Both the position numbers and the translations under genes were made by a program. This document shows, in pieces, positions 1-64,000 of a DNA stretch of 64,000 nucleotides (the first letter of the stretch is position 1; each line of letters begins with the position of its first letter). The DNA is from Chloroflexota bacterium (lineage in GTDB: Bacteria > Chloroflexota > Dehalococcoidia > Lucifugimonadales > UBA2985). A model generated the notes under the pieces. That model saw only the letters and a list, made by a program, of their open reading frames with translations. It was not told the DNA's origin and made no database searches. The stretch spans positions 1 through 64,000 of the forward strand of contig JAPPHY010000005.1 of the NCBI GenBank assembly GCA_028877205.1. Reading direction: 5' to 3'.

Positions 1-161
1 CAACAGATACCGCTGAACGGCTCAGTGGTATCTTCCGTAAACGGTAGCCCACCACTCAATCCCCAAGTACATCAAGGGCCTGCGCGTTCAGTCTTCAGCA
101 GGCTGTCTATGTGGCGAAACAATAGCCCCCGTACCCTTTGGCGTATCCTCGCGCTGTTCGG

Positions 162-190
162 TTGAGGCCCGGCCTCCAAGGCTTTACAAT
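162..190 (+). promoter_or_regulatory. Sigma70-type promoter of the SDR gene, likely leaderless
   Basis: TTGAGG (162-167), a 17-base spacer, then TACAAT (185-190). The -10 box ends 8 bases before the ATG at 199, so transcription should begin at or next to the start codon. No Shine-Dalgarno sequence precedes the ATG, which fits a leaderless mRNA. Confidence 0.5.
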
Positions 191-198
191 CCCCCATC

Positions 199-1065
199 AT
201 GAACGGGAAGTGCTGCCTGATTACCGGCGGCAGCGACGGTATCGGCCTCGCGGCAGCGCGGGAACTGGCTCACATGGGCGCAAGCGTGGTCATGGTCGGC
301 CGGAACGAGGCGAAGACAGCTGCAGCCGCAAATCGCATCACCCAGGAGACGGGCAACGGCTCAGTGCGCTACATGGTGGCCGACCTGTCGTCGCAGGCGG
401 ACGTGCGCCGGCTAGCTGCCGAGGTTACTGAAAGCATACCGAGGCTGGACGTCCTCGTGAACAACGCGGGCGCTGCATTTCTTTCGCGTCGCCGCAGCGT
501 TGACGGCATCGAAATGACGTTCGCTCTGAACCACCTGGGCTACTTTCTGTTGACCACCCTGCTGCTGGACCTTCTGGGACGCTCCTCGCCGGCCAGGATC
601 GTCAACGTCGCGTCGGCCGCCCACTCCTCGGCCGGCAGCTTTCGACTGGAGGACCTGCCAAGTCCAGAGAAATGCGGCGGTTTCCGCGCATACGGACGCT
701 CCAAGCTCTGCAACATCCTGTTCACCTACGAGCTGGCGCGGCGGCTTGAGGGCTCCGGTGTGACGGCCAACACCCTGCATCCCGGGCTGGTCCGCACCAA
801 CATCGCACGAAACAACGGCCTCCTCGGACGTATGGTCAACTTCTTCATAGGGGTCCGCGGCGTCGATGCCGCAAAGGGAGCGGAGACGGTTGTCTACCTG
901 GCAGCCTCGCCCGAGGTTGAAGGGCTGACGGGAAAGTACTTCGAGAACCGACGCGCGGTGCCGTCGTCGGCCCTGAGCTACGACGCCGAGCTGGCCTCGG
1001 ATCTCTGGAAGCTGAGTGAACGACTGACGCAGCCAAGCGAAGGGATGGGAGAAAACCGGCATTGA
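199..1065 (+). CDS. Short-chain dehydrogenase/reductase (retinol-dehydrogenase-like)
   Basis: This 288-residue protein is a classical NAD(P)-dependent SDR with a Rossmann fold. The nucleotide-binding TGGSDGIG lies at residues 8-15, NNAG at about 88-91, the catalytic serine near 139 and the YxxxK pair at Y165/K169. The sequence after it (NTLHPGLVRTNI) and the overall length resemble the retinol dehydrogenase/WW-oxidoreductase-like branch that acts on lipophilic alcohols or ketones, but the substrate cannot be read from the sequence. An N-terminal arginine follows the second strand (VGRNEAK), which usually favours NADP. The start is the ATG sitting directly behind a TACAAT box. The gene stands alone before the molybdoprotein gene. 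Confidence 0.9.
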   Translation: MNGKCCLITGGSDGIGLAAARELAHMGASVVMVGRNEAKTAAAANRITQETGNGSVRYMVADLSSQADVRRLAAEVTESIPRLDVLVNNAGAAFLSRRRSVDGIEMTFALNHLGYFLLTTLLLDLLGRSSPARIVNVASAAHSSAGSFRLEDLPSPEKCGGFRAYGRSKLCNILFTYELARRLEGSGVTANTLHPGLVRTNIARNNGLLGRMVNFFIGVRGVDAAKGAETVVYLAASPEVEGLTGKYFENRRAVPSSALSYDAELASDLWKLSERLTQPSEGMGENRH

Positions 1066-1203
1066 GTTCCCGCCGGTCCATCCGGCCGGAGGGTGCGGAG
1101 TGCGATTGCTGCGGCAACGGACAGCCCTATAGACGGATGCGCGCAGTAGCCGCCCGGTTCCCGAGCGCTTATACTGGTCTAGAACCTCTATTGGGAAGGC
1201 GAG

Positions 1204-2244
1204 ATGCCGTATCCCTGGGCCAATGTCTTCATCCTTATCGTCGGCGGCCTTTCGCTGCTGAGCGGCTTCCTTGGGCTGCTTGGAGGCTCTCCAAGCTGGG
1301 GGCTTGCGCTCGACGTGCATCGCATTTCCGGCTTCGCCCTGGTTGCGCTGCTCCTGTGGAAGGGCCAGAACATCCTTCGTTCGCTGATGAACAGGCGCAA
1401 CTGGCGGAGGAGGCCCGGCATTGTGATTGGCTCCATCGCCACCCTGCTGCTGCTTCTTATCGCGCTTGGGCTGGGGATAGCCTGGAGCTTCAGCGGATAC
1501 TTCACATTCCAGGGATTCAGCGCTCTGAGCTGGCACATCTATCTGTCGCTGCTTCTCGGCCCGTTCGTGGTCATGCACGCCTACAAGCACTCCTGGACGC
1601 TGCGCACTCGATTCTGGATCGAACGCAGGTCGTTTCTGCGGCTGGCCGGGCTCGGCATAGCAGGCCTCGCAGTGTGGCGCACGGGCGAGCTTGCGGTCGC
1701 CGCACTTAGTCTCCCCGGCAAGGATCGGCGGTTCACCGGGTCGTACGAGCGGGGGAGCTTCACCGGCAACGCCTTTCCGACCACGTCCTGGCTGAATGAC
1801 GACCCAGACCCGGTCGTCAAGGACGCCTGGAGGTTGAACGTCTCCGGCCTCGTTAGCCGCGACCTGGACCTCAGACTGGCAGACCTGACCGGCAACCGCG
1901 AGAAGGTCACCGCCGTTCTGGACTGCACGGGCGGCTGGCACTCCACACAGGAGTGGCAGGGCGTTCCTTTAAGGGAAGTGCTGGTGACCGCGGGGGTCGA
2001 GCCGGGCGCGGGCAGCGTGACGGTGCGTTCCGTAACGGGCTACCAGCGCAGGTTCTCGATGGCAGAGGCCGACCAGTACCTGCTGGCAACTCACGTGGGA
2101 GGCGACCCAATCTCTCACGGGCATGGCGCGCCGCTGCGCCTGGTCGCCCCCGGCAAGCGCGGCTACGAATGGGTGAAGTGGGTGGTAGCCGTTCGCGTCA
2201 ACGACACCGGCAAGTGGTGGCAACCTCCTCTTCCGCTCTCTTGA
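1204..2244 (+). CDS. Membrane-anchored sulfite-oxidase-type molybdopterin oxidoreductase
   Basis: A 346-residue fusion. Residues 1-130 hold about four hydrophobic helices (near 5-27, 38-55, 74-97, 105-125) with histidines at about 39, 111, 125 and 129, as in cytochrome b561/DUF4405-like haem domains. A twin-arginine-like RRSFLRLAG motif follows at about 141-149. Residues 200-340 are the oxidoreductase molybdopterin-binding domain, with the molybdenum-ligating cysteine in LDCTGGW (about C241) and the family GKRGYEWVKWV segment. The likely role is a respiratory molybdenum-cofactor enzyme that passes electrons through its own haem domain; the substrate is unknown. AAGG precedes the ATG. It converges with the threonine dehydratase gene. 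Confidence 0.85.
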   Translation: MPYPWANVFILIVGGLSLLSGFLGLLGGSPSWGLALDVHRISGFALVALLLWKGQNILRSLMNRRNWRRRPGIVIGSIATLLLLLIALGLGIAWSFSGYFTFQGFSALSWHIYLSLLLGPFVVMHAYKHSWTLRTRFWIERRSFLRLAGLGIAGLAVWRTGELAVAALSLPGKDRRFTGSYERGSFTGNAFPTTSWLNDDPDPVVKDAWRLNVSGLVSRDLDLRLADLTGNREKVTAVLDCTGGWHSTQEWQGVPLREVLVTAGVEPGAGSVTVRSVTGYQRRFSMAEADQYLLATHVGGDPISHGHGAPLRLVAPGKRGYEWVKWVVAVRVNDTGKWWQPPLPLS

Positions 2245-2273
2245 TCGGAGAAGCATTGGAGACCGTCCCTGCT

Positions 2274-3533
2274 CTACCGAACCGTGCCCTCCGGGAACGG
2301 TCCTTGCGCTCCAACTGGCTCGCTTTCGTAGGGAGCGTAGCCGGCACTGCGCAGCCGCTCCCACACCTCCTCCGAGTGGGCCCGGTTCCTGGTCTCCAGT
2401 GTCAGCTGGATTTCCACCTGGCCCAGGTGCACCGAAGCGGCGTGCCTGAGATGCCCGATGTCCAGCACGTTTACGTCGGCACTGGACAGGATGGTCAGCA
2501 GGCGATTCAGCTGGCCGGGGCGGTCCTCCAGCATAACGCGCATCACCAGATAGCGACCCGCGTGGGCCAGCCCGTTCTCAAGGACTCGTGCTATCAGGTG
2601 AGTGTCCACGTTGCCGCCACTGAGGACTATCGCCACCCTCTCGCCGGCCACCTGCACCTTGCCGGACAGCACAGCAGCGAGTCCCACCGCGCCCGCCCCT
2701 TCCACCAGCAGCTTACACCTCTCCAATAGAAGCATCATCGCCTCGGTGATCTCCTCCTCTCCAACCACCACCATATCGTCCACGTACCGGGAGACCAGCG
2801 GCAGCGTGATCCTTCCCGGCGACCCAACGGATATTCCGTCGGCTACCGTGGCATGCCCCTTCACCGTGATGCGGTGGTTGGCCTTGTACGAGTCGACGAC
2901 GGCAGTGGCCGCCTCAGCCTGGACTCCAATCAGCCTGATGCCCGGCACGCTTTCCTTAATGGCCAGTCCGATGCCGGAGATCAACCCTCCGCCGCCGACA
3001 GGCACAACTACGGTGTCCACGTCTTCCACCTGCTCGAGCAGCTCCAGGCCGAGCGTGCCCTGCCCGGCGACAATGGCCGGATCATCGAAAGCGTGAATCA
3101 GCGTCATGCCGCTCTCCCGCACGACGCGCCTTGCATATGTCATCGCTTGGTCGAAGCCGTCGCCGTGGAGGATCACCGTCGCGCCGTACCCGCGCGTGGC
3201 CTCGACCTTCGGGATAGAGGCCCCCGCGGGCATGACGATCGTGCACGGTATTCCCGCGTTGGCGGCCGCCAGGGCCACTCCCTGGGCATGGTTACCGGCG
3301 CTTGCGGCGATGACGCCTCTCGCCTTCTGTTCGCCGGTCAGCGAGGCGATCTTGTTCACGGCGCCTCGCACCTTGAATGAGCCGGCGCGCTGCAGGTTCT
3401 CGGCCTTCAGGAGAAGCTCACACCCGGCCAGCTCGCCCAGAGAGCGCGCGGGCACGATAGGCGTCCTCAGCGCCAGGTCGGCAATGACGCTTCGGGCCCG
3501 TTTTACGTCATCCAGAGTGACCGGCGGCCTCAT
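2274..3533 (-). CDS. ilvA: Threonine ammonia-lyase with C-terminal ACT domain
   Basis: Serine/threonine dehydratase that deaminates threonine to 2-oxobutyrate with pyridoxal phosphate. The PLP lysine is in SFKVRGA (about K54). The phosphate-binding glycine loop is GGGGL in the middle of the protein, and the last 80 residues (VMRVMLEDRPGQLNRLL onward) form one ACT domain, the arrangement of catabolic TdcB/IlvA short forms of about 400 residues. I start at 3533 (419 residues) because AGGAGG lies 6 bases upstream; the longer open frame to 3632 adds unconserved sequence. It could serve isoleucine synthesis or threonine catabolism; no ilv genes are nearby. Confidence 0.93.
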   Translation of the reverse strand: MRPPVTLDDVKRARSVIADLALRTPIVPARSLGELAGCELLLKAENLQRAGSFKVRGAVNKIASLTGEQKARGVIAASAGNHAQGVALAAANAGIPCTIVMPAGASIPKVEATRGYGATVILHGDGFDQAMTYARRVVRESGMTLIHAFDDPAIVAGQGTLGLELLEQVEDVDTVVVPVGGGGLISGIGLAIKESVPGIRLIGVQAEAATAVVDSYKANHRITVKGHATVADGISVGSPGRITLPLVSRYVDDMVVVGEEEITEAMMLLLERCKLLVEGAGAVGLAAVLSGKVQVAGERVAIVLSGGNVDTHLIARVLENGLAHAGRYLVMRVMLEDRPGQLNRLLTILSSADVNVLDIGHLRHAASVHLGQVEIQLTLETRNRAHSEEVWERLRSAGYAPYESEPVGAQGPFPEGTVR

Positions 3534-3684
3534 CCCGGACCTCCTCTCGTGTGTGTTTAGGCGGCAAGGGCCTGCGCATCCCCTCGCACGCGACCATATA
3601 GGAATAGTATATCCGATGAAACTTGCGTCCATCAGGTGCGGGCACAGATAATGGCCACGGAATCCCGAGTGAGGGAGTGCACGA

Positions 3685-4299
3685 ATGTCATACGGGACAA
3701 AATGGGGACCGGACGGGCCTCCTCCTGAGGCCTACAGCCGCGTAACCGACGCCGAGCGATTTCGGCCCTTGCACGCGGCCATGCGCGAGATCATCTACCG
3801 GCTACAGAACGATTTTGACGTGGCACTAACCGAAGGGTACGGGCTTGACGAGGAGTTGGAGCGGCGACTCACTCTCGATGCTCCGTCCGTCAGGCTCACC
3901 CCGAGCGACTCCGGCGCGGCGCCAATCACGGTCGTGTTCACGAACTTCCCCGGCCTGCACCTCCGCTTCGGGCACTGGCTCATAGAGCCCTTTCCCGACT
4001 GTGGTTGCGACGCGTGCGATGAGTCGGCGGAGGGAGAGATTGAGAACCTCACGGATATGGTAGACGACGTCACTGCCGGGCGGTTTCGCGAGTGGGTCCG
4101 GATTCCCATGCTGTCGAGCGCTGCGTGGAAGGGGAGGGAGAAGTGGGCAGACCAGACCCGGCTGCATGAGCGGAACACCGGCACCTGGTCAGGCGGGGAA
4201 TCACGCATCGACAGACGCGAAGCTCGCGCCATAACAGGCGGCCGCCGCCGAATGGACTTCAGATGGAAGCCGTGGGCTCGCAGGCAGGCCGGTGCCTAG
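3685..4299 (+). CDS. DUF6226-like protein
   Basis: A 204-residue soluble protein of unknown function. It resembles the DUF6226 family known mainly from actinobacteria. The recognisable core is FPGLHLRFGHWLIEPFPDC followed by CGCDACDE, a cysteine cluster at about residues 107-114 that may bind a metal. The C-terminus is arginine-rich. The gene is divergent from ilvA, 151 bases away, and its end faces the methyltransferase gene. The family assignment is from memory of the motif and no function should be inferred from it. Confidence 0.7.
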   Translation: MSYGTKWGPDGPPPEAYSRVTDAERFRPLHAAMREIIYRLQNDFDVALTEGYGLDEELERRLTLDAPSVRLTPSDSGAAPITVVFTNFPGLHLRFGHWLIEPFPDCGCDACDESAEGEIENLTDMVDDVTAGRFREWVRIPMLSSAAWKGREKWADQTRLHERNTGTWSGGESRIDRREARAITGGRRRMDFRWKPWARRQAGA

Positions 4300-4327
4300 A
4301 CGAGGTCCGCAGGCCTCCGCCCCGCCG

Positions 4328-4969
4328 TCAGCCGGTTCGCTGAAACAGCCAGTAGTTCTGGTTTGACCTGTTCAGGAGCTGCTCGTAGGCCTTGACGTTG
4401 TCCTTTCGAAGCAGCTTGAACTCGCTCCCAAACAGGCTTGTGTACAGATCGGCGGGCCGGTAGGTGGCGGGGTTGTCGGGAGAGGGCGGCACCCCGGCGT
4501 TGCCAGGGAAGCAGCTCTCCCTGAAGAACAGGACGCCCCCAACTCGCATCCACGAGCGAACCATATCCCGCAGCACGGTGATGTCCGAGTCGCCGAGATA
4601 CATCAGGAGCCAGTTCCAGAACACGAAGTCAAAGGACCCGGCCTCGAACTCCATATCCAGCACGTTCGCGCAGTGATAGGTGACGTTGTCGAACGCGGCC
4701 GTCGTCTGTCGGTTCTCCACCAGGAATCTCTCGACGAAATCGACTGCGGTGACGTGACGCGCCACAGTCACGAAGTGGGACGTGTACCTGCCGATTCCCG
4801 CTCCAAGCTCCAGGATGTCCTTGCCCTCCAGGGGAGGCAATTGGGCAAGAATCTCGTCTCTTTCCGCCTGCCCCAAGCCGGGAACGTCGTCCTGCAGGAG
4901 CATGCCACCCACGGTCGCAGGCTTCTCCTGCCAGAAGTCTCCGCTAAGTTGGCTCCTGGATTGCTCCAT
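4328..4969 (-). CDS. SAM-dependent methyltransferase, phosphoethanolamine N-methyltransferase-like
   Basis: A 213-residue class I methyltransferase. The SAM-binding motif is LELGAGIGRYTSHF (about residues 49-62). It strikingly resembles the first domain of plant phosphoethanolamine methyltransferases: an FWQEKP...TV...MLLQDD opening, LPPLEGKDILELGAGIGR, NWLLMYLGD and FFRESCF are all near-identical signatures. Such enzymes methylate phosphoethanolamine towards phosphocholine. The length fits a single catalytic domain without the plant second domain. The start at 4969 is chosen because AAGGAGGA lies 4 bases upstream; the open frame continues to 5059 without conserved sequence. It is a lone gene, so its role in lipid-headgroup or osmolyte synthesis is an inference. 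Confidence 0.82.
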   Translation of the reverse strand: MEQSRSQLSGDFWQEKPATVGGMLLQDDVPGLGQAERDEILAQLPPLEGKDILELGAGIGRYTSHFVTVARHVTAVDFVERFLVENRQTTAAFDNVTYHCANVLDMEFEAGSFDFVFWNWLLMYLGDSDITVLRDMVRSWMRVGGVLFFRESCFPGNAGVPPSPDNPATYRPADLYTSLFGSEFKLLRKDNVKAYEQLLNRSNQNYWLFQRTG

Positions 4970-5352
4970 GGATTCCTCCTTAATGGAAGTGTGAAAGCCG
5001 CCACCTGTCGCGTTCGGAGATTGTATCGAAGCCAGCCATCGCGGCCGGAAGGTGGCCATCCGGCCGACGGTGCTTCACCGCCGCTTCACTCTACGGAAGC
5101 CCGCCAGCTGGGCCGGCCTGGCGCTGCGTCCGCCGCGCCTCGGAGCCCTGCAGGGTGCAACCCTGCCTTCAGCAGCTCAGGCAGCCGAGGAGAAAGGGAG
5201 ATGCGCTGCCGGGTCACCCGGCGCTCCTGGCCGCCATCCAGAATAGCCTTCGGCCCGAACGAAAGTCAAATCGAACTCCGGCGGCTGCTCGCGAGTGCGG
5301 TGGGTCTCGGCGAATGAGGGCGCCGTATCGCAGGGCCGGATGCCGCCGGATC
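4970..5352. other. Intergenic region with two perfect short hairpins
   Basis: No gene is supported in these 383 bases between two leftward genes. Two perfect inverted repeats are present: GCAGGGT-GCA-ACCCTGC at 5150-5166 and GCCGGG-TCA-CCCGGC at 5208-5222. Neither is followed by a T tract on the minus strand, so they are weak terminator candidates for the antiporter gene and could equally be operators. Confidence 0.4.
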
Positions 5353-6999
5353 TCAGATTTCGTGGCCCTTGGACGATTCCACAAGCATGTCCAGCACTTC
5401 GAAGCTGGAGATGGAACCTATCAACTCGCCGGTCACCCTGTCGGCTACTGGAAGCACGGAAAGCGAGTTCTCGGTCATTCGCTGCAGCGCGTCTTCCACC
5501 AGCTCGTCGTCGTAGGCGGTCGGGGTACTGCGTCGCAGCACGCTGCTGAGCAACGTCCCCTCCCACACGCTCCTGGGCACGTAGCGCAGCATGCTCAGCG
5601 ACACGATTCCGGCCAGCTCTCGCCCGTCCACCACCACGTAGTCGTGCTGCTCGGGCAGCAGCCACGTCTCCGCAAAGGCCTTTACGGTGAGAGACTTCTG
5701 AGGGTACGTGCGTGAGCGGTCGAGTATGTCCCGCACTCGTACGTCTTCAAGGGCAAAGCGCACGAGGAGCGGAGGCACGTATCCCTGCCGACCGGACACC
5801 TCGGACGCTTTCAGCCGCTTCAGAGCGAACTCGATGCCGAACGGCGTCAGCAGGATGTAGCCGAACATTATGAACACAAGCAGTGAGAATACGCCCTCAT
5901 CGATGGCGCCGGTCTGGAGCAGCAGCAGCAGAAGGGCGATCTCGGCGACGCCCTTGGCCATCAGCCCTGCTGCTGTAGCAAAGGGCGCCTCCAACCTGGC
6001 CACGAATGCGCTCAGGAATGACCCCGCGAACTTGCCCGCCAGCGGCACAAGGGTCAGCGCCGCTATCGTTTCTGGGGGCAGTTTCAGGAAGTCGAGACTC
6101 AGGTAAAGACCCGCCGACGCAAAGAACAGCGGCACGAAGAACCCCTCTGCGGCGCTTCTCATGCCCGGCATGATGTTGCGCCTCACCTGGTACGGCAGCG
6201 CCGACAGGGCTGCGCCGAAGAGCAACGCTCCGAGTGACCCGTGCAGCCCTGCCTTCTCCGCTCCCACCACCACGAGGAAGAGCCCGCCCAGCAGAACCCC
6301 GAACGACAGCTGCGGCACCTGCAGGAAGTGATGCAATACCACGATTATCCGGGGAAGCACCTTGGTGGAGAATAACCACGTCACTATCGTGAAGCCCAGG
6401 ATTTGCCCGACAAGAATGGCAACGGGGCCCAGTTCCGGGGCACTGCCATTCTCGCCCGTATGGAAGTGCTCGCTTATGGTGAAGCCCACAACGAAGAGGG
6501 CTACCAGCTCAGCGATTACAACCGCGGTGAAGATCTGGACACCCACGGGCTCCTTGAGCCGCCCCTGGTCAATCAGAGCCTTCGCCGCTACTCCCAGGCT
6601 CGAAAGCGACAGAACTCCAGCCAGTCCCATGGCCTGGGTGAAGCTCAGGCCCAGTCCCAGATCGAATAGCAAGTCCGAAGTAACCGCCAGCGATGCGACC
6701 AGCGAGATTGCAACCGACAACATCGATGCCAGGAATAGCTTGCCTCGAATGGACGCGACGAAAGCGCGAAGATCCAGCTCCTCCAGTCCAATGAGGAAGA
6801 AGAACATGAAGATGCCGATGCTCAACACGATTTCGGCGTGAAGGGCTGCATCCGCCAGGCCGGTCATGGGACCCAGGACGGCCCCAGTGGCAGCGTAGGC
6901 AATGATCGAGTTCAATCCAAACCGCTTGAAGGCTCCCTCAAGCAGCTTGGCACAGACGATCAGCAGGCCAATTGCGAACAGCGCGTCGTGGTGGTCCAA
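5353..6999 (-). CDS. CPA2-type cation/proton antiporter with C-terminal CBS domain pair
   Basis: A 548-residue membrane protein. The first 400 residues hold about twelve hydrophobic segments in the KefB/NapA (Na+/H+ exchanger) pattern, starting with a TM1 that reads LLIVCAKLLEGAFKRFGLNS and including GLEELDLRAF. The C-terminal 130 residues are a CBS-domain pair (VRDILDR...VDGRELAGIVSL...VVEDALQRM-type pattern), which usually senses adenine nucleotides. It probably exchanges K+ or Na+ for protons at the cytoplasmic membrane. The start is TTG at 6999, supported by AAGGAGGGG about 9 bases upstream. It is divergent from the RND pump across an 899-base gap. Confidence 0.88.
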   Translation of the reverse strand: MDHHDALFAIGLLIVCAKLLEGAFKRFGLNSIIAYAATGAVLGPMTGLADAALHAEIVLSIGIFMFFFLIGLEELDLRAFVASIRGKLFLASMLSVAISLVASLAVTSDLLFDLGLGLSFTQAMGLAGVLSLSSLGVAAKALIDQGRLKEPVGVQIFTAVVIAELVALFVVGFTISEHFHTGENGSAPELGPVAILVGQILGFTIVTWLFSTKVLPRIIVVLHHFLQVPQLSFGVLLGGLFLVVVGAEKAGLHGSLGALLFGAALSALPYQVRRNIMPGMRSAAEGFFVPLFFASAGLYLSLDFLKLPPETIAALTLVPLAGKFAGSFLSAFVARLEAPFATAAGLMAKGVAEIALLLLLLQTGAIDEGVFSLLVFIMFGYILLTPFGIEFALKRLKASEVSGRQGYVPPLLVRFALEDVRVRDILDRSRTYPQKSLTVKAFAETWLLPEQHDYVVVDGRELAGIVSLSMLRYVPRSVWEGTLLSSVLRRSTPTAYDDELVEDALQRMTENSLSVLPVADRVTGELIGSISSFEVLDMLVESSKGHEI

Positions 7000-7898
7000 T
7001 CCGCGTTGCCCCTCCTTATCGGTACCTAAGGTCGGCGGCGAAGCAACCCCGATGCAGCAAGCTGGGGTTCACAGTCACCGGCAAGCGGGGCGCGATTGCC
7101 AACGCTTTGCTCCACGTGACAACTCGTTGCCCAAGTGCCAATTATCCCGATTGCCAACTGCCCTAGTCAAGCGCGTCCCTCTCTGCTGTCAATCACGCTA
7201 CCCGCGAACTGCCACAGGCCACCCGCGGCTACTCAAAAACGAACCGCTGTGTCGGTTGGCCTACCGCAGGAGATGCAGGCGCACCAGCCGCCGGCTGGAC
7301 ACGCCGCAACTTGATGGCAGTCGCGCTGTGGCATAGCGGTAGAAACGCTGGCCATAACCGGCCATCGCGAAGTGTTGGTTTGAACACAACAATGTTACAT
7401 GTACCTCACACTCTCGTGACCAGAACACTGGCTGCCATTGCTTCACCACCCTGATCAAAGTGTTGTCAATTGAAGCCTCACATGCCTGTCAGGCAGCACC
7501 TCCGAAAGCCGCCGCAAGCCTTGTTGTAACCGGGCCGCCAACAGTGCCTATCTGACGTCATTCGGGGACACGCCCGCCCGACTATCAGGGCAACGCGAGC
7601 GGTTGGCGCGGGCGGAATTTCCACCCTTCACACTTTCTTATACTTCTGAAGGTAATTTGCCCTGCATGGCATCCGAGAAGGATTCGCAGCCCGACAGCTG
7701 AAGGAGAGGCCCTGTTCAGTGGAAAGGCATTGGGCTCGCTCAAGAGGCCGGCCTCCTATCTCCATGCAGTTCGTGACCTCGTAAAGATGGCAATAATGTG
7801 ATAGATTACACAATGTCGACAACTCGCCCCGAGCCGGGTCTCGGAAGACATCCGGGACGCCCGACGAGGGGCGCCGTTTCATCCAGGGGGAGTTTGTC
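7000..7898. other. Long intergenic region between divergent transporter genes
   Basis: An 899-base stretch with no convincing coding sequence in any frame. It must hold the promoters of the antiporter (leftward) and RND (rightward) genes. I see no tRNA, insertion sequence or strong terminator. Its right part contains a CRP-like palindrome at 7797-7812. Confidence 0.5.
7797..7812. promoter_or_regulatory. CRP/FNR-like palindrome upstream of the RND gene
   Basis: TGTGATAGATTACACA matches the TGTGA-N6-TCACA pattern of CRP-family regulators with one mismatch. It lies about 87 bases before the RND start codon. No regulator gene is nearby, and such matches occur by chance. Confidence 0.25.
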
Positions 7899-10800
7899 TT
7901 GCATCTGATCACCGGCATGGCAATCAGCAGGCGGTCCGTAACACTGCTGGCCATCATCATCCTGCTGATCTCCGGCGTTACCGCCTACAACACCCTGCGC
8001 GTGGACCTGTTCCCGGAGATCGAGTTCCCCCTCGTTGCCATCACCGCCGAGTACCCTGGAGCCAACCCTGACGCGGTGGCCGCGGAGGTCACCGCGCCCA
8101 TCGAATCAGCGATTTCGGGCATCGACCAGCTGGACCGCATCCAGTCCACCACCTTCGAGGGAAACACTCTCGTGCTCGCCACCTTCGTGTTCGGTACGGA
8201 CATGACGCGCGCGGAGAGCGATGTCGAGGCCGCCATGAGCAGTCTGGGCCTCCCGGAAGGCGTCGAGAGGCCGGAGGTCGGCCGCTTCAGCCCACAGGAG
8301 TTCCCTGTCATGCAGCTCAGTGCTGTGTCCGACCGGGACCTGGCCGACACTCGCGCGTTGGTGCAGTCCACGATCCTCCCCGCGCTCAACGAGATCGACG
8401 GCGTCATGCGGGTCACAATGGTCGGCGAGGTGGAGCGGCGCGTCCGGATCACGGTCAATCCGCAGAGAATGCTCGAGAACAGCATATCTCTGGAGCGGAT
8501 CAGCGCGGCGCTCACGGACAACAATCTCAGCACGCCGGCCGGCCTCGTCTTCGATGGATTCCAGGCCATGCCCGCCAAGACTACGCACACTCTCAGCTCC
8601 GTTGAGGAGATTGCGGACCTCATCATCGGCGCCTCGGAGACCGGACCGGTCCGCCTAAGCGACGTGGCAGATGTGCGGCTGGCGGCCGGCGCTCCTCGCA
8701 CTATCTCCCGCACCAACGGCAAGCCAAGCATCAGCGTATCCGTGCTCAAGGAGGCCGAGGCCAACACAGTGGAGGTCACCGGCGATATCCGGGATACACT
8801 CGACACGCTGGACCTGCCGGACGACGTGGAGATCGTTATCGTGTCCGATCAGGGCCCGCAAATCCAGTCACAGATAGACAACCTGAGACGCGAGGCCATC
8901 TTCGGGTTCCTGTTCGCCGTCTCAGTCGTGTTCGCCTTCATGCTGACCATCCGGCCCACGGTGCTCCGTGGTCTGGGCAACACCCTGCGCCCTACCATCG
9001 TCATAGGACTGTCCATTCCGCTCAGTGTGTTCACAGGCGTGCTGCTGCTGGCGTGGCAGGATCTGACCCTAAACTTCATGACGCTCGGCGGTCTTGCAAT
9101 CTCCGTGGGCCGCGTCGTCGACGATTCGATCGTCGTGCTTGAGAACGTGTACCGCCACATTCAAGCCGGACGCGATCGCTGGAAGGCAGCCCTGGACGCC
9201 ACCACGGAGGTCGGACCCGCCATCTTCGCCTCCACGCTGACGACCGTGGTCGTGTTCGCGCCTCTCGGCTTCATCCAGGGGCTGGTTGGCGCGTTCTTCC
9301 TGCCGTTCGCCCTCACAGTCACCTTTGCGCTCCTCGCCTCACTGGTGGTGGCGCTCACCGCCGTCCCGGTGCTTGGAGCGTACCTGGTCCGGCCCGGCGA
9401 CCTGACCGGCGCGGCGCTGGAGGACGAGAACGGCGTCATAATCCAGGAAACGTGGATGCAGCGAGCCTACACGCCCGCTCTGCGGTGGGTGCTCCGTCAC
9501 AAGGCGGTCACGCTCGCAGGGGTCTTCCTGCTGACTGCGAGCAGCCCTGCCCTCCTTGCGGTCATCCCCATCACGTTCCTGCCATCCGGCGGCGACCGCA
9601 GCCTCACCATGGAGCTAAGCGCACCTCCCGGCACACCTCTGGACGCCACAATCGAGCAGGTGGAAGAGATAGAGGCGCGTGTCGCCCAAATCTCGGACCT
9701 GTACGTGGCCACGATTGGCTCCTCCGCCTTCGGGCCGAGAGCGGGGCCCGGCGGCCTCAACGAGGCCAGTTTCCTTGTGAACCTGCCCCGCGACGCTCCA
9801 GAGGACATTGCGGACACCCTGCGTGACGAGCTGGAGCAGCCGGGCAGGACGCTGAGGATTGCGGAGGTGAGCGCCGGGCCTCCATCCAGCGGGGTGGACA
9901 TAAGCATCACCGGCTCCAACTACGACGACATTGTCAACACGGCTGAGCAACTCGTCGCTGCCATCACGCCGATTGAAGGCATCGAGAACCTTGAGAGCAA
10001 CGTCGCGCAGGCTCGCGACGAGGTCTCCATTCTGGTCGACCCGCAGAAGGCCGGAGCAATAGGACTGAGCACGCGCCAAATTGGCCTGCAGCTCAGCCAG
10101 TACCTCACCGGCCGCACTATAACCACCATCGTGCTCGATGGAGAGCGCACGGACGTGACGCTTGCGGCCGACCCGCGTTTCGTGGCTGGCCTCGACCGGC
10201 TGAGGCAGCTGACCATAACCGGGCCGGGCGGCGCAGCGCGCCTTGGGGACCTGGCGAGCGTTGAAGTGCGCGAGGGGCCGGTCGTCATCAGCCGCACCGA
10301 CGGACAGCGGTCCGCCACGATAACCGCGGACATAACCTCCGATGACACCCAGCGGGTCGGCCGGCTAATCGATCAGGAGATTGATACCGTGGACGACGAT
10401 CCAAACATCAACATCGTAAGCGGCGGCATTTTCGCAGACATCGCAGAGGGCTTCCGAGCGATCTTCATTTCGATGGCGGTGGGCATTGTGCTGGTCTACC
10501 TCGTCATGGTGGTCAGCCTTGGCTCTCTCCGTAATCCTCTGGTCATCGTGACCAGCCTGCCGCTTGCCCTTATCGGCGTCCTGGTGGCACTGGCGGTCAC
10601 GGGCCACTCCCTCGGCATAGCCGCGATGATGGGCGTGCTGCTGCTAATCGGTATCGTGGTAACCAATGCCATCGTGCTCATCACGTTCGTGGAGCAGCTG
10701 CGAGCCCGTGGGCTGTCCGTGTACGAAGCGCTGATCACGGGCGGGCGCGTCCGGCTCCGCCCCATCCTCATGACGGCGTTGACGACCAGCTTCGCGCTGG

Positions 10801-11000
10801 TCCCGCTGGCTGCTACTGCCCAGGAAGGCGGAATTGTGAGCGCTGAGCTGGCAACCGTGGTGATAGGCGGCCTGGCGAGCTCCACGTTCCTGACGCTATT
10901 CGTGGTGCCAATCGTCTACGCTCTGTTCAACGACAGCATACCGGGACTGTTCCGGCGTGGTCGTGTGGATGCGCAGGAGGAGACACCGGAGACGGCGTAG
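7899..11000 (+). CDS. RND-family efflux permease (AcrB/HAE1-like)
   Basis: A 1033-residue proton-driven exporter with the usual duplicated architecture: a TM helix, a large extracytoplasmic loop and six helices, repeated. Conserved features include the TM1 region, the TM4 proton-relay pair in GRVVDDSIVVLENV (about D408/D409), and the TM10-11 region with the GRVRLRPILMTALTT signature near residue 950. The length matches AcrB-like pumps. The start is TTG at 7899, behind a CCAGGGGGAG site; an ATG at 7917 is a close alternative. No membrane-fusion or outer-membrane channel gene is adjacent, so it may work alone or with partners elsewhere. The substrate is unknown. Confidence 0.93.
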   Translation: MHLITGMAISRRSVTLLAIIILLISGVTAYNTLRVDLFPEIEFPLVAITAEYPGANPDAVAAEVTAPIESAISGIDQLDRIQSTTFEGNTLVLATFVFGTDMTRAESDVEAAMSSLGLPEGVERPEVGRFSPQEFPVMQLSAVSDRDLADTRALVQSTILPALNEIDGVMRVTMVGEVERRVRITVNPQRMLENSISLERISAALTDNNLSTPAGLVFDGFQAMPAKTTHTLSSVEEIADLIIGASETGPVRLSDVADVRLAAGAPRTISRTNGKPSISVSVLKEAEANTVEVTGDIRDTLDTLDLPDDVEIVIVSDQGPQIQSQIDNLRREAIFGFLFAVSVVFAFMLTIRPTVLRGLGNTLRPTIVIGLSIPLSVFTGVLLLAWQDLTLNFMTLGGLAISVGRVVDDSIVVLENVYRHIQAGRDRWKAALDATTEVGPAIFASTLTTVVVFAPLGFIQGLVGAFFLPFALTVTFALLASLVVALTAVPVLGAYLVRPGDLTGAALEDENGVIIQETWMQRAYTPALRWVLRHKAVTLAGVFLLTASSPALLAVIPITFLPSGGDRSLTMELSAPPGTPLDATIEQVEEIEARVAQISDLYVATIGSSAFGPRAGPGGLNEASFLVNLPRDAPEDIADTLRDELEQPGRTLRIAEVSAGPPSSGVDISITGSNYDDIVNTAEQLVAAITPIEGIENLESNVAQARDEVSILVDPQKAGAIGLSTRQIGLQLSQYLTGRTITTIVLDGERTDVTLAADPRFVAGLDRLRQLTITGPGGAARLGDLASVEVREGPVVISRTDGQRSATITADITSDDTQRVGRLIDQEIDTVDDDPNINIVSGGIFADIAEGFRAIFISMAVGIVLVYLVMVVSLGSLRNPLVIVTSLPLALIGVLVALAVTGHSLGIAAMMGVLLLIGIVVTNAIVLITFVEQLRARGLSVYEALITGGRVRLRPILMTALTTSFALVPLAATAQEGGIVSAELATVVIGGLASSTFLTLFVVPIVYALFNDSIPGLFRRGRVDAQEETPETA

Positions 11001-11018
11001 ACAGGGGACGGGGCGGCC

Positions 11019-11777
11019 TCACGCCAGTATCTTGGACAGGAACTCCTGGGCTCGCTCGTGCTTGGGGTTGGTGAAGAACTCCTCCGCCGTTCCCTCCTCG
11101 ATGACGAGCCCCTCATCGAACATCATGATGCGGTCTGCAACCTCGCGCGCGAAGCCAATCTCGTGGCTCACGATGAGCATCGTCATTCCCGAGTGAGCCA
11201 GTTCCCGCATCACGTCCAGCACCTCGTTTATCATCTCCGGATCAAGCGCAGACGTCGGCTCGTCGAAGAGCATGATCTTGGGTTGCATGGCCAGCGCGCG
11301 CGCGATGGCGACTCGTTGCTGCTGTCCACCGGAGAGCTGTCCGGGAAACTTCCCTGCCTGTTCCGGAATGCCCACGCGCTCCAGCAACTCGTTTGCTATC
11401 TCCTCCGCCCTTGCCTTCGGCCACTTACGGACCTTCTGGGGCGCAAGCGTGATGTTTTGCATAACCGTTAGATGCGGAAAGAGGTTGAACTGCTGGAACA
11501 CCATCCCCACCTCTCTTCGAATCGTGTCCACGTTCCGCACGTCGTTCGAGAGCTCGACGCCGTCAACCACGATTGTGCCGCGCTGGTGCTCCTCTAGCCG
11601 GTTGATCGTCCGAATGAACGTCGACTTGCCTGAGCCGGACGGGCCAAGAATGACCACCTTTTCGCCGCGCCTGACCGAGGTGGTGATGCCTCTCAACACG
11701 TGAAAGGACCCGAACCACTTGTGCAGGTCTTCGCACACTATAATGTCGTCGGTGGTATCGCCTTGATCTTCGTACAT
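11019..11777 (-). CDS. aapP: General L-amino acid ABC transporter, ATP-binding protein
   Basis: A 252-residue ABC ATPase that powers polar amino-acid import. The Walker A is GPSGSGKST (about 46-54), the Q-loop [12 protein letters not shown], the signature [15 protein letters not shown] and the Walker [14 protein letters not shown], followed by the switch histidine in VSHE. The sequence is typical of the polar amino-acid (PAAT) family, as in GlnQ/AapP. The start at 11777 has GGAGG 7 bases upstream; a much longer open frame in the same phase is spurious because it overlaps the permease gene. It is the last gene of the aapJQMP operon, 17 bases after aapM. Confidence 0.95.
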
Positions 11778-11794
11778 TTTGCTCCCTCCTCTAC

Positions 11795-13045
11795 TCAGCG
11801 CCTGCCCACGCCAAGATGCTCCTCGATCCTGCGGCTGATGTGGGACATGCTGTATGTGAATATCCAGAAGACCAGGGCCAGGAAGATGAACAGCTCCTGT
11901 GCGCTCGCTATGAACTCCGGGTTGCCCTGGATGAATGCCCTGCTGTACGTCAATATGTCCTGCATGCCGATGATGAAGACCAGCGTGGTGTCTTTGAAGA
12001 GCGCAATGAACTGGCCCACGATGGCGGGAATCACGTTGCGTATGGCCTGGGGCAGAGTGATGAACATGGTGGACTGCCAGGTCTTCAGGCCCAGCGACTG
12101 CGCCGCCTCCGTCTGTCCTCGATGAAGCGCTTGCAGGCCGCCGCGAATGTTCTCGGCCATGTAGGCGGCGCTGAACAGTGTGATCACTATGCCGGCGCGC
12201 ATCAGTGAGTTTACCGGGAAGTCTTTCGGAAAGGCGAGCGGCACCAGGGTCTGGGACATGAATAGCAGGGTAATCAGGGGTACGCCTCGGAATATTTCGA
12301 TGAAGAGTACGCACAGCAGCTTCACCACCGGCAGCCTGCTGCGCCGCCCCAGAGCCAGCCCTACTCCCAGAGGGAAGCTGAGGGTTATGCCGGCCACGGC
12401 CAGCAGCAGGTTCAGCATGAGACCGCCCCAGTGGTTCACGGACACTGGTTGCATCCCGGGGATTCCCTCCACCCCGCGCAGCAGTACCAGCGTGACGACA
12501 AAGGTGCCCACCGCCAGTATGGCCAGCCAGCGAGCGGTTCCCAAGCCGGTGTGGCGGGCCAGGAACCAGCCCAGCGCCAGGGCGGGTATGTTGGCCAGAA
12601 GCAACAGTCGCACGTCCATACCCATCTCGTCCAGGCCGTAGGGCAGCAGCGAGAAGGCGGCGAGTACCGCAACGACTCCAATCGCGTATCGCTTGGTCAG
12701 CCCTCCGCCGGCGATGCCCCAACCCATGCCCAGCAGCATGGTCACCAACAGTAGCGCCGCTTGGGGCCTCCAGAAGCAGTCCTGTCCTGGACATGCGGAT
12801 TCCGTGTTGTACGGGCCCATGATCAGCCGACCGCTCAGCGTGGCTATGACCGTCCAGTCGGACTCGAAGGCCAGCCACCGAAGCGAGGACCACAGGACGA
12901 TTCCAAGAATGGCGAGGGATATGACAGTCAGAGTCGTGTTGAACCGGTTGCTGAACAGGTTGGCGTGCGCCCACCCCAGCGCCCCCTGCTCAATGACGGG
13001 AGGCGGGAGGACCGGCTTCTGCAGTGTCGTATCAGGAGATGACAT
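11795..13045 (-). CDS. aapM: General L-amino acid ABC transporter, permease AapM
   Basis: A 416-residue inner-membrane permease. The C-terminal 220 residues carry the binding-protein-dependent transport domain, with the EAA loop around GQTEAAQSLGLKTWQSTMFITLPQAIRNVIPAI. The N-terminal half has extra helices and a soluble insert (PYNTESACPGQDCFWRP), as is typical of AapM and longer than the usual 220-residue PAAT permeases. Together with AapQ it forms the channel for polar amino acids. It starts 9 bases after the end of aapQ, in the same operon. Confidence 0.93.
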   Translation of the reverse strand: MSSPDTTLQKPVLPPPVIEQGALGWAHANLFSNRFNTTLTVISLAILGIVLWSSLRWLAFESDWTVIATLSGRLIMGPYNTESACPGQDCFWRPQAALLLVTMLLGMGWGIAGGGLTKRYAIGVVAVLAAFSLLPYGLDEMGMDVRLLLLANIPALALGWFLARHTGLGTARWLAILAVGTFVVTLVLLRGVEGIPGMQPVSVNHWGGLMLNLLLAVAGITLSFPLGVGLALGRRSRLPVVKLLCVLFIEIFRGVPLITLLFMSQTLVPLAFPKDFPVNSLMRAGIVITLFSAAYMAENIRGGLQALHRGQTEAAQSLGLKTWQSTMFITLPQAIRNVIPAIVGQFIALFKDTTLVFIIGMQDILTYSRAFIQGNPEFIASAQELFIFLALVFWIFTYSMSHISRRIEEHLGVGRR

Positions 13046-13054
13046 GGAAGTTGC

Positions 13055-14254
13055 TCATACGAATCGGATGAGGCGGTTGTACACGTTTCCAACCAGGGAG
13101 TACGCCAGGCTCATGGCCAGATATGCGAGCATGATCATGATGAATATGGAAACGGCCGGAGCCGTCTGGGTCATGGTCACGGCAACGTTCGTGAGATCGG
13201 AGTACCCAATGGCGGCCGCAAGGCTGCTGTTCTTGGTCAGGTTGAGGCACTGGCTGATCAGCGGAGGAATAATGACCCTAAGGGCCTGAGGGAACGTAAC
13301 GTGGCGCAGTGTCTTCATGTACGGCAGACCCAGGGAGCGAGCGGCCTCGGATTGCCCGCGACCCACAGACTGGATGCCCGCCCGGACAATCTCGGCGATA
13401 AATGACGAAGTGTAGATCACAAGGCCGACCAGGAGGGCAATCAGCCCACCAGGGGCGGTAAAGCCGCCCACCGGCCGACCGAAAGTCCCCTGCGGCTCAG
13501 GAGTCGAAACGTAGAATGGGGCCTCACCAAATGCCACGCTGACAAACAGCCAGGCGGCGGCCGCAACGAGTACAAAGGCCGAAATGCCCAGCGCCACCGG
13601 GTATGAGTTCACTCCCGTCAGCGTTTCGCGCCGTACCAACGCTCTGTGAACCGTCAATCCTGAGAATGCGGCAATCGCCGCCAGGCCTATGAACAGCAGC
13701 CCCGCGTCCAGGTTGGGGGCGTACGGCCAGGGTATGGAAATACCGCTATTGTTGATGTAGATCCGCTCGGCAATAACGTGTCCCTCGCGCACCTGCGGCA
13801 GCGCCAGGACAATGTAGAACCAGAAGAACAGCTGCACCAGCAGCGGCACGTTGCGGAAGAACTCGATGTAGACCAGCGCGGCCCTGGACACGATCCAGTT
13901 GCCGGACATCCGGGAGACGCCAACGAAGATGCCCAGTGCCGTCGCCAGGATGACGCCCACGATGGAGACGAGGAGGGTATTGGTGGCCGCCACGCCAAAG
14001 GCGTACAGGAAGCTGTCGGACGACTCGTAGGGCAGGAAGTGGTGCCCTATGGGAGTTTGATACTCGCGGGACAAAAAGCTGAAGCCATACGGGATATCTC
14101 TATCCCGTATGGCTCCACTTATGTTGAGGAAGAACCATGCTACGAGTGACACCGCCACGAGGGCCGATATCACCTGCAAGGCCCCCTGGATTACCTGGGT
14201 ATGCCGCCAGAGCGGGATACCTTTATAGTTCAATCCACGCGGTATGACCGCCAT
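13055..14254 (-). CDS. aapQ: General L-amino acid ABC transporter, permease AapQ
   Basis: A 399-residue permease and partner of AapM. It shows the AapQ pattern: an N-terminal helix, a segment reading PIGHHFLPYESSDSFLYAF, then the transport domain whose two halves flank a long central insertion with IYINNSGISIPWPYAP. The EAA loop is GQSEAARSLGLPYMKTLRHVTFPQALRVIIPPL near residue 320. The ATG at 14254 lies 9 bases after the aapJ stop codon, with GAGGT about a dozen bases upstream. Confidence 0.93.
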   Translation of the reverse strand: MAVIPRGLNYKGIPLWRHTQVIQGALQVISALVAVSLVAWFFLNISGAIRDRDIPYGFSFLSREYQTPIGHHFLPYESSDSFLYAFGVAATNTLLVSIVGVILATALGIFVGVSRMSGNWIVSRAALVYIEFFRNVPLLVQLFFWFYIVLALPQVREGHVIAERIYINNSGISIPWPYAPNLDAGLLFIGLAAIAAFSGLTVHRALVRRETLTGVNSYPVALGISAFVLVAAAAWLFVSVAFGEAPFYVSTPEPQGTFGRPVGGFTAPGGLIALLVGLVIYTSSFIAEIVRAGIQSVGRGQSEAARSLGLPYMKTLRHVTFPQALRVIIPPLISQCLNLTKNSSLAAAIGYSDLTNVAVTMTQTAPAVSIFIMIMLAYLAMSLAYSLVGNVYNRLIRFV

Positions 14255-14263
14255 AGCATTGAT

Positions 14264-15352
14264 TTACCTCAGAGGTGCAGCGTAGATCTGCCCTCCCTTG
14301 GGACAATCTGTGCAGCGGGCGTCCGCCCACAACGCGTTTCGGCCGTTCTCCCTGGGCAGGTTGATGCCACCGGCGCCCAGGTTGCGCTCGTAGATCTCAC
14401 CGTAATTGCCGACGTTGCGAATCACGTCCTGGGCCGCCGTCTGGCTGATGCCCAGTGTCTCCTGCCCGTACGAGCCGGACAGGCCAAAGAGTCGGTCGAC
14501 GACGGTGTCGCCGGTTTCGGCGGACGGCACGTTGCCGGAGTTAATCCCGTAGGCCTCGGAGTAGATGAGCATTCCCATCACGGTCTTGACGATGTCGTAC
14601 CACTGCTCGTCGCCGTGGGGGACAACCGGGCCCAGAGGCTCCTCGGAGATGGTCTCCGGCAGGATGACGTGATCATCCCTATTCTCGAAGGCGCTGCCTA
14701 TCGCGGCCAGCTGCGAGCGGTCGTTGGTGAACGCGTCGCACTGCTGGCTCTCGTACGCGGCCACCACCAGGTCGGTGTCCTCGAAGGTCAGCGCCGTGAT
14801 GTTCAGGTCGTACTGGTTGGAGAAGTCCTGAAGGTTCAACTCCGTGGTGGTTCCCTGCGTCACGCAGACTGAAGCGTCCTTCAAGTCCAGCGCACTATCG
14901 ATTCCCAGGTCCTTCCTGACCATGAAGCCCTGGCCGTCGTAGAACATGGTCTGGGCGTAGTTGCCCCACTGGGCGTCGCGGGATGTCGTCCACGTGACCG
15001 TTCGGACCAGCATGTCGACTTCGCCGGACTGGACCGTGGGACCGCGCTGGGCTGCCGTGATCAGCCTGATCTCAATAGCGTTGGGATCGCCCAGGACTGC
15101 TGTGGCAAGGGCCCGGCAGAGGTCGATGTCGAAGCCAACATTGTTGCCGTTGGCATCCAGATATCCGTAGCCCGGCACGTCATCACGACTGGCGCAGATT
15201 ACGGTACCCCTGTCCATCACCGTCTCAAGCCGGCTTTCCACCTCAGGGACAGGTGTAGCCTCAGGGGCAGGTGTAGCCTCTTCTTCGCACGCGATCAGCG
15301 CAAACAGACCGGCCATAATGGCCACTAGAATGATTGCAGTTCGACCCTTCAA
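14264..15352 (-). CDS. aapJ: General L-amino acid ABC transporter, substrate-binding lipoprotein
   Basis: A 362-residue extracytoplasmic amino-acid receptor. The N-terminus is a lipoprotein signal ending in a LIAC lipobox, followed by a short Pro/Thr/Glu linker. The mature part has the bacterial extracellular solute-binding (family 3) pattern with AapJ-specific segments such as GFDIDLCRALATAVLGDP, PTVQSGEVDMLVRT and EPLGPVVPHGDEQW. I start at the TTG at 15352 because GGAGGAA lies 8 bases before it and this gives a proper signal peptide; the open frame reaches 15415. It leads the aapJQMP operon. Confidence 0.93.
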   Translation of the reverse strand: MKGRTAIILVAIMAGLFALIACEEEATPAPEATPVPEVESRLETVMDRGTVICASRDDVPGYGYLDANGNNVGFDIDLCRALATAVLGDPNAIEIRLITAAQRGPTVQSGEVDMLVRTVTWTTSRDAQWGNYAQTMFYDGQGFMVRKDLGIDSALDLKDASVCVTQGTTTELNLQDFSNQYDLNITALTFEDTDLVVAAYESQQCDAFTNDRSQLAAIGSAFENRDDHVILPETISEEPLGPVVPHGDEQWYDIVKTVMGMLIYSEAYGINSGNVPSAETGDTVVDRLFGLSGSYGQETLGISQTAAQDVIRNVGNYGEIYERNLGAGGINLPRENGRNALWADARCTDCPKGGQIYAAPLR

Positions 15353-15386
15353 CTTGACGTTCCTCCATTTCGCAGAGTCTGCGGGC

Positions 15387-15415
15387 AAAATAGCACACCC
15401 CAAAACTAGAGTCAA
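15387..15415 (-). promoter_or_regulatory. Promoter of the aapJQMP operon
   Basis: Read on the minus strand: TTGACT (15415-15410), a spacer of 17 bases and TATTTT (15392-15387). It lies 35 bases before the aapJ TTG start. Confidence 0.55.
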
Positions 15416-15469
15416 CCGCCCCTAGCTCAAGCGTTGTTCCTCTGGGAACCGTAGTGATATGATGGTCTC

Positions 15470-15922
15470 GTGATGTGGAGCGCGCACAGCGGCCGGCCAT
15501 TGCGTATCCTGGCCGGATGGTGGCTAACCGCCATCGCGGCGTCCGTGCTCGTCCTGCCCTCCATCGGGCCGCTGCTGGACCACCACTTTGTTGAGCGGCT
15601 TCCCAGCCACGCACACTCCTACCAGGGCGATGTCACTCCGTCCCACGTCCACCCATACGAGATGCCCGGTCACCTCGGTCACGGCGCGCTTTCCCGCGAT
15701 ACGCTGCTGGAGGCCGGCAATGACCTATACATGGCCCGAGGCGGAGGCGCGGCAGTTGCGCCTGGTGACATCAACACTAAGCAGAGTCCGGACAGCCCTG
15801 TATTCTCAGGCTTGTTCGGACGCGACCTCCCGGCGCTGCTGGGACGAGCGGCCGGCACGCTGATGGGCGCTTTCATCCCGCCGCCGTGGACACCTCCTCG
15901 CCCCGTAGTCCTTTCCCGGTGA
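15470..15922 (+). CDS. Histidine-rich membrane-anchored or secreted protein of unknown function
   Basis: A 150-residue protein I do not recognise. Residues 11-35 form one hydrophobic signal/anchor segment. The following 45 residues are very rich in histidine (DHHF, SHAHS, SHVHPYEMPGHLGHG), which suggests extracytoplasmic metal binding. The C-terminus is proline-rich. The start is GTG at 15470 or ATG at 15473; a TATGAT box at 15458-15463 lies only 6 bases upstream, so the mRNA may be leaderless. It is followed on the same strand by the probable selenoprotein and a cytochrome c gene. A role in metal or redox handling is a guess from that context. Confidence 0.6.
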   Translation: MMWSAHSGRPLRILAGWWLTAIAASVLVLPSIGPLLDHHFVERLPSHAHSYQGDVTPSHVHPYEMPGHLGHGALSRDTLLEAGNDLYMARGGGAAVAPGDINTKQSPDSPVFSGLFGRDLPALLGRAAGTLMGAFIPPPWTPPRPVVLSR

Positions 15923-16050
15923 GAGCGCTCCCTCAATGAGGGCGTATCGGAGCTGCCCCCACAGTCGTCGGTCGGGCGACCTTCGCTACCGGCTACTGCC
16001 GCCATCGGCCGGGCAGCACAGACCATCAAAGAACCGGACCAAGGAGCTAT

Positions 16051-16647
16051 ATGCAGATCCTTCCCTCCGTTAGAGGCTACGGAAGGCCATTCGACTCCCT
16101 CACAAAGAGGGCGCGCGGCCGTCTCCGCGCCCTGCTGACCGGCATCTCAGCGATACTGATGCTTGCGGCTGCCGCCTGCGGCTCGGGCGGCTCCGCCGAG
16201 ACCGCTCAGGACTTCACCCTGCCGTCCGCGTTCGGTTCCAGCGTGTCCCTTTCACGCGTGCTGAGCGAGAACGACTCCGCTGTCATCGTCTTCTACCGAG
16301 GCTCGTTCTGAGGGGTCTGCCAGGCCCAGCTGGTTCAGCTGGCAGAGGCGTACCCGCAGTTCAGAGCGGAAGGAGTGGAGGTGCTGGCCATCAGCATGGA
16401 CGGCATAGTAAGAACCGCCCAGATGGCTTCGTACGCGAGGGCGGGATATCCCGTGCTCTCTGACCAGTCCGGCACGGTGGTACGCGACTATGGCGTATAC
16501 AACCTGCTCGGCGACATGCTGGCTGCACCGGCTACCTTCCTCATCCGCAGAGACATGACCATTGCCTGGCAGCACATAGGAAAGGACGTGTCAGACCGTC
16601 CGACGCCATCGGACATCCTGACCCGAATCCGTCAGTTGCAGCCATGA
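16051..16647 (+). CDS. Peroxiredoxin-like lipoprotein, probable selenoprotein (in-frame TGA at residue 87)
   Basis: A 198-residue AhpC/TSA-type thioredoxin-fold protein when the TGA at 16309-16311 is read as selenocysteine. Before the TGA come a lipoprotein-like N-terminus (cysteine in LAAAACGSGG, about C43), DFTLPSAFGSS and IVFYRGSF. After it, in the same frame, come GVCQAQL, VEVLAISMDG, YPVLSDQSG and APATFLIRRD, all standard for this family. The TGA sits where relatives have the peroxidatic cysteine (FYRG.WCPYC), giving a UxxC redox motif. A perfect hairpin starts 5 bases after the TGA. The start has AAGGAG 4 bases upstream. It probably reduces peroxides outside the membrane, next to a cytochrome c. 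A nonsense mutation or sequencing error is the alternative. Confidence 0.82.
16309..16346 (+). promoter_or_regulatory. Candidate bacterial SECIS element
   Basis: Directly after the TGA, TCTGCCAG (16316-16323) is a perfect complement of CTGGCAGA (16339-16346). An alternative fold pairs CCAGCTG (16326-16332) with CAGCTGG (16336-16342), plus TCTG/CAGA below it. Both folds can present the apical loop GTT at 16333-16335, beginning with G and 21 bases after the TGA, as expected for bacterial SECIS hairpins. Confidence 0.65.
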
Positions 16648-16671
16648 CACACATTCCAATCGAAGTAGGAC

Positions 16672-17397
16672 ATGATGACCAATACAAGAACTACCGGCAG
16701 GTGGCTCGCAGCCCTGCTCCTGTCCGCACTTGCACTCGCAGCCACAGCGGCCCTGCAGCCTCGCGCAGCCCACGGCCAAACAGACCTCTCGACAGCCAGC
16801 CCGGCGGCGGTTAGTGAGCCGGCCGCGGAAGCGTCCATACAATTTGCGATTGCCGCTCAAGACCACGGCGGCAGTGCCGATCACGGCGAAGGCACAGACC
16901 ACTCACCCTCGATTCTCGCCACACGGCTGATTCCGGGCATTGGGCTACTGGTGATCGGGGGGCTGCTCATGGGAGTAGCGCTGCGCATGGGCGGGTGGTA
17001 CAAGAGAAAGGGGGCGGGCGTCATGGCCGGGGGCCTGGTCGGGTTCGCCGCCGGCGTTGCGCTGGTTATAAGCGGCCTTCCTGGCGGTGGTGACGGCGAC
17101 GATGAGTTGCGCAATCCGATGCCTGCTACCGAGGAATCGATTCAGGCCGGCTTGGCGGTCTACGAGGCAAACTGCCTGTCCTGCCACGGCGAGACCGGCC
17201 ACGGCGACGGCCCGGCCGCGGCCGGGATGGACCCGCCGCCCGCCGACCTTCGGGTTCATGCACATCACCACCCGGACGCTATGCTGTTTGGGTTCGTCCG
17301 TGACGGCATTCCAGACACGCCCATGACGCCCCTCGGAGACGTGCTGACTGCGCACGAAATATGGCACCTCATCAACTACATCAAGACGTTTGAGTAG
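16672..17397 (+). CDS. Membrane-anchored c-type cytochrome
   Basis: A 241-residue protein with a signal peptide (residues 1-37), a spacer, two hydrophobic helices (about residues 83-105 and 113-135) and a C-terminal cytochrome c domain. The single haem motif is CLSCH (about 167-171). The probable axial methionine lies in the region PDTPMTPLGDVLT, and the end HLINYIKTFE is typical of cbb3/class I cytochromes. It should sit on the outer face of the membrane and carry electrons. It starts 24 bases after the peroxiredoxin-like gene, so the two are probably cotranscribed. A weak AGTAGGA precedes the ATG. Confidence 0.88.
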   Translation: MMTNTRTTGRWLAALLLSALALAATAALQPRAAHGQTDLSTASPAAVSEPAAEASIQFAIAAQDHGGSADHGEGTDHSPSILATRLIPGIGLLVIGGLLMGVALRMGGWYKRKGAGVMAGGLVGFAAGVALVISGLPGGGDGDDELRNPMPATEESIQAGLAVYEANCLSCHGETGHGDGPAAAGMDPPPADLRVHAHHHPDAMLFGFVRDGIPDTPMTPLGDVLTAHEIWHLINYIKTFE

Positions 17398-17432
17398 AGG
17401 CACGTACGCGACCAAAGCTGCCCAGGCGCGAC

Positions 17433-17460
17433 GAGGGGCCGCCGTTGACGGCGGCCCCTC
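17433..17460. terminator. Bidirectional hairpin terminator between convergent genes
   Basis: GAGGGGCCGCCG, loop TTGA, CGGCGGCCCCTC: a perfect 12-bp stem with a tetraloop. It lies in the 86-base gap between the cytochrome c gene and the VWA gene, which converge. There is no T tract, so termination strength is uncertain. Confidence 0.6.
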
Positions 17461-17483
17461 CCATAGTGTGCGGCTCAGAACAC

Positions 17484-19205
17484 CTACCTGCGGTCCAGTG
17501 CATCGTTCCTTGCCTTGATTGCCTCCGCCTGCACCGCAAGCGCCGCAAACTCCGTGACGTCCGCGTCGTCCGAAAGCATGTCCCGCAGCCGCTTCGCCTC
17601 ACTGGACACCTCCGAGAGGCTGCCCTCCCGGGCCCAGTAGCTCCCGCGTAGTAGCTCAGCGTACTCCGCCACCACCGCCGACAGCTGGTACGTGGTAGTG
17701 GCATCCTGAAAGTCCGGGTGCAGAGCGCTTCTCAGCAGCTCGCGGCTGACCTCGCTGACTACGCCAGTGTCCGGGTCTTCGTATCGTACGTAGACTGTGC
17801 CCAGGTTGCCCTCAACTCCATCGTGCAGCTTCATCTCGTACAGGGCGGTCACGCTGTGGCCTGCGCCGACCTCGCCCGCGTCCACTTCATCGTTGCGGAA
17901 GTCCTCGTCCGCAACATCCCGGTTCTCGTAGCCAAGCAGACGATAGCTCCGCACCACCTCCGGGTTGAACTCCAGCTGTATCTTGGCGTCGCGAGCAATG
18001 TCCTGGAGCGTGCCCACCAGGTCGTCCACGAATACCCGGCGGGCCTCCGCTAGCGTGTCCACGTAGTGGTAGCTACCGTCGCCGTCGTTCGCCAGGCGCT
18101 CCATGAGCACGTCGTTGAAGTTGCCCATTCCGAAACCAACAGTCGTCAGACTGACGCCCTTGTCCACATGCGGCTGGATCTCCCGCAGTATTGCGTCCGC
18201 GCCGGTCCTGCCCACGTTTCCAACGCCGTCCGAGAGCAGAAGCACTCTCGTGATGCGGCCTGCCTGTACCTGTTCGGCTGCCATCTCGTAGGCCTTGCGC
18301 AGACCGTCCTCAACGTAGGTGGAGCCGCTCGCATACAGCGAGTCGATGGCCTGCATGATGACCCGCTTCTCCCCTCCATCGGTAGGCTGCAGGACCACCC
18401 TGGCGTTGCTGCCGTAGACCACGATACCCACCTCGTCCGCGGGGCGGAGCTCGTCGACCAGCAACCTGAGCGACCGCTTTACCAGCCCGAGCCTGTTCTC
18501 CAGGTCCATCGAGCCGGACACGTCGATGGCAAAGATCAGCGTGACGTCCTGCCGGTCGTCCGCTTCTATGGTCTTCCCTTGAATGCCCACACGCAGCATC
18601 CAGTGGTTGTCGCCACCGAAGCGAGACGGCGACCCCTCCAGGCTTATGGCAAACGCGCCATCCTCCGGCGGCTCATAACCCTGCTCGAAGTAGTTGATGA
18701 ACTCTTCGACACGCACTGAGTCCGGGTCCGGCAGGTTACCGTCCTCCACGAACCGGCGCGCCACCGAGTAGGAGGCGGTGTCTACGTCCATGGCGAAGGT
18801 CGACAGGTGATCGTCCTCCGTGTCAATGAACGGGTTGACTCCGTAGTGCTGGAAGAACGTCAGGTCATACGGCTCATCGTTTACAGTCGTGGTGCCGCCG
18901 GAGGAGAACTGGCCGGCTGGGAGGTCGGCTGCGACCTCCCGATAGTCAACGCTATATTCGGCGTACATCGCCTCGGGGACAGGAGTGCCTGTTGGCGCCA
19001 TCATTGCCTCTGTCGCGATCGCGCGAGGAGGTGTGGCGGTCGGCGGCCTGTTCGTGGGCATAGCCGTAGCCTCTGCAGGCCGTGGCTCAGTGGTCTCCGA
19101 ACTCCTTGAGGGCACCGGCGTCGACGTGGGGTAGTCCCCTCCGCAGCCCACCAGTGCCAACACTGATATCGTCACAGCCACGAGAGTAACTATTCTTCCC
19201 GTCAT
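17484..19205 (-). CDS. VWA-domain lipoprotein (YfbK-like)
   Basis: A 573-residue lipoprotein of the YfbK type. The signal peptide ends in a lipobox (ALVGC), followed by a Thr/Pro-rich linker of about 60 residues. Next come the von Willebrand-associated N-terminal domain (TFAMDVDTASYSVARRF) and the VWA domain, whose metal-ion site begins DVSGSMD and continues with the later Thr/Asp positions (LSDGVGN). The C-terminal part (KIQLEFNPEVVRSYRLLGYENR) matches the DUF3520 region of this family. It is probably an outer-surface adhesion or scaffold protein. GGAGGT lies 6 bases before the ATG at 19205; the frame extends to 19325 without signal-peptide sense. Confidence 0.9.
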   Translation of the reverse strand: MTGRIVTLVAVTISVLALVGCGGDYPTSTPVPSRSSETTEPRPAEATAMPTNRPPTATPPRAIATEAMMAPTGTPVPEAMYAEYSVDYREVAADLPAGQFSSGGTTTVNDEPYDLTFFQHYGVNPFIDTEDDHLSTFAMDVDTASYSVARRFVEDGNLPDPDSVRVEEFINYFEQGYEPPEDGAFAISLEGSPSRFGGDNHWMLRVGIQGKTIEADDRQDVTLIFAIDVSGSMDLENRLGLVKRSLRLLVDELRPADEVGIVVYGSNARVVLQPTDGGEKRVIMQAIDSLYASGSTYVEDGLRKAYEMAAEQVQAGRITRVLLLSDGVGNVGRTGADAILREIQPHVDKGVSLTTVGFGMGNFNDVLMERLANDGDGSYHYVDTLAEARRVFVDDLVGTLQDIARDAKIQLEFNPEVVRSYRLLGYENRDVADEDFRNDEVDAGEVGAGHSVTALYEMKLHDGVEGNLGTVYVRYEDPDTGVVSEVSRELLRSALHPDFQDATTTYQLSAVVAEYAELLRGSYWAREGSLSEVSSEAKRLRDMLSDDADVTEFAALAVQAEAIKARNDALDRR

Positions 19206-19598
19206 TGTTGCACCTCCCGATTTTGCTGCTGGTACACGGGCCGATTTGCGCCTGAGAGCGGTGCCGGCGTCCGCAAGTCGCACTGGCCGGATTGGAGTAC
19301 ACACTAATGTACGAGTGTGCAACACTTGTCGGATTGCGCGAGAAGAATGTGTAAGATTTGCTGCCGGTTGGCAAATTACCAGCCGCTAGGAGAAGTCAGT
19401 GATCAAGGACTACGACACCGCGCGGCGAATTCCAGCGGCGTCGGCTGCCATATTGGACGGATAGCGCGCGTCGCCGCAATTCAGCCGGCGTGTGGGGAAT
19501 GAACGCGGCAGGCCTCGCTGGAGCGCCCCCGCAATCAGCCAGGAGCGACTAGTACTGGTCCTTTTGTGCGTGCGAGCGCGAGGCGGCTACCACCTTCG
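19206..19598. other. Intergenic region upstream of the VWA gene
   Basis: No established gene in 393 bases. It holds the leftward promoter region of the VWA gene, including an inverted repeat CACACT (19300-19305)/AGTGTG (19314-19319). A 21-codon open frame at 19399-19464 has AGGAGA in front of a GTG but no recognisable product. Confidence 0.4.
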
Positions 19599-19970
19599 TC
19601 ACACGTAGCGGCCCATCTGTGTGCCGCCCAGCACGTGAAGGTGCGCGTGGGGCTGGCTCTGCATGGCCTCCGGCCCAAAGTTGGACAGCAGCCGGAACCC
19701 CCGCGGGCAGTGCTCCTTGCCGGCGCGCACGGCGGCCTCGGCCACCCTGGCCATCACCGGGTCGCGCCACATCTCCTCCTGGGTCATGTGGCGTCGCGGC
19801 ATGGCCAGTAGCATCACCGGCACCCAGTCGAGCACGTTGTGGATAACGATTACGTCGTCGTCTTCGTGGACGATGCGCGCCGGCGACTCCCCGGCCACTA
19901 TGCGACAGAACTGACAGGCCACGCCGGGCCTCATCGCGGGATGGTCCCATCCCTCCCGCGATGCGCCCAT
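19599..19970 (-). CDS. HIT-family nucleotide hydrolase (HinT-like)
   Basis: A 123-residue histidine-triad protein. The active site HAHLHVLGG lies near the C-terminus, after the family segment SNFGPEAMQSQPH. The N-terminal CQFC may bind zinc, as in the PKCI/HinT branch, followed by IVAGESPARIVHEDDDVIV. Such enzymes hydrolyse AMP-lysine-type phosphoramidates. The chosen ATG at 19970 lies two bases after the stop codon of the upstream ATPase gene (TGA-GC-ATG), which suggests translational coupling; an internal ATG at 19934 is possible. It is the last gene of the rplI-dnaB-dnaD cluster. Confidence 0.9.
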   Translation of the reverse strand: MGASREGWDHPAMRPGVACQFCRIVAGESPARIVHEDDDVIVIHNVLDWVPVMLLAMPRRHMTQEEMWRDPVMARVAEAAVRAGKEHCPRGFRLLSNFGPEAMQSQPHAHLHVLGGTQMGRYV

Positions 19971-19972
19971 GC

Positions 19973-21442
19973 TCACGAGCGCGGCCCCCGACCCGCGGCA
20001 CGGTCCCGCCGTCCGCCGCGCCCGAAGCGATAGTCCGGCGCGTCCATCGGCACGACAGTCACTAGAGTGGCATCCTGGAGGCGCGAGATTAGGAATTCCG
20101 ACTGCATTGTCTCGAAGTCCGACCACGTTCTTGTGGAGTCCGACCACGTTCCTTCATACATTTCCCTAGTGGTGATGATCGTGGGCAGTCTGGCGTCGTA
20201 GCGGTGCACAAGCAGCTGCTTCAGCTTCTCGCGCGCCCAAGGCGTTACGTGCCGCATATCCGCGTCGAAGTCGCGGAGCACCAGCAGGTCGGCGTTGCGC
20301 ACTCTCTCGAACAGACGATAGTAGCTGACCGTGCTGTCTGGGCTGAAGGCGTCCCGCAGCCGGTCCAGAAGGTCTGCCGCCAGGAAGTATCGCACGTCCC
20401 GCCCCTGTCTGATCTGCGCGTCGGCAATCGCAACGGAGAGGTGGGTCTTTCCGCAGCCGCGTGGCCCCAGCAGCACTAGCCATCCCTCCGGGTCTGTCGC
20501 AAAGTTACGCGCCATACTCAGGGCAGCTCCTAAACTCTGCCTCTGGTCGTGGCCGGCCGCATTGCCCGCCGCGTCGAAGCTCTCGAACGTCATCCTGCGC
20601 CTCAGCTCCGGCTCCACCATGCCCCACTCCTCCGCCGCGCCGCGGCTGCCGCTCGCGCCCAGCGCATACGACACCGACAGCTGGGGATCCCATATCCGCG
20701 TCTGCCATCGCTCGTCCAGCGACTCAGGTGGCACGGCAATCGTGATCACGGTCGGCAGCTGCGAGAGGTGCCGGTAGTTCAGCACCTGGTACAGCTTCTC
20801 CTGCGCCCATGGCGTGCTGCTGTGGCCGCCCAAGTCATCCAGGACAAGCAGCTGTGCGGTGCGCACCTGCTCAAAAAGCTGGTCGTAGGAGATCTCGCTT
20901 GTTGGCGTGTACGTGGAGCGCAGATGGTCGAGGAGATCCGGAACAAACATGAAGAACACTGGATGGCCCCGCTCCATCACGCGGTTTGCAATGGCCGCGG
21001 CAAGGTGTGTCTTTCCGGCGCCACTGGATCCGCTGAGCACAAGCCAGCCCTGCGGCTCCTCGGCATAGACTACCGACGCGTCATGTGCGCGCCGGAACAG
21101 TGCACGATCGTCTGGGTTGGCGTTGTGTCCGTCCGGCGTAGTCGCATCGAACGTGAGGCGCGTGAGCAGTCCCATGTTGCTGTAGCGCTGCAGGCGCTCA
21201 AGGCGGGATGGGTCGTCGGCGCGATCCTGGCACCTACAAGGAATTGCCTTGCCGAAGTATGGGTGGCCCACGGGCACCTGCACCCGCACCCAGCCGAAGT
21301 CCCCGCAGATGGCACAAGCCGGCGCCTGCTGGCCCTCCTCAGCGATGTCGTAGAGCGATCTATCACGAAGGTCGGGATATTCCGCGCCTTCTGATCCACT
21401 CCCGGGCGTCAACTTTCGTAGGACGTCCCCCAGGCTCTCCAT
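19973..21442 (-). CDS. Tandem AAA+ ATPase, DnaI/DnaC-like helicase loader
   Basis: A 489-residue protein with two DnaC/DnaI-type AAA+ domains. A zinc-binding cysteine cluster (CAIC at 43-46, CRC at 69-71) precedes domain 1, which has Walker A SGSSGAGKTHL (about 137-147) and Walker B LLVLDDLG (198-205). Domain 2 repeats the pattern: GPRGCGKTHL (326-335) and LLVLRDFD (386-393), where arginine replaces the first acidic Walker B residue. Each domain has the EKLYQVLNYR or EKLKQLLVHR segment after an arginine-rich sensor region. Normal loaders have a single domain. The position behind dnaB and dnaD supports a role in loading the replicative helicase. AAGGAAGG precedes the ATG, which overlaps dnaD by 80 bases. 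Confidence 0.82.
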   Translation of the reverse strand: MESLGDVLRKLTPGSGSEGAEYPDLRDRSLYDIAEEGQQAPACAICGDFGWVRVQVPVGHPYFGKAIPCRCQDRADDPSRLERLQRYSNMGLLTRLTFDATTPDGHNANPDDRALFRRAHDASVVYAEEPQGWLVLSGSSGAGKTHLAAAIANRVMERGHPVFFMFVPDLLDHLRSTYTPTSEISYDQLFEQVRTAQLLVLDDLGGHSSTPWAQEKLYQVLNYRHLSQLPTVITIAVPPESLDERWQTRIWDPQLSVSYALGASGSRGAAEEWGMVEPELRRRMTFESFDAAGNAAGHDQRQSLGAALSMARNFATDPEGWLVLLGPRGCGKTHLSVAIADAQIRQGRDVRYFLAADLLDRLRDAFSPDSTVSYYRLFERVRNADLLVLRDFDADMRHVTPWAREKLKQLLVHRYDARLPTIITTREMYEGTWSDSTRTWSDFETMQSEFLISRLQDATLVTVVPMDAPDYRFGRGGRRDRAAGRGPRS

Positions 21443-22070
21443 GGTCTATTCCTTCCTTTTCTCCCGTCCTCAGTATAGCCTCGATGTAGCTCCACCTGCG
21501 TACGTTGCTAGCCACCGCCACTCGAAACGCCTTCTCGATCCAGTCAGCGGAGTAGGTCTCCTCCGCCTTCTTCAGAGCCTCCGCCATAATCGGAGTGATG
21601 ATGCCTACATTCTCCTCGTACAGCGCAAATATCTTGGGCTTTTCGGCTGGGGCCTGACGCTGCCTGGCAGCAGAGCTGGCCGCCACTCCAAGGCCCTTGG
21701 CCTTCAGGTGCTCGGCGGCCAAGCGGCCATCACGTGTATTGGGCATGTACACGTCCTGGCCGCCGTTGCTCCGCCTCATTCGCAAGTGTATAAGCAGCCC
21801 TAAATCCTCCAGATTCTCGAGTGCCTCGTCCAGCGCGTCTTCCGGGCGTGAGCCAGTCGACGCCAGAGCGCGACTCATCGTCCGGTCGGCCATCATCTCG
21901 CCGCGGGTTACGTAGCGCGGGAACGACCGCTTCTGCGAGTGGAGCCAGAATGCGCGGAGCAGGCACTTCAGGGCCGCCAGGTCGTCGAGTTCCTCCAGTA
22001 CCTGCCCGAACACGAGGTTTGGGAGCGGAGTGGTCTTTGAGTCGTCCGGGAAGCCGTCCTGCAGGGTCAT
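21363..22070 (-). CDS. dnaD: DnaD-like replication initiation protein
   Basis: A 235-residue protein. The N-terminal half looks like a winged-helix domain (ALKCLLRAFWLHSQK...DLGLLIHLRM). The C-terminal part carries the DnaD/DnaB2 motif: FALYEENVGIITPIMAEALKK, then WIEKAFRVAVASNVRRWSYIEAILR with the YxxxIL core near residue 200. In Firmicutes DnaD remodels DNA and helps bring the helicase to the origin. The ATG at 22070 shares one base with the dnaB stop codon (TGATG), and a GTG one codon earlier is possible. The gene lies between dnaB and the tandem loader-like gene, which supports the call. Confidence 0.85.
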   Translation of the reverse strand: MTLQDGFPDDSKTTPLPNLVFGQVLEELDDLAALKCLLRAFWLHSQKRSFPRYVTRGEMMADRTMSRALASTGSRPEDALDEALENLEDLGLLIHLRMRRSNGGQDVYMPNTRDGRLAAEHLKAKGLGVAASSAARQRQAPAEKPKIFALYEENVGIITPIMAEALKKAEETYSADWIEKAFRVAVASNVRRWSYIEAILRTGEKEGIDHGEPGGRPTKVDAREWIRRRGISRPS

Positions 22071-23428
22071 CACAGCTCCCGCGAGGGCGTGTCCTCAAAA
22101 CGGGCCATGGCGCCGTTGAATCGCAGGTTGATGTCCTCCGTCGGGCCGTGGCGGTGCTTGGCCACGATGAGTTCCGCGAGGCCCCTGGGATACTCACGGT
22201 CCGGGTACTGGCGCTCCCACTCCTCTCTCGTGTAGCGGTAGTCCTCCCGGTGCAGGAACATCACCACGTCCGCGTCCTGCTCGATGCTGCCGCTCTCCCG
22301 AAGATCGGATAGCTGAGGCCGGTGCGAGGGCCGCGCCTCCACGGCACGGCTGAGCTGGGACAACGCGAGTACGGGCACGTCCAGGTCGCGGGCGATGCCC
22401 TTCAGCGCCCGCGTGATCTCGCCGACCTCCTGCACACGGTTCTCCCGCCTGCCCGTGCCGTGTACGAGCTGAAGGTAGTCCACTATCACCAGGTCCAGCT
22501 TCCGCTCCATGTGGAGCCGGCGGGACTTGCTGCGAATGTCCACGATGCTCTGGAGAGGCGTGTCGTCCACGAAGATCGGCAGCTCCGAAAGAGTGCCGGC
22601 CGCGGTCACGATGCGCCTCTCAGCCGCGTCTCCGTACAGCCTCTGCCTCACCGCGCGAAGGTCCACGTTGGCCTCGCTGGACAGAAAGCGATGGCCTATC
22701 TGCTCACGGCTCATCTCCAAGCTGAACACAGCCACGCCGTTGCCGTGCTGTGCGGAGTTACGCGCAATGTTAAGCGCTAGCGTGCTCTTGCCAACGCTCG
22801 GGCCGGACGCCAGCACAATCATGTCCGACCGCTGCAGGCCGCCCAGCAGCTGGTCGAGGTCAGTGAAGGAAGTGTAGACTGGCGCCTGCGCCTGCTCCAG
22901 CGGGCTGTCCAGCCTGGCGCTCTCCTCCAGATACTGGTCGAGCACGTCCCGGATGGCCACGAAGTCCCGGAGCTGCTGGCCGCTGCGTATGCCGTACAGC
23001 AGGTCCTCCGCCTGCGACAGCACCCTGTCGACGTCGTCGCCGCCCTCGTAGCCCAGCGACGCAATGTCGCCCGCGGCCCCGATGAGGCGCCGCAGCGTGT
23101 GCGTCCTGCTCACTATGCGGGCGTAGTGCTCCGCGTGTGCGGACGTGGGCACGGAGTTGACCAGGTGTCCCAGGTAAGTCGGTCCGCCGATCAGTTCCAG
23201 GCGCTCAAGCATTGCCAGCCGGTGCCCCACCGTCACTGGGTTGATGGCCTCGTTGCTCTCCCACAGCGAGAGACACGCCTCGTAGCACCACCGGGCACGC
23301 TCCCCGTAGAAGTCCTCCGGGCGAAGCAGCGTGGAGACGGTCAGGATCGCGTCGCTGTCTATGAGCAGCGACCCGATGACCGACTCCTCGGCCCGTTCAT
23401 CGTGCGGGGGTAGTCTCTCTACGTACAT
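22070..23428 (-). CDS. dnaB: Replicative DNA helicase DnaB
   Basis: A 452-residue hexameric 5'-3' helicase of the replisome. The N-terminal DnaB domain begins PPHDERAEESVIGSLLID. The RecA-like domain carries Walker A GPSVGKST (about 209-216; most relatives have RPSMGKT), H2 VFSLEMS, Walker B LVIVDYLQL and the arginine-rich end SDLRESGSIEQDADVV. The closing AELIVAKHRHGPTEDINLRF is typical. The start codon follows the rplI stop codon by six bases and has no clear Shine-Dalgarno site, implying coupling. It is followed by dnaD. Confidence 0.96.
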   Translation of the reverse strand: MYVERLPPHDERAEESVIGSLLIDSDAILTVSTLLRPEDFYGERARWCYEACLSLWESNEAINPVTVGHRLAMLERLELIGGPTYLGHLVNSVPTSAHAEHYARIVSRTHTLRRLIGAAGDIASLGYEGGDDVDRVLSQAEDLLYGIRSGQQLRDFVAIRDVLDQYLEESARLDSPLEQAQAPVYTSFTDLDQLLGGLQRSDMIVLASGPSVGKSTLALNIARNSAQHGNGVAVFSLEMSREQIGHRFLSSEANVDLRAVRQRLYGDAAERRIVTAAGTLSELPIFVDDTPLQSIVDIRSKSRRLHMERKLDLVIVDYLQLVHGTGRRENRVQEVGEITRALKGIARDLDVPVLALSQLSRAVEARPSHRPQLSDLRESGSIEQDADVVMFLHREDYRYTREEWERQYPDREYPRGLAELIVAKHRHGPTEDINLRFNGAMARFEDTPSREL

Positions 23429-23434
23429 GTTCGG

Positions 23435-23884
23435 CTACTGCAACGGCTCCACCAGGAAGTTCACAGTGGCGTCCAGATCGGGATGAAGCCTGACCGTGGC
23501 CTGATACTCGCCCGGCTCGTGGATGGTGTCGCTCAGCGTTACGGTTCGCCGGTCTATCTCCACTTCCATGAGCGCCGTCAGCTCCTCGGCGAGCATTGCG
23601 TTCGTTACGGCGCCGTACAGCCTTCCGGTCGGTCCGGCGCGTAGCCTGAGCACCACCTCCGCGGCCTCCAGACGCTCGGCCAGCGCCTGCGCTCCCTCTC
23701 GCAGCTTGGACTGGCGCTCCAGTCCAACCTTGCGAATGGTCTCCAGCCTCGAAAGCTCCTGTGCCGTAGCGGCTACCGCTATCTGCTTTGGCAGCAGGTA
23801 GTTCTTGGCGTACCCGGTCTTGACCTCCTTGACGTCCCCGGCGCGTGCCACGTTGGGAACGTCCTCGAGAAATATCACTCGCAT
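23435..23884 (-). CDS. rplI: 50S ribosomal protein L9
   Basis: A 149-residue ribosomal protein bL9. The N-terminal rRNA-binding domain MRVIFLEDV...GDVKEVKTGYAKNYLLP is diagnostic, followed by the connecting helix and the C-terminal domain GRLYGAVTNAMLAEEL. The ATG at 23884 gives the canonical start and length, with AAGGGG about 9 bases upstream; the frame opens with a GTG three codons earlier. It heads the leftward cluster with dnaB, a gene order also common in Firmicutes. A TACAAT box lies on the minus strand about 40 bases upstream. Confidence 0.96.
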   Translation of the reverse strand: MRVIFLEDVPNVARAGDVKEVKTGYAKNYLLPKQIAVAATAQELSRLETIRKVGLERQSKLREGAQALAERLEAAEVVLRLRAGPTGRLYGAVTNAMLAEELTALMEVEIDRRTVTLSDTIHEPGEYQATVRLHPDLDATVNFLVEPLQ

Positions 23885-24078
23885 GGGATCCACCCCTTGT
23901 ACAGATAGTTTGTTCTATTGTAGCGGCCGAGCGGCCAAAAGAGAAGGGGGGTTGGTTGACTCCAACCGTTCCGCGGCCACCTGCTGAGGATAGCATGGCG
24001 GCATATCGCAGACTTCAAGTGGCGAAGCGGGGGTGTTTTTAGGGATTTTCGCGCCGCTCGCGCGTCCCGGTCGAAGGG

Positions 24079-24444
24079 CTATTCTCGGCGCCGGTGCACT
24101 TCCACCGCCGCGCTCTCCAGCATCGCGCCGTGGATGGGCACGTGCGGCTTGGCCACGCGGACGGTGACGGTATCCAGCGGGAAGTCTCGCAGGAGCCTCT
24201 GCGCCAGACCGTCGGCAACGCTCTCGAGGAGGTTGCGACCCTCGCCCTCCACCACCTCCCTCACCACGCCGTACACCGCCGAGTAGTCGACCGTGTCGCG
24301 CAGGTCGTCGGAGCGCCCCGGCCGGCTCAGGTCCAGCTCCATCTCTATGTCCACCACGAAGGGCTGTCCCCGCTCCTTCTCATGCGGCGTCGCGCCGTGA
24401 TAGCCATAGAACGTCATACCTTTAAGGATAATGCGGTCTGCCAT
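24079..24444 (-). CDS. folB: Dihydroneopterin aldolase
   Basis: A 121-residue folate-pathway enzyme converting dihydroneopterin to 6-hydroxymethyl-dihydropterin and glycolaldehyde. The signature opening ADRIILKGMTFYGYHGA carries the catalytic Tyr/His region. EKERGQPFVVDIEMELDL, DTVDYSAVYGVV and LLESVADGLAQRLL follow in the usual order, with the pterin-binding VAKPHVPI near the C-terminus. The length is typical. No folP or folK gene is adjacent. It follows the CitE-like gene on the same strand after 29 bases. Confidence 0.95.
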   Translation of the reverse strand: MADRIILKGMTFYGYHGATPHEKERGQPFVVDIEMELDLSRPGRSDDLRDTVDYSAVYGVVREVVEGEGRNLLESVADGLAQRLLRDFPLDTVTVRVAKPHVPIHGAMLESAAVEVHRRRE

Positions 24445-24473
24445 CTCACGCGCGGCCGTGCTTTGGCATCAGA

Positions 24474-25358
24474 TCAGCCCTGCCGGCCGGAGGCCGAGAT
24501 GGCGTCCTGGATCGCAAGCAGGTTGCGGGCCCGCTTGACGATCGGCACGTCTACCATCTTGCCGTCCAGCGAGGTGGCACCTCTGCCCTGCGCCTCCGCC
24601 TCATCGAACACCTCCACCACGCGTCGGGCATACTCCACCTCCTCCGGCAGCGGGCTGAGAATCTCGTTGATTGGGCCGAGCTGAGCGGGATGAATGGCGA
24701 ACTTGCCCTTGTACCCCAGGCTCTTGCCGACCAGCGTGTCCCTTCGCAGGCCCTCCTCGTCACGGAAGTTCGCGTAGACGACGTCGAGCGCCGTCACGTC
24801 GGCGGCCCTTGCGGCGATTGCCACCGCGGCCCTCGGCATCAGGACCTCCGCGCCCTCGTCCGTGCGCTGGGTGCCCATGTCCACGGTGAAGTCCTCCGCG
24901 CCGAACGCAGCCGCCACGATGCGGGGCGTCGCCGAACACACCGCATACGCGTTCACGACGCTGAGCGCAGTCTCGATGTATGGCACCATGCGAACGCTGC
25001 CGCGCGCAAGTCCTCCTCTGGCCTCCGCCGCCGCCATGATGGCGTCCACCTGCTGCGCGTCCCACGGCGTCTCAACCTTGCCGACGTTGACGGCATAGGT
25101 GTGAGGCGTAATGGCAGCTCGCATGTCCTCCTCCAGCAGGCCCGTGCTCAGGGCGTTCACCCGCACCATCACGCGCCTGCCGGCCTCCGCCAAGACGGGA
25201 AGTACGTCGGAGATGGTATCACGCGCGGCGCCCTTCTCCGAGAGCGGCACCGAGTCTTCCATGTCCGGCACCATAATGTCGGCGGGAAACGATACAGCCT
25301 TCTCCAGCATGTCCCTGCGGTTACCCGGTACGAATATGAGGCTTCTGAACAGCTCCAC
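24474..25358 (-). CDS. HpcH/HpaI aldolase - citrate lyase beta-subunit-like protein
   Basis: A 294-residue CitE-like lyase of the TIM-barrel family. Signatures are RSLIFVPGNRRDMLEKA, DMEDSVP (metal-binding acidic residues), the catalytic arginine in RVNALSTG, PYIETALSVVNA, FGAEDFTVDMG and GYKGKFAIHPAQ. Relatives cleave malyl-CoA, citramalyl-CoA or citryl-CoA. No partner citrate-lyase subunits are nearby, so a stand-alone (3S)-malyl-CoA/citramalyl-CoA-type activity is more likely. I start at GTG 25358, which has AGAGGT upstream and begins at the conserved region; the frame continues to 25424. A TATACT box lies on the minus strand at 25420-25415. Confidence 0.87.
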   Translation of the reverse strand: MELFRSLIFVPGNRRDMLEKAVSFPADIMVPDMEDSVPLSEKGAARDTISDVLPVLAEAGRRVMVRVNALSTGLLEEDMRAAITPHTYAVNVGKVETPWDAQQVDAIMAAAEARGGLARGSVRMVPYIETALSVVNAYAVCSATPRIVAAAFGAEDFTVDMGTQRTDEGAEVLMPRAAVAIAARAADVTALDVVYANFRDEEGLRRDTLVGKSLGYKGKFAIHPAQLGPINEILSPLPEEVEYARRVVEVFDEAEAQGRGATSLDGKMVDVPIVKRARNLLAIQDAISASGRQG

Positions 25359-25485
25359 GATTACCTCTCGGGGTGAAGAGTTAAGCGCCGGCTCGCCGGC
25401 CCGCTCGTGCGCCCAGTATAGCACCTATGACGACGCCGTTGCATCGATGCCTCCCTCACACCGCGCCGGGTTCGCGCAGGCCGGG

Positions 25486-26754
25486 TTAGGGGTAGAACCC
25501 CCTCAGCTCTATCGCCTCCACCACCCGGCTGATGGCTAGCACGAGCGCCGCCTTCCTCAGCGTGACACCCCTGGCCTGAGCCGTATCGACTACCTGGTCA
25601 TAGGCCCTGGACATGATCTGCTCCAGCCTGGACTCCACCTCCTGCCTCTCCCAGAAGAGCTGCTGGCGGCCTTGAATCCACTCGAAGTACGAAGTCACTA
25701 CGCCGCCCGCGTTGGCGAGAATGTCCGGCACAACCTGCACGCCCATCCGCTCCAGTGCCCGGTCGGCTTCGGGCGTGACAGGGCCGTTTGCGCCCTCGAC
25801 GATTATCCTCGCTCCGACGTTGCTGGCATTCGCCTCCGTTACCTGGCCCTCCAGGGCGGCCAGCACCAAAATGTCGCACGGCATGGCGAGCAGGTCTTCG
25901 TTGGACACGTGCTCAGCACCCGGGAAGTCGATCAGGCGCATGCCCTGGTCCTTCCACTCCTTCACCTTCTGAAGGTCCACGTGGCCGCCGAGGAAGCACC
26001 CGCCGCTGCTGTCCGTCACTGCAAATATCCGGCAGCCGCGCTCTTCGAGGAGCTTCGCCGCGTAGTAGCCCACGTTGCCGATTCCCTGCACCGAGACGGT
26101 GGCGCCCTCTAGGGTGCGACCCTCGCGCGCCATCTCGCGGGCGGCTACAATCATGCAGCCGCGTCCTGTGGCGTCCAGCCTGCCCAGGCTGCCGCCGATG
26201 CCAACGGGCTTGCCAGTCACCACTCCGGGCACGGAGTAGCCCATGTGCATGCTGTAGGTGTCCATGATCCACGCCATGACCTGGGGATTGGTGTTCACGT
26301 CCGGCGCAGGAATGTCGCTCTCCGGTCCTATGAGAATCGAGATCTCAGTGGCGTAGCGTCTCGTAAGGCGCTCAAGCTCCTTCTCCGAGAATGGCCTGGG
26401 ATCGAAGGCCACGCCGCCCTTGGCACCGCCGTAAGGTATGGACGTGACGGCGCACTTCCACGTCATCCACATCGCCAGGGCCTTCACTTCGTCCAGCGTG
26501 ACCATTGGGTGATAGCGAATGCCTCCCTTGGCCGGGCCGCGGGCCAGGTTGTGCTGGACGCGGTAGCCCGTGAACATGCGAATGGAACCGTCGTCCATGC
26601 GCACGGGGAAGTTCACGCTGAGCTCGCGCTTGCAGGTCTTGAGGTACGACGCCATGTCATCCGACAGGCCGAGCAGCGCGGCGGCCTCGTCGAACTGCTT
26701 GATGGCGACGTCATAGGCGCTACCGTGTTCGAAAACGGCTACACTTTCCACCAT
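25486..26754 (-). CDS. gdhA: Glutamate dehydrogenase (Glu/Leu/Phe/Val dehydrogenase family)
   Basis: A 422-residue hexameric-type enzyme that interconverts glutamate and 2-oxoglutarate plus ammonia. The substrate site is GGIRYHP and the catalytic lysine is in PYGGAKGGV. PESDIPAPDVNTN follows, and the nucleotide-binding fold begins VSVQGIGNVGYYAAKLL. The C-terminal ANAGGVVTSYFEWIQ is also diagnostic. The length and sequence fit the bacterial/archaeal NAD- or dual-specific small form. GGGAGGTGAA precedes the ATG closely. It follows the BFN gene region on the same strand but with a gap of about 150 bases, so it likely has its own promoter. Confidence 0.95.
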   Translation of the reverse strand: MVESVAVFEHGSAYDVAIKQFDEAAALLGLSDDMASYLKTCKRELSVNFPVRMDDGSIRMFTGYRVQHNLARGPAKGGIRYHPMVTLDEVKALAMWMTWKCAVTSIPYGGAKGGVAFDPRPFSEKELERLTRRYATEISILIGPESDIPAPDVNTNPQVMAWIMDTYSMHMGYSVPGVVTGKPVGIGGSLGRLDATGRGCMIVAAREMAREGRTLEGATVSVQGIGNVGYYAAKLLEERGCRIFAVTDSSGGCFLGGHVDLQKVKEWKDQGMRLIDFPGAEHVSNEDLLAMPCDILVLAALEGQVTEANASNVGARIIVEGANGPVTPEADRALERMGVQVVPDILANAGGVVTSYFEWIQGRQQLFWERQEVESRLEQIMSRAYDQVVDTAQARGVTLRKAALVLAISRVVEAIELRGFYP

Positions 26755-26908
26755 TTCTTCACCTCCCTCTCCTCACCTTCCGGGGCGCGACTACACGCTG
26801 CCCTGCGTGAATTCGGGAACGGGTCGATGCGAAACGGGAAGGGGTGACGGCGTCTTTGCGATATGGTCAGGGTGGCCCTCGACACCCCTCAACTCGCTCA
26901 CCCCGGTC

Positions 26909-27457
26909 TCAGGACCTCTTGCGCTCGAAGTCCTCCAGGTCCAGGCCTTCTATCAGCTCCTTGAAGGCCGACAGCTTCTTCAGATCATCCTCGGTCATCT
27001 GCTCCTTGTCCTCCCCGTTCACCTCGCCGCCGGTCGCATATGGCCGGTTGGTCTCCTTGTCCAGCGCCACGCCCGCCTTGTCCAGCACCGTCTCCTCGGC
27101 GTAGATCGGCACCTTCACCCGCACCGCAAGCGCGATGGCGTCACTGGGCCGGCAGTCAATCTCGTAGGTGTTGCCGTTCAGCTGAATGTGTATCTTGGCA
27201 TAGAAAGTGTCGTCCATGAGGTCGGAAACCACGATATGGGACACCTCGCCTCCCAGGGAAGTTATGACAAGGTTCAGCAGATCGTGCGTCAGCGGCCGGG
27301 GTGTTGCCACGTCCTGGAGCTTCACCGCTATGGACTCGGCCTCTGCGGGGCCGATCCATATTGGGAGGTATCTGTCGGAGGTCTTCTCCTTCAGGATGAC
27401 CACCCTCTGATAGTTCATTAGGCTCAGCCGGATGCTATCTATCTGCATTTCTTGCAT
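26909..27457 (-). CDS. Bifunctional nuclease-domain protein (DUF151/BFN)
   Basis: A 182-residue protein of the BFN/DUF151 family. The diagnostic core is LPIWIGPAEAESIA, with DLLNLVITSLGGEVSHIVVSDL, FYAKIHIQ and ECRPSDAIALAVR-like text (here DCRPSDAIALAVRVKVPIYAEE). The last 30 residues (TEDDLKKLSAFKELIEGLD) resemble the UVR-motif tail found in some members. Plant relatives have DNase/RNase activity; the bacterial role is not settled. The frame opens at TTG 27466, but the GAAGGAGA site abuts that codon. I therefore prefer the ATG at 27457, with about 10 bases of spacing. Confidence 0.88.
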   Translation of the reverse strand: MQEMQIDSIRLSLMNYQRVVILKEKTSDRYLPIWIGPAEAESIAVKLQDVATPRPLTHDLLNLVITSLGGEVSHIVVSDLMDDTFYAKIHIQLNGNTYEIDCRPSDAIALAVRVKVPIYAEETVLDKAGVALDKETNRPYATGGEVNGEDKEQMTEDDLKKLSAFKELIEGLDLEDFERKRS

Positions 27458-27493
27458 CTGAGACAATCTCCTTCGCGCTCGGCCTACATTTGC

Positions 27494-27523
27494 ATTCTAA
27501 AGTCCACCACAACCCAGTGTCAA
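27494..27523 (-). promoter_or_regulatory. Promoter of the BFN gene
   Basis: On the minus strand: consensus TTGACA (27523-27518), an 18-base spacer and TAGAAT (27499-27494), about 37 bases before the chosen start. It lies back to back with the rightward promoter at 27559-27587. Confidence 0.6.
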
Positions 27524-27558
27524 CGACCCGTGCACGCCGCGACGCCGGCGCAGCCAGC

Positions 27559-27587
27559 TTGACTTTGCGCCTGACGCCTTCAATAAT
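27559..27587 (+). promoter_or_regulatory. Leaderless-type promoter of the HExxH lipoprotein gene
   Basis: TTGACT (27559-27564), a 17-base spacer, AATAAT (27582-27587), then only 7 bases to the ATG at 27595. No Shine-Dalgarno sequence fits in that distance, so a leaderless transcript is expected. Confidence 0.55.
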
Positions 27588-27594
27588 CCACCGC

Positions 27595-28932
27595 ATGAGA
27601 CTGGCTGCCGCCCTCCTCGCCCTCGTCCTGTTTGCGGCCGCCTGCACTCAACAGCAGGCTACCGAACCCCCGCCGACAGCTCCAGCCACCGCAATCAGCA
27701 CAGCCGCGCCGTCGGCCACTCCCATCGCCGCGACACAACCCGCCGCCACAGCCACGCTCGCGCCAACTCCAACAGCCACAGCAGCCTTACGTTCGACAGC
27801 CACGACTGGACCGGACGGAGCCATTGCTCCTTCGGCCAACGTGTACGACGAGGTGCTCGGCCGCGTATCCACCATCCGCGGCCTGCAACCTCTGGAGCCA
27901 ATCGTTCCCCAGTTCATGTCCCGTGAGATGCTGGCGGTCGTGATCGCGGAGGATCTGGAAGAGGACCTCGAAGAGCTGCTCAAGGTCCAGGAGGTGCTCC
28001 GCCTTCTGGAGCTCATACCCGCCGACGCCGACCTGACGGAGCTGCTTCTCGAGCTCTATGCGGAGCAGGTGGTCGGGTTCTACGACAGCGAGAAAGAGGA
28101 GCTATTCCTCATCGGAGAGCCGCAGATGGAGCTTGCCGTCCAGGAAGAGATCACGCTCGCGCATGAGTACGTCCACGCCCTGCAGCAGCAGGCCTTCGAC
28201 ATCAACGCCATGCTGGAGTCCGTTGAGGACAACTCGGATGCAGCCTCCGCGCTGGTCGCACTGGTAGAAGGCGATGCCGTGGCCGTGCAGTACCAGTACG
28301 CCACCGAGCACATCGAACTCGATAGGCTCCAGGAGTTCGTGAACGGCGGCGAGATTGAATCTTCTGCGTTCGACTCGACTCCGTACTTCCTTCAGCAAGA
28401 CCTCCTCTTCCCGTACGTGGAGGGCCCGACGTTGGTGCTTACGCTGCGCGCCCGGCTCGCGTGGGAAGGCGTGGACGACGCCTACGCAAGGCCTCCCGCG
28501 TCCACGGAGCAAGTGCTCCACCCACAGAAGTACCTGGCAGGCGAGGAGCCAATCATAGTTGAACTGCCGGATGCGGCAGCTGCCCTCGGCGAGGGATGGG
28601 AGGAGGTCTACGGCAACGTGATGGGCGAGTTCTTCCTGAGGACATACCTGGAGACTCGCCTTGGACAGGGTACGGCAGGCCCGGTAGCCCAGGGCTGGGG
28701 CGGTGACAGGTACGCTCTATTCGGCGGACCTGACGGGCAATACGCGCTGGTGTCGCTCATTGTGTGGGACACGACCGCGGACGCCAGCGAGTTCTACGAC
28801 GTGATGGTGGAATCGGAGAGCGTCGCTGCGGACGACTTTCTAGGCCTTGATGGCGAGCGCGTACTGTGGATTGTCTCGCCGTCGCGGCGGGTCACCGACG
28901 CCCTCCTCACCGCCTGGCCCAAGTTCTGGTAG
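27595..28932 (+). CDS. Lipoprotein with zincin-like HExxH motif
   Basis: A 445-residue protein. The signal peptide ends in a lipobox (LFAAAC, C at about 17), followed by a Thr/Pro/Ala linker of about 60 residues. The folded part contains HEYVHALQQQ, an HExxH zinc-peptidase motif inside a helix. An acidic residue in LVEGDA lies 31 residues after the second histidine and could be the third ligand. The upstream YAEQVVGFYDSEKEELFL fits the strand-helix layout of zincins. I do not recognise a named family. It is probably a surface metallopeptidase. The start is placed by the adjacent -10 box and the signal peptide; the frame opens earlier at 27490. Confidence 0.75.
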   Translation: MRLAAALLALVLFAAACTQQQATEPPPTAPATAISTAAPSATPIAATQPAATATLAPTPTATAALRSTATTGPDGAIAPSANVYDEVLGRVSTIRGLQPLEPIVPQFMSREMLAVVIAEDLEEDLEELLKVQEVLRLLELIPADADLTELLLELYAEQVVGFYDSEKEELFLIGEPQMELAVQEEITLAHEYVHALQQQAFDINAMLESVEDNSDAASALVALVEGDAVAVQYQYATEHIELDRLQEFVNGGEIESSAFDSTPYFLQQDLLFPYVEGPTLVLTLRARLAWEGVDDAYARPPASTEQVLHPQKYLAGEEPIIVELPDAAAALGEGWEEVYGNVMGEFFLRTYLETRLGQGTAGPVAQGWGGDRYALFGGPDGQYALVSLIVWDTTADASEFYDVMVESESVAADDFLGLDGERVLWIVSPSRRVTDALLTAWPKFW

Positions 28933-29002
28933 GGCCACCTTACTCGCTGTTGGGCGGAGCTCGTGCTGCGCCCCGGGTGCAAGAACCGCACAGTCCACTA
29001 TG

Positions 29003-29031
29003 TGGACAGCCTCTGCATTGCCTGCTATAAT
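29003..29031 (+). promoter_or_regulatory. Promoter of the transketolase operon
   Basis: TGGACA (29003-29008), a 17-base spacer and a perfect TATAAT (29026-29031). It would give a leader of about 120 bases before the transketolase start at 29159. Confidence 0.6.
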
Positions 29032-29158
29032 CTCCGAGCGCAAGAGGTTGACGCCCTGGAGATGGCAACGACACGTCCACCCATACTATGTTCCAATTCG
29101 TCCTCGGCACAGACGGCTGCTGCCGAGGCTTATTGTTGAATTGCGAGCGAGCACTGCA

Positions 29159-29977
29159 ATGAAGCAGATATCCCTGGATGAGCTGACAGCCACCGCCACG
29201 CAGATGCGGCGGGACATCCTGAGTGTAATCACCGAGGCGGGAAGCGGCCATCCCGGAGGCTCCCTCTCGGCGGTCGAGCTGCTCACGGCCCTCTACTGCA
29301 AGGAGATGCGGCACGATCCCGCCTCCCCCGACTGGCCGGACCGCGATCGCTTTATACTGAGCAAGGCCCACGCCTGCCCCGTCCTCTACGTGATGCTGGC
29401 CCACTGCGGATACTTCCCCAGGGAGGAGCTGTGGACGTTTCGAAAGATCGACAGCCGCCTCCAGGGCCACGCACACACCATGACACCCGGCGTCGAGATG
29501 TCAGGCGGCTCGCTTGGTCAGGGTCTATCCTTTGCGGTAGGCACATCCATTGCGGCCAAGCTGGACGGCCGCTCGTCCCGCGCCTTCGTCATGCTCGGCG
29601 ATGGTGAGTGTGACGAGGGCCAGGTGTGGGAAGCGGCCATGGCAGCCTCTCACTATCACCTGGACAATCTCGTCGCTATCGTCGACCGCAACGGCATCCA
29701 GAACGACCGCTTCACGTCCGAGGTGATGGACCTTGAGCCCTTCGCCGACAAGTGGCGCTCATTCGGCTGGAACACCATCCAGATCGATGGCCACAGCATC
29801 TCGGAGGTAATCGATGCCCTGGACGATGTCAAGTCCGTCAAGGGCAAACCGTCCGTCATCCTGGCATCCACTGTCAAGGGCAAGGGCGTGAGCTTCATGG
29901 AGAACAACCCGGACTTCCACGGCAAGGCACCCACAAAGGAACAGCTTGAGCTGGCCCTCGCAGAGCTGGAAGAGTAG
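29159..29977 (+). CDS. Transketolase, N-terminal (thiamine-diphosphate-binding) subunit
   Basis: A 272-residue half-transketolase. It starts MKQISLDELTATATQMRRD and carries GSGHPGGSLSAVELL (substrate/ThDP site), SKAHACPVLYVML, the GxGLS region QGLSFAVG and the ThDP motif GDGECDEGQVWEAAM...NLVAIVDRNGIQND. This is the pyrophosphate domain that in full-length transketolase is fused to the pyrimidine domain; here that part is the next gene. The pair acts in the non-oxidative pentose phosphate pathway or a related ketol transfer. The ATG at 29159 has a poor ribosome site; the same frame extends upstream to 28847 but there contains no family sequence. Confidence 0.94.
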   Translation: MKQISLDELTATATQMRRDILSVITEAGSGHPGGSLSAVELLTALYCKEMRHDPASPDWPDRDRFILSKAHACPVLYVMLAHCGYFPREELWTFRKIDSRLQGHAHTMTPGVEMSGGSLGQGLSFAVGTSIAAKLDGRSSRAFVMLGDGECDEGQVWEAAMAASHYHLDNLVAIVDRNGIQNDRFTSEVMDLEPFADKWRSFGWNTIQIDGHSISEVIDALDDVKSVKGKPSVILASTVKGKGVSFMENNPDFHGKAPTKEQLELALAELEE

Positions 29978-29992
29978 CTGGGGTTCCAAGAC

Positions 29993-30958
29993 GTGACCAC
30001 CGCATCCACCAGAGAGACCTACGGCCGCACCCTGCTTGAACTGGGTCGAGAGAACCCGGACATTGTGGTGCTGGGCGGCGACCTCAACAAGTCCACCGTC
30101 ATCAACCTGTTCGCGGAGGAGTTTCCCGACCGCTTCTTCGACATGGGCCCCGCCGAGCAGAACATGATGAGCATCGCTGCGGGACTCGCAAGCTCCGGCA
30201 AGACCGTCTTCGCCAGCACCTTCGCGGTGTTCGGCAGCGGCCGCCCTTACGACCAGATCCGCATCGGCATATCGCAGGCGCGGCTCAACGTCAAGATTGT
30301 AGTCACGCATGCAGGCATCACCACCGGAGAGGACGGCATGTCCGCGCACGGCATAGAGGACCTGTCGCTCATGTGCGCTCTGCCGAGCTTCACCGTTCTG
30401 GTACCGGCGGACGGGCCGGAGACCGATCTCGCCGTCCGAAAGGCCGCAGCTACTCCAGGCCCCTTCTACATCCGGCTGTCCAGACCAGCGACGCCCGTTG
30501 TCCACGACGGCGACTTCGACTTCACAATCGGCTGCGCGGAGACGCTGAGGCCGGGAGGCGACGCCGCCATCATCGCCTGCGGCACCATGGTTCACACCGC
30601 CCTCGCAGCGGCCCAGGCACTGGAAGGCGAGGGTGTAAGCTGCCGCGTCCTGAACATGTCCACGCTTCAGCCGGCGGATGTTTCGGCCATCGTCGCCGCG
30701 GCCGAGGAGACCGGCGCGATTGTCACCGCCGAGGAGCACCTGCGCCACGGCGGGCTGGGCAGCATAGTCGCACAGGTACTGGCCGAATCCTGCCCCACGC
30801 CAATGCAGATGGTCGCGCTAACGGGATACGCCGAGTCCGGCGCGCCCAACCTGCTGATCGAGAAGTACGGGCTGGCGCCTGCTAGCGTCGCGGACGCCGT
30901 GCGGAAGGTCGTCGCGCGCAAGGCGCAGCCGACCGGCAACGGGAGCGCCGGCTCCTAG
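29993..30958 (+). CDS. Transketolase, C-terminal subunit
   Basis: A 321-residue partner of the preceding gene, 15 bases downstream. The pyrimidine-binding domain begins RETYGRTLLELGRENPDIVVLGGDL and carries the conserved catalytic glutamate in GPAEQNMMSIAAGLA, then ASTFAVFGSGRPYDQIRI and ITTGEDGMSAHGIEDLSLM. The C-terminal domain follows (GGDAAIIACGTMVHTALAAA, TAEEHLRHGGLGSIVA). The start is GTG at 29993. Split transketolases are common in archaea, Firmicutes and Chloroflexota. Both subunits together are needed for one active site. Confidence 0.94.
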   Translation: MTTASTRETYGRTLLELGRENPDIVVLGGDLNKSTVINLFAEEFPDRFFDMGPAEQNMMSIAAGLASSGKTVFASTFAVFGSGRPYDQIRIGISQARLNVKIVVTHAGITTGEDGMSAHGIEDLSLMCALPSFTVLVPADGPETDLAVRKAAATPGPFYIRLSRPATPVVHDGDFDFTIGCAETLRPGGDAAIIACGTMVHTALAAAQALEGEGVSCRVLNMSTLQPADVSAIVAAAEETGAIVTAEEHLRHGGLGSIVAQVLAESCPTPMQMVALTGYAESGAPNLLIEKYGLAPASVADAVRKVVARKAQPTGNGSAGS

Positions 30959-30978
30959 ACCGTCCCGGCATAGACGCA

Positions 30979-32103
30979 ATGGCGCAGGCAGAAGTACGGC
31001 AAGCCGACCAGGGAAGCGGTGGCGCCGCCAGGGCCAAGGTGGCCGTGGTGTACACCAGGCCGGAGACCGTGTTCGAGGACATCGGCAGGGCCATGCGCCT
31101 CGCCGACTACGGGTCGCACATTTCGACCGACGTCTCCACCCTTCTGAAGATTAACATCTCCTGGCAGCACTACTACCCCGCGTGCTCCACCACGCCGTGG
31201 CAGATGGAGGGCGTCATCAAGACGCTTCTGGAGGACGGCCACAGCGACCTGATCGCCGCGCACAACGGCACGGTCGTCGTAGACTCATTCGAGGGCGAGG
31301 TTCGCAACAAGCAGAAGCCAGTTCAGGACAAGTACAACCTCCCAAACGTTCACCTGGACGTGGCTCCCAACAAGTGGATCCCCTACCGGCCCAAGGCGGA
31401 GATGATGGTGCTGGACGAAATCTTCCCGGAGGGTCTCACCATTCCTGAGATCTTCCCTGGCAAGAACGTGATTCACTTGCCCACCATGAAGACCCACGTC
31501 TTCACCACCATCACCGGCGCGATGAAGAACGCCTTCGGCGGCCTGCTGAACCGCAAGCGCCACTGGACCCACTCCGTCATCCACGAAACGCTGGTGGACC
31601 TGCTGGCTATCCAGAAGGAGATCCACCCGGGCGTGTTCGCGGTCATGGACGGCACTTTTGCCGGCGACGGCCCCGGCCCGCGCGCCATGCGTTGGCACGA
31701 GAAGAACGTCTTCCTCGCCAGCGCCGACCAGGTGGCAATTGACGCCGTGTCCGCCAAGATGATGGGCTTCGACCCCATGTCCATACCCTTCATTCGCCTG
31801 GCCCACGAGCGCGGCCTGGGCTGCGGCGACCCGTCGCAGATCGAGACCGTGGGTGAGGACATATCCGGCGTGGACTGGCAGTTCGACGGCAGTGGCAACA
31901 CGTTCGCCAGCCGCGGCCAGAAGCTCATCTACTGGGGACCGCTGAAGCCGCTGGAGAACATGCTTCTGCGGTCGCCCATTGCGCCCTGGGCCTTCGTCGC
32001 CTCCAACCTGTACCACAACTCCTACTGGCTCCGATTCATCGGCAACCGCAGGGTCAAGGCGGCGATGAAGACCGGTTGGGGCCAGCTCTTCCAGCAGTAC
32101 TAG
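30979..32103 (+). CDS. DUF362 domain protein
   Basis: A 374-residue protein of the DUF362 family. The diagnostic stretch is NVIHLPTMKTHVFTTITGAMKN followed by AFGGLL, with VMDGTFAGDGPGPR and ASADQVAIDAVSAKMMGFDP later. No ferredoxin-type cysteine motif is visible, although many relatives carry one. The function of the family is not established. It begins 20 bases after the transketolase subunit and is followed by the HAD gene after 9 bases, so it probably belongs to the same transcript. Some residues near the C-terminus (SPIAPWAFVASNLYHNSYW) look amphipathic. Confidence 0.83.
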   Translation: MAQAEVRQADQGSGGAARAKVAVVYTRPETVFEDIGRAMRLADYGSHISTDVSTLLKINISWQHYYPACSTTPWQMEGVIKTLLEDGHSDLIAAHNGTVVVDSFEGEVRNKQKPVQDKYNLPNVHLDVAPNKWIPYRPKAEMMVLDEIFPEGLTIPEIFPGKNVIHLPTMKTHVFTTITGAMKNAFGGLLNRKRHWTHSVIHETLVDLLAIQKEIHPGVFAVMDGTFAGDGPGPRAMRWHEKNVFLASADQVAIDAVSAKMMGFDPMSIPFIRLAHERGLGCGDPSQIETVGEDISGVDWQFDGSGNTFASRGQKLIYWGPLKPLENMLLRSPIAPWAFVASNLYHNSYWLRFIGNRRVKAAMKTGWGQLFQQY

Positions 32104-32112
32104 GGCCTTCGC

Positions 32113-32823
32113 GTGGCAGCAACACGCAATCCCAACTCGGCGCATCCCCCCATCACCGCCGTCCTGTTCGATTTCGACGACACGCTGGTGAGCACCTACG
32201 CCGCAAGGCTCGACGCCCTCCAGCGCGTCTTCGCGGAGGCCGGCATCACCGATCCCACGGCCGAAGCCTTCTTGCGCGACATGAGCGGCCGCCAGCTTGA
32301 GGACGCGCTCAGACCTCTCGAAGAGAGGGAGGGGCTGCCTCCATTGCGCCTCTTCCAGGACTATCGCTACACTTACTGGACCAAGACCGCGGGATTCGTC
32401 AACCTCTTTCCGGGCGTCCGAGAACTCCTCGAGGAGCTGCACCGCCGCAGCCTCAAGCTAGCGATCGTCACGCAGAAGGGGTGGGTGTTCGAGGTGGAGG
32501 GCCGGACCGTTGGCGCTTCGCAGGAACTTGCCGAGGCTGGAGTGAGTCACTTCTTCTCCACGGGCGTGGGCTTCGAGAGCGTGACCAACCACAAGCCGCA
32601 TCCGGAGGGCGTGCTGCTTGCGCTGGAGCATCTGAACGCGCGGCCTGAGCAGTGCATCCTCGTGGGCGACACGCCCGCCGACATCGGCGCGGCAAAGGCC
32701 GCGGGATGCTGGAGCGTGCACGCCACCTGGGGCATACCGGAAGCCAACTACACCCACCTGCGGACGGACGCTGACTTTGTGATCGACACGCCTGAGAGGC
32801 TGCTGGAGCTTCCCGTCTTCTAG
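32113..32823 (+). CDS. HAD-superfamily phosphatase
   Basis: A 236-residue haloacid-dehalogenase-type hydrolase. The nucleophile motif I is FDFDDTLV (about residues 20-27), motif II is in LAIVTQKG, the lysine of motif III is in NHKPHPEGVLLAL, and motif IV is LVGDTPADIGAAKAAG. A helical cap domain between motifs I and II (about 35-95) places it in the phosphoglycolate/phosphatase-like subclass. The substrate is unknown. The start is GTG at 32113, 9 bases after the DUF362 stop codon. Confidence 0.9.
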   Translation: MAATRNPNSAHPPITAVLFDFDDTLVSTYAARLDALQRVFAEAGITDPTAEAFLRDMSGRQLEDALRPLEEREGLPPLRLFQDYRYTYWTKTAGFVNLFPGVRELLEELHRRSLKLAIVTQKGWVFEVEGRTVGASQELAEAGVSHFFSTGVGFESVTNHKPHPEGVLLALEHLNARPEQCILVGDTPADIGAAKAAGCWSVHATWGIPEANYTHLRTDADFVIDTPERLLELPVF

Positions 32824-32893
32824 GCTCGCTCAGGCCAGACATCAGGTAGCCCGGCATTCGAGGTCCCGTCACTTGTGGCATAATGCCTCCGAG

Positions 32894-34054
32894 ATGCAAC
32901 CTGATGCCGCGGGATACGACGCAGAAGCCAAGAAGGCCGTTAAGGCCCTGGCGCAGGAGCTTGGCTTCGACCGCGTGGGAATCACCTCCGCGGAGCCCTT
33001 CGAGGACGCGGAGGAGATTGCGCTGGAGCGCGTGCGCGGCGGCCTGATGGACGGCCTGCCCTGGTACCACGAGGCGCGGGTCAAGCGCGGCGCGAGCCCA
33101 ACCGAGATCCTGCCCGGAGCGCGCTCGATCATCTCGCTTGCCATGAGCTACAACGTCGAGGATGAGGAGCCGGATTCCGGCCGGCCTGTCCTGCGAGGCA
33201 AGGTTGCGCGCTACGCACGCGGTCGCGACTACCACGGCGTCATGCAGCGCAGACTCAAGCAGCTGGTAGCAACGCTGTCGGAGCGCATCGGGCGGCCGGT
33301 TCAGGCGCGGGTGTACGTCGACACCGGCCCCATGCAGGACCGCGCCGTCGCCGAGAGGGCGGGCGTGGGCTGGTTCGGAAAGAACACAAACGTCCTCAGC
33401 CCCGGCCTCGGATCGTGGGTCTTCCTGGGGCAGGTCCTCACCGACCTCCATCTGGAGCCGGACGCGCCCCTCAGGAAGACGTGCGGCCGCTGCACTATCT
33501 GCATCGACGATTGCCCCACCGGCGCGCTTATCGCGCCCTATGTGCTGGACAACACGAAGTGCATCTCGTACCTGACCATCGAGCTGCGCGGCCCCATACC
33601 GCGGCATCTGCGCCCCCTAGTCGGAGATTGGGTCTTCGGCTGCGACATCTGCCAGGACGTCTGCCCTGTGAACCGCAAGGCGCAGCCCACGAGGGAGCCG
33701 GAGTTTCGCACAGGTGAGCACGGCTTCGCGGCGATGGACCTGCTGCCGCTGCTCTCGATGAGCGAGAGCGAGTTCAAGGAGCGGTTTGCAGGCAGCGCCA
33801 TCCGGCGCGCCAAGTACGACGGCATGCTGCGGAACGCCTGCGTGGCCTTGGGCAACATCGGTGACCCGCGGGCGATTCCGGCGCTGGCCAACGCGCTAGG
33901 GCACGAGAGCAGCCTTGTGCGCGGCCATGCGGCGTGGGCGCTTGGCGTTATCGGCGGGGAGGACGCCCGCGCGGCCCTGGAGTCCGCTCAGGTTGCGGAG
34001 GCCGACGCCGACGTCCGGGAAGAGATCGAGGCCGCGCTGGCGGCGGCCTGCTGA
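32894..34054 (+). CDS. queG: Epoxyqueuosine reductase QueG
   Basis: A 386-residue cobalamin-dependent iron-sulfur enzyme that reduces epoxyqueuosine to queuosine in tRNA. The two [4Fe-4S] clusters are held by CGRCTICIDDCPTGAL (about 196-211) and CDICQDVCPVNRKA (about 250-263). The N-terminal domain has the expected GFDRVGITSAEPF and YVDTGPMQDRAVAERAGVGWFGKN. The last 80 residues form a HEAT-like repeat tail (RNACVALGNIGDPRAIPAL). I start at ATG 32894; a CATAAT box lies only 9 bases upstream and no Shine-Dalgarno sequence is present, so the mRNA may be leaderless. Confidence 0.94.
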   Translation: MQPDAAGYDAEAKKAVKALAQELGFDRVGITSAEPFEDAEEIALERVRGGLMDGLPWYHEARVKRGASPTEILPGARSIISLAMSYNVEDEEPDSGRPVLRGKVARYARGRDYHGVMQRRLKQLVATLSERIGRPVQARVYVDTGPMQDRAVAERAGVGWFGKNTNVLSPGLGSWVFLGQVLTDLHLEPDAPLRKTCGRCTICIDDCPTGALIAPYVLDNTKCISYLTIELRGPIPRHLRPLVGDWVFGCDICQDVCPVNRKAQPTREPEFRTGEHGFAAMDLLPLLSMSESEFKERFAGSAIRRAKYDGMLRNACVALGNIGDPRAIPALANALGHESSLVRGHAAWALGVIGGEDARAALESAQVAEADADVREEIEAALAAAC

Positions 34055-34057
34055 GGC

Positions 34058-35041
34058 CTACCCTAGCCCTAGCCCCAGCTCCTGCTTGACCTCGCGCACC
34101 GCGTCGCTGATCACCTGGAGTTTGGCCACGCACTCCTCCTCGGTGCGGGTCTTCATCCCGCAGTCCGGGTCGATGAACAGCTTGTCGGGCGACAGCACCT
34201 CAAGGCCCATTCGTATGCCCGACTTCACCTTGTCCAGCGACTCGACCACGTGGCTGTGGACGTCCACGACGCCCATCGACACGTACTTGTCGAAGGACGG
34301 ATAGCCACGTATCAGGTCCAGGAAGTCGTAGCCGCTGTTGGTCGTTTCCATGTCCAGCATGTCCACGGGGAAGTTGGCCAGGTGCGGGAACACGGCCGCG
34401 AAGTCCCCGTAGCAGATGTGGGTTATGGTGAACGCGTCCAGACCGTCGGTGACAATGGCGAACGCCTTTGCCGCCATCTCCATCTCCTCCGGCCTCACCG
34501 ACAGCGCCGGCTCGTCGATCTGAATATACCGCGCGCCGGCCTTCACCAGGTCCACAGCCTCCTCGTGCACCACGCGGGCCATGTCCATCAGGAACGCCTC
34601 GCGAGTCGGGTAGTACTCGTTGAAGGACCAGTCCACAATTGTGTACGGCCCCGTGAGCATACCTTTCACTGGCTTGTCGGTCAGGCTCTGGGCGTACCGC
34701 CACCAGTCCACCGTCACCTCCTTGTCGCGGCCAACCGGCCCGGTGGCGATGGGTTTGCGATAGTAGCGGTTGCCGTACGACCTCACCAGGCCGCTGTTGG
34801 TGAACCCGGACATATTCTCGGCGAAGTAGGCCACCATGTCGCCGCGATACATCTCCCCGTCTACCACGACGTCCATGCCTAGCCGCTCCTGGATGTCGAT
34901 CCAGTGAGCAGTTGCCTGCTTTTCGAGCTCCGTCAGCTCCTCAGCCCCAATCTGTCCCCTCTGGAAGCGGCCGCGGGCGCGCGTGATGTAGTCCGGCTTG
35001 GGGTAGCTCCCGACAGCGGTGGTCAGCAGTCCGTTGCTCAT
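34058..35041 (-). CDS. Core methionine synthase-like protein (MetE C-terminal domain family)
   Basis: A 327-residue protein equal to the catalytic C-terminal half of cobalamin-independent methionine synthase. It opens LLTTAVGSYPKPDYI. The four zinc ligands of MetE appear to be kept: His and Cys in THICYGDF, Glu in LDMETTNSG and Cys in IDPDCGMKTR. IDEPAL supplies the conserved aspartate/glutamate of the homocysteine site. Short core-MetE proteins of this kind, using methylcobalamin or another methyl donor, are known in archaea and Dehalococcoides. The ATG overlaps the upstream paralogue's stop codon by four bases (ATGA), and AGGGGAG precedes it. Confidence 0.85.
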   Translation of the reverse strand: MSNGLLTTAVGSYPKPDYITRARGRFQRGQIGAEELTELEKQATAHWIDIQERLGMDVVVDGEMYRGDMVAYFAENMSGFTNSGLVRSYGNRYYRKPIATGPVGRDKEVTVDWWRYAQSLTDKPVKGMLTGPYTIVDWSFNEYYPTREAFLMDMARVVHEEAVDLVKAGARYIQIDEPALSVRPEEMEMAAKAFAIVTDGLDAFTITHICYGDFAAVFPHLANFPVDMLDMETTNSGYDFLDLIRGYPSFDKYVSMGVVDVHSHVVESLDKVKSGIRMGLEVLSPDKLFIDPDCGMKTRTEEECVAKLQVISDAVREVKQELGLGLG

Positions 35042-36012
35042 GATGCACTCCCCTGGGCCAGCTTGGCGCCCTCGACAAGGCGCACCAGCTTGGCTCTGGC
35101 GTTGGGCCGCGGGAGGAAGTCCAGCCCGCAGCTTGGGTTGACGTGAAGCCTGTCCATCGGCACCGTCGCGGCCAGTCGCCGGATGGTCTCGGCGATCTCC
35201 TCCGCGGTCTCGGCCCTGGTGTTGCGGGCGTCCACGATGCCGCATCCCAGCATCTTGTCCTCCGGCAAGTCGGCGACGAGGTCGAAGTTGGCGGGCCCCA
35301 TCACAAAGTCTAGCCCGACGAGGTCAACCGGCAGGCCGAACAACCGGCGATGAATGCCGGAGGCGTCCCCGAAGTAGGTGCACAGCGCCTTGGTGGCCGT
35401 GATCCCGTCCACGACGCACTCGATGGCCTCCGCGAACAGGTCCGCGTCGTCCTTGTGCTTGAGGATGGACGGCTCGTCCAGCTGTATGACAGTCGCACCG
35501 GCGGCCTGCAGTGCGCGCGCCTCCCGATTGAGGATTCCTGCCAGGTCCATCACCAGGGAGCGCAGGTCGTCGTAGCAGCCGAGCTGCGAGAGTCGCGCTA
35601 GCGTGTACGGGCCGGTGATGACGGCCTTGACCGGCCGCTGGCTGTTGGCGGCGGCGAACTCGAAGTCCTTGACGCTGATACCGCCGTTGGACTGGAGCTT
35701 CTGCTCCGGTATCGGGTGGCGGTAGTAGGTGTTGGTGTCGAAGTAGCGAATGAGTCCGTTGATGGTGTAGCCCGTGATCCCGCGTGCGAAGTAAGTCTGG
35801 CCGTCGTCCCAGCGGATCTGGCCGTCGGTCACGAGGTCAAGACCTGCGTCGACCTGGTCCTGGATCACCTCCTGCGTGACCTCGTCCTCCACCCGCTTCA
35901 GGTCGTCCAACGAGATTCGTCCCTCGTCGAAGCGGTTGATAGCCGTGCGGAGGCTGGGCGCCTTGGCGTCCGGGGAGATCTTCGGGTAGTTGCCCACCAT
36001 GGTCGTTATCAA
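35038..36012 (-). CDS. MetE-like paralogue with incomplete zinc site
   Basis: A 324-residue homologue of the next gene (MVGNYPKISP opening, LVTDGQIRWDD, AVITGPYTLARLSQ, IQLDEPSILK, VNPSCGLDFLPR). The MetE zinc ligands are only partly kept. The His-x-Cys pair reads KALCTYFGD, so the histidine is replaced by alanine, and the glutamate position reads LDFVMG. Only the two cysteines remain. It may bind a different methyl carrier or act as a partner subunit to its neighbour. The start is TTG at 36012, supported by GAAGGAGA 7 bases upstream. It follows the arsM-like gene by 38 bases and is translationally coupled to the next gene. Confidence 0.8.
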   Translation of the reverse strand: MITTMVGNYPKISPDAKAPSLRTAINRFDEGRISLDDLKRVEDEVTQEVIQDQVDAGLDLVTDGQIRWDDGQTYFARGITGYTINGLIRYFDTNTYYRHPIPEQKLQSNGGISVKDFEFAAANSQRPVKAVITGPYTLARLSQLGCYDDLRSLVMDLAGILNREARALQAAGATVIQLDEPSILKHKDDADLFAEAIECVVDGITATKALCTYFGDASGIHRRLFGLPVDLVGLDFVMGPANFDLVADLPEDKMLGCGIVDARNTRAETAEEIAETIRRLAATVPMDRLHVNPSCGLDFLPRPNARAKLVRLVEGAKLAQGSAS

Positions 36013-36050
36013 TACGGCGTCTCCTTCGATTCAGTTGCTTGCGGCCACAG

Positions 36051-36848
36051 CTACGCGGGCTTGTGCGCCACCACCTTCACGCTCACCACGTCCGGGAAAT
36101 CGCCACCCTGCGATTTCGGCTCCCCTTCCCGCTCGATGGCCACGTCCACGAAACCGGCCAAAACGAGCCTACCAAGATACACGTCCCGCTCCTCCGCGCC
36201 GGACACGCAGCTCGACCAGCTTCGGGCGTCGTCTTTCAGCTCCTGCGGCATAGGGCCCAGCGCCATCATGTCCGAAAGGTGAAGCCTGCCGCCGGGCGAC
36301 AGCACCCGGTAGACCTCCGAAACCACTGCGTTCTTGTCCGGCGAAAGGCATACCACGCAGTTGGATATGACGACGTCAACGGCGGCGTCCGGCAGAGGAA
36401 TGTCCTCGATGTAGCCCTCCACGAACTCCACGTTTGTCACGCCGAGGGTCTCCGCGTTCCTGCGCGCCAAGGCCAGCATGTCCGGCGTCATGTCGACTCC
36501 GATCACGTGGCCGTCGGCTCCCACCTGTCGGGCCGCCAGGAAGCAGTCGATGCCGCCGCCGGAGCCGAGGTCGAGCACGCGCTCGCCGGGCTGCAGTCCC
36601 GCCAGGGCCGTGGGGTTGCCGCAGCCCGCGGAGGCGGCGACGGCCTCCATCGGCAGGCCCTCCAGCTCGCTCGTCATATAGAGGTTGGGAAACGAACCCA
36701 GCGAGTCGTCCATGCCGGCGGGCGTCTCGCCCGACGCGCAACAGGCGGCCTGCTCAACGCTGATGAGCGTCAGGCCTGAGACCTGGCGCGCGCGTTCGCC
36801 GTAGCGCTCCTGCACAGCCTGCTTGATTGTGGCGTTGTCGTTGGTCAT
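36051..36848 (-). CDS. arsM: Arsenite methyltransferase-like SAM methyltransferase
   Basis: A 265-residue protein of the ArsM family. The SAM site is [20 protein letters not shown] and [10 protein letters not shown]. The cysteines expected for As(III) binding are visible: CC in [25 protein letters not shown] and SWSSCVSGA. The post-domain order and length match arsenite methyltransferases, but a corrinoid- or selenium-related substrate cannot be excluded given the MetE-like genes next door. GGAGG lies 7 bases before the ATG at 36848; the longer open frame to 37541 overlaps the hydrolase gene and is spurious. An extended -10 box (TGGTATACT) lies 53 bases upstream. Confidence 0.85.
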
Positions 36849-36901
36849 CTCATAGCCTCCCAAGTGGACATGCCGAAACCGCCAATCGCGACGGTAGTTA
36901 G

Positions 36902-36910
36902 AGTATACCA
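36902..36910 (-). promoter_or_regulatory. Extended -10 promoter element of arsM
   Basis: TGGTATACT on the minus strand, a TGn-extended -10 box about 53 bases before the arsM start. No good -35 hexamer is visible at the usual distance. Confidence 0.4.
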
Positions 36911-36949
36911 CGGCTTGCGCGGGGCGGTGCGAGTCCCGTCTCTCCCCGC

Positions 36950-37738
36950 CTACCCCACAAACCGCGCCCGCAGCCACTCGATCGCGGCCGCCATTGCCGT
37001 CGGCTCGCTGCGGAAGCGGTGCCCCACGCCCGGCAACATGCGCAGCTCCTTGCCCTCGCCGGCGCGCTCGTAGAGCACGTGCGCGCTGTCGGGCGACACC
37101 ACATCGTCCGCGTCGCCGTGCAGTATCAGCAGCGGCCGCGGCGCGATCATCGACACCCACCTCGACGGGCTGAGCTCCAGGCCCTCGTTGGCCCACTCCT
37201 CCAGCGACGGCGGGAAGTCCGGGTCGCGGATGATGCCCATCTCCCTCATGCGCTCCAGGTCCTCGGCGGGGTTGGCTCTCGCCCGCGTCTCCGCCGGCCC
37301 CGCGAACGACACCAGGCCTGCCACCTCCGGTCGGTGTGCCGTGGCGTAGGTCGCCACAGCCGCCCCCATGCTCGAACCGAGCAGCGCCAGGCGGCTCGCG
37401 TCCACCTCCGGCCTCGCGAGCATCCATGTGATCACGGCGTCCAGGTCGTGCGCCCAGCCCATCGCGTGGAAGTTGCCGCCGCTTTCGCCCGTCCCGCGGA
37501 AGTTGAAGATCAGCGTGGCGAACCCCTCCAGCGCGCACCACTCCGCCACGCCGGGGTAGCTCAGGCCGACGTCCGGCGCGGGCGGCGCGCCCGGCTCCGG
37601 GCGCGGTCCGGCCGGCATCCCGTGGCAGATCACCAGCCCAGGGTGCGGCCCGTCGCCCGCCGGTACGAACAGCGTCGCCGCAAGCTCTATTCCACTGGGG
37701 TCCAGCCGGAAGTTGTCGCTCGTGACCAAGGTTGTCAC
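36950..37738 (-). CDS. Alpha/beta hydrolase
   Basis: A 262-residue serine hydrolase of the dienelactone/BAAT-like group. The oxyanion region is LVICHGMPAGP and the arginine-glycine turn is FNFRGTGESGGNFH. The nucleophile elbow is LGSSMGAA (GxSxG), the acid is in LHGDADDVVSP and the catalytic histidine in PGVGHRF. The substrate is unknown. The start is GTG at 37738, with AGGGGAGAG about 12 bases upstream. On the minus strand a TGTTACAAT extended -10 box lies at 37792-37784. The gene is divergent from pepN. Confidence 0.88.
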   Translation of the reverse strand: MTTLVTSDNFRLDPSGIELAATLFVPAGDGPHPGLVICHGMPAGPRPEPGAPPAPDVGLSYPGVAEWCALEGFATLIFNFRGTGESGGNFHAMGWAHDLDAVITWMLARPEVDASRLALLGSSMGAAVATYATAHRPEVAGLVSFAGPAETRARANPAEDLERMREMGIIRDPDFPPSLEEWANEGLELSPSRWVSMIAPRPLLILHGDADDVVSPDSAHVLYERAGEGKELRMLPGVGHRFRSEPTAMAAAIEWLRARFVG

Positions 37739-37887
37739 CTCACTGTCTCTCCCCTCGCTGGCGGAGGAAGGTAGACTTGCGCCATTGTAACATCCAGACT
37801 GGCTCCCAGTGCCGTTTCCCCTTGAAGGCGATGTGGCGTATAATCGAGCGGCCCCCTGCGGCTACTCCCTTATGAAGGATGGTGCAC

Positions 37888-40485
37888 ATGACCACAGTCT
37901 CAGCCTACCGTTTGCCCACCAGCGTCCGCCCCGTCAGATACGCCATCACTCTCACTCCCAATCTCCAGGACTTCACGTTCGCCGGCGAGGAGACCATCGA
38001 GCTTGAGCTGACCGAGGCAGTTTCCTCCATTTCGCTCAACGCGATCGAGATTGACATCCAGTCTGCGGAGCTGACCCCGGCCGGCGGCGCCGCAATGACG
38101 GCCGGCATTGCGCTGAATGAGGAGATGGAGACCGCCACCTTCTCGTTCGATAGCGATGTCCCTGCCGGCTCCGCAACGCTCGCGATCAGCTTCACCGGCA
38201 CGTTGAACGACCAGCTGCGCGGCTTCTACCGCAGCCGGTACACCACGCCTGAGGGTGATGAGCGATTCCTCGCCACCACGCAGTTCGAGGCAACGGACGC
38301 CCGCCGCGCATTCCCCTGCTGGGATGACCCGGCCGTCAAGGCCGTCTTCGACGTGACGCTGGTCATACCCGCAGACCTGGTCGCCATCTCCAACACACTG
38401 CCCGTAAGCGAGACGCCGGCGCCCGGAGGCCTCAAGGTCGTCCACTTCGGCGATACGCCAAAGATGTCGACGTACCTTCTCGCCTTCATCGTAGGCGACT
38501 TCGCATCAGTGGAGGAACGCGCGCCCAACGGCACGCTCGTGCGGGTGTGGGCCACGCGCGGCAAGGAGGAACAGGGCCGCTTCGCAGTGGAGAACGCCGT
38601 GCGGCTCCTCACCTACTTCAACGACTACTTCGGAATACCCTACCCGCTTGAGAAGCTGGACCACATCGCCGTGCCGGACTTCGCCGCCGGAGCAATGGAG
38701 AACTGGGGCGCCATCACCTACCGAGAGGTCGTCCTGCTGTTCGATCCCGAGAACTCGTCTGCCGCCACGCGACAGCGCATCATGGAGGTGGTGTCGCACG
38801 AGATGGCACACATGTGGTTCGGCGACCTGGTCACAATGGAGTGGTGGGACGACTTGTGGCTCAACGAGAGCTTTGCCTCCTGGATGGGCGATAAGGCCGT
38901 CGACCACCAGTACCCCGAGTGGAACATGTGGACGCAGTTCGTGTTTCAGGATACCAACTCCGCCCTGAGTCTGGACGGCCTCCGCAACTCACACCCCATC
39001 GAGGCCAGGGTGGACAACCCCGCGCAGATCCGCGAGCTCTTCGACGCCATCAGCTACAGCAAGGGCGGCTCCGTCCTCCGAATGCTGGAGGACTTTCTCG
39101 GCGCGGACGTGTTCCAGCGCGGCCTCCACGGCTACCTATCGGCTCACCAGTACGGCAACGCGCGGACGGAGGACCTGTGGAAGGCGCTGGAGGAGGCGTC
39201 AGGCCAGCCGGTCACCACCATCATGGATTCCTGGGTAAAGCAGATGGGCTACCCCGTCCTGAGCGCCGGCACTCAGCGACACGGCGGCCAGTTGAGCGTG
39301 TCCCTCTCGCAGCAGCGCTTCCTCTACGACCACCTCATGGAGAGCGGCGAGGAGGACACTACTCTTTGGCAGGTGCCGGTCGGCATCGCCCGCGCGGGCT
39401 CCGACGAGAAGGCCACCGCGCTCATGTCCGACCGCGAGGCGGAGGTGTCGCTGGGCGCGGACGACGGGGCGGACGGCTGGGTCAAGGTCAACGCCGGCCA
39501 GACGAGCTTCTTCCGCGCGAGCTACGCCGACCGGGATGCGGACTTGCTGCGCAGTGCCGTCGAGCGCCACGAGCTGCCCGCCATAGACCGGCTGGGCGTC
39601 CAGAACGACGCCTACGCACTCGTCAGGGCGGGCCACATCCCCGCCACTCGATTCCTCGCCCTTGCCGAGTCGTACCGCAATGAGGTGGACACGTCCGTAT
39701 GGAGCGACCTGTCCACCAACCTGCGCGGCCTCGAGAACCTGCTGCTGGACGAGGGCTACCTGAATGGCTACCGCTCCTTCGCTGGCTCACTCTTCGAGCA
39801 GGTGGTGGGCCGCGTGGGCTGGGACGCCGGCCCCGGCGAGGGCCACCTGGACTCGCTGCTCAGGGCGACCGTGCTGGGACAGGCCGGCGCCTACGGCAAC
39901 CCTGCGGTACTGGCGGAGGCCCGCAGCCGCTTCGACGGATACCTCAGCGATCCCGCGTCGCTTCACCCTGACCTGCGCGGCCTGGTGTACGGGCTGGCCG
40001 CCCAGCAGGGCGACGAGTCCACCTACGAGACGCTGTGGCGGCTTGAGAAGGATGCCGACCTCCACGAGGAGCGCATGAGGCTGCTGGGCGCGCTCACGCG
40101 CTTCGAGAGTGCGGAGCTCTTGCAGGACGTACTGCAACGCTCGCTGTCGGAGGAGGTACGTTCCCAGGACACGGTGCTGCTGGTGGTGGCGCTGGCCGGC
40201 AACCGGAACGGGCGCGAGCTGGCCTGGGATTTCGTGAAGCAGAACTGGGAGGAGTTCGACCGCAGATATGGCCGCGGAGGGTTCGCGATCATGCGTCTGG
40301 TGAGCATCACAGGGGCGTTCACCACGCTGGACCGCGCCAGGGAGGTGGAGGAGTTCTTCAACACCCATCCTGCGCCGTCCGCGGAGCGCACCATACAGCA
40401 GTCGTTGGAGCGAATACGGCTGAACAATCGCTGGCTGGAGCGCAACCGGCAAGACGTCGGTGAGTGGCTTTCGACGCGGGCATAG
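37888..40485 (+). CDS. pepN: M1-family aminopeptidase
   Basis: An 865-residue zinc aminopeptidase. The N-terminal beta domain runs to about residue 190. The substrate-anchoring GAMEN motif (followed by WGAITYRE) is near 268-272, and the zinc site is HEMAHMWFGDLVTMEWWDDLWLNE near 304-327 (HExxH plus the downstream Glu). The conserved tyrosine that stabilises the transition state is in ISYSKGGSVLRMLEDFLG. The C-terminal 330 residues are the helical ERAP1-like cap. It is probably cytosolic, with no signal peptide, and trims peptides for amino-acid salvage. The ATG at 37888 has GAAGGA about 9 bases upstream, and a TATAAT box lies at 37839-37844. Confidence 0.95.
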   Translation: MTTVSAYRLPTSVRPVRYAITLTPNLQDFTFAGEETIELELTEAVSSISLNAIEIDIQSAELTPAGGAAMTAGIALNEEMETATFSFDSDVPAGSATLAISFTGTLNDQLRGFYRSRYTTPEGDERFLATTQFEATDARRAFPCWDDPAVKAVFDVTLVIPADLVAISNTLPVSETPAPGGLKVVHFGDTPKMSTYLLAFIVGDFASVEERAPNGTLVRVWATRGKEEQGRFAVENAVRLLTYFNDYFGIPYPLEKLDHIAVPDFAAGAMENWGAITYREVVLLFDPENSSAATRQRIMEVVSHEMAHMWFGDLVTMEWWDDLWLNESFASWMGDKAVDHQYPEWNMWTQFVFQDTNSALSLDGLRNSHPIEARVDNPAQIRELFDAISYSKGGSVLRMLEDFLGADVFQRGLHGYLSAHQYGNARTEDLWKALEEASGQPVTTIMDSWVKQMGYPVLSAGTQRHGGQLSVSLSQQRFLYDHLMESGEEDTTLWQVPVGIARAGSDEKATALMSDREAEVSLGADDGADGWVKVNAGQTSFFRASYADRDADLLRSAVERHELPAIDRLGVQNDAYALVRAGHIPATRFLALAESYRNEVDTSVWSDLSTNLRGLENLLLDEGYLNGYRSFAGSLFEQVVGRVGWDAGPGEGHLDSLLRATVLGQAGAYGNPAVLAEARSRFDGYLSDPASLHPDLRGLVYGLAAQQGDESTYETLWRLEKDADLHEERMRLLGALTRFESAELLQDVLQRSLSEEVRSQDTVLLVVALAGNRNGRELAWDFVKQNWEEFDRRYGRGGFAIMRLVSITGAFTTLDRAREVEEFFNTHPAPSAERTIQQSLERIRLNNRWLERNRQDVGEWLSTRA

Positions 40486-40509
40486 GCGCACACGGTACGA
40501 AGTTCCCAC

Positions 40510-40537
40510 TTGCCCTTTGCCCGCGCTGTGATATACT
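40510..40537 (+). promoter_or_regulatory. Promoter of the molybdenum hydroxylase operon
   Basis: TTGCCC (40510-40515), a 16-base spacer and TATACT (40532-40537), 26 bases before the first gene. Confidence 0.45.
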
Positions 40538-40563
40538 ATCCCCAGCCTAAGAAAGGACGTGCC

Positions 40564-41439
40564 ATGCGAGATTTCGAATACGTAGCACCCACAACCATTG
40601 ACGAAGCCGTCAGGCTGATGGCCGAAAGCGGAAACAGAGCCAAGGCCCTGGCTGGCGGTACGGACGTCATAGTCCAGCTGAGAGGCGGACGGTTCGACAT
40701 TGACCGCCTGGTGGACATGAAGAAGATCCCGGAGCTCAACGAGATGTCCTACTCGGAGGCGGACGGCCTGACGGTCGGAGCAGCCGTACCCTGTCACAGG
40801 ATTTACGAGGACGCGACGGTCCAGGAGCAGTACCCCGGACTTGTGGACGCCGCCTTCCTGATCGGGGGAATCCAGATCCAGGGAAGGGCAACACTTGGCG
40901 GCAACCTCTGCAACTCCTCGCCCAGCGGCGACACCATACCGGCGCTCATGGCCCTCGGAGGCACGTGCGACATAGCCGGCCCTAACGGCCGCCGGAGTCT
41001 GCCCGTTGAGGACTTCTGCACCGGCCCGGGCAGAAACGTCCTGCAGGACGGCGAGATCCTCGTCGGCCTGAACTTCCCCAGCCCCAAGGCCAACTCCGGA
41101 GCGGCATTCCTCCGCTTCATCCCCAGGAACGAGATGGACATCGCCATCGCCAACGCTGCAGCGTCGGTCGTTCTGGACGACTCCAAGGAGAACATCGTGT
41201 CCGCCAGGATAGCGGTGGGTGCAGTGGCCCCCACGCCAATGATGGCGACGGCAGCCGCCGACGGCCTGGCCGGCAAGGCGGCCAGCGAGGAGAGCATCGA
41301 GGCGGCGGGCGAGGCCGCAAAGGCTGTCGCAAGCCCCATCAACGACATGCGAGGCACCGTCACCCAGCGCGTTCACCTGGTTGGCGTCCTCACCAAGCGA
41401 GCCCTTAGGACCGCAATTTCGAGAGCCAAGGGAGAGTAA
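40564..41439 (+). CDS. Molybdenum hydroxylase, FAD-binding medium subunit
   Basis: A 291-residue FAD subunit of the xanthine dehydrogenase/CO dehydrogenase family. The flavin-binding signatures are AKALAGGTDVIVQLRGG and ATLGGNLCNSSPSGDTIPALMAL (the family TIGGN and AxPxGD motifs). The C-terminal CO dehydrogenase flavoprotein domain includes RNEMDIAIANAAASV. It passes electrons from the 2Fe-2S subunit to the final acceptor. The ATG has AAAGGA 8 bases upstream. It is the first gene of a three-gene operon in medium-small-large order. Confidence 0.93.
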   Translation: MRDFEYVAPTTIDEAVRLMAESGNRAKALAGGTDVIVQLRGGRFDIDRLVDMKKIPELNEMSYSEADGLTVGAAVPCHRIYEDATVQEQYPGLVDAAFLIGGIQIQGRATLGGNLCNSSPSGDTIPALMALGGTCDIAGPNGRRSLPVEDFCTGPGRNVLQDGEILVGLNFPSPKANSGAAFLRFIPRNEMDIAIANAAASVVLDDSKENIVSARIAVGAVAPTPMMATAAADGLAGKAASEESIEAAGEAAKAVASPINDMRGTVTQRVHLVGVLTKRALRTAISRAKGE

Positions 41440-41445
41440 GCAGAT

Positions 41446-41991
41446 ATGCCAAAGGTACACGTACAGACAAACATCAACGGCACCGACATGGACTTCCTTT
41501 GCGAAGCTCGTCAGAGCCTGCTTGAGGTGCTCCGCGACGTTCTCGGAATGACGGGCACCAAGGAAGGCTGCAACGACGGCAACTGCGGCGCATGCACCGT
41601 AATCCTGGACGGCAGGATTGTTGACTCCTGCTGCGTTCTGGGCGTCGAGGCGCAAGGCCGGACCATCACCACCATCGAGGGCGTGGCCTCCCCCGAGGGG
41701 CTCCACCCGCTCCAGCAGGCATTCCTGGAAGAGGCCGCGCTCCAGTGCGGTATCTGCACGCCCGGCTTCATCGTCGCCGCCAAGTCGCTCCTGGACCGGG
41801 AGCCGGACGCCGACGAAGGCCGCATCCGCCACTGGCTGGCCGGCAACCTCTGCCGCTGCACCGGCTACGACAAGATCATCCGTGCCGTGCTCTCGGCTGA
41901 GGACATAGCCGCCGGCCGCGGTGATCGGTCCGCAGCCTCCACCGGCGCCGGAGCCGGGGCCGCCGACCAGCGGGACGTCTACAACGACTAG
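41446..41991 (+). CDS. Molybdenum hydroxylase, 2Fe-2S small subunit
   Basis: A 181-residue iron-sulfur subunit. The plant-ferredoxin-type cluster is held by CNDGNCGACTVILDGRIVDSC (residues about 44-64). The second, helical [2Fe-2S] domain is held by CGICTPGF and NLCRCTGYDKI. The last 25 residues are an Ala/Gly-rich tail not needed for the fold. It links the molybdenum and flavin subunits. It starts 6 bases after the flavin subunit and is followed by the large subunit after 84 bases. Confidence 0.95.
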   Translation: MPKVHVQTNINGTDMDFLCEARQSLLEVLRDVLGMTGTKEGCNDGNCGACTVILDGRIVDSCCVLGVEAQGRTITTIEGVASPEGLHPLQQAFLEEAALQCGICTPGFIVAAKSLLDREPDADEGRIRHWLAGNLCRCTGYDKIIRAVLSAEDIAAGRGDRSAASTGAGAGAADQRDVYND

Positions 41992-42075
41992 GCTTCGACT
42001 TCTCGCCTCGGCGGAGTTAAGCCCGCGCACCCGCGCGGCGCCGGAGGATCATCCCTGAGTCAAAGGAGATTCAGC

Positions 42076-44391
42076 ATGGCCACAACAGCCGACAGAGACG
42101 CAGCCGCACAGGGTAAGTTCAGGGTACTGGGCACACGACCCGTACGTCACGACGGCATCGAGAAGGTGACCGGCGCGGCGCGCTACGGCGCAGACATGCT
42201 GCTGCCCGGAACGCTCCACGGGAAGGTGCTCAGAAGCCCTTACGCTCACGCGCGTATCCGCTCCATCGATACGAGCAAGGCGGAGGCAATGCCAGGCGTG
42301 AGGGCCGTGGCAACCTCCGCGGACTTCCCCATCATTCAGAACCGGGAGGTCAACTTCGCCCAGTCACTCCAGAACCCCAGGCTGATGGCGGAGAACGACC
42401 TGGCCGACAAGAAGGTCCTGTACAAGGGCCACGCCGTGGCGGCCGTGGTCGCCACCAGCCCGCACGAGGCGGAGGAGGCCCTCAACCTAATCGAGGTCGA
42501 CTACGAGGTTCTGCCCACCGTGCTCGGCTGGCGCGAGGCCATGAAGGAGAACCCCGTTCTGCTCCACGACACGCTCACGGAGCGCATGACGGTGTCCCGC
42601 GCCGACCCCGGAGAGGACACGGGCAAGCCCGGAAACGTGGCAAGCCACCTCCAGCTCAAGCTCGGAGACGTGGAGCAGGGCTTCAGTGAAGCAGACGTCA
42701 TCATCGAGCGGGAGTACAACACCCAGACCGTGCACCAGGGCTACATTGAGCCCTTCGCCTGCACGGCGCAGTGGATGCCCGAGGGCCGGCTGACCATCTG
42801 GACCAGCACGCAGGGCATCTTCGGCGTGCGCGGCAATGTCGCCGCCATCCTGGACATCCCGGAATCCATGATCAAGGTAGTGCCAATGGAGATCGGCGGC
42901 GGATTCGGCGGCAAGGGCACCGGCTACCTTGAGCCCGTCGCCGCGGTACTCTCCCGCAAGACCGGCCAGCCGGTGAAGATGGTGATGAGCCGCAAGGAGG
43001 TCTTCGAGGGCACCGGCCCTTCCTCCGGCAGCTTCATCCGCTGCAAGATCGGTGCCAAGAACGACGGCACGTTCACCGCCGCCCAGCTGTACATGGTCTA
43101 CGAGGCCGGAGCCTATCCCGGCTCGCCCATGGCCGGCGGCGCTACGTCCGGCCTCAGCGCGTACAAGCTGGAGCACGCCCTGGTCGACGGCTACGACGTG
43201 GTCTGCAACAAGCCCAAGACGGCGGCTTACAGAGCGCCAGGCCATCCCCAGGTGTGCTTCGCCGTAGAGAGCTGCATTGACGAGCTGGCGCAGATGCTGG
43301 ACATGGATCCAATGGATCTGCGCATCAAGAACGTGGCCCAGGAGGGCGACCGCGCCACAACCGGCGTGCCTCACGCACACGTAGGTCTCCGCGAGGTGAT
43401 GGAGGCCATCAAGGCGCATCCACACTACAACGCACCCCTGGGCGGCCCGAACCGCGCCCGCGGCGTGGCCACGGGCTACCGCCTCAACGGAGGCGGCAGC
43501 GGCTCGTCCGCCACCATCAACGTGCTGGCTAACGGCACCGTAAATGTCACAACCGGCTCGATGGACCTGTCCGGCACTCGCGTGGCAGTAGCCATGCAGG
43601 TTGCGGAAGTTCTGGGCCTATCCGCCGAGGATGTGACGCCCCAGGTCGTCGACACCGACTCTGTGGGCTGGACGGGAGGCTCCGGCGGCAGCCGCATCAC
43701 CTTCGACACTGGCCGCGCAGCCATCGCCGCAGCGCAGCTGGCCATCGACCAGATGAGGGACCGCGCCGCGCTCCTGTGGGAGCTGGAGCAGGATGACGTC
43801 GAGTTCGTTGACGGCAACTTCGTCTCCAAGAAGAACCCGGAGGACCGCTTCACATTCAGGGAGCTCGCGGGCCGACTGATGGCCACGGGCGGCCCCGTCA
43901 CCTGCTCCGCAATGGACACCCAGGGCGGCGTGGGCGGCGCGCTTGCCGGCAACATCTTCGACGTTGAGGTGGACCCGGAGACCGGCAAGGTGGACATCAT
44001 TCGAGCCACCGCCTTCCTGGACATCGGCCAGGCCGCTCACCCCTCCTACGTGGAGGGACAGATGCAGGGCGGAACCCTCCAGGGCATCGGCTGGGCACTC
44101 AACGAGGAGTACTTCTTCTCGGAGGACGGCGTCATGGCGAACTCCAGCCTCCTCGACTACCGGATGCCCACGACCCTGGACCTGCCGATGATCGACTGCG
44201 AGATCATTGAGTACGCCAACCCCCGCCATCCCTACGGCCTGCGGGGCGCCGGTGAGCACCCGATCATCGCACCCCTGCCGGCCCTGGGCAACGCAGTGAG
44301 CCGGGCGATCAACCAGCGCGTCTACACCCTCCCGATCACTCCCGGCTCCGTCCTGGAGTCCATCAACGAGCGGGACGCGAACGGCAGCTAG
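42076..44391 (+). CDS. Molybdenum hydroxylase, molybdopterin large subunit (xanthine dehydrogenase family)
   Basis: A 771-residue catalytic subunit binding the molybdopterin cofactor. Signatures include GIEKVTGAARYGADM, the glutamine motif in STQGIFGVR, GGGFGGKGT and the final GAGEHP with the active-site glutamate. The substrate loop reads AYRAPGHPQ. Form I CO dehydrogenase would have AYxCSFR and form II AYRGAGR, so this is not a CO dehydrogenase by that criterion; relatives with AYRxPG loops include xanthine-, hydroxybenzoyl-CoA- and aldehyde-type enzymes. The substrate is therefore open. AAAGGAG lies ahead of the ATG. It is the third gene of the operon. Confidence 0.92.
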   Translation: MATTADRDAAAQGKFRVLGTRPVRHDGIEKVTGAARYGADMLLPGTLHGKVLRSPYAHARIRSIDTSKAEAMPGVRAVATSADFPIIQNREVNFAQSLQNPRLMAENDLADKKVLYKGHAVAAVVATSPHEAEEALNLIEVDYEVLPTVLGWREAMKENPVLLHDTLTERMTVSRADPGEDTGKPGNVASHLQLKLGDVEQGFSEADVIIEREYNTQTVHQGYIEPFACTAQWMPEGRLTIWTSTQGIFGVRGNVAAILDIPESMIKVVPMEIGGGFGGKGTGYLEPVAAVLSRKTGQPVKMVMSRKEVFEGTGPSSGSFIRCKIGAKNDGTFTAAQLYMVYEAGAYPGSPMAGGATSGLSAYKLEHALVDGYDVVCNKPKTAAYRAPGHPQVCFAVESCIDELAQMLDMDPMDLRIKNVAQEGDRATTGVPHAHVGLREVMEAIKAHPHYNAPLGGPNRARGVATGYRLNGGGSGSSATINVLANGTVNVTTGSMDLSGTRVAVAMQVAEVLGLSAEDVTPQVVDTDSVGWTGGSGGSRITFDTGRAAIAAAQLAIDQMRDRAALLWELEQDDVEFVDGNFVSKKNPEDRFTFRELAGRLMATGGPVTCSAMDTQGGVGGALAGNIFDVEVDPETGKVDIIRATAFLDIGQAAHPSYVEGQMQGGTLQGIGWALNEEYFFSEDGVMANSSLLDYRMPTTLDLPMIDCEIIEYANPRHPYGLRGAGEHPIIAPLPALGNAVSRAINQRVYTLPITPGSVLESINERDANGS

Positions 44392-44487
44392 TCGGCCGAA
44401 TCAGCGCTGCGCAAGAAACGCCCCCCCCGCTCCGGATGTGGATAGCGGCGGGCGTAGTGTTTAAGTGGGCCGGCCGCCGCCGCTCAA

Positions 44488-44522
44488 CCCGCTCGTGGTG
44501 AGCCCGTCGAACCATGAGCGGG
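44488..44522. repeat. REP-like extragenic palindrome
   Basis: CCCGCTCGTGGT (44488-44499) and ACCATGAGCGGG (44511-44522) form a 12-bp stem with one mismatch around the loop GAGCCCGTCGA. The sequence closely resembles the GTGGTGAGC..TCGAACCA palindromes scattered as intergenic repeats in many bacteria. It lies between two convergent genes. I saw no second copy in this window. Confidence 0.5.
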
Positions 44523-44545
44523 AACAGGGCGTGAGCGCGCCTCCC

Positions 44546-45376
44546 TTACGACTTCAGCCTGTAGATCGGCGGACGGGCGTCGACCTCCACCCTGCCCTCC
44601 TTCATGAGCTTGTCCAGGTGGGCCATCACGTTACGGGCCGCCGCCCGGCGCAGGCCCCTGTTCAGGTTCCGCGGGTAGATGTCCCGCACCATGTCGTCCA
44701 CGTCGGAGATGCCCTTCTGCAGAGCGGACAGCACCTGCTCCTCGCGCTCATTCCGGTGCCGGATGTACCAGGGTATGAGGCGTGCGCCGCGCGGCGCGGG
44801 CGCCACCGGGCCGTGACCGGGGCAGATGACCTCCACCCGGTAGCGGGAGAGGCGCTGCAGCGACGCCATGTAGTCCGACAGGTCCTGCACCGTGGAGGAC
44901 GAGCCGCCCAGGACGGTATCACCGGTGAACATCGCCCTGTCGCGTGCCATGTAGTAGCAGACGTGCGCCTCCTCGTGGCCCGGCGTGAAGATGGCGGTCA
45001 GGTTGACGCCGTCGCACGCACGGATGCGCTCACCCGAGCGCAGCCTCTCGACGTTCTCGGCCCCCACAACCGCCCCCAGGCGGCCGGCCAGCTTGGGGTG
45101 GCACCGCACCGGAGCTTGGACCACCTCGAAGATGCGGTCCAGACCACCAATGTGGTCGCTGTGGGCATGTGTGATGGTGATCGCGGTGATGGGAGGCCGC
45201 CCCAGCTCCTCGTAGCCGTCGAGTATCTGCCGCGTCCATTCGCGGTCGTGCTCGCCCGTGTCCACGATAACCATGCTCTCCGACGGGTCGCCCGCGAAGA
45301 AGATGTTGGAGCCGCCCGGATGGGCCGCCGCCGTGTCCGCTATGTGCACCGAATATGCGTGAGCCGAGACCTGCAT
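44546..45376 (-). CDS. Metallo-beta-lactamase-fold hydrolase
   Basis: A 276-residue MBL-fold protein of the LACTB2/glyoxalase-II-like group. The metal site is THAHSDHIGG (H70, H72, D74, H75), with further ligands in FTPGHEEAH and FTGDTV and the last histidine in VICPGHGP. The C-terminal 70 residues look like a small winged-helix tail (REEQVLSALQKGISDVDDMVRDIYP), as in LACTB2. The start is ATG 45376 with GGAGGTGG 6 bases upstream; the open frame reaches 45454. The substrate is unknown. It is followed upstream by the NYN gene on the same strand, 41 bases away. Confidence 0.88.
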   Translation of the reverse strand: MQVSAHAYSVHIADTAAAHPGGSNIFFAGDPSESMVIVDTGEHDREWTRQILDGYEELGRPPITAITITHAHSDHIGGLDRIFEVVQAPVRCHPKLAGRLGAVVGAENVERLRSGERIRACDGVNLTAIFTPGHEEAHVCYYMARDRAMFTGDTVLGGSSSTVQDLSDYMASLQRLSRYRVEVICPGHGPVAPAPRGARLIPWYIRHRNEREEQVLSALQKGISDVDDMVRDIYPRNLNRGLRRAAARNVMAHLDKLMKEGRVEVDARPPIYRLKS

Positions 45377-45417
45377 GTGTCCACCTCCGTGGCGCTCCTT
45401 CACGGATGCGCCCGCGT

Positions 45418-46416
45418 TTACTGCCTGATGATAGTGTTCCTGTCCCTGCGCCATCTGGCGCGAAGCTCGTCGCTCGCCTCCAGTAGCCTCTGCAGCGTCT
45501 TGAAGGGCGACGAGCTCAGCTTGGCCACGCCAAGCACCTCAGCGGCGTCTGAGGCGGCCGAGGGGCCGGGTATGGGATCGCCGCGCTTGGCGGCGCGCCT
45601 GGCCCACGCGGCGTCCACACCGGGCCACCAGCCCCCGGATGGCTTCTGCTCCGCAGCCGCCTGCCCCTTCGACGCTGCAGGCTGCGCCTGCGCCGCGGAC
45701 GAACCAAGGTCCGCAAGCTCTACCGTCACGTCATTGGCGCCGCGCCGCCGCGTCACCTTGACCTCCGGCGACGCCTCGAGGTACTTCGTGAAGGTGGAGT
45801 ACCCCGTGGACCGCACGTCAAAGGCGGGATCAAGCCGCATCATCGTCTGTATCAACTTGCTGCCGGCAACCCTGCCCTCCCCGTCCATCGCAGCGCCCAT
45901 CGCCCTGAGGATGAGGAACTCACCCTGGTGCTGCCCAACGTCGGAGCTGGCCTGCTTGACCTTCTTCTCGTTCTGGTCCATGTAGATGTATCTGTCGCAT
46001 GAGATGACCAGTGCGCGGGAAGCGCCGCCGCGGCCCGCGCCGATGACCAGCTTGCCACCAGACCTCAGCTTGCTGACCAGCGGCACGAAGTCGCTGTCCG
46101 AGGACACGATGACGAAAATGTCTATTGGAGACTGGTACAGCAGGTCTACGGCGTCGATGACCAGACGAATGTCGCTGGAGTTCTTGCCGGAAGCGGTCAC
46201 ATGGAACAGATGGACAGGCTCGATGCCCAGCTCCACCATCTGGTTGCGCGCGGCCCTTGTCACAGACGACCAGTCCCCGTAGGCGCGCTTGATTGTGACT
46301 CGACCGTAGTCGGAAATCTGGTCAAACAGCCACTGAATCGAGCCCAGGCCCACGTTCTCCACGTCTATGAGGACCGCCACCTGCCGCTCTATCCCATGTC
46401 CACCATTGCTCACCAT
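45418..46416 (-). CDS. NYN-domain protein with OST-HTH/LOTUS domain
   Basis: A 332-residue protein. The N-terminal NYN (PIN-like ribonuclease) domain starts VAVLIDVENVGLGSIQWLF and continues with KRAYGDW, GKNSSDIRLVIDAVDLLYQ and VSSDSDFVPLVSKLRSGGK, giving the acidic metal-binding residues D, D and D expected for this nuclease fold. Residues about 175-245 resemble an OST-HTH/LOTUS RNA-binding domain (FLILRAMGAAMDGEGRVAGS...FDVRSTGYSTFTKYLE). The tail is Ala/Pro-rich. This pairing is typical of bacterial putative RNases of unknown target. AGGAGC precedes the ATG. It lies downstream of the FKBP gene. Confidence 0.87.
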   Translation of the reverse strand: MVSNGGHGIERQVAVLIDVENVGLGSIQWLFDQISDYGRVTIKRAYGDWSSVTRAARNQMVELGIEPVHLFHVTASGKNSSDIRLVIDAVDLLYQSPIDIFVIVSSDSDFVPLVSKLRSGGKLVIGAGRGGASRALVISCDRYIYMDQNEKKVKQASSDVGQHQGEFLILRAMGAAMDGEGRVAGSKLIQTMMRLDPAFDVRSTGYSTFTKYLEASPEVKVTRRRGANDVTVELADLGSSAAQAQPAASKGQAAAEQKPSGGWWPGVDAAWARRAAKRGDPIPGPSAASDAAEVLGVAKLSSSPFKTLQRLLEASDELRARWRRDRNTIIRQ

Positions 46417-46447
46417 GCTAAGCTCCTATCCCTGCAATCGTGCATAT

Positions 46448-46475
46448 GCCTTGCGTCCCGTCAAGCGGGCAAGGC
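46448..46475 (-). terminator. Hairpin just after the FKBP gene
   Basis: GCCTTGC (46448-46454) pairs perfectly with GCAAGGC (46469-46475), with an inner CCG/CGG extension. On the minus strand it begins within the FKBP stop codon and precedes the NYN gene. No T tract follows, so it may act as an attenuator or RNA-processing site. Confidence 0.35.
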
Positions 46476-47074
46476 TACTCTATCGACACCAGTTCAATTT
46501 CGAATGTCAGCGCCTGCCCCGCCAGCCTGTGGTTTGCGTCCACTGTGAAAGTCTCGCCGGTCACCTCCAGGATGGTTCCCTGCCCGCCGTTGGTGAAGAC
46601 TACGCTGTCTCCCTCACCCACGCCTTCCGGCAGCTGAGAAATGGGGAAAGTCAGGACGAGATCATCATTCCGCTCGCCGTAGGCTTCCGCGGGCTCCATC
46701 CTCACGGTGCGGGTCTCGCCGATCGCCATGCCGCGAACCGCCGCGTCAAACCCGGAGATCATCCGCCCGTCGCCAACTACGAAGCTGAGCGGCTCCCTGC
46801 CTCGCGACGAGTCGAACTCCTCGCCGCTGTCCAGCGTTCCCGTGTAGTGAACGGCCACCTTGTCGCCCTCTCCGGCAACGCTACCCTCGCTCGGCGCTTC
46901 GCCCTCTGCGGGTGCTGGCGTCACGGTTGGCGTGGGCGTGGATATCGGCGTAGCTGCGGCCGCGGTCGGCGTGGGTGCCGTCGTGGGAGTGGAAGTTGGC
47001 TCGGCCCCGCTGCAGGCCGTGATTGCGAGAGCCATCAACATCAGAACTATGACCCCTAAGGGGCTTCTGCGCAT
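46475..47074 (-). CDS. FKBP-type peptidyl-prolyl isomerase lipoprotein
   Basis: A 199-residue lipoprotein. The signal ends in a lipobox (ALAITAC, C at about 21), then a Thr/Pro/Ala linker to about residue 66. The remainder is a SlyD-like FKBP domain: VAVHYTGTLDSGEEFDSS, PLSFVVGDGRMISGFDAAVRGM, PAEAYGER, an inserted flap and VDANHRLAGQALTFEIELV. It should speed proline isomerisation in exported proteins. The ATG at 47074 lies 6 bases after a TATAAT box, so the message is probably leaderless. It is divergent from the hydrolase gene. Confidence 0.93.
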   Translation of the reverse strand: MRRSPLGVIVLMLMALAITACSGAEPTSTPTTAPTPTAAAATPISTPTPTVTPAPAEGEAPSEGSVAGEGDKVAVHYTGTLDSGEEFDSSRGREPLSFVVGDGRMISGFDAAVRGMAIGETRTVRMEPAEAYGERNDDLVLTFPISQLPEGVGEGDSVVFTNGGQGTILEVTGETFTVDANHRLAGQALTFEIELVSIE

Positions 47075-47080
47075 AGAGCA

Positions 47081-47108
47081 ATTATAGCGGGTTTCCCGCA
47101 CGGGGCAA
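47081..47108 (-). promoter_or_regulatory. Leaderless-type promoter of the FKBP gene
   Basis: On the minus strand: TTGCCC (47108-47103), a 16-base spacer and consensus TATAAT (47086-47081), with 6 bases to the ATG. No Shine-Dalgarno sequence is possible in that gap. Confidence 0.6.
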
Positions 47109-47157
47109 CACCTGCAGCAATTTGCATAGCAGGGCCAACCTCGCTAAGATTCAGAGC

Positions 47158-48444
47158 GTGAACATCCTCACCGATGCGGCGCGCGTCGCCGGCATGACCG
47201 TAGTGCTTCTGTTCCGCCTTGGCAAGCTCCTCGGCTGGCCGAGGTCGGCCGCGGTTCTTGGCACGGTGACTGCCGTGGCGTGGCTCTTCGCTCAGCGCCG
47301 CCGCCGTAGGGCCGCCTCTCGCCCTGCGCCCCGGCCCAGAGCGCCTGCGGTCAAACCGTCCGTCCGATGGACGCCAGCAAGGGCGGCTGTCACAGTTGCA
47401 GGGGCCCTGCTCCTTCTGGCCGTGGGCGCGCTGCACGGCATCACCGCCACCGCCGCATCGTCGATTCCCGCCCTCGCCGTGCTCTGGCTGTTCACGCCCG
47501 CGCCGCTGGTCTTCGCGGCCAGGGTGGCAAGGCGATGGACTCGTTTCCGCACTCTGTCCACTGCGTACCTGGCCGCCTCCGCCGTGCTGAGCGTGATAGT
47601 GTTGGCCGCGGTGGGCTGGGAAGGCTCCGAGCGCGGCCTGCACCCGGCTCCGCCGGACGACCTGCCCCTGCTTGAAGACTACCCCAACCTGGCAGCCGCG
47701 CTGGAGGAGGTCGAGTTCCCCAGCGCAGACGGCACGATTCTCTCCGGCTGGTTCATCTCCGGCACAACACCCAGGACCATCGCGCTGGTTCACGGCTTCG
47801 GAGAGGAGCGACACCAGATGCTGCCACATGCCGACTTCCTCCATGACGCGGGCTACTCGACGCTGCTCTTCGACCTGCGGAGCCGCGGGGAGAGCGAGGG
47901 CGAGGAAGTCTCGTTTGGCTACCACGAGAGCGGCGACCTGCAAGGGGCAGTGCAGTACATTAAGCAAAGGCCGGACACCGGCGGCGACAGCGTGGGCGTA
48001 CTCGGACTGTCGATGGGAGGCGCAGCGGCTATCATCGCGGCTGCGGACACGCCGGAGATCAAGGCAGTGGTTGCGGAGTCAACCTTCAGCAGCGTCGACA
48101 GCGCCGTGGCAAGCAGCTTCGAGCACTTCATCGACCTGCCGGCCTTCCCGTTCGCTCCCGTCACGGTGTTCATCCTCGAGCGGCGCCTGGGAATAAGCTC
48201 GGACGATGTGGTGCCGGCGGACTACGTGGCGGACATCAGCCCACGCGCCGTGTTCATCATCCACGGCCGCGACGACGTGACGATCGTGCCTGAGGACGGC
48301 ATTGCCCTCCACGAGGCGGCCGGCGAACCAAAGGAGCCGCTGTGGCTCATCGAGGGAGCGGCCCACTCTGAGGGTGTGGACGTCGCGCCGGACGAGTACG
48401 CCAGACGCGTGCTCAGCTTCTTCGACCGCCACCTGCCACAGTAG
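47158..48444 (+). CDS. Membrane-anchored alpha/beta hydrolase
   Basis: A 428-residue protein. Its first half has about three to four hydrophobic segments separated by an Arg/Pro-rich stretch. The second half (from about residue 180) is an alpha/beta hydrolase like the BAAT/YqkD-type exported hydrolases: IALVHGFGEERHQ, DLRSRGESEG, GLSMGGAAA (GxSxG nucleophile), IHGRDDVTIVPEDG (acid) and EGAAHSEG (histidine). The substrate is unknown. I place the start at GTG 47158, 7 bases behind a TAAGAT box, making a leaderless message likely; the open frame begins at 47122. Confidence 0.82.
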   Translation: MNILTDAARVAGMTVVLLFRLGKLLGWPRSAAVLGTVTAVAWLFAQRRRRRAASRPAPRPRAPAVKPSVRWTPARAAVTVAGALLLLAVGALHGITATAASSIPALAVLWLFTPAPLVFAARVARRWTRFRTLSTAYLAASAVLSVIVLAAVGWEGSERGLHPAPPDDLPLLEDYPNLAAALEEVEFPSADGTILSGWFISGTTPRTIALVHGFGEERHQMLPHADFLHDAGYSTLLFDLRSRGESEGEEVSFGYHESGDLQGAVQYIKQRPDTGGDSVGVLGLSMGGAAAIIAAADTPEIKAVVAESTFSSVDSAVASSFEHFIDLPAFPFAPVTVFILERRLGISSDDVVPADYVADISPRAVFIIHGRDDVTIVPEDGIALHEAAGEPKEPLWLIEGAAHSEGVDVAPDEYARRVLSFFDRHLPQ

Positions 48445-48464
48445 AAGGCCGCCGCCGGGGGGCC

Positions 48465-49547
48465 TCAGCCCACGCTCTGCCGCGCGCCTGTCTCGGAAGC
48501 CCTGCGGATGGCATCAATGAGTTCGTGCAGCTTGACCGCGTCGTCGAAGTCCGGTTCCGCCCTGTCACCAGAGCGGATGGCCTCGCCGAAACGCCGGTAC
48601 ATCTGCGCCACGTTGAAGGCAGGCCCGTCCGGCACGTCCGCGGGTACCCACGCAAGGCGCTCGGGAATCGGTAGCTCCTCCAGAGCGCTCTCGCCGGCCA
48701 GCGCGCTCATCAGGCGGCTCTCGCCGCTGTCCACCACCAGCGTGCCGTGGCGCCCGTACACCTCCAGGCGCTGGCCACTGCCCATCACCGGCTGCGACGC
48801 CACGTGCGCCGAGACCACGCCGCCGCTCGCCAGCCTGCCGCTTACGATGATGTTGTCCGGCGAGGTGACGTCCACGTGGCTGTCGGTGTCCGTCAGAAGC
48901 CAGCTGTCGATCTGGGTGCTCACCACGCCGGAGACCTCGCTGAAGTCGCCTACGCACATGGTCAGCGCGTCGATGGCGTGACCGAAGGATATGGACATGG
49001 TATTGGCGCCGTTCGCAACATCGCCCATCCACGCGCGATCTGAGGTGCGGGACGTGCCGCCAGTGCCCATCACCGTCAGGTGGCACGACACGACGTCGCC
49101 GATGTACCCCTCCTCCACAAGCTCCTTGACGCGCAGGTAGAGCGGCGAGCAGCGCCTCTGCATTCCCGCCAGTGTGCGAACTCCCTTGGCGCGTGCGAGG
49201 TCAGCCATCTCCTTTGCCTGCGCCAGGTTTGCGCCCAGCGGCCACTCCGTGAAGACGTGCTTGCCTGCGTTGAGCGCCGCCAAAGTCATCTCGTGGTGAT
49301 GGGGGACGCGCACCACCACCGCAACCAGGTCCACATCCGGGCACTCGACCATCTCGTGGTAGTCGTGAAACGCCAGGCGCGCCCCGAACCGCTCCTTTGA
49401 CGCCGCCGCGGTCTCAGGCCGGGACGTGCAGACGGCTGCCAGCTCGAACTCCGGCAGCGCAAGTATGGCGGGAAGGTGCGCCCTGAGGCCCCATCCGTAG
49501 TTCACGTTGGCCCCGATGACTCCCACGCGAATCTTCTGCTCAGACAT
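48465..49547 (-). CDS. Gfo/Idh/MocA-family oxidoreductase
   Basis: A 360-residue NAD(P)-dependent dehydrogenase. The Rossmann fold starts RVGVIGANVNYGWGLRAHLP, and the conserved EKP-type motif reads TEWPLG (Glu and Pro kept, Lys replaced by Trp). The C-terminal alpha/beta domain includes GHAIDALTMCVG and RLEVYGRHGTLVV. The GANVNYGWG variant of the dinucleotide motif resembles galactose/1,5-anhydrofructose-type members acting on sugars. Replacement of the catalytic lysine of the EKP triad is unusual. GGAGGAG lies 4 bases before the ATG at 49547. Confidence 0.87.
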   Translation of the reverse strand: MSEQKIRVGVIGANVNYGWGLRAHLPAILALPEFELAAVCTSRPETAAASKERFGARLAFHDYHEMVECPDVDLVAVVVRVPHHHEMTLAALNAGKHVFTEWPLGANLAQAKEMADLARAKGVRTLAGMQRRCSPLYLRVKELVEEGYIGDVVSCHLTVMGTGGTSRTSDRAWMGDVANGANTMSISFGHAIDALTMCVGDFSEVSGVVSTQIDSWLLTDTDSHVDVTSPDNIIVSGRLASGGVVSAHVASQPVMGSGQRLEVYGRHGTLVVDSGESRLMSALAGESALEELPIPERLAWVPADVPDGPAFNVAQMYRRFGEAIRSGDRAEPDFDDAVKLHELIDAIRRASETGARQSVG

Positions 49548-49670
49548 GGCTCCTCCTGTGACGGGCTGCCGTGGATTGGACGATGTGTCGAACTGCGCCC
49601 TTGGACGACCGCAGGTGACAAGCAACCCGGACGCGGAGAGTATAGCACACGCCGCCGCGCCGCCTGGCCG

Positions 49671-49700
49671 TTGGCGCACGCCTCGGAACCGTGCGATAAT
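49671..49700 (+). promoter_or_regulatory. Promoter of tRNA-Arg
   Basis: TTGGCG (49671-49676), an 18-base spacer and GATAAT (49695-49700), about 30 bases before the tRNA 5' end. Confidence 0.45.
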
Positions 49701-49730
49701 TGTACCTGCAACAGCCGAGCCCTAATACGT

Positions 49731-49807
49731 GCGCCCGTAGCTCAGCGGACAAGAGCATCGGTCTTCGGAACCGAGGGTCGGGGGTTCGAATCCCTCCGGG
49801 CGTACCA
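49731..49807 (+). tRNA. tRNA-Arg (anticodon TCG)
   Basis: A complete cloverleaf. The acceptor stem GCGCCCG pairs with CGGGCGT (last pair G-T). The D-arm region is AGCTCAGCGGACAAGAGC. The anticodon stem TCGGT/ACCGA encloses loop CTTCGGA, giving anticodon TCG for CGA arginine codons. The T-arm is GGGGGTTCGAATCCCTC, followed by discriminator A and an encoded CCA (49805-49807). Confidence 0.95.
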
Positions 49808-49873
49808 CACTCCACAAGTCCGCGATTACGTACGTCCGGCACAGTACGCCGTCTCCACGCCAGGAGGCTCCAT

Positions 49874-50668
49874 ATGTCGAGGACCGGATGGCTGCCCGTC
49901 TCAGCAATCGCAGTCCTCGCGACGATCGTCATAGCCGTGTTGGCGTCGCTAGGCCAGGGAAACGAGACCAGCGCGGAGGCGTTCCTGAGAAAGGCGCTGC
50001 TGGCACAGGTCCTTGAGTACAGCAGCATTCACTCCAAGTCTTCGGGCACCGTGACCATGCTTAACGGGGATGTCCACCGCCGGTACACTGAGGCGCTCTT
50101 CACCTATGACGGCGACGTTCATTCGCAGGAGTGGTACGAAGGCTGCACCTACTCGCACCAACTGGGAACCCGCCTGTGCAGCATCGAGACGGTTGTGCAC
50201 GACAACGTCCAGTATCGGAAGGAGGACACCTCGGATGGACCGGGAGAGTGGCAGGTGATAGATGAGTGGCGCACTTCTCCAGAAAGTGCAGGCGAGGTCA
50301 ACGACATGAGCGCCATCCAAGAGATCACGGTGGCAATCGGAGAGGTGGTAGAGCTTGAGCGCGAGACGATCGACGGGGTTACATACCGACGGTTCCAAAC
50401 GGTCCGGCGCCCTGGCGTGGAAACGCTCAGGCTCATCGAATCGGGCGAGTGGGACCCGCCAGTGAATGCTCCGCCGGAGCTCACTCGCGAAGAGTATATC
50501 GAGTTGCTCAGAGAGGTGACAGAGACTGAGCTGTTCACGGACGAATACTGGATCAGGGCGGACAACGGCATGGTATGGCGCGTACACCGGCAATGGGAGA
50601 AGACCTACCCGGAGGATAGGGAGCTGACGGGAGCGCCGCTCCCACAACACAGGAGTGCCATCATGTAG
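49874..50668 (+). CDS. Membrane-anchored or secreted protein of unknown function
   Basis: A 264-residue protein I do not recognise. Residues 8-28 form a signal/anchor helix. The rest is soluble and acidic, with an early HSKSSGTVTMLNGDVHRRYTEA stretch, two cysteines (CTYSHQLGTRLC) that could form a disulfide, and many paired strands that recall LppX/LolA-like lipid-binding sheets. That fold resemblance is only an impression. AGGAGG lies 6 bases before the ATG. It directly follows the tRNA-Arg gene. Confidence 0.65.
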   Translation: MSRTGWLPVSAIAVLATIVIAVLASLGQGNETSAEAFLRKALLAQVLEYSSIHSKSSGTVTMLNGDVHRRYTEALFTYDGDVHSQEWYEGCTYSHQLGTRLCSIETVVHDNVQYRKEDTSDGPGEWQVIDEWRTSPESAGEVNDMSAIQEITVAIGEVVELERETIDGVTYRRFQTVRRPGVETLRLIESGEWDPPVNAPPELTREEYIELLREVTETELFTDEYWIRADNGMVWRVHRQWEKTYPEDRELTGAPLPQHRSAIM

Positions 50669-50795
50669 TACTCCAGGCATAGCGTGCCAGTGGAGATTCG
50701 GCCGCCTATTGAGTAGAGCTGGGCCTCGCCCTGTGCAGCATCCCGTGCCAGCGCAGGCACGCCCACGGTGGGAGACCTTGGTGCAGCCCAAGACC

Positions 50796-50819
50796 CCTTC
50801 CGCCGTATCCGGGGGAAGG
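50796..50819. terminator. Hairpin between convergent genes
   Basis: CCTTCC (50796-50801) and GGAAGG (50814-50819) flank a 12-base loop in the 163-base gap between two convergent genes. It is short and has no T tract. Confidence 0.3.
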
Positions 50820-50831
50820 TCGGGATGGGGG

Positions 50832-52142
50832 CTAGCGCAGCCGCGCCGGCGGGCGCGGGGGCGCAGCGATCGCGAAGAAGAACGAGCCAATGCCGGTCAG
50901 CGCAGCGATGATGATGAACGGCACCCTGTATCCGTCGAACAGGTCGGCCATGAACCCGGCGAACAGCGGCCCGCTCGTCATGCCAAGCATGACGACCAGC
51001 GATGAGAATCCCATGATGGTGGCGAAGGAAGCTCGCCCGAAGTAGTCCGCGCGTATCGTGGTCATCATCGGCCCGCGCACGCCCCACGCCGTGCCGTGCA
51101 AGACCGCGAACGCGTACACCATAGGCACGCTGGAGGCGAAGGCCAGCGTCAGCATCGCCACTGAGTGGGCCAGCATTGCCAGCGCCGCCAGCATTCGCTT
51201 GCTGAACCTGTCGCCCAGGAAACCGCCTCCGATCTGCCCCACTATGTTGAACATCGTCATGACGGTCACCGCTCCCGACGCCGCAGTAAGTGAAAGCCCC
51301 ACGCTCTCCATGATGTGCGGCACCAGGTGGAGGGACACGGCGCCCACCGTGAGCAGCGCCAACGAGTGCCCGAGGCTCAGCAGCCAGAACGCGGGCGTGC
51401 GCATTGCCTCGCCGGCCGTGAAGCCGTCCACGTGGTCGGTCGGCTGCGTACTCCGCTCGGAGGCATTGCCTGCTCTACTTGGTGTCGAGCCTGGTGAGTC
51501 AGGCGTGTCCCCGTCGGGCAGGTAGCCGTACTGCTCCGGCCTCTGCCTGAACAGCTGGCCAATAGGAACTCCCAGCAGAATGATCACGACGCCGGACAGG
51601 AAGGCCGTCTGCCGCCATCCAAGCTCCGTGAGGGACCAGGCGATCGCTGGTACCAGTAGCCCACCTATCCCGAAGCCGCTCATTGCAATGCCCATCGCCA
51701 CGCCCCGGCGTCTCTCGAACCAGTTGACGACCGTCGCTGCGACTGTCAGGAATCCGCCAACGCTCGAGCCAAGAGCCATCAACAGGAAGGCCACGTAGTA
51801 GTCCAGCACGGAGTCCAGGCGGCTGAACATGATGAAGCCCAGCCCGAAAATGAGCATGCCTCCCCTCACCATGACCCTGGGACCGAACTTGTCAATGAGC
51901 CAGCCCTGGAGCGGTCCCAGCAGGCCGCTCTCCGCCCGTGAGAGAGCGAACGCGCCTGAAAGCACGGAGCGGCTCCACCCGAACTGGGTCTGCAGCAGAG
52001 GGAAGTACGCGGTGAAGCTGTGGATCATCAGCGATCCCACCAGCATCTGAAGCGAGAATGACCCGCCTACGATCCACCAGCCGTAGAATATGCGGGACGA
52101 GCGCCGGCGCCTAACCTCTACGCCGGACGAGACGGGATCCAT
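50832..52142 (-). CDS. Major facilitator superfamily transporter
   Basis: A 436-residue transporter with about twelve hydrophobic helices split by a cytoplasmic loop near residues 205-245. The first helix pair reads FYGWWIVGGSFSLQML, and the loop 2-3 motif is GWLIDKFGPRVMVRGG, typical of the monocarboxylate-porter/oxalate-formate-antiporter-like group (GPLQGWL..). EQYGYLPDGD follows helix 6 as in that group. The substrate is unknown. The ATG at 52142 is chosen because AGGT lies upstream and the first helix begins soon after; the open frame to 52493 is not supported. Confidence 0.9.
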   Translation of the reverse strand: MDPVSSGVEVRRRRSSRIFYGWWIVGGSFSLQMLVGSLMIHSFTAYFPLLQTQFGWSRSVLSGAFALSRAESGLLGPLQGWLIDKFGPRVMVRGGMLIFGLGFIMFSRLDSVLDYYVAFLLMALGSSVGGFLTVAATVVNWFERRRGVAMGIAMSGFGIGGLLVPAIAWSLTELGWRQTAFLSGVVIILLGVPIGQLFRQRPEQYGYLPDGDTPDSPGSTPSRAGNASERSTQPTDHVDGFTAGEAMRTPAFWLLSLGHSLALLTVGAVSLHLVPHIMESVGLSLTAASGAVTVMTMFNIVGQIGGGFLGDRFSKRMLAALAMLAHSVAMLTLAFASSVPMVYAFAVLHGTAWGVRGPMMTTIRADYFGRASFATIMGFSSLVVMLGMTSGPLFAGFMADLFDGYRVPFIIIAALTGIGSFFFAIAAPPRPPARLR

Positions 52143-52231
52143 CCAAGACCTGTGAGCAGCATATCGCGTTAATTCTATCACAATTCGGGCGAGTCGGTGT
52201 GCGCCGCCGCCTGCACATGCAGTCGTTTCGC

Positions 52232-52260
52232 TGGACAGCGGCACTGGGCAGGCATACAAT
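52232..52260 (+). promoter_or_regulatory. Promoter of the MBL-fold gene at 52315
   Basis: TGGACA (52232-52237), a 17-base spacer and TACAAT (52255-52260), giving a leader of roughly 47 bases. Confidence 0.5.
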
Positions 52261-52314
52261 ACGGACTGTCGCCGGGCGGTCCCATAACGGCCCGGCAACC
52301 GGAGCAGCCCCCGC

Positions 52315-53142
52315 ATGGAACTTGCCCCAGGTGTGCATCGCCTGGAGAACGTCAACGGCAGCAACGTCGTGCTACTTGCCGACGAACAGATGGCCGTCGT
52401 GGACACCGGCATCGCAGGCAACGGCGAGGCCATCGTGCAGGAGATCAGGAAGCTGGGCCGCAGTCCCTCCGACCTCCGCTGGATCATCGTCACCCACTTC
52501 CACTTCGACCACTCCGGCAGCGCTGCCGAGCTTCACGAGCTGACGGGAGCGAGAATCGTCGCTCACAGCGAGGAGACCGTCGCCGGACAGGACGGAACGT
52601 TGCAGCTCCGCAAGGGCAACGAAGGTGAATCGCCGCCCTCGTGGTACAGGTGGGCGCTGCGGTTGACCGGCGGCGGAGGCAGGCCGGCCAGACCTCAGAC
52701 ACAGGTCACATTCCCCGACACGCCTGTGCACGAGACGATTGAGCACGGCGACGTCGTTCCCTGCCTTGGCGGGCTCAGGATCCTCCACTCGCCCGGTCAC
52801 ACTCCAGGCAGCATCTGCCCAATCCTGACCTCGCCCAGGGTCCTCTTCCTTGGCGACTCGGTCCTCAACAACATCGACCGGCTCAGCCGCCCGCTCATGT
52901 GGGACCGCTCGAAGCGCAGAGAGCTTGACGCATCGCTCCACTCGTTACGTGAGCTTGACGCCGACGTGGCGTGTTTCGGCCACGGCCCGCCGCTCACGGA
53001 CGACGTGATGACACGCGTGCGCGGCCTGACGGACCGCCCGTACGACCTGCCGACGTGGCGGATCGCCCTCAAGAACTGGGGTACGCTGCGACGCTGGCGG
53101 GCAAGAACGCGGAGGCCCGGTCACTGGGGGGCCGGTAGCTAG
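52315..53142 (+). CDS. Metallo-beta-lactamase-fold hydrolase
   Basis: A 275-residue MBL-fold protein. The metal ligands are in THFHFDHSG (H61, H63, D65, H66), HSPGHTPGS, LFLGDSVLNN and CFGHGPPL, the order of glyoxalase-II-like hydrolases. The segment WIIVTHFHFDHSGSAAELHELTG is typical of the YflN/quorum-quenching-like branch, though the substrate is unknown. Its TAG stop codon at 53140-53142 shares two bases with the stop codon of the convergent membrane-protein gene. Confidence 0.9.
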   Translation: MELAPGVHRLENVNGSNVVLLADEQMAVVDTGIAGNGEAIVQEIRKLGRSPSDLRWIIVTHFHFDHSGSAAELHELTGARIVAHSEETVAGQDGTLQLRKGNEGESPPSWYRWALRLTGGGGRPARPQTQVTFPDTPVHETIEHGDVVPCLGGLRILHSPGHTPGSICPILTSPRVLFLGDSVLNNIDRLSRPLMWDRSKRRELDASLHSLRELDADVACFGHGPPLTDDVMTRVRGLTDRPYDLPTWRIALKNWGTLRRWRARTRRPGHWGAGS

Positions 53143-55043
53143 CGAGCCGACCCGTCCAGCCGGGGCCGAGCCGACCTTCCCGCTCCCGCGAAGCTCAGAG
53201 CGAACACCGCCGCCCCCACCACGAAGAACCACAGGCTGCTGCGCGCCACTCCGGTGATGAAGTCGCTCCCCATCGATTGAGCCACGTCCAGCGCCTTTTC
53301 CGTGCCCAAGAGCACCGACGGGCTGCCCAGGTCCTCCGCGGCCTCGGCCTTCAGATCCACCACGGCATTCCCAACCACTGGGCCGATCGACAGGGTTGTT
53401 GCCAGCAGCAACAGCATCGACGTTACCGCCAGCGTTCCCGACGCCCACGCCAGCCGGCCGCGCCAGCTTCGCCCGCCCAGCAACCCCGCGGCGGCCAGAA
53501 GGGCCGCCAGCACCAGCGCAGACACGACCGTCAGGCCTACCGATCTTGCCGGCAGCGACCTGACCTGCTCTAGACCTTCGGAGGCGGCGACTCCTTCATC
53601 CTCTCCGGATACCAGATCGTCCAGGTCGGAGAGGGTGAGGCGCCAGCCATCTGTGAACAGAGCTCGAAGGTCCTCCAGGCCGTTGCCTTCCTCACCCGCC
53701 CAGTCCTGCTGCAAATCGGCCTCGGTGTACGTCCATCCCTCGCCGAACAGGATGCGCAGCCGGTCCATGGCAAGCACGCTTCGCGACGCCTCGCCGCCCA
53801 TCCCCAGGCGCATTTCGTCCTGCGTGTACTCCACTACCGCCGGGAAGTGGCTGCCGACCAGCCTCTCTACGTCCCCCGCTACGTCCACTTCCAACATGTC
53901 GAGCAATGCATCCGCATCGATTCCCGGAGGCGCGCACCGCGGCAGCTCGTTGCGCCGGGGAGCGCTCGCGCCGAACGGCATCTCGCCGCGCCCGCACGCG
54001 CGCAGGGCAGCCAGGCGAGCCTCGAGCTTCTCCCTAACCAGGACCTCCACCGCTGCCAGCGCCGGCTTTCGGGCATCGACCGTGGAGATACTGGCGATGA
54101 AGCCGTCCGTCTTCCCCATGATGTACGGCGCGGCGCTTGCCACCACAACCCTGGCCTGCTCCTCCAGCCACGGGCCGGGCAGTTCAGGCTCGACTGCCTC
54201 GGCCACTTCCACCGCTGTCAACGAGACGCCGGAGGGCATCTGGACGAGTGCCGGCAGCGCCGCCTCCAACTCCGAGGCGACCTGCTCCGCGAGCTGGCCG
54301 CTGTCCAGACTGGCCCCGGCATAGAGAGCGTTCAGCTCCTCGATTGCGATGTCTGCGCGCTCGTACAGCGGCACGTGGATCCTCAACGTGTCCTGCCGGC
54401 TCGACATATATGCCGCCACCTGATCAATGGCGGCGTTCACGTGCTCGCTGAGCCAGGCCTCAGGCACACTCCTGTCTATGGCCGCGACCACGTCCTCACG
54501 GTCCAGACGCGCTCCGAATGGAGCCGCGCCCTGCGCGAGAGCCTCGTCCACTTCCCTGGCCGCGTAGTGCTCCAGCGCCAGGGCGTGGACACGCGAGCTT
54601 GCGAGTATCGCCTTCAGCTCGTGCGCGGCCGCCGGCACACGCTCGTTGACGGTAACTCGAATGTCCAGGTCGTCGCGGTCGCCGCTGAGGTAGCCGACAA
54701 CCTGATCGATTACCCCTTCCAGCTGCTCCTGCAACCAGTCAGCCGGAAACACGCCGTTGACGGACCGTACGAGGTCGGGCGTGGGCAGGTTGAGTGCATC
54801 GAGCGGGTTATCGGGCAGGAGTACCGAGAAGAAGTCCGGGGGCTTGCTACGCAGCTCCTCTATTGCGGCCTCTACGAAGTCGCCGAGGATGAAGACGTAC
54901 ACTTCCTGCCGGTCCAGATGGCGCTTGTAGAAGTCCGGCTCGTACAGAGTGGCGCCCACCCTGGCGCCCAGGAGCGTAAACCCCAACAGCACAAGGAAGG
55001 CCGCACCCACGGGCAGTACGAAGAAGCGTCTCACCCATATCAT
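53139..55043 (-). CDS. Large membrane protein with three internal repeats, unknown function
   Basis: A 634-residue protein I do not recognise. An N-terminal helix (residues 6-30) is followed by a long extracytoplasmic region and three hydrophobic helices at the C-terminus (about 490-515, 525-550 and 595-620). The middle region repeats a roughly 95-residue module: PADWLQEQ...IDQVVGYLSGD near 100, PEAWLSEH...IDQVAAYMSSR near 194 and PGPWLEEQ...ASAAPYIMGKT near 290. Each repeat is followed by an acidic helix, with a possible degenerate fourth copy near 380. It follows purL on the same strand after 49 bases but is probably not part of the purine pathway. Confidence 0.7.
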   Translation of the reverse strand: MIWVRRFFVLPVGAAFLVLLGFTLLGARVGATLYEPDFYKRHLDRQEVYVFILGDFVEAAIEELRSKPPDFFSVLLPDNPLDALNLPTPDLVRSVNGVFPADWLQEQLEGVIDQVVGYLSGDRDDLDIRVTVNERVPAAAHELKAILASSRVHALALEHYAAREVDEALAQGAAPFGARLDREDVVAAIDRSVPEAWLSEHVNAAIDQVAAYMSSRQDTLRIHVPLYERADIAIEELNALYAGASLDSGQLAEQVASELEAALPALVQMPSGVSLTAVEVAEAVEPELPGPWLEEQARVVVASAAPYIMGKTDGFIASISTVDARKPALAAVEVLVREKLEARLAALRACGRGEMPFGASAPRRNELPRCAPPGIDADALLDMLEVDVAGDVERLVGSHFPAVVEYTQDEMRLGMGGEASRSVLAMDRLRILFGEGWTYTEADLQQDWAGEEGNGLEDLRALFTDGWRLTLSDLDDLVSGEDEGVAASEGLEQVRSLPARSVGLTVVSALVLAALLAAAGLLGGRSWRGRLAWASGTLAVTSMLLLLATTLSIGPVVGNAVVDLKAEAAEDLGSPSVLLGTEKALDVAQSMGSDFITGVARSSLWFFVVGAAVFALSFAGAGRSARPRLDGSAR

Positions 55044-55092
55044 CTTGCTTCAACCCTTGAGGCATTTGGAACCCGCGGTAAGGGTCTGCTGC

Positions 55093-57339
55093 CTAGATAC
55101 CGGGCTCTTCCTCAAACAGCTCAGGCGCAGTCCAGCCTGCTGCCCGTTCCAGCCCGTGCCGCCACGCGTCATCCATCGCGGCCAGCGGCACATCCATGAC
55201 GCCTGGAATCGCCAGCGAGTTACCGCCAGTTGTGCCCAGCCGAACCCAAGGCACGCCCTCCTCCGCGGCCAGCCGTCCGAACGCAGGCAGCGTGCTTGCG
55301 GCGAGCGACACTACGATGCGCGACTGCGTCTCACCGAACAGCGCCGCGTCCCACCGGCCCGTCACCTCGGCCGTGCCCAGAAACCCAATCCCGCCGGCGA
55401 TGCAGCTCTCGGCAAGGGCTACAGCAAGCCCGCCGTCCGCGCAGTCGTGCGCCGACTCCAGCAGCCCCTCGCGTACCGCCCGGCGGCACAACCTCTGCAC
55501 GCGGACCTCCAGGTCTAGATCGATGGACGGCACGCCCGCAACCATGCCGTGCATCAACTCCATGTATGAGCTTCCCGCCAGCGCGCTCGAGTCGCCGGAT
55601 ACCTCAGCGGCGCCGAGCAAGATGACATCACTTCCGGCGATGGTGAACGCGGTGCCACATCTGCGCTCCGCGTTCTCGATCAGGCCGAGAGCGCCCACGA
55701 CAGGCGTAGGCCAGACGGCCACGCCCCTCGTCTCGTTGTACAGGCTGACGTTGCCGCTGATGACCGGGATGCCGAACGCCTCGCAGGCCTGCACCATCCC
55801 ATCGATGCAGCCCTCCAGCTGATAGCTCACGTCCTCCCGCTCAGGGTTGCCGAAGTTCAGGCAGTCGGTGAGGGCCAGCGGCTCCGCACCTACGCACGCC
55901 AGGTTGCGGCACGCCTCCGCGACCACGATTGCGCCCCCCGCAACGGGGTCCAGATAGCAGTAGCGGCCGTTGCCGTCCGTGGTCAGTGCAATGGCTGTAG
56001 AGGTGCCCTTGATCCGCAGCACGGCGGCGTCTCCGCCGGGCGGCTGAAGGGTGTTCGTCTGCACCTGGTGGTCGTACTGGCGGTAGATCCATTCCTTGCC
56101 GGCGATGTCGGGATAGGCGAGCAGCCGTATCAGTACCGAGCCCGCGCCGTCGTCCGGCGGCGGCAGCGCGCCAAGGTCGATGCTGCGCGTCTGCTCCATG
56201 TAGGCAGGCGTTGCGCCCTGCAGCGTGTAGAGCGGCGGGTCGGTGAGCACATCGACGGGGAGCCTCGCCTCCTCGCTGCTGCCGTCGTAGACGCAAACCA
56301 GGCCGTCGGCGGTTACGCGCCCGATGACCGAGCTCTCCAGGTCCCACTTGTCGAACACGCTCCTCACGGCATCCTCATGCTCCGGCGCAACCACCACGAG
56401 CATCCGCTCCTGCGACTCCGAGAGCATCACCTCGTATGGTGTCATGCCGTGCTCGCGGCGCGGCACCTTTGATACGTCGACCACGGCTCCGGCGCCGCCG
56501 CGCGCCACCGACTCCACGACTGTGCTCGTGAGGCCGGCCGCGCCAAGGTCCTGCATCGCCAGCACGTGGCCGGTCTCCAGCACCTCAAGACACGCCTCGA
56601 TGAGCACCTTCTCCAAGAACGGATTGCCTACCTGCACCGTGGGCCGCATCTCCCGCTCCTCCTCGAACGTGCGGGAGGCCAGGCCGGACGCGCCGTGGAT
56701 GCCGTCCACCCCGGTGTCCGCGCCCACCAGCACCAGCAGGTTGCCTTCGCCGGACGCCCTCGCACGCACCACGCGCCCCTTCTCCACGAGGCCAAGGCAC
56801 AGCGCGTTGACGAGCGGGTTGCCCGAGTACGACTCCGAGAACGCGACCTCGCCGCCTACGTCCGGCACACCGATGCAGTTGCCGTACCACGAGATGCCAC
56901 CGATGACGCCCGAGAACAACTCCCGGTTCCTCGCACTGTCGAGCGGACCGAATCGCAGGGAGTTGAGCAGCGCGATGGGCCTTGCGCCCATAGCCAGGAT
57001 GTCACGCACGATTCCACCTACGCCCGTGGCGGCGCCCTGGTACGGCTCCACAGCCGAGGGGTGGTTGTGGGACTCGACCTTCATCACGACCGCCAGCCCG
57101 TCACCGATGTCGACCACACCGGCATTCTCCGCGCCGGGCGCGACCAGCAGCCGCGGGCTGTGGGACGGCAGCCGTCTCAGCAGCAGCTTGGAGTGCTTGT
57201 AGCCGCAGTGCTCACTCCACAGTGCGCCGAACATGCCGAGCTCAAGCGGGTTCGGCTCCCGTCCGAGCCGCTCCACTATGGCGGCGTACTCGGCCTCCGA
57301 GAGGGCTATCTCGTCGAGGATTTCCTTGGAAACAGGCAT
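55093..57339 (-). CDS. purL: Phosphoribosylformylglycinamidine synthase, PurL (small form)
   Basis: A 748-residue FGAM synthase subunit of purine synthesis. The opening ALSEAEYAAIVERLGREPN and the SEHCGYKHSK motif (catalytic His) are diagnostic. VMKVESHNHPSAVEPYQGAATGVGGIVRD, FCIGVPDVGGE-like text (NCIGVPDVGGEVAF) and DCLNFGNPE follow. The length fits the small PurL that needs separate PurQ and PurS. PurQ is the next gene upstream; no purS is visible in the gap. It is the last purine gene of the rpsU-yqeY-purQ-purL run. Confidence 0.96.
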   Translation of the reverse strand: MPVSKEILDEIALSEAEYAAIVERLGREPNPLELGMFGALWSEHCGYKHSKLLLRRLPSHSPRLLVAPGAENAGVVDIGDGLAVVMKVESHNHPSAVEPYQGAATGVGGIVRDILAMGARPIALLNSLRFGPLDSARNRELFSGVIGGISWYGNCIGVPDVGGEVAFSESYSGNPLVNALCLGLVEKGRVVRARASGEGNLLVLVGADTGVDGIHGASGLASRTFEEEREMRPTVQVGNPFLEKVLIEACLEVLETGHVLAMQDLGAAGLTSTVVESVARGGAGAVVDVSKVPRREHGMTPYEVMLSESQERMLVVVAPEHEDAVRSVFDKWDLESSVIGRVTADGLVCVYDGSSEEARLPVDVLTDPPLYTLQGATPAYMEQTRSIDLGALPPPDDGAGSVLIRLLAYPDIAGKEWIYRQYDHQVQTNTLQPPGGDAAVLRIKGTSTAIALTTDGNGRYCYLDPVAGGAIVVAEACRNLACVGAEPLALTDCLNFGNPEREDVSYQLEGCIDGMVQACEAFGIPVISGNVSLYNETRGVAVWPTPVVGALGLIENAERRCGTAFTIAGSDVILLGAAEVSGDSSALAGSSYMELMHGMVAGVPSIDLDLEVRVQRLCRRAVREGLLESAHDCADGGLAVALAESCIAGGIGFLGTAEVTGRWDAALFGETQSRIVVSLAASTLPAFGRLAAEEGVPWVRLGTTGGNSLAIPGVMDVPLAAMDDAWRHGLERAAGWTAPELFEEEPGI

Positions 57340-57398
57340 AGGCTACTTTATACGAATGGGACGGGATGCTGCGGGAACGCGCCTCATCGTCGGGCCGG

Positions 57399-58088
57399 TC
57401 ACGCCATCGCTCTCAGCACGGACTCGAAGATGCGGCGCCCGTCCGTGCCGCCCAGGACGGCCTCGCAGCACCGCTCCGGATGGGGCATCATGCCCAGCAC
57501 GTTGCCCCTGGCGTTGACGATGCCCGCTATGTTCTCCAGCGATCCGTTGGGGTTGGCGTCGGTCGTCGGCTCGCCGTCCGGCGTGCAGTAGCGGAAGGCC
57601 ACGTGGCCGCCAGCGTTGAGCTTGGCGAGCGTGTCTGGGTCGGCGTAGTAGCTGCCCTCGCCGTGCGATATGGGGATGCGCAGCACGTCTCCCCTCTCGC
57701 ACGCCGACGTGAACGGAGTGTTGGTCGTCTCCACGCGCAGGTCGACCCACTGGCAGCGGAACTGCACGTGATGGTTGCGGGTCAGCACGCCGGGAAGCAG
57801 GCCGGCCTCGCACAGGATCTGGAACCCGTTGCAGATGCCGATGACCAGCCCGCCCGCCTCCGCGAACCGCTCCACCGTATCCATGACCGGCGAGAAGCGC
57901 GCGATGGCCCCTGTGCGGAGGTAGTCGCCGTAGGAGAAGCCGCCGGGCAGCACCACGCAGTCGATGCCCGACAGGTCGGTGTCCTTGTGCCACACGTAGC
58001 GGGCGTCCTGGCCCAGTACGGAGGTTGCAACGTGGTAGCAATCGCCGTCGCTCCACGTGCCCGGGAATACCACGATGCCGAATCTCAC
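57399..58088 (-). CDS. purQ: Phosphoribosylformylglycinamidine synthase, glutaminase subunit PurQ
   Basis: A 229-residue class I glutamine amidotransferase supplying ammonia to PurL. The nucleophile cysteine is in GICNGFQ, and the His/Glu pair is in [42 protein letters not shown] and [11 protein letters not shown] are family signatures. The start is GTG at 58088. It lies 28 bases after yqeY and 59 bases before purL. Confidence 0.95.
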
Positions 58089-58116
58089 AGGCGCATCACC
58101 GCCGGCGACATCAGAC

Positions 58117-58569
58117 TCACATCGCCTCCAGGATGCCGGTGACCACCTCGTTGACCACGGAGCCGTCGGCGCGGCCCCGCACCATAGGCATGAGTTTGCC
58201 CATCACCCTGCCCTTGTCGCCCGGACCGCGAGCGCCGACCTCACTGACGGCTTCGCGCGCCATGTCGGTTATCTCTTCGGGCGTGAGCTGCTGCGGCAGG
58301 TACTCCAGCAGGACTGACAGCTCGGACTCCTCGCGCTGCACGAGATCATCCCGGTTGCCCTTGCGGAACTCGGAGATGCTCTCTCGGCGCTGCCTCACCT
58401 GCCTGGAGATGACGCCGATGATGGCGTCATCGTCGTCCAGGGGCTTCTGCTGGGCGATCTCCTCGTTGTGCACCTCTGAGCGGAGCGACCGCAGCACGCT
58501 GCGACGAAGGGCGTCCTGTGCTCGGATGGCGCTCTTGAGGTCCTCGTCGAGGCGATCCTTGAGTGGCAT
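58117..58569 (-). CDS. yqeY: GatB/YqeY domain protein
   Basis: A 150-residue YqeY-family protein related to the tail of the GatB amidotransferase subunit. It opens [17 protein letters not shown] and carries [52 protein letters not shown] and [27 protein letters not shown] in the family order. The exact role is unknown. It lies 15 bases behind rpsU, a gene order seen widely in bacteria. Confidence 0.94.
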
Positions 58570-58584
58570 GTGTGCGGAAACGGG

Positions 58585-58797
58585 CTACCGGCGCCGGCCC
58601 ATGCCGCTGGCAGCGTTGGTGCTGCGAATGCTCTTGCGCCGCTTGGCCGCGGCCTTGCGCTTGCGCTGCACGCTGGGCTTCTCGAAGTGGGACCTGCGCC
58701 GCGCCTCGGAGAGGATGCCGTCCATCTGCACCCGCTTGTTGAAGCGCCTCAAGAGGCTGTCGAAGGTCTCGCCCTCTCTCACCACCACCTGGGACAA
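58585..58797 (-). CDS. rpsU: 30S ribosomal protein S21
   Basis: A 70-residue bS21. The core [20 protein letters not shown] and [19 protein letters not shown] is diagnostic, followed by a basic tail. I start at TTG 58797 because AAGGGGTGAG lies 4-5 bases upstream and the length then matches the family; the open frame to 58884 adds sequence absent from S21. It is the first gene of the rpsU-yqeY-purQ-purL run, 87 bases downstream of a consensus promoter. Confidence 0.93.
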
Positions 58798-58883
58798 GCT
58801 CTCACCCCTTTCTCTCGAAGTTACGGCGGTACCGGGAACGAGGCTGTCGCGAGCGCAATGCCCGCGTGCCTCCGGGAATGCCA

Positions 58884-58912
58884 ATTATAGCTACGAGCAG
58901 GCGTGGTGTCAA
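58884..58912 (-). promoter_or_regulatory. Perfect consensus sigma70 promoter of rpsU
   Basis: On the minus strand: TTGACA (58912-58907), exactly 17 bases, then TATAAT (58889-58884). All twelve hexamer positions match the consensus. Transcription should start near 58876. Confidence 0.85.
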
Positions 58913-59162
58913 ACTGAGGGGGGCGAATCTCGTTGCACTCATCCGGCTGGCAGGCAGCATATTCGTTCACCAACTCTTCGATCGATGATTCCACCAGCGT
59001 TCCACTCTCCCCTTACATGCCGGTGACGCCCAGGCAGCAGGGATAGCCTATACCGTGAATCCAAGAGAAGCCCAAACAATGGTGGCAAGCAAAGCCGCTG
59101 AGAACAGTACCCTGGCTGGTATGCTCCGCGGCTCATGCTCAATCAACCTTCGTCAATCGTTC
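58913..59162. other. Intergenic region
   Basis: A 250-base stretch between the rpsU promoter and the end of the protease gene. I see no gene, RNA or clear terminator in it. Confidence 0.4.
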
Positions 59163-60559
59163 TCAGCTTATCACCGGAAGTCGATTGTCACAGAAGCTGT
59201 TCAGAAGATCGGGAATCTCCACGTCCCTGACCTCTATCCCGCGATTCCAGCGGACAACAAACTGCTCTATGCTGTCGGCGTCATCGTTGTCAATGGCCGA
59301 GGTGAGCAGAGTTGCAGCGCCTATTCTGAGATTGGCCAGCTGGTCCATTCGGACGCCAATCGCATTCATGGTGCTGGGAGCATGCAGCCCACCAACAGTC
59401 ACAGCTTCATCAAACGTTCGATTCAGCAGCGTCTTGATTTGAGTTCGCCAGGACTCGCTGAACCACAGTGATGGCGAATCAACAACGAGCCTTATCTGCA
59501 CATAGATGGCACTATCGGTCCTCTCTATTTCAGATAGCGTGTACCTAACTGATTCCATATAGGTAGCTTCGCTGGTGTCAGGGCAGAACTCTACGGTGGA
59601 GGACAACAGGTCGGGTAACAGCTCGTTCACGTCCACGATAGACAGTGCGAACCCCACACCTTCGACTGCCTGCCCGATCAACTTGTAGGTATTGACGCCC
59701 AACACCCTGCCGTCCAGTGAGAACATGGGGCCGCCGCTGTTGCCAGGGTTGATCGCCGCGTCCGTCTGGACCACGTTGATACCATAGCTGGAATCAAAGC
59801 GAACGGCCGACACGATTCCCGTGCTAACGGTGGCCTCTCCACCGAGACCCAGAGCGTATCCCATAGTCACCACGGAGGCTCCTGCAGTAATGTCCGACTC
59901 ATGCGCAAAGGTCACGACCGAGAAGTCGCCGCAACACATACGCAACACGGCAACATCCCTGACGGCATCAGCTCCTACCACAACGGCGCTGTAGCTCTCG
60001 CTGTCGTTTACGGTGACGGTCACAGTGGAGCGGTCAACTACGTGAAAGTTGGTGAGGACGTAGGCGGTATCGCCGTCCCTCCGGTAGATGAACCCACTGC
60101 CGAGGCGGTTGCCTGAGTTGATCCTGACCACGGCCGGACGGACGCTCTCGACCATTCCGGCCAGGGTCCAGGGCGTTGGAGTGGGCTCCAGCGTGGGCGG
60201 GGAGTCGGCACCGGTGTTGGCGTAGCGGTTGGTGCGGGCGTGAAAGTCGGAGTCGGTATGGGTGTCGGCGTGGGAGTTGGCACCGGTGTTGGAGTCGGTA
60301 CAGGCGTGAAGGTCGGTGTGGGCGTGAATGTGGGAGTAGGAACAGCAGTGTAAGTCGGATATGGAGTGTACGTCGGCAGCGGCGTAAAGGTCGGTGTTGG
60401 CACAGGTGGTGGGGTCCAGGTGGGAAACGGCGTGTGCGTGGGATACGGCGTGGGTGTCGGTATAGCGGTGGGAGTTGCTGGTTCTGCGCAGGCCGCGGCG
60501 ACCAAAAGACCTGCGAGGACGTATGCTGCGTGTCTTATCGGTAGGTGAAGTTTGACCAC
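59163..60559 (-). pseudogene. Trypsin-like serine protease lipoprotein interrupted by a frameshift
   Basis: Two frames make one protein. From GTG 60559 one frame encodes a lipoprotein signal (VLAGLLVAAACAEP) and a Thr-Pro-rich spacer of about 90 residues. The protease domain lies in another frame down to 59163, with HVVD (His), RDVAVLRM (Asp) and GNSGGP (Ser) in DegP/S1C spacing, plus an unrecognised 140-residue tail. The frames meet near 60199-60202, a run of four G (four C on the coding strand). One more C there would fuse them as [13 protein letters not shown]. It is either a sequencing error, a slippage-prone phase-variable site or a true frameshift mutation. The catalytic triad is intact. 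Confidence 0.75.
60200..60475 (-). repeat. Degenerate short tandem repeat encoding a Thr-Pro linker
   Basis: Low-complexity DNA of imperfect 6- and 12-base units (GGCGTGGGAGTC-like on the plus strand), read on the minus strand as repeated (P/T)-T-(P/F)-T. It lies inside the protease gene and ends at the frameshift. Confidence 0.7.
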
Positions 60560-60839
60560 TTGGCAAGTCTCACTGCGGAGCTGGAAGATAAACCATTCGC
60601 ACAAGCTACCCGTCGCCGGCGCAGAATCATGGGAAGGTACCCAGAGGTATCATCAACTCCTTGAAGGCTTGCACTATTGAACGCTACAGGGTTGAGCCTG
60701 GCGAGTCGCCGAAAGCGTAGCAGTGAGTCGAAAAACTTGTCAACTACATGTACTGTCGTGACACCCTCGCACGGGCAACTCCAACCCAACCCCCAACCAC
60801 CCCTAGCCAAACCGCACTTTCGGCTATAACATATCCCGC
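60560..60839. other. Intergenic region before argS
   Basis: A 280-base gap between divergent genes with no supported gene. A TATAAC box at 60825-60830 lies 9 bases before the argS GTG. Confidence 0.4.
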
Positions 60840-62510
60840 GTGATTGCGATGCACCTCATACGTGAATTGCTGGCCAACGCCCTCGCCGAGGCGCAGGCGT
60901 CGGGGCAGCTACCCTCCGCGCCGCCCATCGAGGTGCCTGTGGAGCACCCGCAGAGCGCTGAGCACGGCGACTACGCATCCAGCCTGCCTCTCAGGCTGGC
61001 GCGCGCGCTGCGCATGAACCCGCTAGAGATAGCGAACCGCCTCGTCCCGCTCATCCCCGCCGGCGACGCCCTGGCCCGCGTGTGGCCGGAGTCGCCCGGC
61101 TTCATAAACTTCGCCCTGGAGCCTCGCTGGCTGGCCGCGCAGGTGGAGGCCGTGATTGAGGAGGGCCCCGCGTTCGGCAATGTCCCGCTGGGCGGGGGCG
61201 AGAGCGTGCAGGTCGAGTTTGTGAGCATCAACCCCACGGGGCCGATACACGTCGGACACGCCCGCGGCGGCGTCCTGGGTGACGTGCTCGCCAGGGTGCT
61301 GGACGCCGCCGGGTTCAGCGTCACCCGCGAGTACTACTTCAACGACGCGGGCAACCAGATGGACAACTTCTACGGCTCCCTCCACGCCCGCTACCTGCAG
61401 GCGATGGGCCAAGACGCGGAGCTGCCGCAGGGCGGCTACGTGGGCGAGTACATGGTCGACGTGGCCAAGGAGATCGCCGACGAGGAGGGCGACCGCCTGC
61501 TGGACCTGCCCGCCGAGCAGGCAGTCGAGGAGCTCGGCCGGATTGGCCTGGGCAAGATGATGCGGGGCATCCAGAGTGACATGGAGCGCCTCCGCATCGA
61601 CTTCGACGTGTGGTTCCGGGAGCACACCCTCTATAGCGATGGCCAGTACGAGAAGGCGATGGATGCGCTGGGCAGCAACAACCACCTTGCAAAGCGGGAG
61701 GGTGCAACGTGGTTCGTCTCCACGGCTCTTGGCGAGGACAAGGACAACGTGCTGGTCAGAGGCACCGGAGTCCCCACCTACTTCGCCGCGGACGTGGCGT
61801 ACCACTACAACAAGTTCGTGGAACGCGGCTTCTCGCGCGTCATCGACGTGTGGGGCGCAGATCACCAGGGACACGTATCGCGAATGAAGGCTGCCATCGG
61901 CGCGCTGGGCATCGACCCGGACCGGCTCACCATCCTGATCAACCAGATGGTCACCCTCAAGCGGGGGCAGCAGATACTTCGCGCCTCCAAGCGCGCCGGA
62001 GAGTTCATCACGCTTCAGGAGCTTCTGGACGAGGTGGGCACCGACCCCTGCCGCTACTTCTTCCTGGCCCGATCGCCGGACAGCCAGATGGAGTTCGACC
62101 TGGAGCTTGCCAAGAAGAGCTCCAACGAGAACCCCGTCTTCTACATCCAGTACGCCCACGCACGAGTGGCCAGCATCCTGAAGCTGGCCGCCGAGAACGG
62201 CATCGACCACGGCGACGGCGACGTGTCGCTGCTCACCGACCCGGCGGAGCTCGCGCTCATACGCAAGATACTGGAGCTGCCGGAGCTCATCGAGTCAATG
62301 GCTGTGAAGCTGGAGCCGCATCACCTGCCCCACTACTCGCAGGACCTTGCGACGGCGTTCCACTGGTTCTACCAGCAGTGCCGCGTCGTCTCCACCGCAC
62401 CCGGCGACGAGGCCATCACCAGGGCGCGCCTCAAGCTGGTGCAGGCGTCTGCAATCGCGCTGGGCAGGGCCTTGTCGCTAATGGGCATGGAAGCGCCTGA
62501 GAAGATGTAG
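60840..62510 (+). CDS. argS: Arginyl-tRNA synthetase
   Basis: A 556-residue class I synthetase charging tRNA-Arg. The HIGH-type motif is in NPTGPIHVGHARGGVLGDV (about residues 131-149), preceded by the N-terminal tRNA D-loop-binding domain (HGDYASSLPLRLAR). The ATP-binding region FAADVAYHYNKFVERGFSRVIDVWGADHQGH is diagnostic. The KMSK position is not a canonical motif (GQQILRASKRAGEF), as in many ArgRS. The C-terminal anticodon-binding DALR domain starts NPVFYIQYAHARVASI. The start is GTG 60840 or ATG 60849. A TATAAC box ends 9 bases upstream, so the mRNA may be leaderless. Confidence 0.96.
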   Translation: MIAMHLIRELLANALAEAQASGQLPSAPPIEVPVEHPQSAEHGDYASSLPLRLARALRMNPLEIANRLVPLIPAGDALARVWPESPGFINFALEPRWLAAQVEAVIEEGPAFGNVPLGGGESVQVEFVSINPTGPIHVGHARGGVLGDVLARVLDAAGFSVTREYYFNDAGNQMDNFYGSLHARYLQAMGQDAELPQGGYVGEYMVDVAKEIADEEGDRLLDLPAEQAVEELGRIGLGKMMRGIQSDMERLRIDFDVWFREHTLYSDGQYEKAMDALGSNNHLAKREGATWFVSTALGEDKDNVLVRGTGVPTYFAADVAYHYNKFVERGFSRVIDVWGADHQGHVSRMKAAIGALGIDPDRLTILINQMVTLKRGQQILRASKRAGEFITLQELLDEVGTDPCRYFFLARSPDSQMEFDLELAKKSSNENPVFYIQYAHARVASILKLAAENGIDHGDGDVSLLTDPAELALIRKILELPELIESMAVKLEPHHLPHYSQDLATAFHWFYQQCRVVSTAPGDEAITRARLKLVQASAIALGRALSLMGMEAPEKM

Positions 62511-62531
62511 CGCAGACCGCTAGGGCTTAGG

Positions 62532-64000
62532 CTACTTATCGGCCGGATTCCATGCAGGCTGGCCGGCGTGGAAGCCCTCAGTGATGCGGACCTGGCCCGT
62601 CCCGTCCGCGTTCATCAGGTGTATGTCGTAGTACCCGTCCCGCCTGTCCGACATGAACACGATTTGCGTGCCGTCCGCCGAGTACGCCGGGAACCTGTCA
62701 TCGAAGTAGCTGACGGTGAGCCGTCGCACGTTGGAGCCGTCCGCATCCATCACGTATATCTGGCCCTGCCCGCCGATGCCCTCGCGTGTGAACACGATGC
62801 TGCTTCCGTCCGGAGACCAGTTGGCGCTAATCTCGTCCGCGTCCGAGTTGGTCAGGTTCACCTGGTTGGAGCCGTCCGCGTCCATCACGTATATCTCTGA
62901 GTTCCCGTCGCGCTCCGAAATGAACAGGATCTTCGAACCGTCTGGCGCAAAGCGGGGTATGTCGTCGTCTCCAGTGTTGTTTGTGAGCTGCCGGGGCCGC
63001 AACTCAACGAGGTGCATGATGAAGATCTCCTTGTCGCCGTCCTTGTCGGAGGAAAAGACGACGGCATTCCCGTCGCTGGACCACGAGGGGAATGTCTCGT
63101 TGAAGTCCCTGGTCTCGGACAGGTTTGTATCGTCGGAGCCGTCCGCTCCGATGGCGTATATCTCCAGCATTTCGTGACGCGTTGTGTCGTAGACAAGCCT
63201 TGTACCGTCCGGCGACCACTGCGGCGATGCGTTATCGCCCTCAAGCGGTGCTTCGTCGGCCTCGTCGGTCTCTGCGGGAGTGAGCATCAGGAGCCCCGTG
63301 CCGTCGTCGTTGACGCGAGCCAGCTCTACGGAGCCGGTCACGCCTGAAGTGGCGTGGAAGGCGATGGGCTGGCCGTCACGCGGCCGGTGAAGCGGCGATG
63401 CGCTTGGGGACTGGTCGGACGCCACGCTGACGGTCATAGGCTGCGGTTCGCCGCCGTCCAGCTCCAACGAGTACACGTCGGAGTCGCCCTCCGCCCACGA
63501 TTCGTAGAATATCACGCTGCCGTCTGCCGACCACGCCGGGTTCAGGTCACGCGCCGTGTCTCGCGTGAGCCTCTCCACGTCTGTGCCATCATCATCCATC
63601 ACGTATATCTCGAAGTTGCCGTTACGGCCTCGCTCGTCGCGGTCAGACTCGAACAGGATTCTGCCGCCATCCGGCTCCCACGCCGGCGACCCCTCGAACG
63701 TTGGCTCATTGGTGAGACGCGTCTGCCGACCCGTTGAGACGTCCACAACGTAGATCTCGCCGTTCCCGTCCCGCTCCGACTGGAAGGCGATTCGCGTGCC
63801 GTCCGGTGCCCACGTTGGGTTGAGGTCCCATCCGGGGCTGTTCGTGAGGTTCGTCATGCCGCTGCCGTTGGCGTTTATCATGTATATGTCCGCATCGCCA
63901 TCCCGGTACGCCCAGAAGGCAAGCCTCCGCCCGTCCGGTGACCAGCTGACACCCCGCTTCAGGTCGCCGGTCTCGGTGAGCCTCTCGGTGTCGAATCCGT
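62532..64000 (-). CDS. TolB-like beta-propeller protein, partial (5' end beyond window)
   Basis: At least 489 residues of WD40-like PD40 repeats running off the right edge; the frame stays open to 64000, so an apparent ATG at 63881 is internal. Each blade of about 45-50 residues has the pattern L(T)...PxWSPDGxxIxFxSxRDGNxEIYVMDADGSN, and about ten copies are visible. Such proteins fold into six- to eight-bladed propellers and are often secreted or periplasmic. The DADGSN and DGNSEIY turns resemble calcium-binding loops, but this is not proof. No signal peptide can be seen because the start is missing. Confidence 0.88.
   Translation of the reverse strand, partial: GFDTERLTETGDLKRGVSWSPDGRRLAFWAYRDGDADIYMINANGSGMTNLTNSPGWDLNPTWAPDGTRIAFQSERDGNGEIYVVDVSTGRQTRLTNEPTFEGSPAWEPDGGRILFESDRDERGRNGNFEIYVMDDDGTDVERLTRDTARDLNPAWSADGSVIFYESWAEGDSDVYSLELDGGEPQPMTVSVASDQSPSASPLHRPRDGQPIAFHATSGVTGSVELARVNDDGTGLLMLTPAETDEADEAPLEGDNASPQWSPDGTRLVYDTTRHEMLEIYAIGADGSDDTNLSETRDFNETFPSWSSDGNAVVFSSDKDGDKEIFIMHLVELRPRQLTNNTGDDDIPRFAPDGSKILFISERDGNSEIYVMDADGSNQVNLTNSDADEISANWSPDGSSIVFTREGIGGQGQIYVMDADGSNVRRLTVSYFDDRFPAYSADGTQIVFMSDRRDGYYDIHLMNADGTGQVRITEGFHAGQPAWNPADK

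Follow-up and report, generated by a model that had tools for sequence, protein, structure and literature searches.

The window, a stretch of 64,000 nucleotides, lies on contig C15 in the genome (2.0 Mb, 22 contigs) of a SAR202/Dehalococcoidia-like Chloroflexota bacterium. The gene at 16051..16647 on its forward strand is open throughout except for a single in-frame TGA at codon 87 (16309..16311), and is terminated by another TGA (16645-16647). A Shine-Dalgarno-like AAGGAG (16041..16046) lies 4 nt before the ATG. Plain ORF calling breaks the gene into an 86-aa fragment and a headless 90-aa ORF, the split that a first-pass annotation of this DNA had foreseen. When the internal TGA is read through, the product is a 198-residue peroxiredoxin (Prx)-like redoxin, supported by homologues and by a match of 98 bits to PF00578 (AhpC/TSA) that covers residues 50-173 and thus spans the TGA. 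Its active-site motif is UGVC, with selenocysteine (Sec) 87 in the first position of UxxC and Cys90 (16318..16320) as the second residue; a UxxC motif had already been read at this site, and homologues share it (FYRGxFUGxC). The protein is also a predicted lipoprotein, as previously proposed: a lipobox-like AAAC (residues 40-43; 16168..16179) follows a hydrophobic stretch, LAAAAC being recognised by eye, and many homologues have a Cys at a place similar to that of Cys43, the residue predicted to be lipidated. On the same strand, a His-rich protein with an N-terminal hydrophobic segment is encoded upstream (15470..15922; 61% to L062:3240-3641 over 38 aa). The gene 24 nt downstream (16672..17397) encodes a cytochrome c with a membrane anchor and a CLSCH motif, so that the neighbours named in the first-pass annotation are indeed adjacent.

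The genome is equipped for selenocysteine insertion. All four components for which a search had been recommended are present: tRNA-Sec (70.3 bits; tRNA-SeC with anticodon TCA by ARAGORN), selB (344.7 bits), selA (552 bits) and selD (365.8 bits), the last of which itself contains a TGA. The 147 genomes belonging to its order gave 49 strong matches (at least 90 bits). An in-frame TGA is present in 48 of them, and it occupies the identical column in all of 30 aligned homologues (motif FYRGxFUGxCxxQL). A wider scan of genome contigs, which gave matches with the alignment as query and none with the single protein, extended the family to named relatives in SAR202/Dehalococcoidia, Anaerolineae and some Gemmatimonadota and Latescibacterota, and the TGA is common to nearly all of these named loci. 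In TGA-free homologues the Sec column is mostly Cys (FHRGRRCTIC, FHRGLECKPC, FHRGYDCTGC, FFRTFLCAPC), as had been expected for residue 87. It would otherwise have to be supposed that the TGA at 16309-16311 is a sequencing error, a genuine stop or a sign of genome-wide UGA reassignment, and the chance of any of these is negligible. A sequencing error is excluded because the TGA is conserved across the homologues of the 147 genomes and the named loci, and the same TGA in dozens of independent assemblies argues equally against a true stop, for which there is nothing except the stop codon itself. Reassignment is rejected since TGA terminates 12 of the 34 long ORFs in the window. The complete Sec machinery and the covarying RNA hairpin described below speak against all three.

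The hairpin, a candidate bacterial SECIS (bSECIS), is located within the coding region at 16313..16355. Its upper stem (16326-16332/16336-16342) and apical loop (16333-16335) have the sequence CCAGCUG-GUU-CAGCUGG, the loop beginning with G exactly 21 nt past the UGA. Its energy is unremarkable relative to dinucleotide shuffles (z -1.3), and the hairpin of the window sequence alone is weak evidence; single-sequence folding was therefore dropped as proof in favour of comparative tests. A bSECIS-like hairpin occurs at the same offset in 24 of 30 homologues, as against 11.2 expected from synonymous recoding. One synonymous pair of the stem joins the last position of a Gln codon to the initial position of a Leu codon four codons on. 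The 67 distinct sequences use CAA/TTG (37), CAG/CTG (25), CAG/TTG with a G-U pair (3) and CAG/CTT (2), while CAA/CTG is never found. This covariation has a Fisher p of 5e-15, which overstates the number of independent events as the sequences are related; it is nevertheless present in every GC3 bin and recurs in divergent genomes of low and high GC. Concordant pairs number 62 of 65, exceeding all GC-stratified permutations (mean 38, maximum 52). In other genes these codons, equally spaced, are independent of each other, TTG following CAA and CAG alike at 23%. Selection thus acts on the RNA, because protein sequence cannot explain synonymous covariation. This comparative evidence is decisive in favour of a functional bSECIS as predicted, which upholds the initial reading of a hairpin with a G-first loop. 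With the conserved TGA, the Cys-bearing homologues, the covarying bSECIS and the Sec machinery all in agreement, the gene almost certainly encodes a selenoprotein in which UGA 87 is read as Sec, as had been thought probable.

The first reading placed the TGA at the peroxidatic position, and this part of it does not hold. In alignments with AhpE, Bcp and BcpB, Sec87 falls on the Thr/Ser of TxxC, and it is Cys90 that falls on the peroxidatic Cys. Arg83 (16297..16299) stands in place of the active-site Pro of peroxiredoxins, and Pro160 (16528..16530) occupies the column of the catalytic Arg (R116 of AhpE, read from the alignment to the R116A entry 4xih), so that the peroxiredoxin set P-T-C-R becomes R-U-C-P. 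These replacements at positions 83, 87 and 160 are near-invariant across the family, and the signature P-x-x-x-(T/S)-x-x-C/U with Arg is lost from the window protein, its P, T and R all being replaced. Pro160 is probably the cis-Pro of thioredoxin-like active sites. In a set of Anaerolineae homologues the motif is CGUGPD, with Asp in place of Cys90 and a Cys two residues before a retained Sec. Because Sec is kept where Cys90 is lost, the essential nucleophile appears to be Sec and not whatever residue stands in the peroxidatic column, and the partner Cys of Sec appears able to move. The CGUGPD variant is seen in L119, L120, L121, L123, L124, L126, L127 and L128, from Anaerolineae and kin, with the bSECIS sequence kept. 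In a confident AlphaFold model (pLDDT 95.2) the first long helix (46-64) begins at Sec, as in thioredoxin-like sites; the closest solved folds are BcpB and AhpE (TM 0.86) and ResA (0.76-0.85). The alignments, the CGUGPD homologues and the model together remove support for the peroxidatic position (see also PMC9312934), while the selenoprotein, the UxxC motif, the bSECIS and the genetic setting of the first-pass annotation all stand.

The protein might still act as a peroxidase, with Sec87 or Cys90 reducing hydroperoxides at the cell surface and either small thiols or the adjacent cytochrome c supplying the electrons. Peroxidases are among the enzymes that favour selenium. The 98-bit match to PF00578 would be consistent with such a role, as would the peroxiredoxins BcpB and AhpE being the nearest folds at a TM score of 0.86; with peroxiredoxins at the top of the fold searches, peroxidase activity through another geometry is conceivable. 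However, peroxiredoxins have four catalytic residues, of which three are exchanged here (P to R83, T to U87, R to P160) in a way that is near-invariant in the family, Cys90 in the peroxidatic column is dispensable in the CGUGPD homologues, and known Sec peroxiredoxins use TxxU (PMC1794560, PMC13188914). A peroxidase is accordingly unlikely. Since Sec is conserved, the peroxidase residues are lost and a Pro is gained, the protein is probably a UxxC oxidoreductase, that is, a selenol:disulfide oxidoreductase, rather than a Prx-type peroxidase. That it is both a selenoprotein and an oxidoreductase of this type is given a probability of about 70%.

Selenoproteins of this kind are an established class, as had been noted. 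They have been described since 2005, as the 'Prx-like protein' from the Sargasso Sea (PMC1088965), as 'Prx-like 1' in the GOS study of 2008 (PMC2398784), and in later reviews as 'Prx-like thiol:disulfide oxidoreductase' with PF00578 and UxxC/UxxU (PMC13188914). Reviews state no tested function for the class, whose published representative is WP_010940744.1. The window protein has PF00578 and UxxC instead of TxxU, and is assigned to the class by this published definition. It shares with the described members the PF00578 domain, the thioredoxin-like UxxC in place of TxxU and bacterial Sec decoding (PMC1088965, PMC2398784, PMC13188914), but differs in being a predicted lipoprotein encoded in a copper/cytochrome c locus. 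The fold (TM 0.86) and the family PF00578 are common to it and to PrxU (TxxU) and AhpE/Bcp/BcpB, whereas its R-U-C-P contrasts with their P-T-C(or U)-R and its Sec lies three residues before the peroxidatic column; the PrxU model NF040737 gives 42 bits against the 270 needed. With ResA/TlpA/CcmG it shares a CxxC-type site, a Pro in the cis-Pro column, a predicted extracytoplasmic location and a link to cytochromes; unlike them it has Sec first, and its fold score is nearer to peroxiredoxins. It does not pass the curated ResA/TlpA/CcmG model (46.9 bits against 170). The best curated model is that of the SelL-related redox protein, NF040769, where it scores 51.6 bits against a cut-off of 120, while a two-Sec homologue, L056, passes (132.6 against 120). 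With the window protein, all curated NCBIfam models stay below their cut-offs.

The mechanism proposed from these features is as follows. UGA codon 87 is, on the comparative evidence, decoded as Sec by the SelB and tRNA-Sec of the genome under the guidance of the bSECIS 21 nt downstream. A lipid anchor presumably holds the protein outside the membrane, where a peroxiredoxin-type fold would carry a thioredoxin-type UxxC active site. The selenolate of Sec87 would attack a client disulfide or an oxidised thiol, with Cys90 resolving the intermediate, and a donor would then restore the Sec87/Cys90 pair. The protein would thus work as a fast extracytoplasmic selenol:disulfide oxidoreductase. Its clients may be the neighbouring copper and cytochrome c proteins, with their Cys ligands or copper sites kept reduced; they are suggested because gene order is conserved, and the odds of a copper/cytochrome client are put slightly below even. 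The window genome, which is 96% complete, has no match to a DsbD/CcdA transmembrane reductase (DsbD_TM/CcdA) or to VKOR. The route of electrons across the membrane is thus without a DsbD/CcdA or VKOR candidate, despite the extracytoplasmic thiol/selenol redox proteins in the genome.

The gene order in question is seen in relatives. In L071, L072, L073, L079 and L080, the selenoprotein gene adjoins a gene that fuses CopC, CopD and cytochrome c in a product of some 740-770 residues, and the conserved locus consists of a His-rich protein, a YtkA-like protein, a cupredoxin-like protein, the UxxC protein, the fusion and a membrane protein roughly 500 residues long, the contig of L079 holding only part of it. 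The YtkA-like protein is named from sub-threshold Pfam matches in three homologues, and the cupredoxin-like protein from a weak match in one of three. The His-rich protein of the window has a homologue in this locus, and the window cytochrome c has 48% identity to the C-terminal 150 aa of the fusion; when the genome was searched with the fusion as query, CopC-CopD did not turn up elsewhere. By sequence comparison, the setting in the window is a trimmed form of the conserved copper/cytochrome module. The locus is absent from the available sequence of 57 of the 62 named loci searched, and its members are not united in a single supported clade of the tree. The setting is limited to the closest homologues and only partly general. 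No selenoprotein in SAR202 or beside CopC is described in the literature searched, most subscription papers lying outside its reach; within that scope the earlier remark that the setting was not known to be described agrees with what was found, and the copper/cytochrome c cluster around the closest relatives looks new.

This neighbourhood bears on two further roles. As a Sco-like copper chaperone or copper-site reductase, the protein would bind or reduce copper through Sec/Cys for the cupredoxin, CopC or an oxidase. CopC, CopD, YtkA-like, cupredoxin-like and His-rich proteins adjoin the gene in relatives, in keeping with such a role. However, the window genome contains, besides a haem-copper oxidase, a separate Sco encoded on the same contig as the oxidase gene, CopC-CopD is absent from it, and no additional copper ligand is obvious in the sequence, so this role is rather improbable, somewhat more so than that of a peroxidase. 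Least probable of the three is a thioredoxin-like reductase of cytochrome c maturation in the manner of CcmG/ResA. The adjacent cytochrome c gene and the sub-cut-off ResA match of 46.9 bits point towards it, but a Cys-type CcmG/ResA-like protein (WCSPC) is encoded on contig C9, where a gene for cytochrome c assembly lies about 3 kb away, and a general CcmG role is less likely because this protein seems to fill it. In preference to these roles, the window protein is regarded as a UxxC oxidoreductase, a real selenoprotein of a known class in marine-type Chloroflexota, and its link to copper and cytochrome c is interesting but only partly general. A broader proposal assigns a surface redox protein that depends on selenium to a copper/cytochrome c assembly module of SAR202-type Chloroflexota (His-rich, YtkA-like and cupredoxin-like proteins and CopC-CopD-cytochrome c) as a dedicated component, its family having expanded into 'beads on a string' lipoproteins whose two or three Sec domains are joined by Pro/Thr-rich linkers; it is doubtful at present. 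If true, it would connect the use of selenium with copper respiration in bacteria that abound in the ocean. If gene order reflects function, redox care of extracytoplasmic copper and cytochrome proteins would offer a concrete clue to the retention of selenocysteine by aerobic marine bacteria.

Within these bacteria the family has branched out into tandem copies and multi-Sec open frames. L054 (G127:C1, reverse strand, 705 codons) has three Sec codons, U128, U321 and U592, each in its own UxxC domain, and L053, L055 and L056 are single open frames with two Sec codons, each within its own UxxC redoxin domain; Pro/Thr-rich linkers connect the UxxC domains in L054 and L056. In the multi-Sec frames a hairpin sequence of the same kind follows each UGA. 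According to a 2026 review (PMC13188914), a single Sec is the rule in the vast majority of selenoprotein families of prokaryotes, and a small subset has two or three, so the multi-Sec lipoproteins are unusual, though not unheard of; they would be useful for testing how a bacterial message with several UGA codons is decoded. Because ORF calling misses or splits the gene and no NCBIfam model reaches its cut-off, the annotation of this whole Sec-rich family of Chloroflexota redoxins is probably incomplete. The window genome encodes a second selenoprotein of the family (G000:C9:16628-17059, reverse strand; L050/L136), a lipoprotein whose long stalk is rich in Pro and Thr and whose domain has the motif FYRGFWUPFC. 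Two further likely Sec redoxins of this genome are found at G000:C1:99495-99938 (L138; FTGGUTHQC), about 5 kb from selA, and at G000:C1:10628-10834 (L139; FYRGHWUGYC). In L102, L108, L112, L113 and L129, from Anaerolineae and kin, a Cys-type thioredoxin-like domain (WCPPC or WCPAC) is fused in frame to the UGxC domain. Closely similar copies from Gemmatimonadota (L074, L086, L088) and Latescibacterota (L099, L117) are placed inside the Chloroflexota tree, which suggests recent horizontal transfer or mis-binned contigs.
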